Positions 1 to 63,270 of a stretch of DNA of 63,270 bases are shown here, one piece after another. Position 1 is the stretch's first letter. Each line of letters opens with the position of its first letter. The position numbers and the translations under genes were made by a program. The notes below the pieces were generated by a model, which saw only the letters and a program-made list of their open reading frames with translations, did not search any database and was not told where the DNA came from. Location of the stretch: NCBI GenBank assembly GCA_002238605.1, contig MPMR01000024.1, positions 1 to 63,270 on the forward strand, written 5' to 3'. Origin of the DNA: BD2-11 clade cluster bacterium bin43. GTDB taxonomy: Bacteria > Gemmatimonadota > Gemmatimonadetes > Longimicrobiales > Gaopeijiaceae.

Positions 1-470
1 AGAGGTACAGTCCGTTCCCGTCGCAGTGTCGTCCGGGGGGAGCCGAACGCACGAAGGCGGCGGAGAGCCGGTTGTGGGGATGCCGGCCCCTGGGCTTGCC
101 TCTCCGGCGCTGCGTGCGGGAACTGGTAACATTATTCATTCCCTAATCGTAGCCGGGATGGCAGTAGATCGCAAGGGATGTAGCCGGTGGATGAGAGTAG
201 GAGAGACTCTACTTAACCTGTTGAAATACAGGTTGTTACAGAACTCCTTGGACGCCTATGGACGACACTGGATTTCAGTGGTCCGCTCTCATGGCCGAAT
301 GGGACGTTTCGAGATCGTGGCGGCCCTCCCGGCCGTCCCGGCGGTTCGCTCCCGGAATGGCTTCGGGAACGGGAGCGGTCGGGGACCGCCACCGCGTTGA
401 CCCTCCTGGCGGGGCCGGATACCTTCCTTCTCCGATCCGCGACCACCCGCCCGCGCCGTCAGGGAGGGCG
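1..470. other. non-coding leader region with repeats and hairpins
   Basis: No convincing gene is seen before mutS2; the open frames here have no family resemblance and no good ribosome-binding site. Bases 120-245 are visibly less G+C-rich than the rest. Two near-copies of a TAGCCGG-ATG-AGTAG unit lie at 150-167 and 181-200. Two consecutive hairpins follow (AGAGT/ACTCT at 194-210, AACCTGT/ACAGGTT at 215-234). It may be the 5' leader of mutS2 or the 3' end of a gene outside the window. I cannot assign a function. Confidence 0.4.
194..234. promoter_or_regulatory. tandem hairpins upstream of mutS2
   Basis: The first stem is AGAGT (194-198) with ACTCT (206-210). The second is a perfect 7-bp stem, AACCTGT (215-221) with ACAGGTT (228-234), around a 6-nt loop. 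No run of T follows, so this is not a classical intrinsic terminator. A leader or attenuator structure is possible but unproven. Confidence 0.3.
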
Positions 471-491
471 GTGCATGAACGCGCCATCCTG

Positions 492-2872
492 ATGGAACAC
501 GCCTTCGAAGTTCTCGGGCTGCCCGAAGTGCTTGCACGCGTCGCGGCCTCGGCCTCCAGCGATGCCGGTCGCGATGCCGTACTCGCGCTCAGACCGGCCA
601 CCCGCCCGGACATCATCCAGCGCGAACTCGACCGGGTGCGTGAGACCGCCCGGCTCGCCGGCGCGGCCCGATCCCTGTCGGAGATTCCGGATGCCCGCGC
701 GGCCCTGCGCCGACTGCGCGCGGCAGGAGGTGTGCTCTCGCCCCCCGAGCTCCATTCGATGGGCATTCTGCTGCGGTCCGGTCGCGAGCTCGCGCGCGAC
801 CTTTCTGCAGCGCATCCGCCCCTTCCCCTGCTGGTCCCGTTGCGCGACCGCCTCGTGGCTGATCGCACCCTGGAGGAGCGCATTCTGCGTACCGTAGACC
901 GGACCGGCGAGGTACTGGATTCGGCGAGCCCGGAGCTCTCCCGCCTGCGCACCAGGCTGAAGCGGGGCCGTGGCGCCATCGTCGGAAGGCTCGAATCCTA
1001 CGTGCGCACGCTCCCGGCTCGGTGGGTTCTGCCCGATGCCTCCGTGACGGTGCGCGAGGGGCGATACGTGATCCCCATCCGCCGGGCGGGACGGAGCGAT
1101 GTCGGCGGAGTGGTCCACGGCACATCGGCGAGCGGCGCCACCCTCTTCGTCGAGCCGCCCCTGGCGATTGAACTGATGAACCGGGTTCGTGAACTGGAAT
1201 CGGCGGAAGTGCGCGAGATCGACCGCGTGCTGGCGGAGTGCACGCGTGCACTCGCCCCGCTCCGCGACGGCCTGGCCGGCAGCCAGGAAGCGCTGATCGA
1301 CTTCGATTCCCTCGACGCCCGCGCGCGCACGGCTCTCGCGTGGAACGGAAACGTCCCGGCCCTGCTGCCCCGGGAGCAACACACGCTGTGCATCGTTCAG
1401 GGACGACATCCGCTCCTGGCGCTGCGGGAGGATGTGGAGGCCGTTCCCTTCGATCTGCTCCTGGAGCCGGAGGAACGGGTGCTGGTGGTGTCGGGTCCCA
1501 ACACCGGTGGCAAGAGCGTCTTTCTCAAGTCCGTGGGGCTGATCTGCGTGCTCGCGCAGTGCGGCGTCGTTCCCCCGGTGGGTCCCGGTACGCGGATCCC
1601 CGTTTTTCGCCGTTTCTTCGCCGACATCGGGGACGAGCAATCGATCGAAGACGACCTTTCCACGTTCGCCGCCCATCTCGCCAACCTGAAGGACATCCTT
1701 GAGCGCGCCGGCGATACGGCGCTGGTGCTGATCGACGAGATGGGGACCGGTACGGACCCGGATGAGGGGGCAGCCCTGTCGGCTGCCGTTCTGGACGCCC
1801 TGGCGAAGCGGGGGGCACGGGTTGTGGTGACCTCGCACCTCGGACAGCTGAAGAGGCTGGACGCGCCCGGAAGCGGCATCGTCAACGGATCACTGCACTT
1901 CGATCCGGAGCGTACGCAGCCCACTTATCGCTTCCGCAAGGGAAGGCCCGGGCGCAGCTACGGGCTCGCCATCGCGCGTTCCCTCGGGTTTGCGAGATCG
2001 CTGATCGATGGGGCCGAGGCTCGTCTCTCGCGGGACGAGGTACGCATGGATGAGCTGCTGGAGCGCCTGGAGTTGCTGGAGGCGGATGCCGCGAGGGCCA
2101 GGGCTTCCCTCGCCGCCAGGGAGGCGGAAGTGGAAGGGCGCGCGAGGAAGAACGCCGCCCTCGGCGCCGCGCTCGAAGCTCGCGAGCGCAGGATGGCGGG
2201 CGAAGAGCGCGAGGCCGGTCGCCGTGCCCGCGCCGAGGCGCGCCGGATCCTGCTCGAAGCTCGCCGGGAAGTCGAGGGCGCCATCGCGGAGGTGCGCGCC
2301 GGCAGGGCCGGCGAGGAGAAGAAGGGCGCGCGAGGCGCGCGCCGGCGGCGCGCGCCGGGCGGGGCGAGGCGCCCGCCGAACGCCACCGAAGCCAGTCCCC
2401 CGACGACCCCCGCCCCGCGCCCGCCACCCCCCTCCGCCCCGGCGACCCGGTGCGTCTCGCGAACGGAGGCGCGACCGCCACGGTGGTGGAGATCCGCCCC
2501 GGCCGCGCGCTCGTGGAAGCCCGGGGCGGGCTCAGGCTGGAGGTGCCGCTCGAGGGTCTCGCGCCCGCCCCGGCCCCGCCCCGCCCGGAGAAGCGGCCGC
2601 CGGGCCGGTCGTTCTTTCCAGCCGACCCGCCCCCCCTCGACTCCGACCTTCGCGGGCTTCGGGTGGACGAGGCGGCCGCCCGTCTGCAGAACATCCTCGA
2701 CCGGGCGGTTGTGGCGGACGTGCCCGAGTTGCGTCTCATCCACGGGAAGGGCACCGGCGCCCTGCGCGCCATGGTCGCCGAGCTGCTGGAGGAAGACCCG
2801 CGGGTGCGGGAGTACCGTTCCGGCGGCGTGGGCGAGGGAGGCACGGGCGTAACCGTGGTGACCTTCGCGTGA
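492..2872 (+). CDS. mutS2: MutS2 endonuclease/ATPase, frame interrupted near 2300-2400
   Basis: MutS2 family protein acting on recombination intermediates or collided ribosomes; it is a cytosolic ATPase with a C-terminal Smr nuclease domain. The N-terminal part shows the Walker A SGPNTGGKS (about residue 334) and Walker B LVLIDEMGTGTDPDEG (about residue 411), followed by a charged coiled coil. The C-terminal KOW-like stretch (GDPVRLANGG) and the Smr domain with DLRG and HGKGTGALR are in another frame that ends at the TGA at 2870-2872. The two parts join if one base is missing in the GC-palindromic stretch at about 2300-2400. In the upstream frame a stop appears only at 2852. The ATG at 492 fits the family N-terminus; a GTG at 471 with AGGGAGG just upstream is an alternative. 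The last codons overlap the dnaG start. This is either a sequencing deletion or a truly split gene. Confidence 0.85.
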
Positions 2873-4742
2873 TTCCCGACGACCAGGTCGAGGAGGTGCG
2901 GGCGCGCTCCGACATCGTCGCCGTGATCGGCGAACACGTCCCGCTCAAGAGGGCCGGCAAGGACTACCGCGCGCTCTGTCCCTTCCACGAGGAAAAGACG
3001 CCGAGCTTCTACGTGGTGCCCGCCAAGGGCTTCTACAAGTGCTTCGGCTGCGGGGAATCCGGCGACCTCTTTTCGTTCGTCATGAAGCGGATGGGGCTCG
3101 ACTTTACGGAGGCGGTCAAGTACGCGGGCCGCAAGGCGGGGGTCGCGGTGCGCGAAGTGAAGCGGCGGCCGGAATACCAGGACCCCAACCGGCCCCTGTA
3201 CGAGGCCAACGCCTTCGCGCGCGAGTACTACCGGGAGCAGCTTGGCGACGAGGAAGCCGGCCGGCTCGCCCGGGACTACCTGAGGGACCGGGGCATCGAC
3301 GCGGAGACCGCCGAGCGCTTCGGCATCGGCTTCGCTCCGGACGAATGGCGCGGCCTGCGCACCGCCGCCGCGCGTCACGGCATCGACGACGCCATCCTCC
3401 TGGACGCCGGTCTGGTGACCACCAGCGAGCGCTCCGAGGAGCCCTACGACCGGTTCCGAAGCCGCATCGTCTTCCCCATCGAGGGGCTGACGGGGAAGGT
3501 CATTGCCTTCGGGGGCAGGCTGTTCGGGCAGGGGAAGGGAGCCAAGTACCTCAACTCTCCGGAAACCCCGGTCTACCACAAGGGCGAGGAACTGTACGGG
3601 CTCAATCGGGCGCGGCACGAGATCCGGAAAGAGGGGGCGGTGCTGCTGGTGGAGGGCTACACCGACGTCGTTTCGCTGGTGGCGCACGAGGTTGCCAACG
3701 TCGTCGCCTCCCTCGGAACCGCGCTGACCTCGGTGCAGGCCCGATTGCTGGCCCGCTTTGCGTCCCGGGCCTTTCTCCTGTACGACAGCGACATGGCCGG
3801 GCTGAGGGCCACCTTCCGCGCCGCCGACATCCTGCTGGGCGCGGGGATCCACCCCTCCGTGGTGACCCTGCCTCCGGGCGAGGATCCGGATTCGGTCGCG
3901 CGCCATGAGGGCCGGGAGGCGCTGCTGCGGTACGTGTCGGATGCGGTCGACGTGCTCGACCGGAAGCTGCAGATTCTGGCCACCCGCGACCGCCTGTCCT
4001 CGATCGACGGCATCCGGGACGCCGTGGACCGGCTGCTCCCGACCCTGCGGGCGACCCGGGACCCGGCGCTGCGCGACATCTACATCTCCAGGGTGGCGGC
4101 GGAAACCGGCGTGCGGCGGGAGACGTTGGAGGAGGAGATCGCGCGGGCACCCGCCGCCTCGGCCGAGGGCGCCGGGATGGCGGCGGCTCCGAAGCCCCCG
4201 GGGCGGCGGGGGGGGGGGGCGCACCGATGGCGGCGCCTCCGAAGCCCCGGGTGCGGCGGGTGCGGAAGCCGATCATGGGCGCTGAGCGCCAGCTCCTCCA
4301 GGTGCTCCTCAACGACCGCCGGCTCATCGACCGCGCGAGCGAGGCCGTGGGCCCGGAGGACTTTGTCGACCCGGCCAACCGCGCCATATTCCGGGCGCTG
4401 ACGGAGGACCCGGAATTGGATCGAGCCCCCGAGGGAATGGAGGCGGTTGCTGCCGGTCGCCTTGCGGGCCTGCTTGCCAGCAGCGAAGAAACCGGTCATG
4501 CGGCTCGCGTGCTCGACGACTCCGCGCGCAGGCTGCGTGGCGCGCCGCTGGCGGAGCGGGCGCGCGAGCTGAGGGCGACGATCGCCCGGGAGCTGGATCC
4601 GGAGCGGAAGCGGCAACTGATCTCCGAACTGGAGGAGCTGCAAAGGAAGAAGCGCGAAATCGACCCATCCCACTGGACCCCGGCAGTCCGGCATCGTCCG
4701 GGTCCCGGCGAGGGCACCGTATCTACCGAGGAGAGACCATAG
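2869..4742 (+). CDS. dnaG: DNA primase DnaG, frame interrupted near 4176-4260
   Basis: Primase that synthesises RNA primers for replication with the DnaB helicase. The GTG start at 2869 overlaps the mutS2 stop (GTGA). The N-terminal CHC2 zinc finger (CPFH...CFGCG, about residues 37-66) is clear. The catalytic Toprim core has LLVEGYTD (about residue 260) and LLYDSDMAG. The C-terminal helical domain that binds DnaB (from KPIMGAERQLLQVLL to the stop at 4742) lies in a different frame, which opens with an ATG at 4227. The frame changes across a 12-G run (4208-4219) sitting between two 35-bp near-copies 50 bp apart. Without the repair, the primase frame runs on as nonsense to 4401. Either one G is missing, or a short duplication shifted the frame, or the helicase-binding domain is made separately. 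Confidence 0.88.
4176..4260 (+). repeat. 35-bp near-perfect direct repeat, period 50 bp, spanning a G12 run in dnaG
   Basis: Copy 1 is 4176-4210 and copy 2 is 4226-4260; they differ at 3 of 35 positions. Each begins GATGGCGGCG and encodes Met-Ala-Ala-(Ala/Pro)-Pro-Lys-Pro, but in different frames. The period of 50 is not a multiple of three, so removing one unit would restore a continuous dnaG frame. The 12-G run at 4208-4219 overlaps the end of copy 1 and the spacer. Confidence 0.85.
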
Positions 4743-4744
4743 CC

Positions 4745-5455
4745 GTGCCGACCTACGCATCGTTGCTGGAGCTACAGAAGATCGACGCGGAAATCGACCG
4801 CGCTGCCTCTCGTGTCGAGGGATTCGCCCCGCTGCTGGAGGAGCTGGAATCACACCAGCGCAAACTGGCAGCCAGGATCGAGCGGGCCCGCACCCGGCTC
4901 AGGGAGTTGAGCGTCGCGGAGCGCAGGCTCGAGCGGACGGCCGAGGAGAAGCGGAATCGGTTGAGGATGCTGCGGGATCGGCTTCTGAAGGTGCACAACC
5001 TCCGCCAGGAGGCGGCGGTGCGGGCGGAAATGGATCTTCTGAATCGTTCCGTCGACGGAGACGAGCAGGAAGCCCTGACCTATCTGGACCAGATCCGCAA
5101 GCTGGAGGAGGAGGCCGACAAGCTGGAGCGGGAGCTGGCGGACGAGCGGGAAAGGGCCGGACCCCGGAGGCGGGAGATCGAGCAGGAGCGGGAGGACGCG
5201 GAGAGCGCGCTCGCTTCGCTGCAGATCCGCCGCGAAGCCTGCGCCGTCGGCCTCGATCGTCACGAGCGGGAGGTGTACGAGGGCCTGCGATCCAGCCGGA
5301 AGGGAGCCATCGTGATGGCCATAACCGCGGATGGGGCGTGCGGGCGCTGTTTTTCGATGGTCCCGCTCCAGATGCAGGCGGAGGTGAGGGCCGGGGGCAG
5401 CCTGCGCCGCTGCGAGGCCTGCGGCATCATCTTCGCCCCCCGCGACGGCGAATAG
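4745..5455 (+). CDS. C4-type zinc-ribbon coiled-coil protein
   Basis: Cytosolic protein of the widespread family with a long N-terminal helical hairpin and a C-terminal C4 zinc ribbon (FlgZ/HP0958-like); its molecular role in this lineage is unknown. Residues 1-175 are strongly charged heptad-rich coiled coil. The ribbon is formed by CGRC and CEAC near the C-terminus (about residues 199-227). The length of 236 aa is typical. The GTG at 4745 is supported by GAGGAGAG at 4728-4735. It starts two bases after the dnaG stop, so it is probably co-transcribed with it. Confidence 0.8.
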   Translation: MPTYASLLELQKIDAEIDRAASRVEGFAPLLEELESHQRKLAARIERARTRLRELSVAERRLERTAEEKRNRLRMLRDRLLKVHNLRQEAAVRAEMDLLNRSVDGDEQEALTYLDQIRKLEEEADKLERELADERERAGPRRREIEQEREDAESALASLQIRREACAVGLDRHEREVYEGLRSSRKGAIVMAITADGACGRCFSMVPLQMQAEVRAGGSLRRCEACGIIFAPRDGE

Positions 5456-5501
5456 CAGCCCGTGGACCAGGTCCTCCCGGCATTCGAACGGCGATGCTAG
5501 C

Positions 5502-7286
5502 GTGAACGCGCCGGAGCTCGGGGTGCTTCCGCCGGCTCCCGCGCCCCGCTGGAGCGTTGCCCCCACGCCTCCCGCGCGCCAGGTCGCAGCCCTGCGCAGG
5601 CAGCTCAACCTTCCCCGGGCGATGTGCGTCGTGCTGGCGGTACGCGGATTCGGCCAGCCCGCCGCGGCCCGCTCCTACCTTCGGCCGGCGCTGGAGGGAC
5701 TGCCCGATCCGGCCCTGCTCGCCGATGCCGTGCCCGCGTGCCGGCGCATGCTGCGGGCGGTCGAACGGGGCGAAACCATCCTGGTGCACGGCGACTACGA
5801 CGTCGACGGCATCGCGGGCGCGGCGTTGCTGACGCGCTGTCTGCGCTCGCTCGGGGGAAGGGTGGTCCCCTTCGTGCCCCATCGCCTGCGCGACGGGTAC
5901 GACTTCGGCCCTGCAGGGATCGAGGCCGCGCGCGCCGCCGGTGCGACCCTGCTGGTGACCGCGGATTCGGGGACACGCGCCCACGGCGCGCTGGAGGAGG
6001 CACGGCGGGCCTCCGTGGACGTCATCGTCACCGATCATCACACCCCCGACCAGACCCTTCCGCGCGCGTTCGCGCTGGTGAACCCGCGCCGGGAGGACTG
6101 CAGCTACCCGAACCAGGACCTCTCGGGGACCGGCGTGGTGTTCGAACTCGCGCGCCTGCTGGGCCGCATGACCGGATCGCCCGCCATCGGGCCGCTCCCG
6201 CACGTGGAGCTTGTCGCGCTCGCAACCATCGCCGATGTGGTGACCCTCTCGCGCTACAACCGCGTCCTCGTGCGTCACGGCCTGGACGCCCTGCCCGACA
6301 CGGACAACGCCGGCCTGCGCGCCCTCATGCAGGTGGCGCGGGTACGCGGCCCGGTCACCCCCGGCCAGGTCGGCTTCACCCTGGCGCCCCGCATCAATGC
6401 GGCGGGACGGGTGGGGGAGGCGCGCCTCGCGCTCGACCTCCTGCTCACCGACAACCAGGGCGAGGCCGCCCGCCTGGCGCGTGCGCTGGAGTCGTACAAT
6501 GCCGAGCGCAGACAGACGGAGGCGCGCGTCCTCCAGGAAGCGCTGGCCCGGCTGGCCCCATCCTATGATCCCGCGCGCGACTACGGACTGGTGCTGGCGT
6601 CGCGCGACTGGCACCCGGGCGTGATCGGCATCGTGGCCTCCCGGCTGGTGGACCGGCTGCACCGGCCGACCGTCCTGGTCTCGGTGGACGGCGACACCGC
6701 CCGCGGGAGCGCCCGCTCCATCCCCGGCTTCGACATCCTCGCCGCCATCACCAGGGGCCGCCGTCATCTCGACCGTTTCGGCGGACACCGGCAGGCGGCG
6801 GGGATGAGCCTCGCGCCGCAACGCATCGATGCCTTCCGGGCGTCGTTCAACGAGGCCGCCGGGCAGGAGCTGGCGGATCGCGATCTGCGGCCGCGCCTGG
6901 TCGCCGACACGGTAATCCGCCTGGAGGAGGTGACGGAACCGCTGGTGCGTTACCTGCGGCACATGGGGCCGCACGGCATGGGCAACCCGCGACCCCTCTT
7001 CCTGGCGCGCGGGGTGACGGTGGACGGACCGGTGAAGGTGCTGAAGGGCGGCCACCTCAAGATGCGCCTGCGCGATCGCACGGCGGCGCTCAATGCGATC
7101 GGCTTCGGGTTGGCCGGTCGAGTCGAGCCCGCGACGCTGGTTCCCGGACCGGTCGACGCGGTGTTCCGGCTCAAACTGGACAACTACCGCGGGGTCCCGC
7201 TCATCCAGGCCGAACTCGCGGACATCGGCCCGCCCCGGTCCCGTCCCGCGACCCCGGCGCGCGCGCCGGCCGAGTCCGCGCCGTGA
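5502..7286 (+). CDS. recJ: single-stranded-DNA-specific exonuclease RecJ
   Basis: 5'-3' exonuclease on single-stranded DNA in RecF-type recombination and base-excision or mismatch repair. The DHH phosphoesterase motifs are visible: HGDYDVDG (about residue 95), the aspartate in VTADSGT, and TDHHTPD (about residue 177). The DHHA1 domain shows HPGVIGIVASR and GGHRQAAGMS. The C-terminal OB-like domain includes HMGPHGMGNPRPLF. The length of 594 aa is normal for RecJ. The GTG start at 5502 has only a weak ribosome-binding site. Its stop overlaps the rsmD start (GTGA). Confidence 0.93.
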   Translation: MNAPELGVLPPAPAPRWSVAPTPPARQVAALRRQLNLPRAMCVVLAVRGFGQPAAARSYLRPALEGLPDPALLADAVPACRRMLRAVERGETILVHGDYDVDGIAGAALLTRCLRSLGGRVVPFVPHRLRDGYDFGPAGIEAARAAGATLLVTADSGTRAHGALEEARRASVDVIVTDHHTPDQTLPRAFALVNPRREDCSYPNQDLSGTGVVFELARLLGRMTGSPAIGPLPHVELVALATIADVVTLSRYNRVLVRHGLDALPDTDNAGLRALMQVARVRGPVTPGQVGFTLAPRINAAGRVGEARLALDLLLTDNQGEAARLARALESYNAERRQTEARVLQEALARLAPSYDPARDYGLVLASRDWHPGVIGIVASRLVDRLHRPTVLVSVDGDTARGSARSIPGFDILAAITRGRRHLDRFGGHRQAAGMSLAPQRIDAFRASFNEAAGQELADRDLRPRLVADTVIRLEEVTEPLVRYLRHMGPHGMGNPRPLFLARGVTVDGPVKVLKGGHLKMRLRDRTAALNAIGFGLAGRVEPATLVPGPVDAVFRLKLDNYRGVPLIQAELADIGPPRSRPATPARAPAESAP

Positions 7287-7816
7287 GAATCATCGCCGGG
7301 CGCTGGCGCGGACACCGGCTGAAGCCGCCGCGCGGCCGGGGCGTGCGCCCGACCTCCGACCGCGTGCGCGAGGCATGGATGGCCGCGCTCGGCGCCGATG
7401 TGGAAGGGGCTGCGGTGGTGGATCTGTTCGCGGGCTCGGGCGCGCTCGGGCTCGAAGCGTTGAGCCGGGGCGCCGGCCACGTGACCTTCGTGGAGCTCTC
7501 GCGCGGCGCGCTCCGGGTGCTTCGGGCCAACATCGAGCTGCTGGGCGCGGACGCCGTCACTCGCGTGGTGCGGGCCGACGCTCTGGCGTATACGAAGCGC
7601 ATGCGGCGGGACGAGATCGATCTGGCGTTGGCCGATCCTCCCTACGGTCGCCGCCTGGCGGGGCGCCTCCTCGACCTCTATGGCGAGCGTCCGTTTGCGG
7701 GCGCTCTTTGGGTGGAGCATCGTTCCCGGGAGGAGTTGCCGGGTTGTCCGGGGCTGCGGCTGCGGCAACGAGTGTACGGAGACACCACGCTGACCATTGC
7801 GGAGGCGGACGCATGA
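7283..7816 (+). CDS. rsmD: 16S rRNA (guanine(966)-N(2))-methyltransferase
   Basis: SAM-dependent methyltransferase of the small ribosomal subunit. It opens with the family N-terminus MRIIAGRWRGHRLKPP and R-P-T-S-D-R-V-R-E. The SAM loop VVDLFAGSGALGLEAL and the catalytic LADPPYG are present. The 177-aa length is typical. The GTG start overlaps the recJ stop and its TGA overlaps the coaD ATG (ATGA), so translation is probably coupled. The rsmD-coaD order is conserved in many bacteria. Confidence 0.93.
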   Translation: MRIIAGRWRGHRLKPPRGRGVRPTSDRVREAWMAALGADVEGAAVVDLFAGSGALGLEALSRGAGHVTFVELSRGALRVLRANIELLGADAVTRVVRADALAYTKRMRRDEIDLALADPPYGRRLAGRLLDLYGERPFAGALWVEHRSREELPGCPGLRLRQRVYGDTTLTIAEADA

Positions 7817-8331
7817 GCGGTGCCAGGGATCTGGTCGCCATCTATCCGGGGTCCTTCGATCCCGTCACGCTGGGGCATGAGGACATCGTCCGGCGCACGC
7901 TGTGCGTGGCCGACCGGGTCATCGTCGCGGTGGCGCACAGCTCGACCCAGTCGAAGCGCCAGTTGTTCGGCGTCGATGAACGGGTACGTCTCCTGCAGGA
8001 GGTGTTTCGGGAGGAGGCGCGGGTGGAATGCACTTCCTTCGAGGGCCTGCTGGTGGACTTCGCCGGCGACCGGGGCGCGCGCTTCATGATTCGCGGCCTT
8101 CGGGCGGTGTCGGACTTCGAGTACGAATTCCAGATGGCCCAGATGAATCGGCAGCTGTGGCCGGGCGCCGAGACCCTCTTCCTCATGCCGGACGTGTCCT
8201 ACGCGTTCCTGTCCTCCTCTCTGGTTCGCGAAGTGGCCGTCCTGGGCGGGGATATCTCCAGGTTCGTCTCGCCCCTTGTGGCCCGCGGGATCCGCCGGAG
8301 ACTCGAGAACCGGGGGGGGAGGGAGGGTTGA
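7813..8331 (+). CDS. coaD: phosphopantetheine adenylyltransferase
   Basis: Catalyses the penultimate step of coenzyme A synthesis, ATP plus 4'-phosphopantetheine to dephospho-CoA. The nucleotidyltransferase signature IYPGSFDPVTLGHEDI is at residues 10-25. Other family motifs are FMIRGLRAVSDFEYEFQMA and the C-terminal SSSLVREVA. The protein is 172 aa, with a slightly long Arg/Gly-rich tail. The ATG overlaps the rsmD stop, with GGAGG about eight bases upstream. Confidence 0.95.
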   Translation: MSGARDLVAIYPGSFDPVTLGHEDIVRRTLCVADRVIVAVAHSSTQSKRQLFGVDERVRLLQEVFREEARVECTSFEGLLVDFAGDRGARFMIRGLRAVSDFEYEFQMAQMNRQLWPGAETLFLMPDVSYAFLSSSLVREVAVLGGDISRFVSPLVARGIRRRLENRGGREG

Positions 8332-8464
8332 TGGCGCCGGTTTGCCGCGCGAGGCTCCTTGCCTGCCCCCGCGGGCTGCATGTAAACTGCCCCGCACTTC
8401 GCCCGACCGTCCACGCCGTCGGCGGATCCAGCGCGGATTCCATCAGAAAAACGCGGAGCCCGGC

Positions 8465-8797
8465 ATGCCCTTTATCGTAGAACAATCCGGTGCGATCACC
8501 GTCATCAGCGTAACCGGCCATCTCATCGTAGCCAACCGCCAGGAACTCAAGCACGTCGTGCTCGAGCGGCTGCGGACGGGAGACCGCGAGTTCCTGGTCG
8601 ACTTTGCCGAGACCGGCTACATCGACTCTTCCGGGCTGGGGGTGCTGGTGTCCCTGTCCAAGAAGGTGCGTGAGCAGGGCGGGGAACTCCGGCTGGCCGC
8701 GCTCAACGAAGACCTGCGCACCCTCTTTCAGCTCACCAAGCTCGACACGCTGTTCACCATCGTGGATTCCCGCGAAGAGGGCCTCCGGGACAGCTGA
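8465..8797 (+). CDS. STAS-domain anti-sigma factor antagonist
   Basis: Small SpoIIAA/RsbV-like protein that, when dephosphorylated, is expected to bind the anti-sigma kinase and release its target. The STAS domain fills the 110 aa. The phosphorylatable serine lies in YIDSSGLGVL (Ser56 by alignment with SpoIIAA). GGAG just upstream supports the ATG at 8465. The next two genes encode the matching kinase and phosphatase, so this is the switch element of a three-gene partner-switching module. No sigma factor gene is next to it, so the final target is unknown. Confidence 0.88.
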   Translation: MPFIVEQSGAITVISVTGHLIVANRQELKHVVLERLRTGDREFLVDFAETGYIDSSGLGVLVSLSKKVREQGGELRLAALNEDLRTLFQLTKLDTLFTIVDSREEGLRDS

Positions 8798-8835
8798 GTT
8801 TCGTCCGAGGGGGGCTCCATGCCCAGCGGCAGCCC

Positions 8836-9267
8836 ATGGATCCGGAGCTGATCTTTCACCTCCCGAGCGACGTCCTCCGCATCGAGGACGCCGTCGAGAA
8901 GGTGGTGGCCCGCTGCCATCGCATCATCGAGCTCGAGCGCAGGGCCAGCCGTGTCCGCATGAATCTTCGGGTGGCGCTTTCGGAAGCGCTCTCCAACGCG
9001 ATGCTGTATGGGAACGGCGCCGACCGATCGAAGCGCGTGCGCGTGGAGCTGACGATCACGGCGAAGGCAATCATCACCAGGGTGACGGATGAGGGACCGG
9101 GCTTCGACTACGAGCACGTCCCGGACCCGACCACTCCGGAGAGCCTTCTGAAGCCCGACGGACGCGGAATCTTCCTGATGCGCAGACTGCTGGACGAGGT
9201 GTCCTTCAACGACCGGGGCAACTCCGTCACCCTGCTGCTGAGACGCGATCCGGTACGACGCGAATGA
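8836..9267 (+). CDS. RsbW/SpoIIAB-like serine-kinase anti-sigma factor
   Basis: HATPase_c-type kinase that would phosphorylate the STAS protein upstream. The N-box is EALSNAMLYGN (about residues 55-65); the conserved asparagine is followed by Ala-Met rather than the usual Ala-(V/I)-x-H. The G1 box is VTDEGPGFD and the G2 region is GRGIFLMRRL. The 143-aa length is typical for single-domain anti-sigma kinases. Its stop overlaps the start of the phosphatase gene (ATGA), suggesting fixed stoichiometry. Its target could be a sigma factor elsewhere or a non-transcriptional partner. Confidence 0.87.
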   Translation: MDPELIFHLPSDVLRIEDAVEKVVARCHRIIELERRASRVRMNLRVALSEALSNAMLYGNGADRSKRVRVELTITAKAIITRVTDEGPGFDYEHVPDPTTPESLLKPDGRGIFLMRRLLDEVSFNDRGNSVTLLLRRDPVRRE

Positions 9268-10826
9268 GCGGGACCGGCGCTCCGCGGCTGCCGCGGCCGG
9301 CCCGCGCAATGCTGGACGAGTTTGCCGGGAGCTTTCCGTGGCGCCTGGGCGTGCGCGATCTGGTCTCCGGCCGCTCCCTGTATCCGGAGGAGACCGCCTC
9401 CGCCCTTTCGGCGAGCGAGCGGGACGTGGCCCTGACGCGGCGACTGAGCACCCGCGAGGGCCGCAGCCTGGAGCTGGCGGTGCGGCCTGCGGACCCGTCC
9501 CTGGCGCCGGCCGCGGACCTGCTCTGCTCGCAGCTCGTGCGGGTTCTCGACGCCGAGCAGGAAATCAGCTTCCTCAGTGGCGAGTTGTCCGCGCGTTACG
9601 AAGAAATCAACCTGCTCTACACGATCAGCGAAATCCTGGGCTCGATCCTGGAGCTGGGCGAAGCCGCGCGCATCATCCTCAACGAAGTGTGCGACGTCCT
9701 GGGCGCCCGCCGCGGCTCGCTGTGGGTCTACGACGCCGGGGACGGACTGCTGCACCAGGTCGCCGCCGAGGGAATCGCCGGACTGGACGGGCCGCTCGAT
9801 CCCGCCGGGGACATGCTGACCGCGCGCGTGTTCCGGGAACGTGAGGCGATCATCAGCACGGGCGGCGACAGCACGCACCCCGCGATCGCCCCCAACCTGC
9901 GTTCCGAATCGGCCCTTTCGGTGCCCATCCAGTATGCCCCGCAGGAGGGAAAGGCCCGCACGGTGGGCGTCATCAACCTGTTCGGGCGCAGGAGGAGGGG
10001 CACGTTCTCGACCGGGGACCGCAAGCTGCTGACCGCCATCGCCAGTCAGATCGGCGCGGCGCTGGAGAATCATCGACTCTTCCGCGAGAGCCGGGCACGC
10101 GACCGGATGGCGCACGAGATGGAGCTGGCCCACAACCTTCAGATGCGACTGCTTCAGCCGGTCGATCAGCTGGGTCTGAGCCAGGTGGCGGCGCGCGTTG
10201 AGCCCGCGGAACAGGTGGGGGGCGACTTCTACCACTTCATCAAGCTTTCGGGAGGCCGGCTCGGCGTCATGATCGGCGACGTGTCGAGTCACGGCTTTCC
10301 GGCCGCGCTCATCATGGCGCTCGCCCTGTCGGCCGCGTCCATCTTCGCGGGCGAAACGGAGAGTCCGGCCGAAGTGCTCCGCCATGTGGACGACGCGCTG
10401 CGCGACGAGCTCGAGACCACCGAGATGTACCTCACCCTGTTCTGCGGCGTGCTGGATCCGGCCGCCGGCGAGCTGGTGTACTCCAATGCGGGCCACCCTC
10501 ACGCGTTCGCTTTCCGGCCGGGCAGGAAGGAGCGGCGGCTGGCGGCCACCGACCCGCCGGTCGGGATCGCCGGACCGGGCTCGTATTCCGAGGTCAGCGT
10601 TCCCTGGGTCGCGGGCGAGGATCTGTTGTTTCTGTTTACCGACGGCCTCTCGGACTCGCTGGCCACAAGCGGATCGCGCAGCGGCGAGGAGGCAGTGCTG
10701 GCGGAGGCGCGAAAGCAGGTCGACCGTGGCCCGGTCGCCATCGTGGACTCGCTCTTCCGGCTCGCCGCCAAACCGACGCGCGCGATTCCCGCCGACGACC
10801 GCACCGCCATCGCGCTGAGGCTCTGA
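9264..10826 (+). CDS. GAF-domain PP2C (SpoIIE/RsbU-type) phosphatase
   Basis: Signal-input phosphatase of the partner switch, predicted to dephosphorylate the STAS protein. After a novel N-terminus, residues about 110-275 form a GAF sensor domain. Residues about 300-520 are the SpoIIE PP2C domain with VGGDFYHF, MIGDVSSHGFPAAL, YSNAGHP and LLFLFTDGLSD carrying the metal-binding aspartates. No membrane segment is visible, so the signal is probably cytosolic. The ATG at 9264 overlaps the kinase stop. rsmA starts four bases after its end, tying the stress module to housekeeping transcription. Confidence 0.88.
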   Translation: MSGTGAPRLPRPARAMLDEFAGSFPWRLGVRDLVSGRSLYPEETASALSASERDVALTRRLSTREGRSLELAVRPADPSLAPAADLLCSQLVRVLDAEQEISFLSGELSARYEEINLLYTISEILGSILELGEAARIILNEVCDVLGARRGSLWVYDAGDGLLHQVAAEGIAGLDGPLDPAGDMLTARVFREREAIISTGGDSTHPAIAPNLRSESALSVPIQYAPQEGKARTVGVINLFGRRRRGTFSTGDRKLLTAIASQIGAALENHRLFRESRARDRMAHEMELAHNLQMRLLQPVDQLGLSQVAARVEPAEQVGGDFYHFIKLSGGRLGVMIGDVSSHGFPAALIMALALSAASIFAGETESPAEVLRHVDDALRDELETTEMYLTLFCGVLDPAAGELVYSNAGHPHAFAFRPGRKERRLAATDPPVGIAGPGSYSEVSVPWVAGEDLLFLFTDGLSDSLATSGSRSGEEAVLAEARKQVDRGPVAIVDSLFRLAAKPTRAIPADDRTAIALRL

Positions 10827-10829
10827 GAC

Positions 10830-11627
10830 GTGCGGCCGAAGCGTTCCCTCGGCCAGAACTTCCTGGTGGACCCCAACATTCAGCGGGCCATCGTGAGGGC
10901 GCTCGACGTTCAGGCCACCGACGAGGTGCTGGAGATCGGACCCGGGACCGGCGCGCTCACCCGCCATCTGCTGGGCCTGCCGCGGCGCCTGCTGCTTGTG
11001 GAGCTGGACCGGGAGCTGGCGGACCGCCTCGGCGAGGAGCTGGCCGGCCGACCCGACGTCACCCTCGTTCGGGGCGACATCCTCGACACCGACATCGTGG
11101 AGTTGGCCGAAGACATCTCCGCGCTCAAGGTGATCGGCAACATTCCCTACAACCGCACTTCACCGATCGTCTTCCGGCTTCTCGAGCGTCCGCGTCCGGC
11201 CGAGATCGTCATCATGGTGCAGCGGGAAGTCGGTGAGCGGATGCTGGCGGCCCCGGGCTCCCGGACCTATGGCGCCCTGTCGGTGGGGGTCCGGATGGTG
11301 GCGCGGGTCGAGCGTGTCCTGCGCGTGCGGCGGACGGCGTTTCGCCCCGTCCCGCGGGTGGATTCGGTGGTGGTGCGGATCCGGCCCTTCCACCCTCCAA
11401 GGACTTCCGCAGCGCAGGAGAAGGCCGTGCGCGTCCTCACCCGGGCGGCCTTTCAGCGCCGGCGCAAGCAGTTTCAGCGGATTCTCCGGGACGCACCGGC
11501 CTATCGGCTCGATCGGCGGGCCGTCATGGAGGTGGAGACACGCAGCGGGCTCGACCTGACGCTCCGCCCCGAGGCCCTGGCGCCCGAGGACTTCGTCCGC
11601 CTGGCGGCGCTGGTGGAGGGCACATGA
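10830..11627 (+). CDS. rsmA: 16S rRNA (adenine(1518)/(1519)-N(6))-dimethyltransferase
   Basis: KsgA family methyltransferase dimethylating the two adenines of the 3' end of 16S rRNA. The N-terminal SLGQNFLVD is diagnostic. The SAM loop LEIGPGTGALT and the catalytic VIGNIPYNRTSP follow, and the C-terminal helical domain contains RAAFQRRRKQ. The GTG at 10830 fits the family start. The end overlaps the exonuclease ATG (ATGA). Confidence 0.94.
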   Translation: MRPKRSLGQNFLVDPNIQRAIVRALDVQATDEVLEIGPGTGALTRHLLGLPRRLLLVELDRELADRLGEELAGRPDVTLVRGDILDTDIVELAEDISALKVIGNIPYNRTSPIVFRLLERPRPAEIVIMVQREVGERMLAAPGSRTYGALSVGVRMVARVERVLRVRRTAFRPVPRVDSVVVRIRPFHPPRTSAAQEKAVRVLTRAAFQRRRKQFQRILRDAPAYRLDRRAVMEVETRSGLDLTLRPEALAPEDFVRLAALVEGT

Positions 11628-12442
11628 GCGCGTCCCGGGAGTCATGGGTCGAGACGGTCGCAGGCCTGCTCGGCGAGGGACCACTGCACCCGGACGAGCT
11701 CGCCCGGCGGGTGAGCCTGCTGCGCGCGTTCGAGCAGGAGTCGCCCGCTCTGATCGCGTCGCTGCTGGGGCCCGATCCCAGGTTTCGCCTGGACCCCGAG
11801 GGCCGCTGGCAGCTGACCCCGGGTCTGGCCGGGGTGCGTTCCTCGCTCGGCTTTCTCGACTACGCCGTGGTGGATGTGGAGACGACCGGAGGCGCGTACG
11901 GGGCGGGCCACCGCATCATCGAGCTGGCCGTCGTGGAGCTGCGCGAAGGGGTCGTGACCCGCGAATTCCAGAGTCTGGTCAATCCCGAACGGGACATCGC
12001 GGCTTCGGTAACCCGCCTGACCGGCATCAGCGGAACCAGGGTCGCGAAGGCCCCCCGGTTCCACGAGATCGCCGTCGAGGTCCGCAGCCGGCTCGAGGAC
12101 CACGTCTTCGTGGCCCACAACGCCGACCACGACTGGGCCTTCGTCGGTGGACAGCTGCGCGAGGTTCTGGGGGACGCTCCGCGCGTGCAGAGACTCTGCA
12201 CCGAGCAACTGTCGCGCCGGCTGCTGGCATCCCAGCGGCGGCATCATCTCGACGCCCTGTGCGACCGCTTCGGCGTCGAGGTGCACGGCCGTCATCGCGC
12301 TCTGGGCGACGCTCGCGCGGCTGCCGAGGTCCTGAGGTGTCTTCTGGAGAAAACGGAGCGGCGAGGCGTCCGCGACCTTCGGGCGCTGCGTCGACTCCTC
12401 GCCAGGCCCGAAGGACGTGACCCGGTCGAAGGATTGGTCTAG
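11624..12442 (+). CDS. DEDDh-family 3'-5' exonuclease
   Basis: DnaQ/PolC-epsilon-like exonuclease. The DEDDh motifs are visible: ExoI VVDVETTGG, ExoII HNADHDWAF and ExoIII HRALGDARA. An N-terminal extension of about 80 residues precedes the nuclease domain and looks like a small winged-helix segment (LHPDELARRV...LDPEGRWQLTPG). This resembles N-terminally extended proofreading-type exonucleases rather than bare DnaQ. No polymerase is nearby. It could be the polymerase III epsilon subunit or a repair exonuclease. The ATG overlaps the rsmA stop. Confidence 0.82.
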   Translation: MSASRESWVETVAGLLGEGPLHPDELARRVSLLRAFEQESPALIASLLGPDPRFRLDPEGRWQLTPGLAGVRSSLGFLDYAVVDVETTGGAYGAGHRIIELAVVELREGVVTREFQSLVNPERDIAASVTRLTGISGTRVAKAPRFHEIAVEVRSRLEDHVFVAHNADHDWAFVGGQLREVLGDAPRVQRLCTEQLSRRLLASQRRHHLDALCDRFGVEVHGRHRALGDARAAAEVLRCLLEKTERRGVRDLRALRRLLARPEGRDPVEGLV

Positions 12443-12452
12443 ATTTTCACAC

Positions 12453-13664
12453 ATGAACAACGAATCCCGAACACCCGTCATCCTTGGATCCGCCCGTACC
12501 CCCATTGGCCGTTTCCTGGGCGGTCTCTCCCCGCTTTCCGGCCCCGCGCTTGGCGCCGTCACCGTGCGTGCGGCCGTGGAGCGCTCCGGCGTCGACCCGT
12601 CCGCCATCGACGAGGTGGTCATGGGAAACGTGGTTTCGGCCGGAGAGGGGCAGGCCCCTGCCCGCCAGGCGGCTGTGAACGCCGGCCTCCCCGCGACCAT
12701 CCCTTCCGTCACCGTGAACAAGGTTTGCGGTTCCGGACTGAAGGCGGTGATGCTGGCGGCGCAGGCGATCCGGGCGGGGGACGCGCGCGCCATCGTGGCC
12801 GGCGGCTTCGAATCGATGTCCAACGTGCCCTACTATCTGCGGGGACATCGCGGGGGCGTGAAGTTCGGAGACCAGGAGGTGAGCGACGGCCTCATTCACG
12901 ACGGCCTCTGGTGCTCCTTCGAGGGCCGCCACATGGGCGGTTACGCGGAATACACGGCGACCCGGGCGGACATCACGCGCGAGAGGGCCGACGAGTTCGC
13001 CCTGGCGTCGCACCGCAAGGCGGTGGACGCGATCGACGGAGGCCGGTTTCAGTCCGAGATCGTTCCGGTGGAGGTGCCGGCCCGCCGGGGCGAAACCCTG
13101 GTCGATACCGACGAAGGGCCCCGGCGCGACACTTCGCTGGCGGCTCTTGCCAGGCTGCGTCCCGCCTTTTCCCGCGACGCTCCCGAAGAAGTCGATCGGC
13201 TGGTGGTCACCGCCGGAAACGCCCCGGGGCTGAACGATGGCGGTGCCGCCCTGGTCATCGCGTCGATGGAATTCGCCCGGGCGCACGGCCTGCCGGTGGC
13301 CGCCCGCGTCACGGCCTACGCTTCGGCGGGCACCGAACCGCGCGATCTCTTCTTCGCCCCCATCTTCGCCGTGCGCAAGGTGATGGACTCGGAGGGCAGG
13401 GCGACGGACGATTACGACCTGGTGGAGATCAACGAAGCCTTTGCGGTACAGACGCTGGCGGACATCGACGCGCTCGACCTGGATCCGGCCCGGGTCAACG
13501 TGAACGGGGGCGCCGTCGCGCTGGGCCACCCCATTGGCGCTTCGGGCGCCCGCATCCTGGTCACGCTCGTACATGCGATGGAAGACCGGGACGCCGCGAC
13601 CGGCCTCGCCACGCTCTGCCTCGGAGGCGGCAACGCGGTCGCGCTCGCGGTGGAGCGCGCCTGA
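12453..13664 (+). CDS. acetyl-CoA C-acyltransferase (thiolase)
   Basis: Thiolase II-type enzyme interconverting acetoacetyl-CoA and two acetyl-CoA, or cleaving 3-ketoacyl-CoA. The nucleophilic cysteine is in [12 protein letters not shown] (about residue 90). The second active-site block is [17 protein letters not shown], followed by [11 protein letters not shown] with the third conserved cysteine. The 403-aa length is normal. The ATG at 12453 gives the family N-terminus ([13 protein letters not shown]). Neighbouring 3-hydroxyacyl-CoA and acyl-CoA dehydrogenases suggest a fatty-acid or branched-chain amino-acid degradation group. Confidence 0.93.
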
Positions 13665-13773
13665 CCGCTCAAGCGCCGGAGGTCCCGGGGTGGTCCGCCC
13701 ATGTTCCGGCCCGCGGTAGGCCTGAGGGCGGCACGAAACCTGCTGACATAGCGACAACACGGGAGGATCAAGG

Positions 13774-14361
13774 ATGCGGACTGCAGAGTTGAGCCAGGGA
13801 CAGGGGATTCTGGTACGGATGGCGTCGATCGCCACCGGTCGGCGGGCGCTGACCGCGGCGCTCTTCGTCCTGCTCACCACCGCCGGCGCCTACGTCGCGG
13901 TGCCCGTGCCCTGGACCCCGGTACCGATGACGCTGCAGCCGCTCTTCGTGCTCCTGTCGGGGTTGGTGCTGGGACCGTCGGCGGGAGCGGCGAGCATGGC
14001 GGCCTACGTACTGCTCGGGGTGAGCGGGATACCGGTGTTCGCCGCGATTCCGGCCGGGCCCGCGGCGCTCGCCGGCCCCACGGGCGGCTTCATCCTCGCC
14101 TTTCCCCTGGCCTCCGGTCTCTGCGGATGGCTGGCGGGCCCGCGGGACGCAGGCGCCCCGCGCATCCTGCTGGCGCTGGTGGCGGGCCTTTTCGTCATCT
14201 ACCTGGCGGGCGCCGCCCATCTGTCCCTGCTCACCGGTTCTGCTCCCATGGCGGTCTTGCGCAATGCCGTGCTGCCCTTCGCGCTCGGCGACGCGATCGA
14301 ACTGCTGGTGGCCATGGCGATCACGCTCCGGCTGAGGTCCCGGACTCGCGACAAAACCTGA
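13774..14361 (+). CDS. bioY: biotin ECF transporter S component BioY
   Basis: Integral membrane biotin-binding protein; it works alone or with an energy-coupling factor ATPase/T-component not seen in this window. About six hydrophobic segments fill 195 aa. The family signature [21 protein letters not shown] is near residue 50, and the [10 protein letters not shown] block is conserved. GGGAGGATCAAGG immediately upstream supports the ATG. No BirA-type operator was recognised in the preceding 109 bp. Biotin supply fits the acyl-CoA metabolism around it. Confidence 0.93.
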
Positions 14362-14396
14362 CTTCCGGAGCATTGTTCGTGGCCGAAGGGAAGCCC

Positions 14397-15245
14397 ATGC
14401 GACGCATTGCCGTGATCGGATCCGGGACGATGGGGAACGGCATCGCGCACGTCGCGGCGCTGTCGGGGCTGGAGGTGGCCCTCTACGACGTGGCCGGGGA
14501 GGCGCTCGCGCGCGGAACCGCGAACATCGCGCGAAACATGGATCGCCAGCTGCGGTCGGGCCGTCTCCAGGCGGACGACCAGGCCGCCGCCCTGGCCCGC
14601 ATCCATGCGACGACCGACCTCGCCCGGGCCGTCTCCGGGACGCAGCTCGCCATTGAGGCGGTCCCCGAGGACGCCTCGCTCAAGTATCGGCTGTTCGCCG
14701 AGTTGGACCGCCTCGCTCCCCCCGGCGCGATCCTGGCCTCCAACACCTCGTCGATCTCCATCACCGCGATGGGCGCCCGTACGACCCGACCCGACCGCGT
14801 CATCGGCGTGCACTTCATGAACCCCGTGCCGGTGATGCGCCTGGTGGAGGTGGTGCGCGGGCTCCGGACCAGCGACGCGACCGTCCGGGCGGCGATGGAG
14901 TTGGCAACCCGCCTGGGCAAGACGCCGGTGGAGGTGAACGACTTCCCGGGCTTCGTCTCGAACCGCATCCTCATGCCGATGATCAACGAGGCGATCTTCG
15001 CCCTTATGGAGGGCGTGGCGGAAGCGGAGGCGATCGACGCGGTCATGCGCCTGGGGATGAATCACCCCATGGGGCCGCTTGCGCTGGCGGACCTGATAGG
15101 GCTCGATACCTGCCTCGCCATCCTGGAAGTACTGCACCGGGAGCTGGGCGACGACCGCTACCGCCCCGCGCCGCTGCTTCGCAACTACGTGGCGGCCGGG
15201 TGGCTGGGGCGCAAGAGCGGACGCGGGTTCTACTCCCATGCGTAG
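14397..15245 (+). CDS. 3-hydroxyacyl-CoA (3-hydroxybutyryl-CoA) dehydrogenase
   Basis: NAD-dependent oxidation of 3-hydroxyacyl-CoA in the cytosol. The Rossmann motif is IAVIGSGTMGNGIAHVAA at the N-terminus. The HFMNPVPVM motif carries the catalytic histidine, and NDFPGFVSNRILMPMINEAI and MGPLALADLIGLDTCL belong to the C-terminal domain. The 282-aa length is right. The ATG at 14397 has GAAGGGA just upstream. It lies between bioY and acyl-CoA dehydrogenase and probably works with the thiolase upstream. Confidence 0.93.
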   Translation: MRRIAVIGSGTMGNGIAHVAALSGLEVALYDVAGEALARGTANIARNMDRQLRSGRLQADDQAAALARIHATTDLARAVSGTQLAIEAVPEDASLKYRLFAELDRLAPPGAILASNTSSISITAMGARTTRPDRVIGVHFMNPVPVMRLVEVVRGLRTSDATVRAAMELATRLGKTPVEVNDFPGFVSNRILMPMINEAIFALMEGVAEAEAIDAVMRLGMNHPMGPLALADLIGLDTCLAILEVLHRELGDDRYRPAPLLRNYVAAGWLGRKSGRGFYSHA

Positions 15246-15338
15246 CGCACCCCGGAGTCGAGCGCCGGCCGGCGGCGGTGTTCCCGGCGGGAGCGGCCCT
15301 GCGCACGCCCGTGGTGTCCCCCTGATGCGTGGCGCTCC

Positions 15339-16514
15339 GTGACCCCGGAGGAACGATCCATCCGGGAGATGACCCGGGATTTCTCGGACGGTGAAATCCG
15401 CCCGCGCTCCGCAGACTGGGACGAGCATCGCCATCTGGACGACGATGTCCTCGGGATGCTCGCCGAATTCGGTTTCCTGGGGATGCGCATTCCGGAAGCC
15501 TTCGGCGGCCTCGGGCTCGATCTGACCACATGCCTGGCGGCGACGGAGGAGCTCGCCCGTGGAGACGGAAGCGTGGCGCTGTCCGTGTCGATGCAGAACG
15601 GACCGGTCACCGGCCTCCTGCTCGCGCATGCATCGGACGACCTGCAACGCGAGTTCCTCCCGGGGATCGCGTCCGGAGAGCGCCTGGTGGCCTTCGCGCT
15701 GGGCGAGCCCGGGGCATCCGGTGCCGAGGATGCCGGGGATGCCATCGCCACGCCGGTGGCCGGGGGCTGGCGTCTTGACGGCCACAGGCACTGGGTGGTG
15801 GACGGCGGCAGAGCGGGAGCGGCCGTGGTCTTCGCCCACTCGGGCCCGGGCGGCGGGTTGGGCGCGTTCCTCGTGGACACCGCCGTACCCGGGTATCGCG
15901 TTGTGCGTCGCCGCGAAACCCTCGGACTGTGCGCGGCCGAGATCGTCGACATCGAGTTCGACGGCATGGCAGTGCCCGAGGACCGTGTGATCGGGCGTCC
16001 GCCGCTCGGAGACGGGTACGCGCGGGAGGTGCTCCCCCTGTCCCGCCTGGGCGGCGCGGCGGTCGCCCTGGGCATCGCGCAGGCCGCCTTCGAGCACGCC
16101 GCCCGATACTCCCGCGAGCGCGAGCAGTTCGGGCGCGCCCTCACGGCGTTCGGAGCCATACGGCACAAGCTCGCGGGCATGGCCACCCGTATCGCGGCGG
16201 CGCGCGCGCTGGTGCGCGAGACGGCCGTTGCTCTCGAAGCGCCGGACGGGGAAGGCGGACTCGACATGGCTTCCTGGCCGGACCATCCGGGCCTGGCGGC
16301 GACGCCGGACATGGCAAGGTGGGCGGCGAGCCACGCAGCGGTATCGGTGGCTCGGGAAGCCGTGCAGATCTTCGGGGGGTATGGATACATGCGCGACTAT
16401 CCCGTAGAGAAGCTGATGCGCGACGCCAGCGGCACGGGCATCTGCGAGGCCACGGGCGAGGTGCTGCGCATCATCGCGGCGCGCGGGTTCCAGGCTGCGG
16501 TTGGCACCGGGTGA
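15339..16514 (+). CDS. acyl-CoA dehydrogenase
   Basis: FAD-dependent dehydrogenase of acyl-CoA thioesters, passing electrons to ETF. The N-terminal helical domain begins TPEERSIREMTRDF. The central FAD-binding motif is ALGEPGASGAEDAGD. The C-terminal signature is QIFGGYGYMRDYPVEKLMRDA, followed by GICEATGEVLR where the glutamate sits in the short/branched-chain-type catalytic-base position. The protein is 391 aa. The GTG at 15339 has no strong ribosome-binding site, so the exact start is uncertain. The leucine dehydrogenase gene downstream suggests branched-chain acyl-CoA substrates. Confidence 0.92.
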   Translation: MTPEERSIREMTRDFSDGEIRPRSADWDEHRHLDDDVLGMLAEFGFLGMRIPEAFGGLGLDLTTCLAATEELARGDGSVALSVSMQNGPVTGLLLAHASDDLQREFLPGIASGERLVAFALGEPGASGAEDAGDAIATPVAGGWRLDGHRHWVVDGGRAGAAVVFAHSGPGGGLGAFLVDTAVPGYRVVRRRETLGLCAAEIVDIEFDGMAVPEDRVIGRPPLGDGYAREVLPLSRLGGAAVALGIAQAAFEHAARYSREREQFGRALTAFGAIRHKLAGMATRIAAARALVRETAVALEAPDGEGGLDMASWPDHPGLAATPDMARWAASHAAVSVAREAVQIFGGYGYMRDYPVEKLMRDASGTGICEATGEVLRIIAARGFQAAVGTG

Positions 16515-16578
16515 AGGGCGCCCGCTTCGGCGCGGCACCGGTGGGGACGCCCGGGAGGAGAAATACAAGGAATTGAAC

Positions 16579-17670
16579 ATGAAGATATTCGAGGAGATGG
16601 CGGCCTTCCGCCACGATCAACTGGCATTTTGGTCAGAGCCCGCGGCGGGCTACCGAGGCATCATCGCCATCCACGACACCACGCTCGGCCCGGCTCTGGG
16701 GGGCACCCGCCTGTGGAAGTATGCCAGCGAGGAGGATGCCCTGGTCGACGCCCTGCGCCTCGCGCGCGGAATGACGTACAAGGCGGCCATCGCGGGCCTG
16801 AAGCTGGGAGGGGGCAAATCGGTCATCCTGGCGGATGAGCGGCCATGCGACCGCGAGCAGCTCTTCCGGGCCCACGGCCGGGCCGTGGAGTCGCTGGGCG
16901 GGCGCTACATCACGGCCGAGGACGTCGGCACTTCCGTGGACGACATGGAGTTCGTGCGCGCGGAAACCCGCTGGGTGGCCGGGGTTCGCGGGGGTTCCGG
17001 GGATCCTTCTCCCGCCACGGCCCACGGTGTCTACCAGGGGATCAGGGCGTGCGCGCGGGAGCGCTACGGCGATCCGCGCCTGGAGGGCAGGCATGTCGCA
17101 GTTCAGGGCGTGGGACACGTCGGGTACCACCTGTGCGCCGAACTCGCGGCCGAAGGCGCACGACTCACGGTCGCCGACATCGACGCCGGCAGCGTTCAGC
17201 GCGCGGTGCGCGATTTCGGCGCCGCCCCGGTCGCCCCGGCCGGGATCTACGACGTGCCGGCGGACATCTTCGCCCCCTGCGCGCTGGGCGGCGTGGTCAA
17301 CGACCGGACCGTCGAGCGCCTGCGCGTGGACATTGTGGCGGGCTCGGCCAATAATCAGTTGGCCGAGCCGAGGCATGGCAACGCCCTGCAGGAGCGGGGC
17401 ATCCTTTTCGCTCCCGACTACGTGATCAACGCCGGAGGCCTCATCAACGTGTACGGCGAGATTCACGGCTGGTCCGCTGAACGCACCCGAAGGAAGGCTG
17501 CCGGGATCTACGACGTCCTGCTGAGCGTCTTTCGGCGCGCCCGCGAGGATGGCATCACGGCCGCCGAAGCCTCAAACCGTGTTGCCCTGCAGAAGCTGAC
17601 GGATGCCCGCCGCCCCGGCAGCGCCGCGCACGGCTCCCGCGCCCGGCGGGCGGTTTCCATGAGCACCTGA
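16579..17670 (+). CDS. leucine (Glu/Leu/Phe/Val) dehydrogenase
   Basis: NAD-dependent oxidative deamination of branched-chain amino acids. The N-terminal domain contains the catalytic lysine motif GGGKSVI and the preceding [11 protein letters not shown]. The Rossmann region shows [17 protein letters not shown], and the C-terminal part has GSANNQL and [15 protein letters not shown]. The 363-aa length is typical. The ATG at 16579 restores the family N-terminus MKIFEEM. The tail after LQKLTDARR is basic and low-complexity. Confidence 0.92.
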
Positions 17671-17683
17671 CCCGAGCGAAGCC

Positions 17684-18943
17684 GTGTCCACCGATCACCT
17701 GCGTCGTTTCGACCCCGAGATACATCAGGCCGTCCAGGCCGAAGAGGCCCGCCAGCGAGACCAGCTGGAGATGATCGCCAGCGAGAACTTCGCGTCCCGG
17801 GCGGTTCTGGAGGCGACGGGTTCGGCCCTCACCAACAAGTACGCCGAAGGGCTCCCGGGACGCCGCTACTACGGCGGCTGCGAGCACGTCGACGTGGTCG
17901 AAAGCCTGGCGCGGGCGCGGGCCTGCACGCTCTTCGGGGCCGATCACGCGAACGTTCAGCCCCATTCCGGGGCCCAGGCCAACCTGGCCGCCTTTCTCGC
18001 CTTCCTCCAGCCCGGAGACCGCTTTCTGGGCATGCAGCTCAGCCACGGCGGCCATCTCACGCACGGATCCCGGGTCAACGTCAGCGGCAAGTGGTTCCAG
18101 GTATCGTCATACGGTGTGCGCGAGTCGGATGGGTTCATCGACTACGATGTGGTGCGCGAGCAGGCCCGCTCGGAGCGCCCGCGACTGATCGTCGCGGGGG
18201 CCAGCGCCTACCCGCGCACCCTCGATTTCGCTGCGTTCGGCGAAATAGCGCGCGAAGTGGACGCGCTCCTCATGGTCGACATGGCCCACATCGCCGGGCT
18301 CGTCGCCACAGGCGAGCATCCCAGTCCGATTCCACATGCGCATGTGGTGACCACGACGACGCACAAGACCCTGCGCGGACCCCGCGGCGGTCTCATTCTG
18401 GCGCCCGCCGAACACGCCCGCGCCATCGACAGGGCGGTCTTCCCGGGCTCGCAGGGTGGTCCCATGATGCATGTGATCGCCGCCAAGGCGGTTGCGTTCC
18501 GGGAGGCCCTGGCCCCGGAGTTCTCCCTCTACATCCGGCAGGTGGTGGTCAACGCGCGAACCCTGGGGTCCAGGCTGATGGAACACGGGTTCCGTCTGGT
18601 GAGCGGCGGCACCGACACGCACCTGATCCTGGTCGACTTCGGGCAGGACGGCCTCTCGGGAGCGCAGGCCGAGGCGGCGCTGGCGCGCGTGGGCATCACC
18701 GTCAACAAGAACACCGTCCCCGGGGAGTACCGGTCGCCCCTGGTCACCTCCGGGATTCGCCTCGGGACTTCGGCGCTCACCAGCCGGGGCATGGGCATCG
18801 ACGAGATGCGCCTCATCGCCGACTGGATGGCCCGGGTTCTGCTTCGCCCCGAGGACGAGGAAGTGCTGCAGGAGGTGCGTGGGGAAGTGCGCGAGATGAG
18901 CGCGTCTTTCCCGCTCCGCAGGGAAACCGCTCCGGTCGACTGA
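17684..18943 (+). CDS. glyA: serine hydroxymethyltransferase
   Basis: PLP enzyme converting serine and tetrahydrofolate to glycine and methylene-tetrahydrofolate. The N-terminal [14 protein letters not shown] and [15 protein letters not shown] are diagnostic. The PLP lysine lies in [16 protein letters not shown]. The C-terminal [14 protein letters not shown] is conserved. The 419-aa length is normal. The GTG start at 17684 comes 13 bases after the leucine dehydrogenase stop. Confidence 0.95.
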
Positions 18944-19053
18944 CCTGCCCGGAGGTTGCGGGCGCCGCAATATCTTGTCCTGCAACGGGAAACGCCCTGT
19001 CGCCCCGATGGCCGGGTCTGGCGCTCGCCGGGGAATCGCTCCAGATTTCTCCC

Positions 19054-19431
19054 ATGAACGACCCGCAGATTGGCGACGATGTCCTGGTTCGGCTCGATGG
19101 GCGCAACCCGCGCTTCCATGTCAAGGCGTACCTGTTTGTTCTCTCCGCCCTGCAGTCGGTCTCGGACTCGCTCGAAAAGCGGCGCCATATCTCCGGCACG
19201 GAGCTGGCGCAGGGGGTAAGGCGACTGGCCCTCGAGCAATATGGCCCCATGGCGCGCACGGTTCTGGAACATTGGGGCGTCCACGCCACGGAAGACCTGG
19301 GTGAGATCGTATTCGATCTGGTGGACTGCGGGATTCTCCTGAAACAGGATGAGGATTCTCCCGAGGATTTCAGGGGCGTGTACGATTTCGAGGACGCTTT
19401 CGAGCACAACTACCCGTGGGGCAGGGCATAG
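19054..19431 (+). CDS. Minf_1886 family protein
   Basis: Conserved 125-aa protein of unknown function found in Gemmatimonadota, Verrucomicrobia and related lineages. It contains FHVKAYLFVLSALQSV, RHISGTELAQGVRRLAL and a C-terminal GVYDFEDAFEHNYPWG. It has no signal peptide or membrane segment and is probably cytosolic. The ATG at 19054 starts MNDPQIGDDVLVRL; CTCCAGATTTCTCCC upstream is not a good ribosome-binding site. It lies between glyA and a tiny zinc-binding protein gene. Confidence 0.75.
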   Translation: MNDPQIGDDVLVRLDGRNPRFHVKAYLFVLSALQSVSDSLEKRRHISGTELAQGVRRLALEQYGPMARTVLEHWGVHATEDLGEIVFDLVDCGILLKQDEDSPEDFRGVYDFEDAFEHNYPWGRA

Positions 19432-19459
19432 CCTCCGCCGCAACCTGACTTACTCAACA

Positions 19460-19479
19460 GGTCTCGTCTTTTCGAGACC
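19460..19479. promoter_or_regulatory. 7-bp perfect hairpin between two small genes
   Basis: GGTCTCG (19460-19466) pairs perfectly with CGAGACC (19473-19479) around a TCTTTT loop, 21 bases before the next ATG. No T run follows on either side. It could end the upstream transcript, stabilise the downstream mRNA or bind a regulator. Confidence 0.4.
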
Positions 19480-19499
19480 ATCCGAGAGGGGACTGGACA

Positions 19500-19697
19500 A
19501 TGTCCGATGAGCGCAGCTTTCCTTCCTGTCTCAAATGCAATACGGGGCTGTTGCTCCCCATGTCGGACTACGGACGCGAGGGCGCGTCGATCCGATACAA
19601 GGCGTGGGTCTGTTCCAATCCCGACTGTGGCTACAACATCAGGATCGACAACGGAGAGATCACCTTCGGCCGCAACATCACTCAGAGCTACAAGTAG
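19500..19697 (+). CDS. 65-aa putative zinc-binding protein
   Basis: Very small protein with two cysteine pairs, CLKC near residue 10 and CSNPDC near residue 38, followed by a strand-rich C-terminus (GYNIRIDNGEITFG). This suggests a zinc ribbon. The GAGAGGGG element about ten bases upstream is a good ribosome-binding site, and the codon use matches the neighbours. I do not recognise a named family. It could be a nucleic-acid-binding accessory protein. Confidence 0.65.
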   Translation: MSDERSFPSCLKCNTGLLLPMSDYGREGASIRYKAWVCSNPDCGYNIRIDNGEITFGRNITQSYK

Positions 19698-19715
19698 TCG
19701 CCCCAACCCTTTCCG

Positions 19716-21338
19716 ATGGCGCCACGCGCGAATAGGAATCGCGGCGCCTCTCCCGGAGGCCCTCGCGGTCGTTCGAGGATCCTCTTCGGCGATTCCGATG
19801 TCCACGCTCCCACCGGCAGCGAAGCGGCATCCTTCGATCGCTTCGTCATCGACCAACTCGGTGTTCCCGGCCCGACCCTCATCGAGAATGCGGGACGATC
19901 GGCCGCCCTGGTGCTCGAGCGCATCTTTGCGCGGGGATCGGTCGTCGTGTTCGCGGGATCGGGCAACAACGGCGGCGACGGCCTGGCTCTGGCGCGCGCG
20001 CTGGCGGGTTGGGGCCGGTCGGTAACGGTTGTCCAGGCGTCCGCGCGTTCCCCGGATGCCCGCCTGCTGCACCAGTGGCCGCTGCCCACGCTGGACGCGG
20101 GCGCCGAGGGCGCCCGGGGTGAGATCCAGCGGGTGACCGCGTCGGCCGGCGTGCTTGTGGACGCGGTGCTCGGCACGGGGATTTCGGGAGCGCCCCGCAC
20201 TCCCCAGGCGCGCATCCTGGAAGGCATGAACCGGGCCGGCAGGCCGCTCCTTTCCCTCGACATCCCTTCCGGGGTGGACGCCGACACCGGCGCCGTTCCC
20301 GGAGCAGCCGCCCGGGCCGACGTAACGGCGGCCTTCGGCTGGCCCAAGCTGGGTTCCCTGCTTCAACCCGGGCGTGTGCACGCCGGTCGCCTGGTGGCTG
20401 TGGAGATCGGATTCCCGCCGGTGCCGCGCGGGACGTTCGGGGCGCGGGTAGTGACGCCCGCATGGGCGCAGGATATGCTGCCGGTTCGTCGTCCCGAGAC
20501 GCACAAGCACCAGGTCGGCTCGCTGCTCCTGCTGGCGGGGGCGCCCGGGATGGCGGGCGCGGCAATCATGGCGGCGCGGGCGGCACTGAGGGCCGGCGCG
20601 GGATTCGTGCGCATCGCGAGCGCCTCCTCCAATCGGTCCGTGCTCCAGGGCGCGGTCCCGGAAGCGGTGTTCGTGGACGCGGCCGACCGTCCCGCGCTCG
20701 CCCGGGCGGCGATGGGATCGACCGCGGTCGCGGCAGGGCCCGGGCTGGGGGTCGCTCCGGAGGCCGCCGCCGCCCTGGAGGCCGTGCTGGAGGCGTCCGG
20801 CGACGCGCCCGTCCTGCTCGACGCCGACGCCCTGAACCTGGTGGCGGCGGACGCGGGTCCCCCCCTCGGCGACCTGGGGCGCGCTCGGCCGGTGCTGGTG
20901 ACGCCCCATCGCGGCGAGATGAAGAGGCTCGTGGCGGCCGCTGCCGACCTGCCCGATCTTCCGCACGAACTGGCCCTCGACCGGGCGGCGGCCTGGTCGT
21001 GCACGGTGTTGCTGAAGGGGAACCCATCGGTGGTGGCCACCCCTTCGAAGCGGCTCCTGGTGGGCGGGCTCGGGAGCTCCGACCTGGCCGCGGCCGGGAT
21101 GGGCGACGTGCTGAGCGGGGTCGCGGGTTCGCTGCTGGCGCAGGGATGTGACCCATCGGTGGCCGGCGCGCTGGCGCTGCACCTGACCGGGGTCGCGGCG
21201 GCCCTCGGGAACGAGGGTCCCGGGCTGGTGCCGGGCGATGTGATCGCGCGCCTTTCGGCCGCGGTGCGCCGGCAACCCGACCGCAGGAGCCGTCTTGGCC
21301 TGCCCTTCGTCATCTTCGACCAGGAAGCGCCTCGTTGA
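19716..21338 (+). CDS. nnr: bifunctional NAD(P)H-hydrate epimerase / ADP-dependent dehydratase
   Basis: Repairs hydrated NAD(P)H. Residues about 30-240 are the YjeF_N epimerase domain with FAGSGNNGGDGLALAR and LDIPSGVDADTG. Residues about 260-530 are the YjeF_C dehydratase domain with AGAGFVRIAS, VLLDADALNLV, VTPHRGEMKRL, VLLKGNPSVV and GLGSSDLAAAGMGDVLSG. The ATG at 19716 leaves an Arg-rich 30-residue lead, so the true start could be a little further in. The stop overlaps the thiL TTG start. Confidence 0.92.
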   Translation: MAPRANRNRGASPGGPRGRSRILFGDSDVHAPTGSEAASFDRFVIDQLGVPGPTLIENAGRSAALVLERIFARGSVVVFAGSGNNGGDGLALARALAGWGRSVTVVQASARSPDARLLHQWPLPTLDAGAEGARGEIQRVTASAGVLVDAVLGTGISGAPRTPQARILEGMNRAGRPLLSLDIPSGVDADTGAVPGAAARADVTAAFGWPKLGSLLQPGRVHAGRLVAVEIGFPPVPRGTFGARVVTPAWAQDMLPVRRPETHKHQVGSLLLLAGAPGMAGAAIMAARAALRAGAGFVRIASASSNRSVLQGAVPEAVFVDAADRPALARAAMGSTAVAAGPGLGVAPEAAAALEAVLEASGDAPVLLDADALNLVAADAGPPLGDLGRARPVLVTPHRGEMKRLVAAAADLPDLPHELALDRAAAWSCTVLLKGNPSVVATPSKRLLVGGLGSSDLAAAGMGDVLSGVAGSLLAQGCDPSVAGALALHLTGVAAALGNEGPGLVPGDVIARLSAAVRRQPDRRSRLGLPFVIFDQEAPR

Positions 21339-22354
21339 GTTCGCTGGGACCGGGCGGCGAGTTCGACCTGATCCGGTCCTTCCTGGCAGCCGGACCGCCA
21401 CCCGGGGCGGAAGTGCTGGTTGGCTCGGGCGATGACTGCGCGGTGCTCGAGTCGGGCTGGGTGGTGAGCACCGACGCGTTCATCGAGGACGTGCACTTCC
21501 GACGCGGGTGGATCAGCTTCGACGAGGCCGGCTACCGCGCGGTGACCGCCGCCCTCAGCGACGTTGCCGCGATGGCCGCGCGGCCCGTCGGCGTGCTCGT
21601 CGCCCTCGCACTGCCGGATGTGGAGGCCCCACAGGTCGCCGAGGGGTTTCGGGCCGGCATCCGGCGAGCGTGCGAACGCGCGGGGTGCGCGCTGATCGGG
21701 GGCGACCTCACCCGCTCTCCAGGCCCGGTGGTCGTGAACGTGGTAGCGCTGGGCCGCGCGGATCGCCCCATCCTGCGAAGCGGTGCGCGGGCGGGGGACG
21801 AGGTCTGGGTGACGGGCGTCCTGGGTGCGAGCGCGGCAGCGGTGCTCAGCTGGAAGCGCGGGCTTGAGCCCGATTCGTCGTCGCGGCGGGCCTTCGCCGC
21901 GCCCGTCGCGCGCCTCGGAGAGGCCCGCTGGGTCGCAGAGCGCATCCGGATGACGGCCCTCATCGACCTGTCGGACGGCCTTGTGGGAGATATGGGCCAC
22001 ATCGCCGCGGCGAGCGGGGTTGCCATCGTTCTGGATCCGGCGCTCGTCCCCGTTGCGCCCTCGGCCGCCGGCGCCGCCGGTTCGCGCCGCCGCGCGCTGC
22101 CCCTGGCGCTTGCCGGAGGCGAGGACTACGAGCTCGCCTTCACCGCGCGGCCGGGGTCTGCGGATTCGGTCGCGACCGACTTCCAGCGCCGGTTCGACCT
22201 GTCCCTGACGCGCGTCGGAATTGTCGCCGAGGGCGCAGGCGTTAGACTTGAGGGCGACGGCGCGGACCGGTTCGACCCCGGATCCGCGGGCTTCGACCAC
22301 TTTCGCGCACCGCGATCCGATGCCGCCGAGGTCGGGCGCTCGGACCATCGCTAG
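21335..22354 (+). CDS. thiL: thiamine-monophosphate kinase
   Basis: Phosphorylates thiamine monophosphate to thiamine diphosphate with ATP. The N-terminal GEFDLIRSFL and VGSGDDCAVLE are diagnostic. STDAFIEDVHFRRGW and the downstream ALSDVAAMAARP carry the metal ligands; IGGDLTRS and DLSDGLVGDMGHI follow. The protein is 339 aa. The start codon appears to be the TTG at 21335, overlapping the preceding stop (TTGA), consistent with translational coupling. The C-terminal 30 residues are poorly conserved. Confidence 0.93.
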   Translation: MSSLGPGGEFDLIRSFLAAGPPPGAEVLVGSGDDCAVLESGWVVSTDAFIEDVHFRRGWISFDEAGYRAVTAALSDVAAMAARPVGVLVALALPDVEAPQVAEGFRAGIRRACERAGCALIGGDLTRSPGPVVVNVVALGRADRPILRSGARAGDEVWVTGVLGASAAAVLSWKRGLEPDSSSRRAFAAPVARLGEARWVAERIRMTALIDLSDGLVGDMGHIAAASGVAIVLDPALVPVAPSAAGAAGSRRRALPLALAGGEDYELAFTARPGSADSVATDFQRRFDLSLTRVGIVAEGAGVRLEGDGADRFDPGSAGFDHFRAPRSDAAEVGRSDHR

Positions 22355-22372
22355 ACCGGATCGGGAGAACGG

Positions 22373-23140
22373 ATGTTGCGGACGGCCTGGGTGGCGCTGG
22401 CGGCGATTGCGATGACCGGGTACTACGCCGCGATCATCCTGCTCTCCTCCCTGGTCCCCGCCTGGCGCCGCCGGCGCTGCGGATACTGGGCGCAGGGCTG
22501 GTCCGCCGTCCTCCTGCGAGCCGCGGGCGTGACGGTCACCTCGGCCGGGCTCGGTCGGGTCGACCCGCGGCGTTCGCAGATCGTCGTCTCCAACCACCAG
22601 TCCTGGTTCGACGTGCTCGCGCTCTTCGCCACCTTCCCCACCACCCTGCGCTTCGTGGCCAAGGAGGAGCTGCGCTCCGTCCCCGTCTTCGGCAAGGCGT
22701 TTCTGCGTTGCGGCCACCTGTCCATCGACCGCCGCAAACGCCACAGGGCGGTCGAGTCGCTGCAGCGGGCGGCCCGCCGGCTGCGCGAGCACACCCTTCA
22801 CGTCGTCATGTTCGCGGAAGGCACCCGGTCGCCGACGGGGGAGCTGCAGCCCTTCAAGAAGGGCGCCTTCGTGCTGGCGCTCGAGACGCGGACGCCGGTG
22901 CTGCCCGTCGCGGTCGTGGGGAGCCGCGCGGTGATGCGCAAACACAGCTATGCGATTCGACCCGGCTCGATCGAGGTGCGGATCGGCGAGCCCATCGAAG
23001 TGGACGGCCTGGCCATGTCGGATCGCAACGCACTGCGCGACCGCGCGCGCCGGGCGGTCGCCGATCTCATGGCCGGGCCGCCATCGGAGCGGGCGAACGG
23101 GAGGTCCGCGACGCCCCTCGTCCCCGCCACCCGGGCCTGA
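22373..23140 (+). CDS. plsC: 1-acyl-sn-glycerol-3-phosphate acyltransferase
   Basis: Membrane acyltransferase of phospholipid synthesis, making phosphatidic acid from lysophosphatidic acid. It has an N-terminal hydrophobic segment, the NHQSWFD catalytic motif, FVAKEELRSVPVFGKAF and the phosphate-binding FAEGTRSPTG. The 255-aa length is typical. The enolase gene follows after 18 bases. Confidence 0.92.
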   Translation: MLRTAWVALAAIAMTGYYAAIILLSSLVPAWRRRRCGYWAQGWSAVLLRAAGVTVTSAGLGRVDPRRSQIVVSNHQSWFDVLALFATFPTTLRFVAKEELRSVPVFGKAFLRCGHLSIDRRKRHRAVESLQRAARRLREHTLHVVMFAEGTRSPTGELQPFKKGAFVLALETRTPVLPVAVVGSRAVMRKHSYAIRPGSIEVRIGEPIEVDGLAMSDRNALRDRARRAVADLMAGPPSERANGRSATPLVPATRA

Positions 23141-24744
<1,604 letters not shown>

Positions 24745-24782
24745 CCGGTCCGGGCCCTTCGGTTTCCCGGACGGTCGGGCGC

Positions 24783-25679
24783 TCAGGCCGAATCCTGCTC
24801 CGACCCGGCTGCCTCCGTCGCTTCCGTCGCGGAATCGGCGATTCTGCGAACCGCGTCCGCGAGCAACTGCCCCGAGGTCCCTTCCGGGAGGAGCGCGGGC
24901 ATCCCCTCTGCCGCCGCCTGCGCGACCGCCTTCCCCGTGCTGGTGGTTCCCGCCGACATGAGCTCCATGGGGATGGGAAAGACGGTGGTGGAGTTGTTCT
25001 CCGCGGCGATCTCGACGGCCGTCTGCAGGTAGCGAAGCTGCAACGCCATGGGGTATTCCTGAATGATGGCCGCCGCGTCGGCCAGTTTGCGCGAGGCCTG
25101 GAACTCGCCTTCCGCCGCGATCACCTTGCCGCGGCGCTCGCGTTCGGCCTCCGCCTGCTTCGCCATCGCGCGCTTCATCTCCTTGGGCAGGTCGATGTCC
25201 TTGATCTCGACGCCGGTGACCTCGATGCCCCAGGGATCGGTTCCCTCGTCGATGATGTCGCGCACGATTTCGTTGATGCGCTCGCGCTCGGCGAGCAGTT
25301 GATCCAGCTCCGACTGGCCGATGACGCTGCGGAGCGTCGTCTGTGCCAGCTGGGAGGTGGCGAAGTAATAGTCCTCGATCTCGACCACGGCCTTCGCGGG
25401 GTTGGTCACCCGGAAGTACACCACGGCGTTGACCGTGACGCTCACGTTGTCCTTGGTGATGGTGTCCTGGGGAGCGATGTCCAGCGCCACGATGCGCAGG
25501 TCCATCCTCTTCATGCGTTCCAGCCCGTAGGGCACCAGGAAAATGAGGCCTGGCCCCTTGGCGCGGGTCAGCTTGCCGAGTCGGAACACGACGCCCCGCT
25601 CGTATTCCCAGAGGACGCGAAAGCTGGTGAGGAGGCCGGTGGCGGCGATGACGACGCCAACGATCATCGGGATGTCCAT
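24783..25679 (-). CDS. slipin / stomatin-like SPFH protein
   Basis: Membrane-anchored SPFH (band 7) scaffold protein. The N-terminal segment [21 protein letters not shown] is hydrophobic; the SPFH domain starts at [13 protein letters not shown] and contains [20 protein letters not shown]. The long helical region ([20 protein letters not shown]) and [11 protein letters not shown] follow. The 298-aa length fits slipins. The usual partner, an NfeD protease-like protein, is not adjacent. It is transcribed opposite to the flanking genes. Confidence 0.9.
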
Positions 25680-25782
25680 TCGGGTCGCTCTCCCTCGGAA
25701 CTCCGCGAACGCCGGGCAGGCCCGCTGCCGCCGGGAGTCCTCTTGCTGGTTCAGGATAATCCGCGGTCCCTGACGGTACCGC

Positions 25783-25811
25783 TTGACACGCTATCGTCTC
25801 AAAACTAGCGT
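25783..25811 (+). promoter_or_regulatory. predicted sigma-70-type promoter of the CAT tRNA
   Basis: A perfect TTGACA at 25783-25788 is followed by a 17-base spacer and TAGCGT (25806-25811), which matches the -10 consensus only at the first, second and last base. Its position 16 bases before the tRNA fits a start of transcription just ahead of the mature 5' end. Confidence 0.5.
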
Positions 25812-25826
25812 TTTCGCGATGTCCCC

Positions 25827-25900
25827 GCCGGAGTAGCTCAGCTGGTCAGAGCAGCGGAATCATAATCCGCGTGTCGGGGGTTCGAGTCCCTCCTCCGGCA
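25827..25900 (+). tRNA. tRNA with anticodon CAT (Met, or Ile2 if lysidinylated)
   Basis: A full cloverleaf can be drawn. The acceptor stem GCCGGAG pairs with CTCCGGC, the D arm is GCTC/GAGC, and the anticodon stem GCGGA/TCCGC closes the loop ATCATAA with anticodon CAT. The T arm is GGGGG/CCCTC with loop TTCGAGT, and the discriminator is A. The 3' CCA is not encoded. The initiator features (an unpaired first base pair and three GC pairs in the anticodon stem) are absent. It is therefore elongator Met or the Ile isoacceptor whose C34 is modified by TilS, encoded about 1.7 kb downstream. Confidence 0.93.
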
Positions 25901-26157
25901 TCGCTTTCCTTCCTGCCCCGCAGGGACCTGACGGTCCCGGCGGGGTTTACATTTGTCCGTGCCAGCGCGAAAAGCCCGCGCGTCCGAAGCATCCGGCCGG
26001 CCAGCCGTGTCGCGCTCAGGGCCGAAGTCCCGCCGGTCCCGGACGGGTTACCGCCGCCGCCGGCCGACCTTTGCCGCCGTTCGCACGGGCGGATATCTTG
26101 GCCGGGCGACCCTCCCTCGTGGCACAGTGGGAGCACCCGAAAGCGACGAGCAGGACG

Positions 26158-26670
26158 ATGACCGATCTGATCGAGCGTGAGCTGAGCCGGCGCAAGGCGT
26201 GGATGGCTCGCGTACTTGAGCGACCGCTGCGGATCCGGGACGGGGATGTTGCTCCCCTGTCGCCGGACCGGCGCGCCTATTTCCTGGACGAGGCTCGAGA
26301 GCTGTACTGGAACGAGCTGGAGTGGGAGAACATCACCGGCGAGGAGCGTCTCGACGACGGCCCCTTCACCGAGCTGGCCTTCCCCGGTTTTCTGGCCTTC
26401 GTGCGCGGATTGCTGTTGCGCGAATCCATCGACGAGCAGGGAACGCCCGCGGAACCGCATCCCGCCATCGTGGAGGAGATCCTGAACTTCCTGGCGGGCA
26501 GGGTCGTGACGCTCCGGACCGAACTGCGCGAGCAGGATCCCGAGTGGGACGTGGAGCAGAGCACGCGCGAACTGTCCATGACCGAGCCGCTCATCGATCT
26601 GGTGCTCGCGCTGTTGTACGAGGTCACCCCGGCCGAGCGGGTGCGGCTGGAACGGGCCGCGGCGGATTGA
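26158..26670 (+). CDS. hypothetical acidic cytosolic protein
   Basis: A 170-aa protein with no signal peptide or membrane segment. It is rich in Glu, Arg and Leu and predicted mainly helical (LIERELSRRKAWMARVL, YFLDEARELYWNELEWENITGEE, EILNFLAGRVVTLRTELREQ). I recognise no family. The ATG at 26158 has only a weak GAGCAGG upstream. It precedes the GDPD gene by 23 bases, so the two may be co-transcribed. Confidence 0.6.
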   Translation: MTDLIERELSRRKAWMARVLERPLRIRDGDVAPLSPDRRAYFLDEARELYWNELEWENITGEERLDDGPFTELAFPGFLAFVRGLLLRESIDEQGTPAEPHPAIVEEILNFLAGRVVTLRTELREQDPEWDVEQSTRELSMTEPLIDLVLALLYEVTPAERVRLERAAAD

Positions 26671-26693
26671 CGACGCCGGCACGTCGGCGTTCC

Positions 26694-27593
26694 ATGCGTG
26701 TGCCCTGGCGGGGATGGAGCGGGCTGCCCGCCCGCCGGCCCGGTCATCCGTACCTGGCGGGCGCCCCCCTCTTCATCGCTCACAGGGGGGGCGCGGCGCT
26801 GGCCCCCGAGAACACCATGGCGGCCTTCACCGCCGCCGTGGAGCGATGGGACGCCGATGTGCTGGAACTGGACGTGCGCCGCACCGCGGACGGCAGGGTG
26901 GTGGTGATTCACGACGCCACCGTGGACCGCACCTGCGAGGGCACCGGCGCCGTGCGCGAGCTTCCCTGGAGCGAGGTGCGGTCGCTGGACGCCGGGTATC
27001 GCTTCCGCGGCCTGGCGGGCGAACTCGCCTTCCGCGGCCGGGGCGTGCGCATTCCGCTGCTGGACGAGGTGCTCGAGACCTTCCCGGCCACGCGAATGAA
27101 CGTGGAGGCCAAGGCGCCCGAGGTCGCGCCACTGCTGGTCGAAGCCATCCGCCGCCACGCTGCGCACGACCGTGTGCTGATGGCCGCGGAACTGGAGGGC
27201 GCGCGGCCCTCGCGGCACGGCTATCCGGGCCCGCACGGCGCGTCCCGCCGCCAGATCCGGCTGTTCTACCTGCTGCACCACCGGCCGCTCGGGTTCCTGT
27301 ATACGCCGCGCGCGGACGCCCTCCAGGTCCCGGATGCGTGGATGGGCAGGCGGGTGGTCACGCCGCGCTTCGTGCGTGAGGCTCACCGCCGCAACATTCC
27401 CGTCCACGTCTGGACGATCGACGAGGCCGCGGACATGCGCCGGCTGCTCTCGTGGGGGGTGGACGGCATCCAGTCCGACCGCCTCGACCGGCTGGCCCGG
27501 GTGCTCGTGGAGGAAACCGGCAGGCCGCCGCCGCCGGCGCTGACCGCCGCCGGGGCGGGTGCCGCCGCGGCGAGCGGCGAGGTGGCGCCGTGA
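26694..27593 (+). CDS. glycerophosphodiester phosphodiesterase
   Basis: GDPD TIM-barrel enzyme hydrolysing glycerophosphodiesters to glycerol-3-phosphate and an alcohol. The catalytic motif FIAHRGGAALAPENTMAAF is near residue 30; metal-binding ELDVRRTADGRVVVIHD and the second catalytic histidine are present. Further motifs are NVEAKAP, VHVWTIDEAADMRRLLSWG and VDGIQSDR. No signal peptide is evident, so it is probably cytosolic. The 299-aa protein ends in an Ala/Gly/Pro-rich tail. Its TGA overlaps the tilS start (GTGA). Confidence 0.9.
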   Translation: MRVPWRGWSGLPARRPGHPYLAGAPLFIAHRGGAALAPENTMAAFTAAVERWDADVLELDVRRTADGRVVVIHDATVDRTCEGTGAVRELPWSEVRSLDAGYRFRGLAGELAFRGRGVRIPLLDEVLETFPATRMNVEAKAPEVAPLLVEAIRRHAAHDRVLMAAELEGARPSRHGYPGPHGASRRQIRLFYLLHHRPLGFLYTPRADALQVPDAWMGRRVVTPRFVREAHRRNIPVHVWTIDEAADMRRLLSWGVDGIQSDRLDRLARVLVEETGRPPPPALTAAGAGAAAASGEVAP

Positions 27594-28975
27594 GCGGACC
27601 GGCTCGGCCGCTGGCCGCCCGCTTCCGCGCGGCGCTGGCCGATGACGGGGTCATTACCGGTGGCGGGCGGGTCCTGGTGTCGCTTTCGGGCGGCCCGGAT
27701 TCCACCGTCCTGCTTCACCTGCTGCGCTTCACGCCGGGCCTCCCGCCGCTCGAGGTGCACGCCGCCCACCTCGATCACCGCATGCGTCCCGGGAGCGCCG
27801 ACGACGCCCACTGGGTCAAGGGGCTCGCGCACGCGTGGGAGGTGCCGCTGGTGTCGCGCGCGGTCGGTCGTCCTCCCGCCAACGAGACGGAGGCGCGCCG
27901 GGCCCGTTATCGCTTTCTGGAGGAGGCGCGCGGCGAAACCGGCTGCGACTGGGTGGTGACCGCCCATCACGCGGACGACCAGGCCGAAACGGTCGCCTAC
28001 CGGATGCTGCGGGGCACCGGCCTCGCCGGCCTGGCCGGGATTCCCCGCACCCGCGAGCCGGGACTGTACCGGCCGCTGCTGCCCTTCTGGAAGCGGGAAC
28101 TCGCCCACTACGCCTCGGCCTCCCGCCTCCGCTACCGGACCGATCCCAGCAATCGGTCGCCCGACGTCCCGCGCAACGTGGTGCGCCGGGAGCTGCTGCC
28201 TCTCGCCGAGGAGCGCGTCGCACCGGGCGCCCGCCGGGCGCTCCTGCGTCTGGCCCGCCTGGCGGGGGAGGAGCGCCGCCTCTGGCGCGCCGTGATGCCG
28301 ACGCTGCTCGCGGGTCTCGTGGTGCGTCGCACCGAAGAGGACGTCTCCTTCAGCCGCGACGCGTTCCTGCAGTGCGATTCCCTGGTGCGGGCCAGGCTGA
28401 TCCGGACGCTGGCGGCGGAGGCCGGCGCCCATCTGGATGCCCGCGCCACCGACCTGGCCTCGGCGTTCGTCCGCTCCGGCCGGAGCGGGCGGTCCATCGA
28501 CCTGCCCGGCGGGGTGGTTCTGTCCCGCGCGTTTGAGCGCCTGGTCGTCTCGCGCCCCGCCACCGCCATCGACGGGACGTCTGCCCCCGACCACGCCCGC
28601 TACGTGGCGGTTCCGGTCCCGGGCGAAGGCGCGGCGGAGGGCCGTTCGGGAGGGGCCGCCTTCCTTGCCCGCTGGTCGACGCGAGGCCCCGTGGGAGGAG
28701 AGGGGCTCTCCATCCCGGCGCTGCGCTTCCCCATCCTCTTTCGCGGCTGGCGGCCCGGAGACCGGATTCGCCTCGCCGCCGGCACCCGCAAGCTCAAGAA
28801 GGTATTCGGGGAAGCGCGGGTTCCGCGGCCGGCCCGCGCGCGCCGCCCGGTGGTGGCGGATTCGGGAGGGCGCATCCTCTGGGTGCCGGGGGTGGCGCGA
28901 TCGATCGAGGCGCGGCCCGCGGCGCACGACGCAATCCTTTACGTGGGAGTGGATCTCGATGTCGCCACCGACTGA
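27590..28975 (+). CDS. tilS: tRNA(Ile)-lysidine synthetase
   Basis: N-type ATP pyrophosphatase that converts C34 of tRNA-Ile(CAT) to lysidine so that it reads ATA. The P-loop SLSGGPDS is at residues 31-38. The family motifs AAHLDHRMRPGSADDA and VVTAHHADDQAET follow, then GLAGLAGIPRTR and RYRTDPSN. The C-terminal substrate-binding domain (FRGWRPGDRI) is recognisable. The 461-aa length is typical. The tilS-hpt-ftsH order matches the conserved arrangement known from Firmicutes. Confidence 0.93.
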   Translation: MSGPARPLAARFRAALADDGVITGGGRVLVSLSGGPDSTVLLHLLRFTPGLPPLEVHAAHLDHRMRPGSADDAHWVKGLAHAWEVPLVSRAVGRPPANETEARRARYRFLEEARGETGCDWVVTAHHADDQAETVAYRMLRGTGLAGLAGIPRTREPGLYRPLLPFWKRELAHYASASRLRYRTDPSNRSPDVPRNVVRRELLPLAEERVAPGARRALLRLARLAGEERRLWRAVMPTLLAGLVVRRTEEDVSFSRDAFLQCDSLVRARLIRTLAAEAGAHLDARATDLASAFVRSGRSGRSIDLPGGVVLSRAFERLVVSRPATAIDGTSAPDHARYVAVPVPGEGAAEGRSGGAAFLARWSTRGPVGGEGLSIPALRFPILFRGWRPGDRIRLAAGTRKLKKVFGEARVPRPARARRPVVADSGGRILWVPGVARSIEARPAAHDAILYVGVDLDVATD

Positions 28976-29510
28976 CGTTGTCCGCCGCGCCGGCAGTGGC
29001 CGCGTGCGCCGCATCATCTTCACGCGCGAACAGATTGCGCTCAGGGTCCGGGAGCTGGGCGACGAGATATCGGCCTGCTACGACCCGCGCGAGGAACTGC
29101 TCGTGCTTGGCCTGCTGAAGGGCTCGTTCATGTTCCTGGCGGACCTGGTGCGCTGCATCCATCACCCCGTGCAGGTCGACTTCATCGTGACTTCGAGCTA
29201 CGGGACGGGTATGGTATCATCGGGGAACGTGCGGCTCCTCTACGATCCGGAAGTCTCGCTCGGGGGGCGCCACGTCATCCTCGTGGACGACATCATCGAC
29301 AGCGGCAAGACCATGGCATCCCTGGTGCCCATCATCCAGGCGCGCGGACCGGCCAGCCTCGAATCGTGTACCTTTCTTCACAAGCGCCGGGACGGCATCG
29401 CGCATGAGCCCAGATGGGTCGGCTTCGACGCCCCTCCGGAGTTCGTGGTGGGCTACGGCCTCGATTACAGCGAGAACTTCCGGCATCTTCCCTACATCGC
29501 AAGCATCTGA
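28959..29510 (+). CDS. hpt: hypoxanthine phosphoribosyltransferase
   Basis: Purine salvage enzyme producing IMP or GMP from hypoxanthine or guanine and PRPP. The PRPP-binding motif is VILVDDIIDSGKT. LLVLGLLKGSFMFLADL and the flexible-loop region VTSSYGTG are also typical, as is the C-terminal FVVGYGLDYSENFRHLPYI. The ATG at 28959 has GGGAG about ten bases upstream and overlaps the tilS end by 17 bases. The protein is 183 aa. Confidence 0.94.
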   Translation: MSPPTDVVRRAGSGRVRRIIFTREQIALRVRELGDEISACYDPREELLVLGLLKGSFMFLADLVRCIHHPVQVDFIVTSSYGTGMVSSGNVRLLYDPEVSLGGRHVILVDDIIDSGKTMASLVPIIQARGPASLESCTFLHKRRDGIAHEPRWVGFDAPPEFVVGYGLDYSENFRHLPYIASI

Positions 29511-29529
29511 GGGCATGGGCCGGTGGTCC

Positions 29530-29541
29530 CAGAGTACTCTG
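29530..29541. promoter_or_regulatory. 12-bp perfect palindrome just before ftsH
   Basis: CAGAGTACTCTG lies five bases upstream of the ftsH ATG, where a ribosome-binding site would be expected; none is visible there. It could be an operator or a translation-masking element. Nothing else supports it. Confidence 0.3.
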
Positions 29542-29545
29542 AATA

Positions 29546-31624
29546 ATGTCTGATTCCGAACAGAACCGACCCGATTCCGGCAGCAGGTTCTCCCGGCTTT
29601 CGCGCACCGCCTCGTTCTGGATTCTGCTGGCGCTCGTGCCGCTCCTCTTCATACAGCTCTTCGGATCGGGCGGCAACGCGGGCGTCGAGTTCACCTACAC
29701 CGAGTTTCGCGAGCAGCTTGCGTCCGGGAACATTCGCGAGGTGACGATCGTCGATTCGCGTAGCGTCGAGGGCGAGCTGCGCACCCCGGTGAACCGTGAC
29801 GGCGAAGACATGAGCCGCTTCGTCTCCATGCTTCCGGGCGAGGTCACGGACGGGCTGCTCGAGGAGCTTCAGGCGCGCAACGTCGTCATCAGGGCGAGGC
29901 CCGCGAGGGTCCCGGTCATGGAGCGGGTGTTCGCGTTTCTCCCTTGGATCCTCATGGCGGGCATCTGGATCTGGTTCGTGCGCAGCCTCCAGAGCGGGGG
30001 CAACCGGGCCTTCCAGTTCGGCCGCTCCAAGGCCAAGCTCATCTCTCCCGATACCCCCAAGGTGACGTTCGAGGATGTCGCGGGCGCGGACGAGGCCAAG
30101 GACGAGCTTCAGGAGGTCATCGAGTTTCTGAAGGATCCGCAGCGCTTCGTGCGCCTCGGCGGCCGTCTTCCCAAGGGCGTGCTCCTTGTGGGCCCCCCGG
30201 GCACCGGCAAGACGCTTCTGGCGCGGGCGGTGGCGGGCGAGGCCGCGCGTCCCTTCTTTCAGATGTCGGGCTCCGATTTCGTCGAGATGTTCGTGGGCGT
30301 GGGCGCCTCGCGCGTACGCGATCTCTTCGAGCAGGGGAAGTCGCACGCGCCCTGCATCATCTTCGTGGACGAGATCGATGCGGTGGGCCGTCACAGGGGC
30401 GCAGGCTTGGGCGGCGGACACGACGAGCGCGAGCAGACGCTGAACGCGCTGCTGGTGGAGATGGACGGCTTCGAGTCCAACGACGGAGTGATCCTGCTGG
30501 CGGCCACCAACCGGCCGGACGTGCTCGACCCCGCGCTGCTTCGCCCCGGCCGCTTCGACCGGCAGGTCGTGGTGGACTCTCCGGACATCAAGGGCCGGGA
30601 GGGCATCCTGGGCGTTCACGCGCGCAAGCTGCCGCTCGCCGAAGACGTGGATCTGTCCGTCATCGCCCGGGGCACCCCCGGACTGTCGGGCGCGGATCTG
30701 GCCAACGTCTGCAACGAGGCGGCCCTCGTCGCCGCGCGCGAGGGCGCCGACCGGGTCGCCATGGTCCACTTCGAGAAGGCCAAGGACAAGGTCATGCTGG
30801 GGGCGGAGCGCAAGAGCCTGGTGCTGACCGAATCCGAGCGCGTACTGACCGCGTGGCACGAGGCGGGCCATGCCGTGCTGGGGCTGCGCATCCCCGGCCT
30901 CGACCCCGTGCACAAGGTCACGATCGTCCCCCGCGGGCGCGCCCTCGGACTAACCGCGAGCCTGCCCGAGGAGGACCGGCACTCCTACACGAAGGATTGG
31001 CTGGAAGGGCAGCTGGTGATGCTGTTCGGGGGACGCGTGGCCGAAGAGATGCGCTTCGGCCCGACCAAGGTGACGACAGGGGCCGGCAACGACATCGAGC
31101 GCGCCACCACCATGGCCCGCCGCATGGTGACCCGCTTCGGCATGTCCGAGCGGGTGGGCCTGATGGCGGTCGGGGACTCGGAACAGGAGATCTTCCTGGG
31201 GCGTGAGCTGGTCCAGCGCCGCGAGGTGTCGGAACACACCGCGGAGCTGGTCGACAGCGAGGTAAAGCGGCTTCTGGACAGCGCGCATGATCGCGCCCGC
31301 GTGCTGCTTGAGGAGCACAAGGACCTGCTCGAGACCATCGCCGATGCGCTGCTCGAACGCGAAACCCTGGGTCGCGGCGAAATCGAGCTGCTCGACCAGG
31401 GGGAGCCGCTGCCGCCCATGTCGCGCGAGGAGCCGCCGATGCCGGGTGGGGAAAACGGAAGCGAGCCGCCCGAAACCGGCGACCAGCGCGACGGTGCGGC
31501 GGCGCCGGTATCCGGGAGCAGTCCGGATCCCCTCCGCGAGCCGGAGGAGGCCGTTCCGGTTTCCTCCGCGCGCGTCGACGGCCCCACGGCCCGAACGAGG
31601 GGCTCGCACGCGAACGAGCCTTGA
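29546..31624 (+). CDS. ftsH: ATP-dependent zinc metalloprotease FtsH
   Basis: Membrane-anchored AAA+ protease degrading membrane and regulatory proteins. Two transmembrane segments ([17 protein letters not shown] and [15 protein letters not shown]) flank a periplasmic domain. The Walker A is GPPGTGKT (about residue 215), Walker [12 protein letters not shown], the second region of homology RPGRFDRQV, and the zinc site HEAGH (about residue 438). The 692-aa length includes an acidic, Pro/Glu-rich C-terminal tail of about 70 residues that may be lineage-specific. No good ribosome-binding site is seen; a palindrome sits there instead. Confidence 0.95.
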
Positions 31625-31688
31625 CCGGCGGGAGGCGGCACCCGCCCGCCCGAATGCAATCCTGGTCCGCTTACGCGTCTGAGACGAC

Positions 31689-32519
31689 ATGAGCATCGGG
31701 GACCTGTTCGCGCTGTTCGCGCCCGGCTGGCTCGATATCCTCGAGATCCTCATCGTCGCGGCGCTGCTGTACCGCATCCTGCTGTTCATCCAGCGCACCC
31801 GGGCCATGCAGATCCTGCTGGGCGGGCTTCTGATCGCCGGGATCTACGCCCTCGCGCGCCTGCTGGGACTCGACCTCATGCGGTCGATCATGGAGGCGGT
31901 CTTCCAGTACGGCGCCATCGCCGCGCTGGTCGTCTTCCAGCCGGAGATTCGCTCCACCCTCGCCCGGCTGGGTCAGGCGCGCATGCTGCAGCTGTTCAGC
32001 CGGCTCGAGGAAAGCCAGGTGGTGGAGGAGATCGCGGGCGCGGTCGAGCGCCTTTCGGACATGAAGATCGGCGCGCTGCTCGCCGTCGAGGGAGAGGTCG
32101 GGCTCGACGAATACGCCCAGAGCGGCAGCCGCCTGCAGGCACGGGTCTCCCGCGAGATCCTCGGCGCCATCTTCACTCCCAATTCGCCCCTCCACGACGG
32201 GGCCGCGATCATCTCGGGCGACACCATCAAGGCGGCGGGGGCGATTCTGCCGCTCAATCGCGCACCGGTTCCGGACCGGACGCTGGGCACCCGGCATCGC
32301 GCGGCCATCGGGCTCAGCGAGGAGACCGACGCGGTGGTGGTGGTGGTCAGCGAGGAGTCGGGCCGGGTTTCGGTGGCGAGCGGGGGGATGCTCCGCAAGG
32401 GAGTGGACGGAGCCGGCCTGCGGGAAGCCATCGCGCGGGCGGGCCCAAGGCGCACGGAGAACCGGGAGGCCGGGGGCAGCGCCGGCCGGGCCCTGGCGCG
32501 GGCCCTGCGCCTGCCCTGA
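31689..32519 (+). CDS. cdaA: diadenylate cyclase CdaA
   Basis: Membrane-bound enzyme making cyclic di-AMP from two ATP, a messenger for potassium, osmotic and wall homeostasis. Three N-terminal transmembrane helices (about residues 10-90) precede the DAC domain. The catalytic motifs are LHDGAAII and GTRHRAAIG. The 276-aa length fits. The usual CdaR regulator and GlmM are not adjacent; here it follows ftsH after 64 bases. The tail is Arg/Ala-rich. Confidence 0.93.
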   Translation: MSIGDLFALFAPGWLDILEILIVAALLYRILLFIQRTRAMQILLGGLLIAGIYALARLLGLDLMRSIMEAVFQYGAIAALVVFQPEIRSTLARLGQARMLQLFSRLEESQVVEEIAGAVERLSDMKIGALLAVEGEVGLDEYAQSGSRLQARVSREILGAIFTPNSPLHDGAAIISGDTIKAAGAILPLNRAPVPDRTLGTRHRAAIGLSEETDAVVVVVSEESGRVSVASGGMLRKGVDGAGLREAIARAGPRRTENREAGGSAGRALARALRLP

Positions 32520-32522
32520 ATC

Positions 32523-33749
32523 CTATCCCGCGAAGCGGATGCGGAAGATGCGGTTGCCCGCGTCGTCGGAGACGAGCAGCGCGCCGTCCGGCGCCTGCAG
32601 CACGTCCACGGGGCGGCCCCAGACTTCCTTCTCTTCGTCGTCGCGGACGATGAATCCGGTCAGGAAGTCCTCCGGCGGACCGGAAGGGCGTCCGTCCTCG
32701 AACGGGATGCGCACCACCGAATAGCCCCTCAGATCGAGCCGGTTGATGGATCCGTGCAGCGCCACGAAGGCGTCGTGGCGGTACTCCGTGGGAAACCCCT
32801 CCCCGGTGTGGAATACCATCCCCAGCGGGGCCGCGTGGGCCGGGAGCAGGACGTCGGGCACGAGGGTCTGCGCCACCAGGTCCGGCCGCGCCCCGTTCAG
32901 GATCGGCTCCGGGTTGGGTCCGATGTACGCGTACGGCCATCCGTAGAAGCCGCCCTCCTCCACCGAAGTGACGTAGTCCGGCGCCAGGTCGTCGCCCAGG
33001 TGATCCCGCTCGTGCACCGCCGTCCAGAGTTCGCCGGTGACGGGATGGAACGCGAGCGCAACCGGATTGCGCAGCCCGCCCGCGAACACCCGATGTCCCG
33101 AGCCGTCCGGCCGGTACTCGTTGATGGCGGCCCGGCGCGGGTCCGAGCCCGGCATGGCGTTGGTGGCCGAGCCGACGGCCACGAACATCCGCTCGCCGCC
33201 CGGGGCGAAGATCACGTTGCGGGTCCAGTGGTTGAAACCGATGGTGCGGCTGACGTCGATGCCCAGGCGCTCGGCGGTGTCGTAGTCGAGGGCGTCGCTG
33301 CTGACCGGCAGATCGACGACGTGTTCGGGCGGGCCCTCAGCGCGGGTCTGGCCCGGCGTGTAGCGAAAACGCACCACCGCGTCGTTGTTGCCCACGTACA
33401 GGTAGCCTTCGTGGAAGGCGATCCCGGACGGCCGCAACAGTTCCCCGGCGAAGGTCTCCCGGTGTTCGACCACGCCGTCGCCGTCGCCGTCGCGCAGCAG
33501 CGTGATCGTGCCGCTCCGGCTCTCCGCCACGAAGACATCTCCGTTGGGCGCAAGCGCAAGACGCCGGGGGCCGGGGAGCTCCTCGGCGAAGACGTTGACG
33601 CGAAAGCCGTCGGGAACCGAGAGCGTCGCCCCTTCCGGACGCTCCACGATGCTCGGGATGGCCCGGTTCCAGGGGGTCTCGAAGGGTTCGGGCAGCTGCT
33701 GGGGCGCAGCCAGCAGCGGCAGCAGGGAAAGCGCGGCCAGCGAAATCAT
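32523..33749 (-). CDS. secreted sorbosone/glucose dehydrogenase-like beta-propeller
   Basis: Exported PQQ-dependent-sugar-dehydrogenase-type propeller (GSDH/sorbosone family). The N-terminus MISLAALSLLPLLAAPQQ is a signal peptide. Propeller repeats include GPRRLALAPNGDVFVAESRSG, LLRPSGIAFHEGYLYVGNND, GFNHWTRNVIFAPGGERMFVAVGS and GRPVDVLQAPDGALLVSDDAGN. The GFNHW histidine and the Asp-Gly-Asp-Gly-Asp loop could contribute to cofactor or Ca2+ binding. The oxidised substrate is unknown. The frame is open further upstream, but only this ATG gives a signal peptide at the N-terminus. It is convergent with cdaA. Confidence 0.82.
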   Translation of the reverse strand: MISLAALSLLPLLAAPQQLPEPFETPWNRAIPSIVERPEGATLSVPDGFRVNVFAEELPGPRRLALAPNGDVFVAESRSGTITLLRDGDGDGVVEHRETFAGELLRPSGIAFHEGYLYVGNNDAVVRFRYTPGQTRAEGPPEHVVDLPVSSDALDYDTAERLGIDVSRTIGFNHWTRNVIFAPGGERMFVAVGSATNAMPGSDPRRAAINEYRPDGSGHRVFAGGLRNPVALAFHPVTGELWTAVHERDHLGDDLAPDYVTSVEEGGFYGWPYAYIGPNPEPILNGARPDLVAQTLVPDVLLPAHAAPLGMVFHTGEGFPTEYRHDAFVALHGSINRLDLRGYSVVRIPFEDGRPSGPPEDFLTGFIVRDDEEKEVWGRPVDVLQAPDGALLVSDDAGNRIFRIRFAG

Positions 33750-34029
33750 GAGAGGCTCGGGGATGAGGGGGGGCGAACGGACATCCTGAGTATAGCTCCG
33801 CAACTCCGCCTGCGGCGATGCACGAGGCCCAGGGCGATACTCCATGGGCCCCTTCACACGGGCGCGCACCGAATGAGAATCGGCGCGCTGTGCCGCCCAG
33901 GTCGAACATGCGGCCCGCACGCAGGGTAACAGGACGATCCGATACGCCGCACAATGGACGTCCCGTCAACCTTTCGTCCCGGCCGCGCGTCCTGGAAGGG
34001 ACAGCCACGTTCCCGGAGAGCCATCGCCC

Positions 34030-35865
34030 ATGACTCATTGCCCAACCGGCCTCGCGAGAGGCATCGGTCTTGCCGCCGTCCTCATCTGCCTCGCCACGCC
34101 GCTGCCGGCCCGCGCCGCCCAGGAAGAGGCGGCAAGCCCCGAAGCCGATTCGATCGCGCTGCTCGAGGAGGCGAAGCAGGTACAGAAGGAATTCGAGCGC
34201 CATCGGGAGCAGCGGCTTCCTCCTGAATGGAGCGGTTTCGGAGGCCAGTGCGATGCGCTCGTCGGCCGGCTTTGCCTCCGGCACGGGGACGGGGAAGCGC
34301 CCCCGGTGGAGCCCGCTCCGCTCGAGGTCGAGATGGCGCGCATGGATATGCTCCGGACGCTCGGCCGCATCGCTTCGCGCATCCCGCGCGACAGGTGGGT
34401 GCTGGGACAGCGCGTCTTTTACCTGCGGGAACAGGGGGAGTTTCTCCGGGCCGAAGCCCTGACGGGGCGCTGCCACCCCGACGACGAGTGGTGGTGCCTG
34501 GCGCTCAAGGGGTACCTGCTTCAGTCGCAGGGAAGGAGCATCGAAGCGGAAGCCGTCTTCCGCGACGCCATCCCGCGGATGCCCGAGGAGGAGCGGGAAC
34601 GATGGCTGGCGCTCGACTATCTCCTGGACGAGGAAGCGCGCGAGCTCTTCGAGGATGCGGATGCCGAGGAGCAGGGGGCGCTCCGCGAACAACTCTGGCT
34701 GCTCGCGGATCCCCTCTACCTGGTGGAGGGCAACGACCGCGAGGCGGAGCAGTACGCCCGCCGCACGCTGATTCGCATCCGGGAAGCGGCGGAGAACGCC
34801 TTCGACCTCCCCTGGGAGAAGGACCTGGAGGAGCTGGTCGCCCGCTACGGAGGCGAGGTGGGATGGGAGCGCGGAAAGGCGGCGCCCCCCTCGGCCATTC
34901 TGCAGGACAACCGTTTCATCATCGGGCGTCACCATCCGCACGGGCGCGAGTTCATGCCCGCGGGAACGTTCCTGCAGGATCCGACCGGAGTCCCCGTACG
35001 CGCATGGGAGATCGAGGACCGGGCTCCGTGGACCGGCTACGCCGCCTGGTACGCGCCCATCATCACCACCATGGACGCGCAGGTGGCGCGCTTCCGCCGG
35101 GGCGACTCCCTCCTGGTGGTGGCGGGCTACCAGCCGCCCCCGCGGCCCGAGGAGGCTCCCCGGCCGACGGTGCGCGAAACCGCTCCCGGGGCCGATCCCT
35201 TCGCCGCCTTTGCCGCCCCCCCGCCCCCGCCCCCCGTGAGGGCCGGCGCCGTGGAATCGGGGGTGTTCGTGCTGACCCCGGAGGGCGAGCGGGTCGTCGA
35301 CCAGCGTGGCACCGCGCGCGAGGGCGTGGTCACCGCACGGGTTCCCAACGGCGGCTACATCTTCGGCCTGGAGGTCCTGGAAGACGCCGACGAGCGCGGC
35401 TGGCGGGTGCGCGGCGGGGTGCGCCAGGAGGATCTGCCGTTCGGGCTCGCGGCCATATCCGACGTGGTGTTGCTCGACCCGGACGGCGATCTGCCGGAAA
35501 GCCTGGACGAAGCGCTGCCCCGGGTGCTGGGGTCAACCCGCGTGCGCTCGGGAGAGGCGTTCGTGGCGGGCTGGGAGGTCTACGGGCTCCAGACCGGCGA
35601 GAGCGCGATCGTCGGCATCACCATGCAGGACGCGAACCCCGGCCTGCTCGAACGGGCGACGCAGTTTCTGCGCCTCACCACCCCGGAAGCACCGCTCGAG
35701 TTGAGCTGGGAGGAAGCCGGACCGGACCAGCTGGGCACGGTCTTCCGCGCCATCCAGCTTACGCTCCCGGAGGTCGAAGCCGGCGAGTACGACCTGATCC
35801 TGACCGTGCAGCTGCCCGGGCGGACCCCGATCGATGTCACGACCCGCCTGATCGTGGACGGGTAG
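34030..35865 (+). CDS. large secreted protein of unknown function
   Basis: A 611-aa exported protein; residues 1-35 form a signal peptide ending near ARAAQEE. The middle (about 100-260) is helical and repeat-like, TPR-type in look (FLRAEALTGRC, AEAVFRDAIPRM). Around residues 265-345, LEELVARYGGEVGWERG is mildly reminiscent of GWxTD-domain proteins. A Pro-rich linker (APPPPPPVRAG) precedes a C-terminal half of beta-sandwich character ending LPGRTPIDVTTRLIVDG. I do not recognise a family with confidence. It stands alone, divergent from the propeller gene. Confidence 0.7.
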   Translation: MTHCPTGLARGIGLAAVLICLATPLPARAAQEEAASPEADSIALLEEAKQVQKEFERHREQRLPPEWSGFGGQCDALVGRLCLRHGDGEAPPVEPAPLEVEMARMDMLRTLGRIASRIPRDRWVLGQRVFYLREQGEFLRAEALTGRCHPDDEWWCLALKGYLLQSQGRSIEAEAVFRDAIPRMPEEERERWLALDYLLDEEARELFEDADAEEQGALREQLWLLADPLYLVEGNDREAEQYARRTLIRIREAAENAFDLPWEKDLEELVARYGGEVGWERGKAAPPSAILQDNRFIIGRHHPHGREFMPAGTFLQDPTGVPVRAWEIEDRAPWTGYAAWYAPIITTMDAQVARFRRGDSLLVVAGYQPPPRPEEAPRPTVRETAPGADPFAAFAAPPPPPPVRAGAVESGVFVLTPEGERVVDQRGTAREGVVTARVPNGGYIFGLEVLEDADERGWRVRGGVRQEDLPFGLAAISDVVLLDPDGDLPESLDEALPRVLGSTRVRSGEAFVAGWEVYGLQTGESAIVGITMQDANPGLLERATQFLRLTTPEAPLELSWEEAGPDQLGTVFRAIQLTLPEVEAGEYDLILTVQLPGRTPIDVTTRLIVDG

Positions 35866-35949
35866 GGCGTAGTGGGACCCGGGCGCCGGAGCGGCTCGCC
35901 GCCTGCCGCCTTCCCGCGGATGGAGTGAGCCGTCGTCCAAGCGCTCCCG

Positions 35950-36600
35950 TCAGTCGTCCCGACGCACGGATGTGATCCTCACGGGCGGCGTAAGAGCCTG
36001 TGCCTCATAGGGCTGCATCTGGATCGCGCGCACCACGTCCATTCCGCTCACCACCTGTCCGAACGCCGCGAATCCCTGGAGGTCGGGGTTGCGGTTGCCG
36101 CCGAAGTCCAGCGACGGCTGATCGTTGATGCAGAAGAAGAAGCTGGAGGTGGCGCTGTCGGGTTGTCCGCGCGCCATCGAGATGGCGCCGTCGACGTGGC
36201 GCAGCCCGGTGACCGAGGTGCGCTCCATGGGGATCGGATCGAAGCCCTGCTCGCCGAACTCCTCGTTCACGCTCGCCTGAATCACCTCGATGCGGACGGT
36301 GTCGTTGGGCTGGTTATCCATCGTGACCGTGCGATGGAACTGGCCGCCATCATAGTGGCCGGCGTCCACGTAGCGCAGGAAGTTGGCGGAGGTGCCGGGT
36401 GCGTTCTCGGTGTCGATGTCCACCTCGATGTCGCCGAACTCGGTGGAGATGACGACCCGCACCATGCCGGTCTGAGCGGACTCCTGAGCGTCCTCTCCGG
36501 CTTCCGCAGCCTCCTGTGCGGCCTCATCGCCGGACTGGGCGCAGGCGCCGACGGCGATCAGAAAGACGGCGATGGTCGACGCGAGTATTCCCTTGGGCAT
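35950..36600 (-). CDS. cyclophilin-type peptidyl-prolyl isomerase lipoprotein
   Basis: Predicted periplasmic, lipid-anchored proline isomerase. The N-terminus ends in the lipobox VGACAQ, followed by an acidic Ala/Glu-rich linker. The cyclophilin core starts VVISTEFGDIEVDID, with FLRYVDAGHYDGGQFHRTV, GAISMARGQPDSATSSFFF and FAAFGQVVSGMDVV. The catalytic arginine position is the Arg of FHRTV. The 216-aa length is usual. It is convergent with the 611-aa gene. GGAGG precedes the ATG. Confidence 0.9.
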   Translation of the reverse strand: MPKGILASTIAVFLIAVGACAQSGDEAAQEAAEAGEDAQESAQTGMVRVVISTEFGDIEVDIDTENAPGTSANFLRYVDAGHYDGGQFHRTVTMDNQPNDTVRIEVIQASVNEEFGEQGFDPIPMERTSVTGLRHVDGAISMARGQPDSATSSFFFCINDQPSLDFGGNRNPDLQGFAAFGQVVSGMDVVRAIQMQPYEAQALTPPVRITSVRRDD

Positions 36601-36696
36601 GGGTCGAACCTCCTGTGGATCGGGTCGTTGCGGGAACCACGATGATACGGCGGGGAGTGACGCCGAGCCAGCGGCGCGAATCGGAGGGGCGTCTCT

Positions 36697-36756
36697 GATT
36701 TCACCACCAGATGACCGATTTCACCATTGCCCTCGGCTGGGCGCCTGGGCTAGGGT
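36697..36756 (+). promoter_or_regulatory. direct-repeat operator-like site and weak promoter
   Basis: GATTTCACCA occurs at 36697-36706 and again at 36717-36726, exactly 20 bases (two helical turns) apart. TTGCCC at 36727-36732 and TAGGGT at 36751-36756, separated by 18 bases, form a weak promoter directly after the second copy. This resembles an activator site upstream of the small membrane-protein gene. Confidence 0.35.
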
Positions 36757-36786
36757 TAATCTCACCTGCAGCCCGGGAGCGCGTTC

Positions 36787-37014
36787 TTGGACCGAAACCA
36801 GTGGACGATGATCGGCGGATTCACGGGTCTGGCGGTGATGCTTCTGACCTTGATGCTTTCGCTTCGGCACGATGTTGAGCGGTTGTCCATCCGGATCGAC
36901 GATTTGTCCGAGCGGGTATCGCGAATCGAGGCGCGGGTTTCCCGGATCGAGGGACTGCTCGAAGGGCTGACGATGCGTCCGGACTCGCCGCTCCGCACCC
37001 CCGGCGTCCAGTAG
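36787..37014 (+). CDS. small membrane-anchored coiled-coil protein
   Basis: A 75-aa protein with one N-terminal membrane segment (GFTGLAVMLLTLMLSL) and a heptad-like coiled coil with repeated R-I-(D/E)-x-L units (LSIRIDDLSERVSRIEARVSRIEGLLEGL). The start is the TTG at 36787, preceded by GGGAG at 36775-36779; an in-frame ATG at 36808 is the alternative. Function unknown; it is probably a small scaffold. It is convergent with the amidohydrolase gene. Confidence 0.6.
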   Translation: MDRNQWTMIGGFTGLAVMLLTLMLSLRHDVERLSIRIDDLSERVSRIEARVSRIEGLLEGLTMRPDSPLRTPGVQ

Positions 37015-37017
37015 AAG

Positions 37018-38499
37018 CTACGGCGCCTGCCATCTGCCGCGGCGCAGAAGTTCCCCGCTGCCCGCCCCGGCCAGAATCTCTCCGCCCTCGTACACGACCT
37101 CGCCCCGGCGCAGCGTCATCACGGGCCACCCCGTGACCTCCGTCCCGGCGTACACCGAGAAGCCGGTCCCGGAGAACATGTCCTCGTCGCGTATGGTGCG
37201 CGTCTCGTCCGGATCCCAGAGGACGATGTCGGCATCCGAGCCCACGGCGATCGTGCCCTTGCGCGGATAGAGCCCGAAGAGCTTGGCGGCGTTGGTCGAG
37301 GTTACGGCCACGAAGCGCTCCTCGGAGATGCGTCCCTGGACCACGCCCTCGGAATAGAGCATGGGCCGCACCACCTGGAGGTTGTTCAGGCCGGCCCGGT
37401 GCCGGCTGATGGTCTGCGACGGGTCCATCTTCTCGTCACGCCGATAGGCGACATGGTCGGTGCCGAGCACGTGCACGGATCCGCTGGCGATGCCCGCCCA
37501 CAGCGCGTCCTGATCGCGCTGTCCGCGAAGCGGCGGCTGCCCCACGTAGAGCCCGCGGTCGGGGCCCTCGAAGCGCTCCCGGGTGAAGTGGAGGTAGATG
37601 GGCCGGGTCTCGACGAAGACGCCGAGCCCCCGATCCTGGGCAGCCTGCAGCACCCGCAGCGCGCCTTCGGAGGAAACGTGGACCGCGTAGATCGGCGCCC
37701 CGGTGGCCTCGGCCATGGCGACCGCGCGCTGGGTGGCCACCACCTCGCCGACCACGGGCCGGCTGTCCGGGAAGTACTCGAGCGAGGTGCGACCCGCGGC
37801 GGTGAGTTCGGCGACCGCTCGCGCGAGGATGGGCCCGTCCTCGCAGTGCACCATGGTCAGGATGCCGGCGCGCCCCGCCGCGTCCATGGTCGCCATGTAG
37901 CCGCGCACCTCGGCGTCGAAGTTGGCCCGCACCATGAAGATCTTGGTGCTGGTCTGGCCGGTCTCGTCGGCCAGGGTGGTCATCTGGCCTTCCTGGGCGG
38001 CGGGGTCGTTGATGCCCGCGTGCAGGATGACGTCCGCAATCGCCTGTTCGCGGATGAGCGCCGCCTCGCGCTCGATGGCCTGGGCGAGCGTCCGCCCCTC
38101 GGCCGGGAAGGCGAAGTTGGAGATGGTGGTGATGCCCCCCGCCAGGGCCGCCTGCGACCCGGTGCGGTAGTCGTCGCGGCGGCTGCCGCCCAGGTGGACG
38201 TGCGGGTCCACGCCGCCCGGCATGATGAGCAGCCCGGTGGCGTCGATCGTGCGTGCGCCCGCTCCCTCGGGCAGCCCGCTGCCGATCTCCACGATGGTCC
38301 CGTCCCGCACCCGCACGTCCGCGTCGAACCGCCCCTCCGAGGTGACCACCGTGCCCCCGCTGATGAGGATTTCCTGCGCGGCAAGGCCGGACGCGAGCGG
38401 TCCCGCCGCCAACAGGCCGGCCGACAGGGCGGCGGGGAGAAGCATTCCGGGTGAAAACAGGGCTCGGATGCGGGTGGGGAGGCTCAGCAGGCGGGTCAT
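37018..38499 (-). CDS. exported dihydropyrimidinase/hydantoinase-like amidohydrolase
   Basis: Binuclear metal hydrolase of cyclic amides (hydantoins, dihydropyrimidines) or a relative. The N-terminal hydrophobic segment (LLPAALSAGLLAAGPLASGLAAQE) is an export signal, unusual for this normally cytosolic family. Metal ligands are seen as DPHVHLGG, the lysine of STKIFM (the expected carboxylated lysine), VHCEDG, YAVHVSSEG and LGTDHVAY. NNLQVVRPMLYSEGV and LFGLYPRKGTIAVGSDADIVLWD complete the match. The ATG at 38499 is chosen because GGAGG lies seven bases upstream. The length is 493 aa. Confidence 0.88.
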   Translation of the reverse strand: MTRLLSLPTRIRALFSPGMLLPAALSAGLLAAGPLASGLAAQEILISGGTVVTSEGRFDADVRVRDGTIVEIGSGLPEGAGARTIDATGLLIMPGGVDPHVHLGGSRRDDYRTGSQAALAGGITTISNFAFPAEGRTLAQAIEREAALIREQAIADVILHAGINDPAAQEGQMTTLADETGQTSTKIFMVRANFDAEVRGYMATMDAAGRAGILTMVHCEDGPILARAVAELTAAGRTSLEYFPDSRPVVGEVVATQRAVAMAEATGAPIYAVHVSSEGALRVLQAAQDRGLGVFVETRPIYLHFTRERFEGPDRGLYVGQPPLRGQRDQDALWAGIASGSVHVLGTDHVAYRRDEKMDPSQTISRHRAGLNNLQVVRPMLYSEGVVQGRISEERFVAVTSTNAAKLFGLYPRKGTIAVGSDADIVLWDPDETRTIRDEDMFSGTGFSVYAGTEVTGWPVMTLRRGEVVYEGGEILAGAGSGELLRRGRWQAP

Positions 38500-38656
38500 G
38501 GCGTCCTCCGGGACGGCGGGTCGGCGTTGCGGGACACGATAGCCGAGCCTGACGCGCGACCGCCAGAGAGCGCCGGCCGCTGGCCCGGTGATGCGAGCGG
38601 GACGGCGGCGTCGCGGCGTCTCGGCGGCCGGTGGCTCGACGGCGGTGCCGTGGCGG

Positions 38657-39352
38657 CTACCCTGGAACGATCTCCCCGACCCCTTCGAATACGGCCCGCG
38701 GCGCATACACGGCGAACTCCTCCGCCGGCGTCGTCCCCGTCAGAACCGCGACGAATCCCATGCCCGCGTCCCGCGCGGCCTTCGCGTCCACCTCCGAATC
38801 ACCTACGAAGACGCAGTCACCGGTCGCGATGCCCAATGCCCCGCCCGCTCTTAGCAGGCCGTCGGGGGCGGGTTTGGGCCGGGGCACGTCGTCACTGCCG
38901 ACGACCACATCGACCAATGCCCGCAATCCATCCCGCTCCAGGGCCTCCTCGACCCGGCGCCGGTACTTGGTCGACACCACACCGAGGCGGTATCCGGCGC
39001 CGTGAAGCCTCCAGAGCACCCGGCGCGCGCCGGGCAGAAAGACGGTGCCGGCGACCATCACCTCGTCCGCCTTCCTCGTGAAGTGCCCGAGGAACTCCTG
39101 CCCCCGTGGCTTCCACTCCTCGCCGGCGAGACGCCCGAGCGCCGTGACGAGGTCGAGGCCGATGGTCCGGCGGATCTCGTTCTCCGGGGCAGGCGGAAGC
39201 CCCAGGCGGGACAACGCGTGATTCATGCAGACCATGACGGCCCCGGATGAGTCCGCGAGCGTAAAATCGAAGTCGAAAAGGACGGCGCGGGCGTCCGCGA
39301 CGGCGGGGTGTATGGCGGATCTGGTCTGCATGCGATCGGCGTTGTCGGCCAT
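38657..39352 (-). CDS. HAD-family phosphatase (phosphoglycolate phosphatase-like)
   Basis: Haloacid dehalogenase superfamily hydrolase. Motif I is VLFDFDFTLADSS, with Phe in place of the usual Gly after the first Asp-x-Asp element (DFDFT instead of DFDGT), a mild oddity. Motif II is GVVSTKYRRR, motif III the lysine in PRPKPAPDG and motif IV FVGDSEVDAKAARDAGM. The cap domain is helical. The 231-aa length is typical of Gph-like enzymes; the true substrate is unknown. The ATG at 39352 is preferred over an in-frame ATG seven codons later. Confidence 0.86.
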   Translation of the reverse strand: MADNADRMQTRSAIHPAVADARAVLFDFDFTLADSSGAVMVCMNHALSRLGLPPAPENEIRRTIGLDLVTALGRLAGEEWKPRGQEFLGHFTRKADEVMVAGTVFLPGARRVLWRLHGAGYRLGVVSTKYRRRVEEALERDGLRALVDVVVGSDDVPRPKPAPDGLLRAGGALGIATGDCVFVGDSEVDAKAARDAGMGFVAVLTGTTPAEEFAVYAPRAVFEGVGEIVPG

Positions 39353-39504
39353 GGGCCTTCGGGGAACCTCGGGTTGAGGAGGGAAGATAACGCGTATCGG
39401 CCGCGTGGTTGCCCGGGCGCACCCCGGAAGTAGCTTCAGGATTGCAGGCGGCGAACGGAAGTTGGCCGCGTCTGCATCTCCGGCAGAAACAGGAGGATGA
39501 CGCG

Positions 39505-41430
39505 ATGAAGCACTTGACATGGATGGTCGCCGTCGCGGCCCTGGCACTCGTCGCGTGGCGCGGATCGGGGATGGGGGCGGCGGAAGAGGCTGCCTCCGCC
39601 GCGGAGGAAGCCATGCCCGCAGCAGAAGGGAGCGTCTTCGCCACCATCGCTCCCTTCAACAGCTACGGCCACGTCCACGACGCCGACAACGTCGAGGCCA
39701 TGCGGCCGCGCGTCATGGGCACCCACGGGGTGATCTCCTCCGGGCACTACCTGGCCACGCAGGCCGGATACGACGTGCTCAGGGCCGGGGGCAACGCCTT
39801 CGACGCCGGGGTGACGGCCGGCATGGCGCTCAAGGCGCTCAAGATGGACTACGCGGGGTGGACCGGGGTCGCGCCGCTCATCCTCTACAGCGCAGCCGAG
39901 GACCGCGTGATCACCCGGGTCGGGGCCGGGAAGTCCCCTGCGCTCGCCACCCTCGACTACTTCCTCGAGCACGGCAAGTCGCCCATCAACAACGCGTTGA
40001 TCCCCGGGGACGTGGACGTCTGGCTGGCCGCGCTCGACCGCTTCGGAACGCTCGGCTTCAGCGAGGCCGCGCAGCCCACGCTCCGGATCGCGGAGGAGGG
40101 CTACCATCTCTACAAGATGCAGAAGTGGATGATCGAGGATCAGATGGAGGGGATCCTCGACTTTCCCTACAACCGCGACTTCTGGTTTCAGCACGGGGTC
40201 GGCGCACAGGAACTCGGCGACCTCATGGTGAACGCCGATCTCGGGCGGCTCATCCGCTACATGATGGAGGCCGAGCAGCAGGCGCTGGCCGCGGGCGGAA
40301 GCCGTTCCGAGGGCATCCGCGCTGCCCGCGACGCCTTCTACAAGGGCGATCCGGCGCGCGACGTGGACCGCTTCTTCCGCGAGCACGGGGGGATCGTGCG
40401 CTACGACGACATGGCGGGGTACGAGAGCCGCTGGGAGGAGCCCCTGGGCGCGAGCTTCAACGGCTACGACGTCTACACGGGCGACGGGTGGAGCCAGGGG
40501 CCGCGCATCGTGCTGATGCTCAACATGCTCGAGCACTACGACCTCCGCGCGCTCGGCTACAACACGCCGGAGTACATCCACCTCCTGTCCCAGGTCATCA
40601 ACCTGGCGATGGCGGACACCCACAAGTACGTGGGGGATCCGGATTTCGCGCCCGCGCCGGAGGGACTGTACGGGAGGGAATACGCGCGCGAGCGCATCGG
40701 GCTCATCGACGAGAAGAGCGCGTTCCAGGACATGCCGCCGTGGGGAGATCCGGCAGCGATGGCGGCGGTGGCGGACGGCGCCCCGGTGAGCTTCGTGGCG
40801 TCCGGGGCTGCCGCCGTCGCGGACGACGATCCCTCGGCCCGCTCCATCGACACCTCCTCCCTCAACGTCATGGACGGCGAAGGCAACCTGTTCTCGCTCA
40901 CCGAGAGCGACGGCCACACCTTTACGCCCATGATCCCGGGATGGGGCTTCGGGCTGGGCAACCGCATGGGCCAGTTCAACCTGGACCCGGAGCTGGCCAA
41001 CGTCATGGCGCCCGGCAAGCGCCCGCGCAACACCAACTCGCCCCTCCTGGTGATGAAGGATGGGCAGCCGTTCATGGGACTCTCCACCCCCGGCGGCGAT
41101 CAGCAGCTGCAGTCGCTCCTGCAGGTCTTCCTGAACGTGGTGGTGTGGGGGATGTCGCCCGAACAGGCCGTCGACCAGCCCCGCTTCGGCAGCTACAACT
41201 TCCCGGGCAGCGGGAGCGAGGTGAACGGCAGTCCCGCGCTGCTCCGCATGGAGGACCGCATCCCCGCGGAGACGGCGGAAGCGCTGCGCGCAATGGGGCA
41301 CGACGTGCAGTCCTGGGGCCTGTGGAACTGGCGCGCGTGCGCGCCCACGGTGACCTGGCGCGACCCGGAGACCGGGGTGATGATCGCGGCGGGGGACGTG
41401 CGCCGTGAGACGGCGTCGCTCGGATTCTGA
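39505..41430 (+). CDS. exported gamma-glutamyltransferase family protein
   Basis: N-terminal-nucleophile hydrolase that cleaves gamma-glutamyl amides such as glutathione. The signal peptide is MKHLTWMVAVAALALVAW. The large-subunit signature GVISSGHYLATQAGYDVLRAGGNAFDAG is clear. The autoprocessing threonine aligns with Thr450 in SIDTSSLNVMD (TSS where E. coli has TTH). NTNSPLLVMKDG and LSTPGGDQQLQSLLQVFLN are small-subunit motifs. AGGAGGA precedes the ATG. The length is 641 aa. The amidase gene follows within 13 bases, so the two are probably one operon for amide nitrogen scavenging. Confidence 0.88.
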   Translation: MKHLTWMVAVAALALVAWRGSGMGAAEEAASAAEEAMPAAEGSVFATIAPFNSYGHVHDADNVEAMRPRVMGTHGVISSGHYLATQAGYDVLRAGGNAFDAGVTAGMALKALKMDYAGWTGVAPLILYSAAEDRVITRVGAGKSPALATLDYFLEHGKSPINNALIPGDVDVWLAALDRFGTLGFSEAAQPTLRIAEEGYHLYKMQKWMIEDQMEGILDFPYNRDFWFQHGVGAQELGDLMVNADLGRLIRYMMEAEQQALAAGGSRSEGIRAARDAFYKGDPARDVDRFFREHGGIVRYDDMAGYESRWEEPLGASFNGYDVYTGDGWSQGPRIVLMLNMLEHYDLRALGYNTPEYIHLLSQVINLAMADTHKYVGDPDFAPAPEGLYGREYARERIGLIDEKSAFQDMPPWGDPAAMAAVADGAPVSFVASGAAAVADDDPSARSIDTSSLNVMDGEGNLFSLTESDGHTFTPMIPGWGFGLGNRMGQFNLDPELANVMAPGKRPRNTNSPLLVMKDGQPFMGLSTPGGDQQLQSLLQVFLNVVVWGMSPEQAVDQPRFGSYNFPGSGSEVNGSPALLRMEDRIPAETAEALRAMGHDVQSWGLWNWRACAPTVTWRDPETGVMIAAGDVRRETASLGF

Positions 41431-41443
41431 AGGGCGGCAAGCA

Positions 41444-43231
41444 ATGCGTAGCCTCCGACACCTGGTTCCGAGGATGATTCCGGCCCCCGTCCGCAAACCC
41501 CGCTCCCTCCTTGACACCGTTGCCAGCTCGCTCCTCCGTGCGGCCCCCGTCCTCCTCCTGCTCTCCTCGGCGGCATGCGACGCGCGGCGCCCGGAAGCGG
41601 CAGGCTTCTCCGTGGTCGAAGCCGGCATCCCGGAGTTGCAGGCGGCGATGGAGCGCGGGGAGCTCACCTCGCGCCAGCTGGTCGCGGAGTACCTGGTCCG
41701 CATCGGGCTGTATGAGGATCGGCTGAACGCGGCCGTCTCCATCAACCCGAACGCGCTGGCGGAGGCGGAGGCCCTGGACGCCGAGCGGGCGCGGGGCGAG
41801 GTGCGCGGTCCGCTGCACGGGATTCCGGTGGCGCTCAAGGACAACATCCACACCACCCATCTCCCCACCACCGGGGGCGCCCTCGCGTTCGAAGGGTATG
41901 TGCCGCCGTACGAGGCCACCCTGACCACGAACCTGCGGGAAGCCGGCGCGATCGTCATCGCCAAGGCCGGTCTCACCGAGTTCGCCAACTGGATGGCGGG
42001 CCCGCCCCGGCAGATGCCGGGCAACTACAACGCCCTCACCGGGTTCGCCTACAACCCGTACGACCCGCGCCGCGACCCGCGACCGGCCACCAGCGACGGG
42101 CGCCCCGCGCTCAGCACCGGCGGCTCCAGCTCGGGGGTCGGCACCGCCGCGAGCTTCTGGGCCGGAAACGTCGGGACCGACACCGGGGGCTCGGTGATCA
42201 GCCCGTCCAACGCCAACATGCTGGTGGGGATCCGGCCGACGCTGGGGCGCATCAGCCGCTGGGGCATCGCGCCGGTCACCCTCGACCACGACATGGCCGG
42301 CCCCATGACCCGCACGGTGGCCGACGCGACGATCCTGCTGGGCGGGATGGAGAGCCCGGCGCCCGACCCCAACGACCCGGCCACCGGCATCTGCGAGCCG
42401 CCCCCGGGGCGGGACTACACGCAGTTCCTGAACCCCGACGGCCTCGAGGGCGCCCGCATCGGCATCCCGCGCGCCTTCTACTACGATGCCGTCCAGCTGG
42501 ACGGAGACGAGGGAACCCGGGGCGGGCTCACCGAGGCGCAGGCAGCACTCATGGCGGAGGCGATCGCGGTGCTGGAGGCCAGTGGCGCGGTGGTCGTGGA
42601 TCCCGCCGACGTGCCCAGCTACGCCCACCCCGACCCGGACTCGAACTTCGCCGCCTGGGGCTTCTGCGCGGGCGCCCACCAGACCAAGGGCTCCGACCAG
42701 AACTGCTCGGTGAACTTCAAGTACGGCGCCAAGCGTGATTTCAACGCGTGGCTGGAGAGCCTGGGCCCGGATGCACCCGTGACGACGCTGACCGAACTCC
42801 GCCAGTGGAACCTCGACCACGCGGACGCCGGCGCGGCCAGGTACGGCCAGTCGCGCTTCGACATCTCGGACGAGATGGACGTGGAGGCCGACCGCGCCCG
42901 CAACGAGGCCGACATGGCGCGCGACGAGCTGCTCAGCCGCACCCGCGGCATCGACGCGGTGCTCGCCGAACACGAACTGGACGCGATCTTCACGCCGGGC
43001 AGCCGGGGAGCCGGCCTTGCCGCCCGCTCCGGCACTCCGATCGTCGTAGTGCCCTTCGGTTTCGTGCCCAACGAGCCGGCAACGCCCTTCCCGGAAGGGT
43101 TCGATGCCCGCCCCGCGCCCTTCGGCGTCGGGTTCACCGGGGCCAACTGCAGCGAGCCCCGACTGATCGAGCTGGCGTACGCGTTCGAGCAGGCCACGCG
43201 CCGGCGGGTGCCGCCTCGCGGGTTTCCCTGA
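41444..43231 (+). CDS. amidase-signature lipoprotein
   Basis: Exported amidase of the Ser-cisSer-Lys family. The N-terminal stretch ends in a lipobox LLLSSAAC after an unusually long 40-residue lead; an in-frame ATG at 41474 would shorten it. The catalytic lysine is in VALKDNI (Lys132), the cis-serine in TGGSSSGVG and the nucleophile in DTGGSVISPSN (Ser250). AGPMTRTVADATILL is also typical. The protein is 595 aa. Its substrate cannot be read from sequence. Together with the gamma-glutamyltransferase it suggests surface or periplasmic peptide/amide breakdown. Confidence 0.88.
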   Translation: MRSLRHLVPRMIPAPVRKPRSLLDTVASSLLRAAPVLLLLSSAACDARRPEAAGFSVVEAGIPELQAAMERGELTSRQLVAEYLVRIGLYEDRLNAAVSINPNALAEAEALDAERARGEVRGPLHGIPVALKDNIHTTHLPTTGGALAFEGYVPPYEATLTTNLREAGAIVIAKAGLTEFANWMAGPPRQMPGNYNALTGFAYNPYDPRRDPRPATSDGRPALSTGGSSSGVGTAASFWAGNVGTDTGGSVISPSNANMLVGIRPTLGRISRWGIAPVTLDHDMAGPMTRTVADATILLGGMESPAPDPNDPATGICEPPPGRDYTQFLNPDGLEGARIGIPRAFYYDAVQLDGDEGTRGGLTEAQAALMAEAIAVLEASGAVVVDPADVPSYAHPDPDSNFAAWGFCAGAHQTKGSDQNCSVNFKYGAKRDFNAWLESLGPDAPVTTLTELRQWNLDHADAGAARYGQSRFDISDEMDVEADRARNEADMARDELLSRTRGIDAVLAEHELDAIFTPGSRGAGLAARSGTPIVVVPFGFVPNEPATPFPEGFDARPAPFGVGFTGANCSEPRLIELAYAFEQATRRRVPPRGFP

Positions 43232-43403
43232 GCGAGATCCACCCACAACCCGGGTGGCGCGGACGAAGACGCGGCACACCGGCGTCACCGGGCGGCGGCA
43301 ACCGTCGGTGGGGACCGCTTTCGGGCCACGCGCTCATCCACCACATTGCCCTTTCCCCGACTCGCCTGAGCCTTTCCTGCATGTCCCGATCGGAGATGAG
43401 ACG

Positions 43404-44408
43404 ATGAAGAAGCCGCTCCTCCTCGCCCTGTCCCTCACCTTCGCGATCCCCGTCCTCGCCCAGAACCACGCGCCCAACCCCTACCGCGCCGTACCGGATG
43501 TGTGGGGCGAGCTGCCCGAGGGCCGCACCTGGGGCTCCACCAGCGCCGTCTATCCTGCCGCCGACGGCAACATCTGGGTGGCGGAGCGCTGCGGCGAGAA
43601 CACCTGCGTGGGGCACGACGACCTCGATCCCATCCTGCTCTTCGACGTCGACGGCAACCTGCTGCGCAGCTTCGGCGCGGGGATGTTTGAGTGGCCGCAC
43701 GGCATCCATGTCGATCCCGACGGCAACCTCTGGGTCACCGACGCGCGCGGGGGCGAGCGGCGCGGCCACCAGGTGCACAAGTTCACCCCCGAGGGCGAGC
43801 TGATGATGAGCCTCGGCCAGGCCGGAGTCGCCGGCGACGGACCGGACACCTTCGACCAGCCCTCCGACGTCCTCGTGGCGCCCAACGGCGACATCTTCGT
43901 GGCCGACGGCCACGGCACGGGCGGCAACAACCGCATCGTCAAGTTCACCAGCGGCGGCGACTTCATCATGGAGTGGGGCAGCACGGGCGCCGAGAACGGC
44001 GAATTCCGGGACCCTCACGCGCTGGCCATGGATTCCCGTGGCCGGCTCTTCGTCGGCGACCGCAAGAACAACCGCCTGCAGATCTTCGACCAGGACGGCA
44101 ACCACCTGGACACCTGGACCCAGTTCGGGCGGCCCAGCGGGCTCTTCATCGACGCCAACGACGTGCTCTACTCGGCCGACTCCGAGTCCTCCACCGGCGG
44201 CGGCATCCCCAACGCCGGCTGGGTGCGCGGGATCCGCGTCGGCAGCGTGGTGGACGGGCTGGTCACCTCCTTCATCCCGGACCCCGACTGGCATGTGTAC
44301 GTGCGGGGCACCACCGGGGCGGAAGGGGTGGCGGCGGACGCCTTCGGCAACGTCTACGGCGCGGAGGTGGGGCCGCGCATGCTGCGCAAGTACGTGCGGG
44401 TGCGGTAG
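43404..44408 (+). CDS. secreted NHL-repeat beta-propeller protein
   Basis: Exported propeller resembling peptidyl-alpha-hydroxyglycine alpha-amidating lyases. The signal peptide is MKKPLLLALSLTFAIPVLAQ. NHL-type repeats recur: SAVYPAADGNIWVAE, PHGIHVDPDGNLWVTDARG, PSDVLVAPNGDIFVADGHG, PHALAMDSRGRLFVGDRKNNRLQIF and PSGLFIDANDVLYSAD. The length of 334 aa fits six blades. GGAG a few bases upstream supports the ATG. The catalytic specificity is unknown. Confidence 0.82.
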   Translation: MKKPLLLALSLTFAIPVLAQNHAPNPYRAVPDVWGELPEGRTWGSTSAVYPAADGNIWVAERCGENTCVGHDDLDPILLFDVDGNLLRSFGAGMFEWPHGIHVDPDGNLWVTDARGGERRGHQVHKFTPEGELMMSLGQAGVAGDGPDTFDQPSDVLVAPNGDIFVADGHGTGGNNRIVKFTSGGDFIMEWGSTGAENGEFRDPHALAMDSRGRLFVGDRKNNRLQIFDQDGNHLDTWTQFGRPSGLFIDANDVLYSADSESSTGGGIPNAGWVRGIRVGSVVDGLVTSFIPDPDWHVYVRGTTGAEGVAADAFGNVYGAEVGPRMLRKYVRVR

Positions 44409-44497
44409 GGCAGGCCTCCGGTCTGCCCAGGCGGTGGCGACTCCGACGGCGCGGGGAGTTGGCCCATCGGATTGGTTTCTGACGAGAGCAAGCCCTT

Positions 44498-45742
44498 ATG
44501 AGTGCTGCGAGAAAGCCCGGTTGGCTGCGTTTCTGGGTAGCGTGGATCACCCCGGTTGTGATTGTGTGGATCGTCCTCGGCACGCGAATCGATTTCGGCT
44601 CGCAGTCCGTCGCCCCCGGACTCTCGGGACCGGAGGCGAACCGTTCCCTTGTCCCCGGACCTTCGACATTCGACTCATCTGAGCTTCCACAGCTCACCCA
44701 CGCATTGTCGGTCATCGCCGGTGGATTCTTCCTTCCCGACTCCGGAATCGCTCTGGTCGAACGCACCGAGGTCTACTTCGTCGACATGGCGTCCGGGGAA
44801 ACCAGGGTGTTCGGCCGGGAGGGTGGCGGGCCGCACGAGTTCCGCCGTATCCAACGGGCCTTGCGTAGCCCGCAGGGCATCGCGCTCGAGGACAACTACC
44901 GGGTTCGCGTAGTGTTCCTCGACAACAGCGGCGAGTACGTAGGCGACATGCGCTATAACAACGTCCCGTTCAAGGGCGGCGTTATGGACGCACGACCGGT
45001 GGCGGTTCATCAGGATGGTCGCATCGTCTTCCGTGACAGGGAAGGCAAGGATTTCCGCAGTTACCGGGGACGTACATGGGACGCGATCGAGTACCTTGCA
45101 GTGGACAGCGCGGGCGAAGTCGAGGTCGTCGCCCAGGCCAAGGGGTCCGAATATCACTACGAGGCGAAGCGGAATGGCAGCGTGATCTTCGGGCATACCA
45201 CTCTGATGGCGGCTTCCCCGGATCGCGTCACCATCGCCGAGACCGACCAGGAGGCGATCCAGGTGTTGGGATGGGATGGAGGCGAAGTCGGCCGCATTCC
45301 CATGCCGCCGGCCGTTCGGCCATCCGGAGACCAGGTGCGTGCGGCGCGCGAGTACGAGGCTGATTGGCCCTTGAGAGTAGCGGAGATCATGAGCAGAAAC
45401 TCCGCCGGAGTGCCGGCCCAACTGCGAGAGCATTTCGCCGACCCCCGTAACTTGCGTCTCGATTACGACAACTGGCCGGTGAACGACCCGGCACCGCCGA
45501 TCGATCAGCTGTTCGTCGATTTCGACGAGAGGCTCTGGGTGCGCGACTACCACTTCGCCGACCAGGACAGCGTGACCTGGCGGGTGTGGGACATGGAGCG
45601 GCTTGCGCCGCTGTTCCAGGTGAAGCTGGCGGCCGACGAAGAGCTGCTGGACGCGAGAGGGGACGTCGTACTGCTGCGCCGCGAGGACGAACTGGACGTT
45701 CCGCGGGCCGTGGTGAGCAGGCTTGAACCAGCAGCGCCGTGA
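44498..45742 (+). CDS. 6-bladed beta-propeller protein, divergent paralog A
   Basis: A 414-aa protein with an N-terminal membrane anchor or uncleaved signal (FWVAWITPVVIVWIVLG). The family motif appears as FGREGGGPHEFRRIQ, in place of the usual GxGPGEF. It ends with the family C-terminus EDELDVPRAVVSRL. It belongs to the exported 6-bladed propeller group expanded in Gemmatimonadota-like genomes; the function is unknown, with surface binding or sensing plausible. It is followed by another member after 55 bases. Confidence 0.72.
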   Translation: MSAARKPGWLRFWVAWITPVVIVWIVLGTRIDFGSQSVAPGLSGPEANRSLVPGPSTFDSSELPQLTHALSVIAGGFFLPDSGIALVERTEVYFVDMASGETRVFGREGGGPHEFRRIQRALRSPQGIALEDNYRVRVVFLDNSGEYVGDMRYNNVPFKGGVMDARPVAVHQDGRIVFRDREGKDFRSYRGRTWDAIEYLAVDSAGEVEVVAQAKGSEYHYEAKRNGSVIFGHTTLMAASPDRVTIAETDQEAIQVLGWDGGEVGRIPMPPAVRPSGDQVRAAREYEADWPLRVAEIMSRNSAGVPAQLREHFADPRNLRLDYDNWPVNDPAPPIDQLFVDFDERLWVRDYHFADQDSVTWRVWDMERLAPLFQVKLAADEELLDARGDVVLLRREDELDVPRAVVSRLEPAAP

Positions 45743-45797
45743 AGTCGCCGCGCCCTGAAGTCCGGCACGAGGCACCCAACGTTGCGATGAGGGCCCG

Positions 45798-47126
45798 ATG
45801 AAACGAATCGCCTGCCAGATCCTGGCGACCCTGCTCGCCGCCCCGGCCGTCGCGCAGGACCAGGCGATGACCTTGGACATGGCCGAGGTATACCGCGTTG
45901 GCGGTGTGGACGCGCAGGAGGAGTGGGCGTTCTTCGGGCCTGGCTTGCGGATGAGCTTCGACGGTGCCGGCAACTTGGTGGTGCTGGATGTTCTGGACAA
46001 TCGGGTCGTCGTCATCGGACCCGACGGCCGACTTGTGCGTGCCGTCGGCCGCACGGGCGAGGGGCCCGGCGAGTTCCGGCAATTAATGGCCCTCGCGGTG
46101 TGGCGCGACGGCCGCATCGCCGTGCCCGACCTCCGCCATGCCGCGATTCAGGTGTTCAGTCCGGAAGGCGACCTCGAGCGGTTCGTCAGGATGGACGACG
46201 AGGACAAACCTCTATCCAGCGCCCTCTTTCACGAAGAGATTCGGGCCGATCAGCGGGGCGAGAGGATCATCGCTCAAGGCGTCGGGGGCGTGCTGGTCGA
46301 AATGGCGAACCGCAGGAACCGGCTCATGGGGCATCAGGACGACGAGCCTTCACCGGGTGTCGACGACCGGGCGCTCGAGACACTGGACTTCTCCGGCGAC
46401 GTGGTGGTATCAACGCCGATCCTGCAGGGATGGAGGGCTCCTCGCCCGGAACCCGGGCTGTCACCCGCCGACGAAGAGGATTGGGGGAAGGTGGTCGCGT
46501 CGATGGAAGACCGTTACTTCGAGCCGGGATTTCATTGGGATGTGCTGCCCGGCGGCGCCATCGCCTACTCCGACTCCTCGGCGTACGCCATCAAGCTCGC
46601 CTCTCCCGATGGATCGGTCACTCACGTACTGAGACGGGCGCTCTCGCCGCAAGCGCTTTCCCAGCGCATCCGGCGGGCAACGATCGCCTACCACCTCGAA
46701 CGCCTGGAGGAGAGGTACGAGAACGCTCCCTCGACAGGTCTGCCTTTCATGGCGCCGGATCCGGAGGGGCGCCGGCGGAGGATTCGCGAGCGCGGGTTCT
46801 ACCACGAAATCCCCGTGGTGCGAGGGTTGAAGGCCACCTGGGACGGCGGGATCTGGATCCAGCGCCGCGGCGAGGATCCCTGGGACGACGAAGGCCCGAT
46901 CGATGTCTTCAACGCGGATCGCGAGTACCTGGGCACGCTGCCTGCCGGCGACCCGGGGATGCCGGCCGCTTTCGGGCCCGATGGTCTCGCGGTCCACCTC
47001 GAACGCGATGAACTCGATGTGCCGACGCTCGTGGTGAGCCGGTTTACCGCCTCCACACCCCCACCCCGTTCTCGTAGACGATCTCCGTCCCGAAGGGGCG
47101 CGACAGCTCCGCCAGGTGCTCGATGA
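45798..47126 (+). CDS. 6-bladed beta-propeller protein, paralog B, with read-through tail
   Basis: A 442-aa exported protein (signal peptide MKRIACQILATLLAAPAVAQ). Propeller motifs include LRMSFDGAGNLVVLDVLDNRVVVIG and VGRTGEGPGEFRQLMALAV. The family C-terminus ERDELDVPTLVVSRF is reached at about 47044, but the frame continues for about 27 basic, Pro/Ser-rich residues that lie antisense over the 3' end of the CapA-like gene. The original stop was probably lost, or the two convergent genes were brought together by a rearrangement. Confidence 0.72.
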   Translation: MKRIACQILATLLAAPAVAQDQAMTLDMAEVYRVGGVDAQEEWAFFGPGLRMSFDGAGNLVVLDVLDNRVVVIGPDGRLVRAVGRTGEGPGEFRQLMALAVWRDGRIAVPDLRHAAIQVFSPEGDLERFVRMDDEDKPLSSALFHEEIRADQRGERIIAQGVGGVLVEMANRRNRLMGHQDDEPSPGVDDRALETLDFSGDVVVSTPILQGWRAPRPEPGLSPADEEDWGKVVASMEDRYFEPGFHWDVLPGGAIAYSDSSAYAIKLASPDGSVTHVLRRALSPQALSQRIRRATIAYHLERLEERYENAPSTGLPFMAPDPEGRRRRIRERGFYHEIPVVRGLKATWDGGIWIQRRGEDPWDDEGPIDVFNADREYLGTLPAGDPGMPAAFGPDGLAVHLERDELDVPTLVVSRFTASTPPPRSRRRSPSRRGATAPPGAR

Positions 47127-48465
47127 TCCTGCGCCCCAGCTCCTCCGGGGCGATGCGCGGCGTGCCCCGCTGCGACCGGGGCGCCTTCCAGCCCAGCTCG
47201 ATCGGGTGGAAGATGATCTCCACCGCTTCGCTTCCCTCGAAGGTCACCACCGGCACCACGCTCTCGTACCAGCGCGAATCGGTCGGAAAGCCGGTCGTCG
47301 GGTTGCCGTCCTCGTCGACCCGGAAGCGGGTGTCGTAGATTTCCGAGGCCAGCCGGTCCAGCGGGAGACCGTAGCGGTCGCGCTGGTCGGACGGCATCGG
47401 GTCGATGGTTTCGTTCTGGAAGATGAAGTCGCCCAGCGAATAGAAGATGGGCCGGCCGTTGTGGATCTCCACGCCGCGCAGCTGGTGCGGACCATGGATG
47501 ATGAAGGTGGCGGCCCCGGCGTCGATGACCTGGCGCGCGAACTCGACCATCCAGTCGGGCGGCGTCATGAAGGCGTTGCCGGGCTCGTGTGAATGGCTGT
47601 TGGCGACCACGTAGTCGCCCTGATCGGTGGCGTTGCGCACCTCGTGCAGCACCCGCTCCCGGTCGACGTCGTTCAGCGTGACGATGGTGCGGTCTTCGTC
47701 TCCGGGATACACGGTGATCCCGAAGGCCCGCACCGGCACCCCCTCGTCGTCCCCCACTTCGAGACCCTGCGCCCCAGCCACCTCGCGCAGGGCCTCCATG
47801 GTTGCGGGCGATCCCTCGTGGCGGGTGTTCAGCCGGAGCGCGTTCAGCCCCGGGCGCCCCTGCACGGTGGGACCGGCCCGGCCGGCGCGCGACATCGGCG
47901 TGTGACTCGACGCCATCCCGATCAGCGCGATGCGCCCCTTGGGCGTCTCCAGGTACCCCGGGCGGCTGGCCCATCCCAGGTTTTCTCCCGCGCCGGCATG
48001 CACCAGCCCCCATTCGTCCATGAGCTGGCCGGTAAGGCGCATGCCCTCCACCCCGTAGTCGGTGGTGTGGTTGTTGGCCCGGTTGAAGAGGTCGAAGCCC
48101 ATGTCGACGAGGTCCTTCAGCGTCTCGGGTGAACCCACCTCGTAGTTGCCCCCGTTCTCGGCCGCCGGCCATCCGGTGAACTCCTGCAGGCGGAAAACCG
48201 ACTGCTCCAGGTTCATGAAGGCGGCGTCCGCCCCCTGGATGACGTCGACCAACTCCTGGAAGGCGGGATCCCCGGGATGATCGAACTGCATCACGCGGCG
48301 GTTCATGATCACGTCGCCCGCCCCTGCCAGAGTCCAGCGGGTGTCTGCGTCGATGGGCGAGCGGGTCTGGGCGCTTGCGGGGAGCGGGACTGCGAGCAAC
48401 AGGGCGGCGGCGAAGATCATCGTCAGGCTGTGCCCGGACTCGGGCCGGGGATGGATCACTCGCAT
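47044..48465 (-). CDS. exported CapA-family metallophosphatase-like protein
   Basis: CapA/PgsA-type protein of the calcineurin-like fold, named for poly-gamma-glutamate capsule synthesis. The signal peptide is contained in MIFAAALLLAVPLPASAQ. Motifs are LAGAGDVIMNRRV, DAAFMNLEQSVF, FNRANNHTTDYG, VVANSHSHEPGN, FIIHGPHQLRGVEIH and IFYSLGDFIFQNE. The ATG at 48465 has GGAGG about nine bases upstream. No other capsule gene is nearby, so a capsule role is doubtful here. Its 3' end overlaps the tail of the convergent propeller gene by 83 bases. Confidence 0.86.
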   Translation of the reverse strand: MRVIHPRPESGHSLTMIFAAALLLAVPLPASAQTRSPIDADTRWTLAGAGDVIMNRRVMQFDHPGDPAFQELVDVIQGADAAFMNLEQSVFRLQEFTGWPAAENGGNYEVGSPETLKDLVDMGFDLFNRANNHTTDYGVEGMRLTGQLMDEWGLVHAGAGENLGWASRPGYLETPKGRIALIGMASSHTPMSRAGRAGPTVQGRPGLNALRLNTRHEGSPATMEALREVAGAQGLEVGDDEGVPVRAFGITVYPGDEDRTIVTLNDVDRERVLHEVRNATDQGDYVVANSHSHEPGNAFMTPPDWMVEFARQVIDAGAATFIIHGPHQLRGVEIHNGRPIFYSLGDFIFQNETIDPMPSDQRDRYGLPLDRLASEIYDTRFRVDEDGNPTTGFPTDSRWYESVVPVVTFEGSEAVEIIFHPIELGWKAPRSQRGTPRIAPEELGRRIIEHLAELSRPFGTEIVYENGVGVWRR

Positions 48466-48490
48466 CGAAGTCCTCCGGAAGAAGCTCGCA

Positions 48491-48934
48491 TCACAGGAAG
48501 CGTGCATCCCAAGCTACGTCGACAGCCTCTGCCACGCTCACGCGCCCGAAGTCCGGATGCAGCGGGTTGAGGATCACGTTCCAGCCCCAGGGCTGCGCGA
48601 CGAAGGAGGGAACCCTCAGCGCAACGGACCGGCCCGACTCCACCCACTGCGCGCCGATCTCGCGCGATCGGGCCGCGTTGCGCCAGTCTGGACGTTCCGC
48701 CTCGCCAACCGCAGGAACAGGGCAGTCCTCCGGGATCACGATGCGGGACGCGATGCGTGTGACGGGGAGTCTGCCCGTCGTCGTATGCGCCAACTGCTCC
48801 AGCATTGCTCCCTCGTAAGCCAGTGATGCGTAGACCATGCGAACGCCCCGCGGATTCCAACGTCCGCCGACCAGGCCCGCACCGATTCCATCGAGGGCCG
48901 GATAGCGCTGGCGATGGATTCTGTAGACGTTCAA
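48491..48934 (-). CDS. RES-domain toxin
   Basis: RES family toxin, expected to degrade NAD+. The 147-aa protein starts NVYRIHRQRYPALDG and has GGRWNPRGVRMVYASLAYEGAMLEQLAH. Conserved Arg, Glu and the C-terminal NPLHPDF (the NP.HPDF block) are present. The start codon is the TTG at 48934 (no ATG or GTG fits the family N-terminus), three bases after the antitoxin stop. The weak codon may keep toxin output below antitoxin output. It pairs with the MbcA/Xre-type antitoxin directly upstream. Confidence 0.88.
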   Translation of the reverse strand: MNVYRIHRQRYPALDGIGAGLVGGRWNPRGVRMVYASLAYEGAMLEQLAHTTTGRLPVTRIASRIVIPEDCPVPAVGEAERPDWRNAARSREIGAQWVESGRSVALRVPSFVAQPWGWNVILNPLHPDFGRVSVAEAVDVAWDARFL

Positions 48935-48937
48935 TCG

Positions 48938-49432
48938 TCAGGCCGGCAGGCCTAGATCGAGAGAGTACAGAATGTGCTCGACCTGTCGCGCACCCACAGC
49001 GGACAAGGCCCGGTCGATCGGGCGCGCACCGCCCAGCATGGGGTGCTGACAGGTGAGCCATTCCGCAGCCCACTCGTCGTTCCCCCACACATCGGCAGCC
49101 AGCGCGATGATCGACGCCACTCGCAGGACCGTCTCGCCTTCGTCCTCCCTGAGATGTTCCCTACGCTGCAGGGTGGCTCGGGGAACGATACCGTTCACAT
49201 AGTCCGAGGCGCGTCGAACGCCAAAACGCTTGAGCTCGACCTGGAGCAGCTTGACTGCTTCAGCCGGAAGCCCGTCGGCAACCGCCTTGCGAACCGCTTC
49301 CAGGCCGGAGCCGTCCCCGTACACGGGGTTTGTTTCGCGGACCATGCGTCCCGCGAGTTCCTTGAGGCTGAAGGAGTCACCGCCGTCGTAGTGTGGCGTT
49401 GGCATCGTCCCGCTTGTTGGTTTGCCTGCCAT
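48938..49432 (-). CDS. MbcA/ParS/Xre-type antitoxin (DUF2384)
   Basis: Antitoxin for the RES toxin. The 164-aa protein has an N-terminal part that is probably the DNA-binding region (VELKRFGVRRASDYVNGIVPRATLQRR). The C-terminal toxin-binding domain carries VLRVASIIALAADVWGNDEWAAEWL and HPMLGGARPIDRALSAVGARQVEHIL. The ATG at 49432 has GAGGGAG about eight bases upstream. It is the first gene of a two-gene operon with its own promoter and operator-like palindrome. Confidence 0.87.
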   Translation of the reverse strand: MAGKPTSGTMPTPHYDGGDSFSLKELAGRMVRETNPVYGDGSGLEAVRKAVADGLPAEAVKLLQVELKRFGVRRASDYVNGIVPRATLQRREHLREDEGETVLRVASIIALAADVWGNDEWAAEWLTCQHPMLGGARPIDRALSAVGARQVEHILYSLDLGLPA

Positions 49433-49468
49433 AGCGCTCCCTCTCGCGATCGGAAATGTCCAAATGAA

Positions 49469-49480
49469 CGTCAGATGACG
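49469..49480 (-). promoter_or_regulatory. operator-like palindrome of the Xre-RES operon
   Basis: CGTCA and TGACG form a perfect inverted repeat with a 2-base centre (CGTCAGATGACG), placed between the -10 element and the antitoxin ATG. This is where an autoregulatory Xre-type antitoxin would bind. Inferred from position and symmetry only. Confidence 0.45.
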
Positions 49481-49488
49481 ACGATATG

Positions 49489-49516
49489 AACTTATTCCGC
49501 GTCTCGTTCCTGTCAA
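49489..49516 (-). promoter_or_regulatory. predicted promoter of the Xre-RES operon
   Basis: On the minus strand a perfect TTGACA (49516-49511) is followed by a 16-base spacer and TAAGTT (49494-49489). The -35 match is full and the -10 match partial. It points toward the antitoxin gene. Confidence 0.5.
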
Positions 49517-49735
49517 CGGGCAGGACTCGGCAGGGATGCTGTGTCTGGTGACGCGCTGCAGGGGCAATGTCGGATGCTCCCGCGAACCATGCCTTGCGTC
49601 GCCGCAACGCCGGGAGGAATGTTGCCGGGATGACGGTTGCCCCCGATCACCGGCTCCAATCCGTGGTGAGACGGCAACCCGATCGCCGAAAGCGCTCCGC
49701 TTCGGCACATCAGGTACGATGGGAGAAGAGGGACC

Positions 49736-51247
49736 ATGAGAAGGATCGCAGTCATCAGTTCGATCGTGGTCGTTGCCCTGCCCCTGCTCGCATGCACCGA
49801 GGCCGATGCCGGCTCGGCAGCCTCCGCCGATCCCGCGGCGACAGCCGCAGCCCCGGACGGCCCGCCCCTCTACTACCTGCTCAGCGGGCCCGCCAAGCGC
49901 TACTGCTCCGGCATCTGGGTGTCGGAGCGTGACCGCACCGAGGCGCTCTATGGCAGCGTGCTGAACAGCGAGGAGCAGGTGCGCGACTACGAGGGCGGGA
50001 GCCTGGTCTTCGATATCGACGAGGAGCGACGCATCGTCACCGTCTCGCAGGACGGGGTGTCGGCCCGCGCGCGGCACTTCGGCGACCAGGGCTGCGTGAT
50101 CCTCCCGCCCGACACCGACGGGGTGTTCTTCACGCCGCGCGAGGTGGCAAGCGCGCTCCCGGACGCCGAAACCACCCCTTGGCCGATGGGCGACATGCTC
50201 CCGGACGAGCCCCTCCCGGAGGGGGTGGACGGCGAACTGCTCGACCAGGCCGTCGAGACCTTCTTCACCGAGGGCGACAACCGGGCCGCCTTCCTGGTCG
50301 TCCATCGCGGGCGCATTCTCGCCGAGGACTACGGCCCCGGCATCCACATGCACACGCAGCTCGAGAGCTGGTCGATGGCGAAGAGCATGACCGCTACCCT
50401 GATCGGCCGCCTCATCCAGATGGGGCACCTGGAGATCTGGCAGCCCGCGCCCGTGCCCGAGTGGCAGAACTCGCCCGGCGACCCGCGCGCCGAGATTCGC
50501 ATCGCCGACCTGCTGCGCATGTCGAGCGGTCTCCGCTTCAGCAACACGGACGCCAGCCCGGAGCAGATGGCGGCGTCCTTCGTCCCGGGGCAGGTGGACC
50601 ACCGCATGGGCTACGTGGCGCCCATCGACGCCTTCCAGTTCTCCGTCAGCCGCGACGCCGAGTTTCCGCCCAACACCGTCGGCCGGTATCGCAACTCCGA
50701 CCCCTGGACGCTGGGCCATATCGTCAAGCGCACGGTGGAGAACGAGCTGGGCGAGGAGTACCTGAGCTGGCCGCAGCGCGCCCTCTTCGACAAGATCGGC
50801 ATCCGCCGCTTCATCATGGAGACGGATCCGTACGGCAACTTTCTGCTCACCGGCTACAACTACGGCACCGCTCGCAACTGGGCGCGATTCGGGATGCTCT
50901 ACCTCAATCGCGGCATGTGGAACGGCGAACGGCTCCTCACCGAGGAGTTCGTTGACTTCGTGCGTTCTCCTGCCCCCGCCTGGGATGAGCCCTACTACGG
51001 CGGCCTCTTCTGGCTCAACACCGCCGACGCCGAGGGCAGGGGAGGGCGCGTTCCCCAGCTTCCGCCGGACGCCTACAACCCCTCTGGAGCCGGCCATCAG
51101 CGGACCTACATCGTCCCCTCGCGCGACCTGGTGATCGTCGTGCAGAGCCACCGCTCGGCGGCTGCCCACGCCCCCGACCGCACCGACCGCGAGTACGAGG
51201 CGCTCGGCATGGTGGTGAAGGCCGTGGATCCGGGGTGGAGCTGGTAG
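49736..51247 (+). CDS. serine hydrolase lipoprotein (beta-lactamase class C fold)
   Basis: Exported penicillin-binding-protein/beta-lactamase-fold hydrolase. The lipobox is LPLLACTE. After an unrelated N-terminal domain (about residues 40-150), the hydrolase shows the SxxK motif in ESWSMAKSMTATL, the YxN motif in GRYRNSD and LLRMSSGLRF; a KTG-like element is not obvious near the end (SGAGHQRTYIVPSRDL occupies the place). It may act as an esterase or peptidase rather than an antibiotic-resistance enzyme. The length is 503 aa. Confidence 0.85.
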   Translation: MRRIAVISSIVVVALPLLACTEADAGSAASADPAATAAAPDGPPLYYLLSGPAKRYCSGIWVSERDRTEALYGSVLNSEEQVRDYEGGSLVFDIDEERRIVTVSQDGVSARARHFGDQGCVILPPDTDGVFFTPREVASALPDAETTPWPMGDMLPDEPLPEGVDGELLDQAVETFFTEGDNRAAFLVVHRGRILAEDYGPGIHMHTQLESWSMAKSMTATLIGRLIQMGHLEIWQPAPVPEWQNSPGDPRAEIRIADLLRMSSGLRFSNTDASPEQMAASFVPGQVDHRMGYVAPIDAFQFSVSRDAEFPPNTVGRYRNSDPWTLGHIVKRTVENELGEEYLSWPQRALFDKIGIRRFIMETDPYGNFLLTGYNYGTARNWARFGMLYLNRGMWNGERLLTEEFVDFVRSPAPAWDEPYYGGLFWLNTADAEGRGGRVPQLPPDAYNPSGAGHQRTYIVPSRDLVIVVQSHRSAAAHAPDRTDREYEALGMVVKAVDPGWSW

Positions 51248-51262
51248 GACGGCCGGACGACG

Positions 51263-52474
51263 ATGACGAAGCCGTTTCACCGCAAGCCGATTCTCTGCTG
51301 CCTCGTCGCTCTTCCGCTGTGCGGGTTGCCCTCCTTCACCGCCGGTCAGGACTCCCGCCCGCCGCTTGTGGTCGAGCGTGACAGCGCCGGCATCCAGATC
51401 GTCGAGGCGATGCGGCCGCTGTGGGGCGATTCCAGCCTCTGGAGCGTCGGTACGGAGCCGGCCGTCGACCTCTCGCTCTCCGGCACCGGCCCGCCCCACG
51501 AGTTCTTCCGCGCCCGGAGTATGAAGCAACGCCCGGACGGCTCTCTCATGATTGCCGACGGGAGCTCCCAGGAGGTGCGGGTGTTCTCCGCAACCGGCGA
51601 GTTCCTGGGGTCCTTCGGCGGTCGAGGACAAGGTCCCGGCGAATTCAGAAACCTGCAGGCGATTGAGATCGCGGGCGACAGCCTGCTCGCCCTCGGGAGG
51701 GGACGCATCACGGTGGCCGCGCCCGATCTGGCGGTGGTTCGCACCTTCAACCTCGCTCCCTCCACCAACAACCTGCATTACCTGGGCGGTGGCGCGATCT
51801 TGACCGAGAGCTACTCGCCGAGGCCTCAGGGGAATGCCCCCAACGAAGTGAATCGGCATGCCGAGCCTCTGATTCTCTTCAATCTGGATGGGGAGCGGAT
51901 CGACAGCATCGGCGAGACGCGCGGGATCGAAAGCTATGCGTATGTCCGAGACGGAATGGTCGCGGGGGCCCCGCCCCTTTTTGGCAAGACATCTCACATC
52001 GCCGTCCTGGGACAGCGCATCTTCCGGGGTTCGGCGGACGCGATGCAGGTGGAAGAGCTGGATATGTCCGGCAGTCTTGTGCGCATTCTCCGTATTCCCG
52101 GCTATCCGCTGGACCTGAGCGACGCCCAGGTAGCGGCCGAGCGCGATGCCCGTCTCGGGGCGTTTCGGCCGGGGTCGACATCGGTCTTCCGGCGGTTGGC
52201 CGAAGACCTGCCGGACGCGGCGACCCGTCCAGCCTACGCCGAGCTGCTTGTGGATCCCTCCGGTGCGGTCTGGCTGGAACTCTTCCGCGGAGCAAGCGAG
52301 CAGGACCGGCTACGGGCGTGGCTGGTGCTGGACCCGGAGGGGACCTGGCTCGGGACTGTCGAGGTCCCGCGGCGCTTCACGGTAATGGACATCACGATGG
52401 ACACCGTGCTCGGTGTCTGGGAAGATGAACTGGATGTCGAGCATCCGCAGGTGCTGCCGCTGACGCGTAACTGA
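51263..52474 (+). CDS. 6-bladed beta-propeller protein, tandem paralog 1
   Basis: First of three adjacent copies. The 403-aa protein has a Sec-type signal peptide (CCLVALPLCGLPSFTAGQ). The family opens VERDSAGIQIVEAMRPLWGD; propeller motifs are FGGRGQGPGEFRNLQAIEI and IAVLGQRIFRGSADAMQVEEL; the C-terminus is DELDVEHPQVLPLTRN. It is exported or periplasmic; ligand and function are unknown. It begins 16 bases after the serine hydrolase and may be in its operon. Confidence 0.78.
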   Translation: MTKPFHRKPILCCLVALPLCGLPSFTAGQDSRPPLVVERDSAGIQIVEAMRPLWGDSSLWSVGTEPAVDLSLSGTGPPHEFFRARSMKQRPDGSLMIADGSSQEVRVFSATGEFLGSFGGRGQGPGEFRNLQAIEIAGDSLLALGRGRITVAAPDLAVVRTFNLAPSTNNLHYLGGGAILTESYSPRPQGNAPNEVNRHAEPLILFNLDGERIDSIGETRGIESYAYVRDGMVAGAPPLFGKTSHIAVLGQRIFRGSADAMQVEELDMSGSLVRILRIPGYPLDLSDAQVAAERDARLGAFRPGSTSVFRRLAEDLPDAATRPAYAELLVDPSGAVWLELFRGASEQDRLRAWLVLDPEGTWLGTVEVPRRFTVMDITMDTVLGVWEDELDVEHPQVLPLTRN

Positions 52475-52506
52475 AGATGTCCGATACCCCTGGGCGAGGA
52501 ATGACA

Positions 52507-53721
52507 ATGGCTTCACAATCGGCTGTCCGTCTCTGGAGGGCCGCATTCCTCGTGGTCTTCGGCATGGTCTCCTGCTCTCCCGGGGATGCCGGCCCGCCCC
52601 TGGTCGTTCAGCGGGACAGCGCCGGGATCGAGATCGTCGAGGCGATGCGGCCGCTCTGGGGCGATTCGAGCCTCTGGAGCATCGATCCGGAACCCGTCCT
52701 CGATCTGACCCTTTCCGGTTCCAGCCCCGCCCACGAGTTCTTCCGCGTCGGCACCGTAATGCGTCGTCCCGACGGGTCCATCGCGGTGATCGACCGCAAC
52801 TCGCAGGAAGTGCGGGTGTTCACGGGATCCGGCGAGCACCTGGGATCCTTCGGCGGGCCCGGCCAGGGCCCCGGAGAATTCAGCAACCTCCAGCGCATCA
52901 AGCACGCCGGCGACACCCTGCTGGCCCTGGACTATGACGGACGCGTCACCGTGGTCGCCTCCGATCTGGCAGTGCTTCGCACCCTCAACCTTCCTCACTC
53001 GACGACCGATCTGTACTACCTCGGCGCCGGCGCCATCCTGACGGAGTCATACTCGCCGGCAGCGTGGGAGGATGTCGCCAACGAACTGGTTCGGCCCCCG
53101 GAGGCTCTCATGCTCTTCGACCTGAATGGGGTCCGGATCGACAGCATCGGCGAGACGCGCGGGTCCGAAAGCTACGTGTATCGTGACGAGGAACAATGGG
53201 CGGACGCGGCGTCCCTCTTCGCCAGGAGATCCCACATCGCGGTCCTGGGCCGGCGCATCTTCCGGGGTTCTTCCGATTTGATGCAGGTGGACGAGTTGGG
53301 CATGACCGGAACTGTTGTGCGCGTCCTTCGCATTCCCGACTATCCCCTGGCCTTGACCGATGCCCAGGTCGCCGCGGAACGGGATGCCCACCTCGACGTC
53401 GAGCTTCCCCCCGGCATGACGCTTCCTCCGTTCATCCGGCGGATTAACGCGGCATTGCCCTCGCCGGTTGCCCGGCCCGCCTACGCAGAAATGCTCGTGG
53501 ACCCGTCGGCCGCGGTCTGGCTCGAGCTGTACCGCGGAAGAAGCGAACAGGACCGCCCGCAGGAATGGCTCATTCTGGACGCCGATGGAACCTGGCTCGG
53601 AACCGTCGAAGTTCCCGATCGCTTCAGGGTGACGGACATCACCGTGGACGCCGTCCTCGGCGTTTGGCGCGATGAAATGGACGTCGAGCATCCGCAGGTT
53701 CTGCGTCTGACGCGTAACTGA
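52507..53721 (+). CDS. 6-bladed beta-propeller lipoprotein, tandem paralog 2
   Basis: Second tandem copy, clearly homologous along its whole length (VQRDSAGIEIVEAMRPLWGD, FGGPGQGPGEFSNLQRIKH, DEMDVEHPQVLRLTRN). Unlike copy 1 it has a lipobox, VFGMVSCSP, so it is probably lipid-anchored. The ATG at 52507 is chosen because GAGGA lies six bases upstream; an ATG at 52501 directly abuts it and one at 52477 lacks support. About 404 aa. The gap to the third copy is short. Confidence 0.78.
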   Translation: MASQSAVRLWRAAFLVVFGMVSCSPGDAGPPLVVQRDSAGIEIVEAMRPLWGDSSLWSIDPEPVLDLTLSGSSPAHEFFRVGTVMRRPDGSIAVIDRNSQEVRVFTGSGEHLGSFGGPGQGPGEFSNLQRIKHAGDTLLALDYDGRVTVVASDLAVLRTLNLPHSTTDLYYLGAGAILTESYSPAAWEDVANELVRPPEALMLFDLNGVRIDSIGETRGSESYVYRDEEQWADAASLFARRSHIAVLGRRIFRGSSDLMQVDELGMTGTVVRVLRIPDYPLALTDAQVAAERDAHLDVELPPGMTLPPFIRRINAALPSPVARPAYAEMLVDPSAAVWLELYRGRSEQDRPQEWLILDADGTWLGTVEVPDRFRVTDITVDAVLGVWRDEMDVEHPQVLRLTRN

Positions 53722-53752
53722 GATGCCCGACCTCCACGGGCCGGCAATAACG

Positions 53753-54970
53753 ATGTCCTCACCCTGGATCGTCGATCTTCGGGTTGCCGCCCTCCTGCTG
53801 TGTGGGATTGTGTCCTGTTCTCCCCAGGACTCGAGCCTGTCCCTGATCGTCCAACGCGACAGCGCCGGCATGGAGATCATCGAGGCGACGCGCCCGCTTT
53901 GGGGTGAGTCGAGCCTCTGGAGCATCGATCCGGATCCGCTCGTCGATCTGACTGTGTCCGGCACGGGCACGTCCCACGAGTTCTTCCGCGTCCGCGGCCT
54001 CCGGCAGCGGCCGGACGGCTCGCTCGTGCTTGCCGATCGAGCGTCCCGGCAACTACGCCATTATTCGCCTGAAGGGGAGTTCCTGGGGGCGCTGGGTGGG
54101 CCGGGAGAGGGCCCTGGCGAGTTCAGCGACATCCAACAGATCGAATTCGTCGCCGACACGGTGTTCGCACTCGACTCCGGCGGACGGGTGACCGTAGTGG
54201 GTCCCGATATGGAACTGGTCCGGACCTTCACGCTGCCTTTCAGCGTCCACGAAATCCATTCTCCGGGTGACGGGACGCTGCTTGGCGAGTCGCTCATGGA
54301 TCCCGGACCTGTGGAGATCGCGAACCGAATGATCCGTCCCCCGATCGTACTTGGCCGGTTCGACCTGGAGGGCATCCGGATCGACAGCATCGGCGAGTGG
54401 CCGGGACGCGAGTTCTACTCCTTCGCCTTTGAGGACTACTCCGGGAGTAGGCCGCCCCTGTTTGGAAGAGACGCGGAAATCGCCACCCTCGGACCACGGG
54501 TCTTCTTCGGATCCTCGGATCTGATGCAGGTCGAGGAATTGGATCTGGCGGGCAACATCGTTCGCATCCTTCGCGTCCCCGGCTATGACCTGGCCCTTGC
54601 CAGTGCCGAGGTCGCTGCCGAACGCGAAGCCTATCTCGACGTCGATCTTCCTCCGGGCGTCACGCTTCACCCCCTCATCCGGCGAAGCATCGAGGCGCTG
54701 CCCTCCCCCGTGACCCGACCCGCGTTCGTACAAATGCTGGTGGACCCGGCTGGAGCGGTGTGGCTGGAGTTGTACCGGGGATTGAGTGAAATGGACAGGC
54801 CGCAGGAATGGCTGGTGCTCGATATCGGCGGCATCTGGCTCGGGACCGTCAAGGCTCCGGATCGCTTCAGTCTGACAGACATCACCCTGGACGCCGTCCT
54901 CGGCGTCTGGCACGACGAGCTGGATGTCGAGCATCCCCAGGTGCTGCGGCTCACGCGGGGCGAGCCGTGA
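53753..54970 (+). CDS. 6-bladed beta-propeller lipoprotein, tandem paralog 3
   Basis: Third tandem copy with lipobox LCGIVSCSP. Motifs: VQRDSAGMEIIEATRPLWGE, LGGPGEGPGEFSDIQQIEF and DELDVEHPQVLRLTRGEP. The ATG at 53753 places the signal as in copy 2; an in-frame ATG at 53723 is an alternative, and the 30 bases in between resemble the region just upstream of copy 2, supporting a duplication that included the leader. About 405 aa. Function unknown. Confidence 0.78.
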   Translation: MSSPWIVDLRVAALLLCGIVSCSPQDSSLSLIVQRDSAGMEIIEATRPLWGESSLWSIDPDPLVDLTVSGTGTSHEFFRVRGLRQRPDGSLVLADRASRQLRHYSPEGEFLGALGGPGEGPGEFSDIQQIEFVADTVFALDSGGRVTVVGPDMELVRTFTLPFSVHEIHSPGDGTLLGESLMDPGPVEIANRMIRPPIVLGRFDLEGIRIDSIGEWPGREFYSFAFEDYSGSRPPLFGRDAEIATLGPRVFFGSSDLMQVEELDLAGNIVRILRVPGYDLALASAEVAAEREAYLDVDLPPGVTLHPLIRRSIEALPSPVTRPAFVQMLVDPAGAVWLELYRGLSEMDRPQEWLVLDIGGIWLGTVKAPDRFSLTDITLDAVLGVWHDELDVEHPQVLRLTRGEP

Positions 54971-55123
54971 GTCGATACTCGGCCCTGGCCGAGCGTCCCT
55001 TACAGCGCGCGGGACCATCGGTTCCGCCGTCCGCCGAAGCCAGCCACGCTGTCTTGCCTGGTTGGTCGAGCGGCGGCATCCTGAGAATGTGAGTTCACCA
55101 TCCTGTCGCAGGCGAGATGCGTC

Positions 55124-57382
55124 GTGGCGCGATCTGTGCGGCCTCTTCTTCTAGTGGTTCCGGCGCTGGCCGTCACTGCAGCCGCGCGTCCGTCTCCGGT
55201 CGCCGGCCTGCAAGCCGATGAAACGGATGTGCCGGTCTACACCCACGAGCAGGCGGAGCTGGGCGAGGGCGTGTATCGGGACGCCTGCGCCGACTGCCAC
55301 TTGGCGAACCTCCGAGGTGACTTCGAGGCTCCGGAGCTCGCCGGCCGGAGCTTCCGCAGGGCCTGGGGGAACGAGGCTATCGGTGAGCTGCTCGAGAATA
55401 TCCGGTCGACCATGCCGGAGGACGCACCCGAGTCCCTGAGCGACGCGGAGTACGCGGCCGTGGTGGCGTACATCATCAGGGAGAACGGAGGGGTGCTGGG
55501 AGGGGTTTCGCTCGGGGGCGAGCTGGCCGGGGCGGCCACGCCATCGCAGCCCGGGGATGCCTCGGCCCGCACGGGGGCCGACGCGGGCCAGGCGACCGAA
55601 GATGCGCCCGCATCCCAACAAGACATCTCCGCGCCCCCCGTCGTCCCCCCCGTTCCCGGCCGGCCCGGCACCGGTCCCTCGCCGTACGCGCTGACCGGGC
55701 CGCCACCGGGCGGGGTCGGCGAGGTCACCGAGACCCCGACCGGCGTGACCCGCACCTGGCGCCCCGCAGCCCCCGCCCCCGCCTCCGACGCCGACCTGGC
55801 CGATCCCCCCGCGGCCGACTGGCTGCACTGGCGCGGCAACCCGGGCTCGTGGGGGTACAGCCCGCTCGACCAGGTCGACGCGTCGAACGTCCACCGCCTG
55901 CAGCTCGCCTGGTCGTGGGGGATGGAGGACGGGCGCAGCCAGCAGGCGCCCCTGGTTCGCGACGGGGTTCTCTTCCTCAGCAATCCCGGCAACGTGGTGC
56001 AGGCGCTGGATGCGGCCGACGGCACCCCGCTGTGGGAATACCGCCGCCGCTTCGAGGGCGGCCCGCGCGGGCAGCTGCGCACCCTCGCCATCTGGGAGGA
56101 CATCGTCTACGTGGCCACCGCCGACGCCCACATGGTGGCGCTCGATGCCGCCACCGGGACCGTCCGCTGGGAGACCCGCATCGCCGACCCGGAGAAGGGC
56201 TACTCGAACAGCACGGGTCCCATCGTGGCCGACGGCAGGGTCATCAACGGGATCAACGGCTGCGGCCGCTTCTACGAGGAAAGCTGCTTCATCACGGCCC
56301 ACGACGCCCGCACCGGCCGCGAGCTCTGGCGCACATATACCGTGGCGCGGCCCGGCGAGCCCGGCGGCGACACCTGGGGCGACCTGCCCTTCGAACTGCG
56401 CGGCGGGGCCGACGTCTGGATGACGGGCAGCTGGGATCCGGAGCTCGGGCTGGTCTACTTCGGCACCGCTCAGGCAAAGCCGTGGGTGGCGGCGAGCCGA
56501 GGCCTCACCACGGCCGATTCCACCGCCTACGCCAACTCCACCCTCGCCCTCCGCGTCGAGGACGGAAGCATCGCCTGGTACTACACCCACGTCCCGGGCG
56601 AATCGCTGGACATGGACGAGGCGCTCGAGCGCGTGCTGCTGGACGTGAACGGCGAACCGACCGTCATCTCCATCGGCAAGCACGGCATCCTGTGGAAGCT
56701 GGACCGACGCGACGGCGCGTTCCTGGGACTTACGGAGACCGTATATCAGAATATATTGAATATAGATTATAATACAGGCGCCGTTCAATATAGAGATGAT
56801 ATTGCCAACGCCAAGATCGACGAGTGGCTCTCGGTCTGCCCCTCGACCGCCGGCGGCCACAACTGGCCGGCGAGCGGCTACCATCCGCAGTCCGGCCTCC
56901 TGGTCACGCCGCTGAGCCAGAGCTGCATGGAGATCGCCGGACGGGAGACGGTGCTGGAGCCAGGCTCCGGCGGCAACCAGGGCGACCGCGCGTGGATGGA
57001 GATGCCCGGCACGGACGGCAACTTCGGCAAGCTGGCGGCCTATGACGTGGCCACCCTCGACGAGGTGTGGAGCATCGAGCAGCATGCACCCTTCCTGACC
57101 GCGGCGCTGACCACGGCGGGAGGCCTCGTCTTCGTCGGCGACTTCGACCGCTGGATCCGCGCCTACGACGTGCGCACCGGCGAGGTGCTGTGGCGGAGCC
57201 GCCTGGGCACCTCGGTGATGGGATACCCGATTGCCTACGAGGTCGACGGCGTGCAGTACGTGGCGGTGGCGACCGCGCGCGGCGGAGGCAGCCCCTGGCG
57301 CATCCCCACCTTCCTGACCCCGGAGCTGGTGAGTCCCGAGGGGCACAACGCCCTGTACGTCTTCAAGTTGAGCGAGCCCTGA
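55124..57382 (+). CDS. cytochrome c / PQQ-dependent dehydrogenase-like quinohemoprotein
   Basis: Exported redox enzyme. After a signal peptide, residues about 40-120 form a cytochrome c domain with CADCH (Cys55, Cys58, His59) and a candidate Met ligand in STMPED. A Pro/Ala-rich linker leads to an eight-bladed PQQ-type propeller with [74 protein letters not shown] and [21 protein letters not shown]. The natural substrate (alcohol or aldehyde) is unknown. Codons 56741-56806 are strikingly AT-rich. It starts the operon with the two genes that follow. Confidence 0.87.
56741..56806 (+). repeat. AT-rich patch with inverted repeat inside the quinohemoprotein gene
   Basis: About 66 coding bases use almost only A/T-ending codons in a gene whose other codons nearly all end in G or C. 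The patch holds a perfect 9-bp inverted repeat, TATATTGAA (56752-56760) and TTCAATATA (56784-56792), with a 23-base loop. The encoded residues [17 protein letters not shown] still match the expected propeller sequence. Confidence 0.8.
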
Positions 57383-57495
57383 GGAAGCGAATGAGACCCT
57401 GGGTGACGACTGGCGCGTCCACGGTGCCGATCGATGCGTTTCCTGCAGGACGCCGCGCGCTCAATAGCCATCATCGCGAGCGGAGGCCGCGCCGC

Positions 57496-58440
57496 ATGAC
57501 GGCGGCACTCGTCGCTGGCGGCGGTCGCCGCATCGGGCGATGGACGCGCCGTCTCGCGCTCGCGCCTGCGCTGGCCGTCTCCGCGGCTGCCGCCTGCCTC
57601 TCGGCGTCCCTCGAAGCCCAGCTCCCCCGCGCCTCCCAGCAGCGCGTCGCGGAACCCGGCGAAACCCAGTTCAACCTCGACTTCCTGCGCCCCTCGGGCG
57701 GCCCGGTCATCCCCATCTTCGAGGGCTGGTACCGGTTGCCGGACGGCTCATACGCCCTCTCCTTCGGCTACTTCAACGTGAACACCGAGGAGATCCTCGA
57801 TATTCCGCTGGGGGAGGACAACTTCCTCGAGCCGAGCGTCTACGACGGCGTCCAACCCACGCACTTCCTCCCGGTGCCGGAGGGAGACCGCCGTCACTGG
57901 GGTGTCTTTACAGTCACGGTCCCCTCCGACTTCGGGGACGGAGACGTGGTCTGGAGCCTGCGCCACGACGGGCGCACCTATTCCGTTCCGGGACGGATCC
58001 GGAGCCCGCACTACCAGATCAACGGGTGGGTTTTCCCGGGAAGGGAGAGTTCCTCGCCGGTGCTGCGGCTGGAGCGCGATGGCACCGGGGCCCAGGGTCC
58101 TGCCGGCATCTCGGCGGGGCCGGTGAGCGCGAAAGCAGGTGAGCCCGTGCGCCTGGTGGCGTGGGCCCAGCGGGACGGCGTTTTCCCCGATGACCTGCGC
58201 CCGATACACCTCAGGTGGTTCAAGCACCGCGGCCCCGGCCGCGTAACGTTCGGCGAGCCGGAGGCCGAGGTCCCCCATGAGGCGTGGAGCGCGGAGGGCG
58301 GCGCGGCGGTGATCACGGACGCGACCTTCAGCGAGCCGGGCAGCTACGTCGTGCGCGTACTTGCGTACAACCGCATCCCCGAGTTCGAATTCCAGTGTTG
58401 CTGGACCAATGGATACCTGCATGTGGAGGTGGGGCGATGA
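57496..58440 (+). CDS. secreted protein of unknown function in the quinohemoprotein operon
   Basis: A 314-aa exported protein; the N-terminus has a twin-arginine-like basic region and hydrophobic stretch (RLALAPALAVSAAAACLSASLEAQ). The body is beta-rich with FEGWYRLPDGSYALSFGYFNVN, HFLPVPEGDRRHWGVFTVTVP, and a C-terminal Ig-like part (DATFSEPGSYVVRVLAYN). GCGGAGG ten bases upstream supports the ATG. It overlaps the next gene (ATGA). It may be an accessory subunit of the flanking redox proteins. Confidence 0.75.
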   Translation: MTAALVAGGGRRIGRWTRRLALAPALAVSAAAACLSASLEAQLPRASQQRVAEPGETQFNLDFLRPSGGPVIPIFEGWYRLPDGSYALSFGYFNVNTEEILDIPLGEDNFLEPSVYDGVQPTHFLPVPEGDRRHWGVFTVTVPSDFGDGDVVWSLRHDGRTYSVPGRIRSPHYQINGWVFPGRESSSPVLRLERDGTGAQGPAGISAGPVSAKAGEPVRLVAWAQRDGVFPDDLRPIHLRWFKHRGPGRVTFGEPEAEVPHEAWSAEGGAAVITDATFSEPGSYVVRVLAYNRIPEFEFQCCWTNGYLHVEVGR

Positions 58441-59831
58441 CCCGCGGCTTCTGGACCGACACGGCGCCCGGGCAGGGCAGGCATCCTGCCCTCGTGGCCC
58501 TCCCGCTGTTCCTCGGGGTTGCATGGGGGACGCCCCTCACCGCCCAGAATGCGGAGGATGTTGCGGCCAACCCGAACGGCGCCGGCTCCGTGCACGACGA
58601 CGTGCCGACCTACGCACGCGATGTCGCGCCCATAATCCAGCGCTCCTGCCAGCAGTGCCACCGGCCGGACGGCATCGGCCCCATGCCGCTCCTCACCTAC
58701 GAGCAGACGGTGCCCTTCGCGCCGCTCATCCGCTACCGGGTCCAACAGCGCATCATGCCGCCCTGGCACCTCGACAAGACGGTGGGTATCCAGGAGTACG
58801 AGAACGACATCTCCCTCAGCGACGACGAGATCGCCACCATCGTGCAATGGGCCGACGCCGGCGCGCCCGAGGGCGACCTTGCCGACATGCCGGCGCCCAT
58901 CGACTTCCCACCCGCGTACGAGTGGGAGCTCGAGGCAGAGCTGGGCCCACCCGACTTCGTGGTGCGCTCCGAGCCCTTCACGGTCGTCGCCAACGGCCAG
59001 GACCAGTGGTGGGACCACACGATCGACTTCGAGGGGCTCCCGGAGCGCCGCTGGATCCGGGCGGCGGAGTTCAAGCCCTCATATCCGCTGGGCGTCAAGG
59101 TCGTGCACCACGGGCACGTACGCTTCGTGCAGGACGGCTACCGAATGGAGCTGGTCGGCATGGGCGTCGGCAAGCGCTGGGACAAGCTGCCCGACGGCGT
59201 GGGCAAGCTCCTGCTTCCCGGACCCGCGCAGATCTCCTGGGGGCTCCACTATTTCCCCATCGGCACCCCTGTGCCGGATGACGTGGTCGAGGCCGGCGTC
59301 TGGCTCTATCCGCCGGGCTACGAGCCCGAACTGTCATCCTCGGGGGAGCAGCGGCACCTCATCGACGGCACCTTCAGGACCGGCCTGCGCGCCCGCGACC
59401 TGATCATCCCGCCGCACGGCTACCTCACCCTGGAGCACGCCTACGTGCTCGACCAGCCGGCGCTCCTTCAGAGTTTCCGGCCCCACATGCACATGCGGGG
59501 CACCGCGATGTCCATGGAGGCCATCTATCCCGATGGTCGCCGCGAGATGCTCAGCCGGGTGGACCAGTACAACCACAACTGGCAGATCGCCTACATCTAC
59601 GAAGACGATGTGCAGCCGCTGCTGCCCAGAGGCACCGTGCTCCTCTTCCACTCGCAGTTCGACAATACCGCCAACAATCCCATCAATCCCGATCCGGACC
59701 AGTGGGTGCTGTTCGGCGCCCGCGGCGTGGACGAGATGTCGCACGCCTGGGTGGGGATCACGTATCTGAGCGACGACGACTACCAGCGGTTGCTGCAGGA
59801 GCGCACGAGGCTCGCGTCCGACGAGCCGTGA
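58437..59831 (+). CDS. cytochrome c / copper type II monooxygenase-like protein
   Basis: Exported 464-aa protein. The heme motif is SCQQCHRPDGIGPMP (Cys71, Cys74, His75) with a Met ligand candidate in QRIMPPWH. The C-terminal two-thirds resemble the double beta-sandwich of ascorbate-dependent copper monooxygenases, with candidate copper histidines in KVVHHGHVRF, WGLHYFPIGT and FRPHMHMRGTAMS. It overlaps the previous gene by four bases. It may hydroxylate a substrate, with electrons delivered through its own heme and the quinohemoprotein. Confidence 0.8.
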   Translation: MTRGFWTDTAPGQGRHPALVALPLFLGVAWGTPLTAQNAEDVAANPNGAGSVHDDVPTYARDVAPIIQRSCQQCHRPDGIGPMPLLTYEQTVPFAPLIRYRVQQRIMPPWHLDKTVGIQEYENDISLSDDEIATIVQWADAGAPEGDLADMPAPIDFPPAYEWELEAELGPPDFVVRSEPFTVVANGQDQWWDHTIDFEGLPERRWIRAAEFKPSYPLGVKVVHHGHVRFVQDGYRMELVGMGVGKRWDKLPDGVGKLLLPGPAQISWGLHYFPIGTPVPDDVVEAGVWLYPPGYEPELSSSGEQRHLIDGTFRTGLRARDLIIPPHGYLTLEHAYVLDQPALLQSFRPHMHMRGTAMSMEAIYPDGRREMLSRVDQYNHNWQIAYIYEDDVQPLLPRGTVLLFHSQFDNTANNPINPDPDQWVLFGARGVDEMSHAWVGITYLSDDDYQRLLQERTRLASDEP

Positions 59832-59854
59832 GGGGGGCTGGGGGCTTCGGAGCT

Positions 59855-59898
59855 GTCCCCGCGTTCCGCGCGGCGAGAGACGGGGACGCGGCCGTCCC
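59855..59898 (+). terminator. GC-rich hairpins after the redox operon
   Basis: GTCCCCG (59855-59861) can pair with CGGGGAC (59881-59887), or GGGACG (59883-59888) with CGTCCC (59893-59898) around a 4-base loop; the two are mutually exclusive. No T run follows, so any terminator role is uncertain. Confidence 0.3.
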
Positions 59899-60040
59899 GA
59901 ATTCACATGGCGGAGTCCCATTCTGCCATACGAGCATGAGAGAGAGATCGACGGGCAAACCCTAAGCTTGCGAGTAAGTGAGCCACGGGAGAGACAGCCG
60001 CGACCGAACCGAAGCCGGAGTTTCTAGTGGTAGAATCATC

Positions 60041-60394
60041 ATGAGGTGGCGCCGGAAGCAGGCGCGTCCGAAGAACAGGCACCCCCAGCAGTCCCTCGAC
60101 ATCGAGGAGAAGGTTCGCTTCTGGGAAGAACAGGACCGAATCAACAAAGTCCTCATCCCCAGGGTCATCCGCCAACACGAGGTGCTCAAGAAACTCAACA
60201 AGGAGCACAAGAACCTGCCGGAGCTCTTCAGCCGTCAGCTCGCATTGGAGGAACAGTTCCGGCGATTCGAAAAAGAACGTAAGAACCTCGAACTAGTCCG
60301 GCACCATGCTCGCCGTGACCGACTACTCCGGTGGTCTGTGATCGGCGCCTTCGTCGTGTCACTGACGGCCATCATCGTGGCTCTGTGGGCGTAG
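60041..60394 (+). CDS. small coiled-coil protein with C-terminal membrane anchor
   Basis: A 117-aa protein. Residues about 15-90 are highly charged and helical (IEEKVRFWEEQDRINKVLI, FRRFEKERKNLELVRHHA); residues about 96-115 form one membrane segment (SVIGAFVVSLTAIIVALW) at the very C-terminus, i.e. a tail anchor. The start at 60041 is plausible but the ribosome-binding site is weak. I know no family. It lies just ahead of the PD-(D/E)XK-like gene and less G+C-rich sequence, and may be its membrane partner. Confidence 0.65.
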   Translation: MRWRRKQARPKNRHPQQSLDIEEKVRFWEEQDRINKVLIPRVIRQHEVLKKLNKEHKNLPELFSRQLALEEQFRRFEKERKNLELVRHHARRDRLLRWSVIGAFVVSLTAIIVALWA

Positions 60395-60410
60395 GGAAGG
60401 AGCAGGAGGA

Positions 60411-61557
60411 ATGGGCATGAAATCCCTTAGCCTGATCCCAGCTCTCAGGAAGCTGCCGGGCGACCAGAGGCGCAGTACGTCGGGCGGAGGAGGCGGAGGC
60501 CGGGGTCCCACCAGCTCCTTCCGGGAGACGATTGAGGACCTCCGGGACTGGCGAGCCCGCGCTCGCGGCCGGAGAAGCCGTGGCGGCAGCTTCCTTCGCG
60601 TTGTGGGGCATCTGGGACCAGATCAATGTGCCCGACACGCTGAAGCAAGCGTATGAGGCCCAATACCCGGGGTTGGCCGCCGAGGACTCCCTGCACGAGC
60701 ACTGGCAGGAAGTGCAAGCCGACGGACCGGACGCGGCCAAGGGATTTATCAGCGGATTGAAGGGCAAGCTGGCGGAAATCGAGGCCGCCAAGATGCTTGA
60801 GCAACAAGGCTACAGCGACGTCAACATCGCTCCCGATCCGGTTCAAGAAACCTGGGACATCACGGCGGTGAACGAAGCCGGAGAACGAGTTCACTTCCAA
60901 GTCAAGACGGGAACGGAGGGATATGCTGCCGAGGTCGCGTCCGACATGGCGGAGGTCGAGAATGTCGAATTCCTGGTCAGCTCGGAAATAGCCGCCAAGA
61001 TCATCGAGGACGATCCCGGCTATGCGGATCGGATGACCGATATCGGCCCGGATTACGAGTTGGTCGTTGACCTCCAGGATGGGCTTGAGACGCTCGCGGA
61101 CAACCGAGGGTTCGATATCCCGGACTCCGTCGGCGAGGCGCTTCCGTACGTAGGAGGAGCTATCGTTGCAGGCCGCCTGACTCACACAGCCTTGAAGAGT
61201 GAAGGCGAGTTCAAGGACGCTGACCGGACCACGAAAAACAAGATCCATGTCGTTCGAACCCTGACGATGATGTCTCGCTTCGTCATCACCACCGTCCTAA
61301 CATCGGCTGGTGCCGCTGTGGGATCCACACTTGGGATTGGTGGCGCTATCGTGGGCGGGCTGGTCGGCTTGATCGTGAGCCTGCGCTTGAACAAGACGTT
61401 GCGGCCTCGCTTGCTTGATCGGGCGTTGAACATTACCCAACTAACTCGCGACGACCTGTTCTACTACAAGAACAAGCGACGGATCGATCAGGCCGGACTG
61501 GTGTTTCGCGAGCGCGCGGATAAACTGTGCGAAGGCCGGAGGCGGCGCATGGTATGA
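60411..61557 (+). CDS. PD-(D/E)XK-like protein with glycine-rich membrane segment, start frame interrupted
   Basis: From the TTG at 60532 a 341-aa product is readable. Residues about 79-126 resemble a restriction-endonuclease fold: a helix with Glu82/Glu84, Trp-Asp-Ile (Asp109) and Q-V-K (123-125, QxK in place of ExK). Residues about 249-284 form a Gly/Ala/Val-rich membrane hairpin. A strong AGGAGG lies upstream of ATGs at 60411 and 60417, opening a different frame (MKSLSLIPALRKLPGDQ, Gly6 linker, SSFRETIEDLRDW) that runs into this one if a base is removed near 60540-60570. Either the gene is frameshifted or the short upstream frame is a leader peptide. A membrane-linked nuclease effector is one possibility. 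Confidence 0.6.
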
Positions 61558-61683
61558 CGGCAACCGCCGGTCTTTCCTCTTGAAGCAAGGCGCCCTGCGC
61601 CGCATGTCGCGCCCGCGGCACGGTCGTTATGCGGGCACCCGTCCATCCTCGGATGTGCCCGCGGAACCTGAGACGGGAGGCAA

Positions 61684-62529
61684 ATGTTGGTACCGTTCCT
61701 TCAGTCCGATCCAGAGAAAACGAGCGCGAGGTTCCGACGGCTTCGCGAGTACGTGCGCCAGAATCTGCTCGTCGATGGCCAGTTCATATGCAAGCACTAC
61801 CGCGAATGCCTCGTCAGCAGCCCCAATCGGGCTGCATTCTACGAGGGGCAGATGAGCCATGTGGGCAAACACTACGACCTGACCGTGGTCGGGCAAGACC
61901 TTCGCATCGTCGTCGTTGGCCAGGAATACGGTTCTCGGCATAGGCGCGTCACTCTCGAGGAGCGAACGGCGATGGGCGACCGTTCAAGAGGGTTCAAAGG
62001 CCGGAACCCGCACATGAAGGGAACGACTTCGCTTCTCCGTCTCATGCTCGGGCGGCCCGCCGGGAGCGATAGGGAGGGAGAGCTGTTGCACTTCCCGCAT
62101 CCCCAGCCCGTGGGCCATATCTTCGATTGCTACGCCTTGGTCAACTTCCTACTTTGCTCGGCTCTCAAGCTGCCGCGAGCCAACGACAGGTCGGACAAGG
62201 GCTCTTCGAGCCCAACCATGCGGCGGAATTGTACTGAGCATTTTCGGGCAACCCTCGATATTCTTGAGCCGACCGTGATCGTCGCTCAAGGCCAAGCTGT
62301 CCGATCATGGATCGAACGCCCACTCGGACTGGGAAGGAAGGCTCCTGCCCGATACGATGGTCCGGTGACTCCCGAAGCCACTCGCATTGCCGGCAAACGA
62401 GTGGAACTGCTTACGTTCAACCATCCGTCTGCGCCCGGCCACTCGGGGTGGTGGGGAAGATCACCGGATGCGAAATACTTGAAGAAGGTGGTCGAGCCGA
62501 CGATCAGAAGTTGGCGTGGCCGTCTGTGA
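61684..62529 (+). CDS. distant uracil-DNA-glycosylase-superfamily protein
   Basis: A 281-aa soluble protein. VVVGQEYG (76-83) matches the position and form of UDG motif 1 (GQDPY-type), and LTFNHPSAPGHSGWWG (243-258) matches motif 2 (HPS). The spacing of about 165 residues fits the superfamily. Cysteines 36, 42, 149, 158 and 183 could hold an Fe-S cluster as in some UDG families, but this is a guess. GGGAGG five bases upstream fixes the ATG. The acidic residue expected right after Gly-Gln is Glu. It could be a repair enzyme or a defence protein acting on modified DNA. Confidence 0.6.
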   Translation: MLVPFLQSDPEKTSARFRRLREYVRQNLLVDGQFICKHYRECLVSSPNRAAFYEGQMSHVGKHYDLTVVGQDLRIVVVGQEYGSRHRRVTLEERTAMGDRSRGFKGRNPHMKGTTSLLRLMLGRPAGSDREGELLHFPHPQPVGHIFDCYALVNFLLCSALKLPRANDRSDKGSSSPTMRRNCTEHFRATLDILEPTVIVAQGQAVRSWIERPLGLGRKAPARYDGPVTPEATRIAGKRVELLTFNHPSAPGHSGWWGRSPDAKYLKKVVEPTIRSWRGRL

Positions 62530-63010
62530 GACCGTCTGCCAGCGTCCGCCAAGGATAGCCCTGCGCCCCGCCGCCCCACTCTTCCGCTAACCTCTCATGC
62601 AGTCCCAGTGTATTCCGTTCGAGAAAAGGGATACCAATGATGATAACAACATAGTCAGTATCACCACAACATACTGTAACATAGTAAGTTACAGCGATTG
62701 CCGCGTCGGACGATTCCGTATCACTGTAGGCAGCGGCTTGGGAGGTGTTGACCGGGGAGGACCCTGCAAGGCGGAACGGTCCGGGCACTGGTGCGAAGCC
62801 AGCCGGGACGGCGTCTGTGTCGAAAACGCCGGCGAGGAATCCGCCGCCGGTGTTGACCAGGAGCCACGCTTCACGGTGCGCGTCGTCCCCGATGTACGGG
62901 CTCAACGTGCCGGGCGCGGCGCTCGCGGAGACATGCGCCGCAATCTGGTAGTAGCCCTTATCGATGCTGCTGATCGAGACGGTGCGGCTCCAGCTGTCGC
63001 CCGCGCTCAT
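62504..63010 (-). pseudogene. remnant of a secreted beta-rich protein gene
   Basis: An open minus-strand frame whose product (SRTVSISSIDKGYYQIAAHV, SPYIGDDAHREAWLLVNTGGG, AGFAPVPGPFRLAG) looks like part of an exported beta-sandwich protein with no signal peptide at the available start. It runs on past 63010 toward the insertion element and its end overlaps the UDG-like gene by 26 bases. Codons at about 62630-62696 are AT-rich unlike the rest. I read it as a truncated remnant; it could also be a spurious frame. Confidence 0.35.
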
Positions 63011-63205
63011 GGCTGGCAACTGCCATCTGGCGACAACAGGAAACTTCTGGCATTGCGGGTGGCTTTCTAGTGGGTCGCGTAGCGCCAGCCTCCCCACACC
63101 CTCATCCGCAGCACTTCGTCTTCTTGGTTACGGTAACGCGGGTCGATTGGAGTTGCCCCGTTATGACGGACACCTTTCCATTGGGTCGAACCAAGGAGGT
63201 GAGCC
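62530..63205. other. low-coding region between the UDG-like gene and the IS3-type element
   Basis: No intact gene is seen apart from the minus-strand remnant listed separately. The sequence at 62625-62700 is markedly AT-rich and contains CTGTAAC (62674-62680) and GTTACAG (62688-62694), a perfect 7-bp hairpin with loop ATAGTAA. The insertion-sequence end probably lies near 63164. Confidence 0.45.
63196..63205 (+). promoter_or_regulatory. near-ideal ribosome-binding site of the transposase gene
   Basis: AAGGAGGTGA at 63194-63203 is a full-length complement to the 16S rRNA anti-Shine-Dalgarno tail, unmatched elsewhere in the window, and sits two to three bases from the ATG at 63206. Confidence 0.7.
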
Positions 63206-63270
63206 ATGGCGGGAAGAAGGCGAGGGCGATATCCGCCCGAGTACAAGGAGCGTATCGTCGAGCTGGTGAG
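63206..63270 (+). CDS. IS3-family transposase OrfA, partial
   Basis: Only the first 21 residues are in the window: MAGRRRGRYPPEYKERIVEL and one more. The basic start followed by YPPEYKERIVEL is typical of the helix-turn-helix OrfA (IS911/IS3 type) that recognises the element ends. The catalytic OrfB would lie beyond the right edge. Confidence 0.7.
   Translation, partial: MAGRRRGRYPPEYKERIVELV

Follow-up and report, generated by a model that had tools for sequence, protein, structure and literature searches.

An AT-rich patch within a quinohemoprotein dehydrogenase gene of one Gemmatimonadota lineage is conserved at the nucleotide level and probably carries a second, hidden control signal

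Introduction

Why should a gene that otherwise uses G/C-ending codons keep a short run of A/T-ending ones deep within its coding sequence? The question was raised by a 63,270-nucleotide stretch of BD2-11 clade bacterium bin43 (contig MPMR01000024.1; hereafter the window), in which an initial annotation had pointed to an AT-rich, hairpin-bearing patch inside a quinohemoprotein gene and had proposed a translation-pausing element, a gene-conversion tract from an AT-rich donor or a sequence kept for its structure as possible causes. To our knowledge, codon bias masks strongly conserved control signals deep in bacterial structural genes, which for this reason are seldom recognised on the strength of the sequence by itself.

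Results

Host gene and composition of the patch

The patch lies in a forward-strand gene (55124..57382) encoding a 752-aa protein that combines a cytochrome c domain at its N-terminus with a PQQ beta-propeller, as indicated by matches to Pfam (PF01011, E 1.9e-61; PF13442, E 1.2e-11); among solved structures, the nearest in sequence was 4cvb, an alcohol dehydrogenase (E 3.8e-101). Because the score against TIGR03075 (350.8 bits) fell under the model cut-off of 480.05, the product is named here as a PQQ-dependent quinohemoprotein dehydrogenase and no substrate is claimed. The patch spans codons 539-561 of the 752 (56738..56806), and the GC content of its first 66 nt, 0.29, was the minimum of the whole window (66-nt windows; mean 0.69, sd 0.065) and the lowest value among 279 coding-like ORFs in a 463-kb genome sample (463,270 bases, comprising 20 stretches and the window, or about 10% of 4.47 Mb), in which the next minimum was 0.44. 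The unusual codon run reported by the initial annotation was borne out, with 17 of the 22 codons in 56741-56806 ending in A or T as against a mean GC3 of 0.87 for the gene (10 orthologs), and so was the rarity of ATA, AGA and TTG, which made up 2.3% of Ile, 2.0% of Arg and 4.1% of Leu codons in the sample. Seventeen A/T-ending codons per 22-codon window were also reached by four other stop-to-stop ORFs of the sample, in windows that begin 32 to 80 codons past the upstream stop, a region in which the position of the true start is uncertain. A 16-codon case was seen in an ABC-transporter-like ORF (L085, 17511-19529), the C-terminal part of which appeared by eye to be out of frame, that is, frameshifted. 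The protein aligned gap-free with its nearest homologs and an insertion was rejected, in agreement with the earlier view that the patch is not simply an insertion that breaks the protein.

Distribution among relatives

Forty-five relatives were obtained from a scan of genome contigs, and more from searches of 59 relatives and 121 genomes of the family. Within the genus, 10 of 11 genomes contained the gene region and all 10 carried the patch; no match to the gene region came from the remaining one, G006, which is 67% complete. The patch was also present in G077, whose label places it in a different genus of the family and whose patch sequence is identical to that of locus L008. After rows identical over the last 1,200 bases had been dropped, 10 distinct orthologs remained (nine from the genus and one from the other family genome), and these had the A/T codons of the patch in common, whereas homologs outside the lineage followed the GC content of their own gene. 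Among the 40 deduplicated loci, 10 had the patch (GC 0.30-0.41) and 30 were without it (GC 0.45-0.65). Some outside-lineage homologs were AT-rich at the patch position (for example L044, 0.35; L026, 0.38; L023, 0.39), and homologs of this type had a GC content of 0.42-0.47 throughout a 306-nt stretch, versus 0.60-0.62 for the patch-bearing genes.

The nearest patch-less homologs (L143 and L144, from genus g56) were 80-83% identical over the 102 aa compared and encoded nearly the same residues as the patch with ordinary GC codons; such codons were likewise found in a second copy in the same genome (C11) and in a Bryobacterales-like copy in G001. Sister orthologs with GC codons, which had been named beforehand as one half of a case for an assembly chimera, were thus found, but the chimera itself was not: the patch is present in ten genus genomes and one other, and it recurs in assemblies of several species from several studies, on which ground a chimera was rejected. 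By their record titles the loci come from Gemmatimonadota MAGs; four (L004, L007, L012 and L019) were labelled Gammaproteobacteria yet duplicate genus sequences, and isolate names suggest sponge-associated samples as the source of the relatives. Two peculiarities of individual loci were recorded. L122 (G001:C461) is a second dehydrogenase copy with 73-76% amino acid identity to the window gene and patch codons like those of Bryobacterales-labelled sequences, and is either a recent transfer or bin contamination. The dehydrogenase gene of L022 / L059 (G004:C70) breaks into two reading frames near residue 293 and differs in identity between the two sides of the break (79% and 96%), through either a frameshift or a mosaic.

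Retention of the A/T-ending codons

The patch codons were retained among relatives far better than comparable codons of the same gene. Where two sequences encoded the same residue, an A/T-ending codon remained A/T-ending at a frequency of 0.87 in the patch versus 0.42 elsewhere, and was the identical codon at frequencies of 0.87 and 0.40, respectively; columns A/T-ending in all or all but one of the sequences numbered 11 of 27 in the patch versus 11 of 740 elsewhere. A two-state likelihood model was fitted to 91 sites outside the patch, comprising two-fold codons and those for Ile, and applied to seven patch sites, which showed 1 G/C-ending cell in 70, as compared with 44 in 70 predicted on the assumption of ancestral A/T at these sites followed by drift at the gene's own rates. 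None of 3,000 simulations was as low as the observation, and the best-fitting rate scale was 0.04 of the gene's own. When all degenerate residues were included, eight A/T-majority sites had 2 of 80 G/C-ending cells versus 56 expected, the patch sites in these rate tests having been partly picked for being A/T; when all 16 degenerate patch sites were taken as ancestral A/T, the count was 74 of 160 versus 112 expected, with the G/C-ending cells located mostly in the patch middle and in CAG, TTG and GCC. In a non-parametric comparison, 20,000 sets of A/T codons were drawn at random from the rest of the gene for each of the 10 anchor sequences, and not one attained the retention of the patch. All retention tests used one common gene tree rooted on L008, with the partial sequence L059 placed beside L008.

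The synonymous rate of the patch is therefore far under that of the rest of the gene, the pattern known as excess synonymous constraint, and the deficit of G/C-ending cells (1 of 70 as against 44 expected) indicates that selection acts on the nucleotides. A mutational cold spot is an unlikely cause of the low rate because codons in the middle of the patch vary. On this comparative evidence the nucleotides of the patch are conserved beyond the needs of the protein, and some embedded cis element is very probably present.

Anatomy of the patch

The constraint is concentrated in two blocks. Block 1, TATCAGAATATATTG (56744..56758), was invariant in 15 of 15 columns across the 10 distinct orthologs, and block 2, MATAYAGRRANGATATTGCC (56787..56806), in 15 of 20, including GATATTGCC, which was invariant in 10 of 10; within the 63-nt core (56744-56806), variable columns numbered 0 of 15 in block 1, 12 of 28 in the middle and 5 of 20 in block 2. 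TAT549, in the patch middle, was also invariant. Arg557 was encoded by AGR in all 10 orthologs in place of the usual CGN, and no swaps between A and T were seen at ATA544 or ATT560, so that the letters and not merely the AT content seem to be kept, although the sites are few and this indication is weak.

The two blocks contain a dyad. The perfect 9-bp inverted repeat that had been noticed at the outset was verified, TATATTGAA (56752-56760) and TTCAATATA (56784-56792) being exact reverse complements, and it forms part of an inner dyad on the plus strand with TATATTGAAT (56752..56761), which contains the repeat arm, on the left and GTTCAATATA (56783..56792) on the right. Outside it lie the arms TATCA (56744-56748) and TGATA (56797-56801), giving a dyad with TATCA/TGATA outside and TATATTGRAT plus its partner inside. 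The motif AATATATTGRATNT occurred in one copy per genome in 10 of 11 genomes and was absent from the incomplete G006; TATCAN{2,5}TATATT outside the patch was found once in G000 and once in G001 only.

Alternative explanations

Gene conversion from an AT-rich donor, followed by neutral amelioration, would account for the fact that the most AT-rich versions (the window and L008) also have AT-ward residues, with NIDYN replacing DVDYE by eye, and for several transversions relative to the sister sequence, which, again by eye, fit import or strong selection better than simple deamination; deamination-type hypermutation is disfavoured on the same ground. Neutral decay, however, predicts the 44 G/C-ending cells in 70 of which one was seen, the random-set comparison agrees, and the patch residues otherwise equal those of GC-rich sister orthologs. 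Conversion, as the initial annotation had it, was therefore discarded as the cause of the present state and is very unlikely, although import followed by selection may have been the origin of the patch, which is neither an artefact nor a decaying import. Slowing of the ribosome by the rare ATA, AGA and TTG codons between two propeller segments, with a benefit to folding, has in its favour the rarity of these codons in the genome and the position of the patch, which in our own reading of the 4cvb alignment is a weakly similar stretch flanked by well-matched segments. TAT, AAT, GAT and ATT, which are normally decoded by the tRNA of their C-ending partners, are just as frozen, codons in the patch middle vary, and sister homologs with nearly the same peptide lack the rare-codon run; a translation pause is thus conceivable as first proposed, but it explains less of the pattern and we regard it as improbable. 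Least probable of all is an overlapping short gene or internal start within the patch. The in-frame TTG545 is invariant, an ATG-started frame of 51 aa is present in 8 of 10 orthologs, and an out-of-frame TTG-started frame running from block 2, the sole alternative frame common to all 10, encodes 37 aa in nine and 98 aa in L008. The 51-aa ORF, however, is missing from L048 (the window) and L008, L059 and L054 lack another ATG-started ORF, at least two stops interrupt the antisense frame in 7 of 10, and the 37-aa TTG frame arises from the conserved ATATTG itself and would account for block 2 only.

Two readings account better for constraint on the nucleotides, one at the level of the message and one at the level of DNA. 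An mRNA element is possible though somewhat doubtful, either as a hairpin in which the two blocks pair through an outer TATCA/TGATA stem and an inner stem of at most 10 pairs around a loop of some 21 nt, or as an AU-rich endonuclease site at which cleavage would part the fate of the dehydrogenase message from that of the two following genes. Of the 15 pairs of the fixed dyad, every sequence formed at least 12 and five of the 10 formed all 15; pairing was 92.6% in register and at most 50.4% when the partner was slid; and RNAalifold recovered the dyad at -9.1 kcal/mol, with two pairs changed on both sides. Compared with GC-matched synonymous versions, fixed-register pairing gave P values of 0.0005-0.0225 in five sequences, a test biased by the derivation of the structure from those sequences, while the less biased longest-stem test gave 0.0025-0.015 in three of the five and 0.21-0.40, which is not significant, in the other two. 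Few stretches of the message are less structured than the patch, AUAUU is present in both blocks, an RNase E/G homolog is encoded, and the preference of RNase E fits AUAUU. Against a hairpin, the fold z-score was -0.99; the minimum free energy structure was another fold in 3 of 10 sequences as 63-nt cores and in 5 of 10, the window sequence included, in a 117-nt context; the covariation score was equalled or exceeded by 115 of 500 shuffles (a test of low power, since 10 of 15 pairs never vary), and the RNAalifold covariation term was only 0.09 and not favourable. One inner pair was mismatched in 5 of 9 distinct rows, variable third bases were 3 of 10 in stems versus 9 of 15 outside (Fisher p 0.23, not significant), and TAT549 and ATT560 are invariant yet lie outside the dyad. 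Rfam gave no match over 56400-57200 at E values up to 5. A conserved hairpin at the patch is thus possible, and of the proposal that the sequence is kept for its structure, the keeping of the nucleotides across 10 orthologs stands, whereas the structural part finds covariation no better than in shuffles.

A candidate DNA control site

The near-invariance of the two blocks in the absence of compensation is the pattern expected of a protein-recognised site, and we favour an embedded DNA site over an mRNA hairpin or cleavage site, with pausing and gene conversion fitting worse; this leading reading is nevertheless held tentatively. The patch would be an intragenic cis-acting control site overlying the dehydrogenase coding sequence, which would have arisen in the ancestor of one Gemmatimonadota lineage and have been held since by selection on the nucleotides. 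A protein would recognise it as DNA, and we infer that the patch could be a promoter, internal or antisense, bound by RNA polymerase, or else an internal operator bound by a regulator, with the putative effect of tuning transcription of the dehydrogenase gene together with its two downstream neighbours.

Promoters of the sigma-70 type have -35 and -10 hexamers spaced by 16-18 nt. A sigma-70-like scan of five loci of about 3.4 kb gave matches on the antisense strand only, all of them at the patch. In the window the match is TTGGCG-16-TATATT (56787..56814, minus strand), which agrees with only 9 of 12 consensus positions and touches block 2 but not block 1; it was shared with L004 and L005, shifted and made of other hexamers in L008, and lacking in L007, where about 3.4 kb gave no promoter-like match. 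A second antisense match (56788-56759) was found in the window sequence only. In a GC-rich gene, any AT-rich patch draws promoter-like matches. The essential confinement of the motif to the patch argues against a dedicated regulator, which usually has several sites, and no further convincing copies of the motif, such as a regulon or an operator pair would supply, were found in the genomes. H-NS and Lsr2 are the usual binders of AT-rich DNA; the genome that contains the window had no match to either silencer (PF00816, PF11774). By eye, an alignment of 220 nt upstream in nine loci contained no similar AT-rich block, and a shared upstream operator was rejected.

Gene order around the patch

The dehydrogenase gene is followed on the forward strand by a second gene (57391..58440; true start uncertain) and a third (58437..59831), the latter with a CQQCH haem-binding-like motif seen by eye; neither had a Pfam or NCBIfam match at E 0.001. 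All 10 distinct patch-bearing sequences have the second gene after the dehydrogenase gene, eight of them continue directly with the third, and the order dehydrogenase-second-third was seen or could be deduced in every case. In G005 one contig ends within the second gene, and another contig carries the dehydrogenase end, the second gene and the third in order. In G008 the last 13 residues of the second gene adjoin the third gene on another contig, from which remnant the former order is deduced. The G008 second gene (L007 6180-7434, L174) is broken near its C-terminus, and an integrase-like ORF of 387 aa adjoins the break by eye.

Homologs of other lineages showed different arrangements. In 19 gammaproteobacterial-type loci (those among L023-L045 with both genes in the flank), both genes preceded the dehydrogenase gene. 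L009 and L016, which have the same patch codons as genus g56, contained neither gene within 3 kb. This gene order would fit a control site for a rearranged operon. The link between patch and gene order amounts to a single evolutionary event, and it is opposed by L047, which lacks the patch yet has the two genes downstream with their order exchanged, and by L010, L011 and L017, which have a distant relative of the third gene (30% identical) downstream, also without the patch.

Two further features of the window were noted. The gene upstream of the dehydrogenase gene (53723-54970; also noted at L004, L007, L008 and L012) belongs to a family of which several relatives have at least two diverged copies next to the dehydrogenase gene, while in others the flank has none. 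A second AT-rich stretch (62586-62716; minimum GC 0.33), apparently noncoding and with short inverted repeats, lies about 490 nt ahead of the start of a transposase-like ORF near 63206, as judged by eye.

Discussion

Signals embedded in coding sequence are of a known kind, and the control region of proU, like the patch, is AT-rich. The negative and downstream regulatory elements of proU extend into proV (PMC10656529), so that there, too, a control region overlaps the first coding gene of an operon; in that account, however, the region is bound by H-NS and spans the promoter, with the wider negative element reaching about 1,100 bp into proV, whereas for the patch no H-NS or Lsr2 homolog was found and the letters, not just the AT content, appear to be kept. 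The gal operator OI of Escherichia coli is internal to galE (PMC4693257) and resembles our candidate as a protein-binding control site that sits within the coding part of the first structural gene of an operon. According to the same source OI lies near the promoter, at +53.5, and is paired with a second, external operator that binds the same repressor, GalR, while the patch is about 1,620 nt into its gene, is without a second copy that we could find and has a binder that is only postulated.

The approach itself has precedents. FRESCo delineated regions of excess synonymous constraint in viruses (PMC4376164), where, as here, a low synonymous rate reveals functions hidden in coding sequence; the method is described there for viruses, while the patch is in a bacterial chromosome and runs against the direction of codon bias. 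Bacterial gene starts are AT-rich and have low Ks, which can be mutational in origin (PMC12725619); they share with the patch a locally high AT content and a low synonymous rate within genes, but the reported effect concerns the first tens of codons and the patch occupies codons 539-561 of 752. No description of the patch element was found in the open-licence literature on intragenic or conserved elements, on the taxon or on Gemmatimonadota.

It would be somewhat surprising, but is conceivable, that the patch belongs to an undescribed class of recognition site or RNA switch, given that it is lineage-specific, single-copy, nearly invariant, located mid-gene and set against GC codon bias. Such an element would consist of two self-complementary blocks also able to pair with each other, and its origin may coincide with the operon rearrangement that put the dehydrogenase gene first; we consider this unlikely on balance. 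Taken on the comparative evidence, the patch probably carries a second, hidden control signal in addition to its codons. Because this signal opposes codon bias, it stands out and can be measured, which makes the patch a clean target for synonymous recoding, and it suggests that scanning GC-rich genomes for conserved islands of AT codons could reveal more embedded elements.
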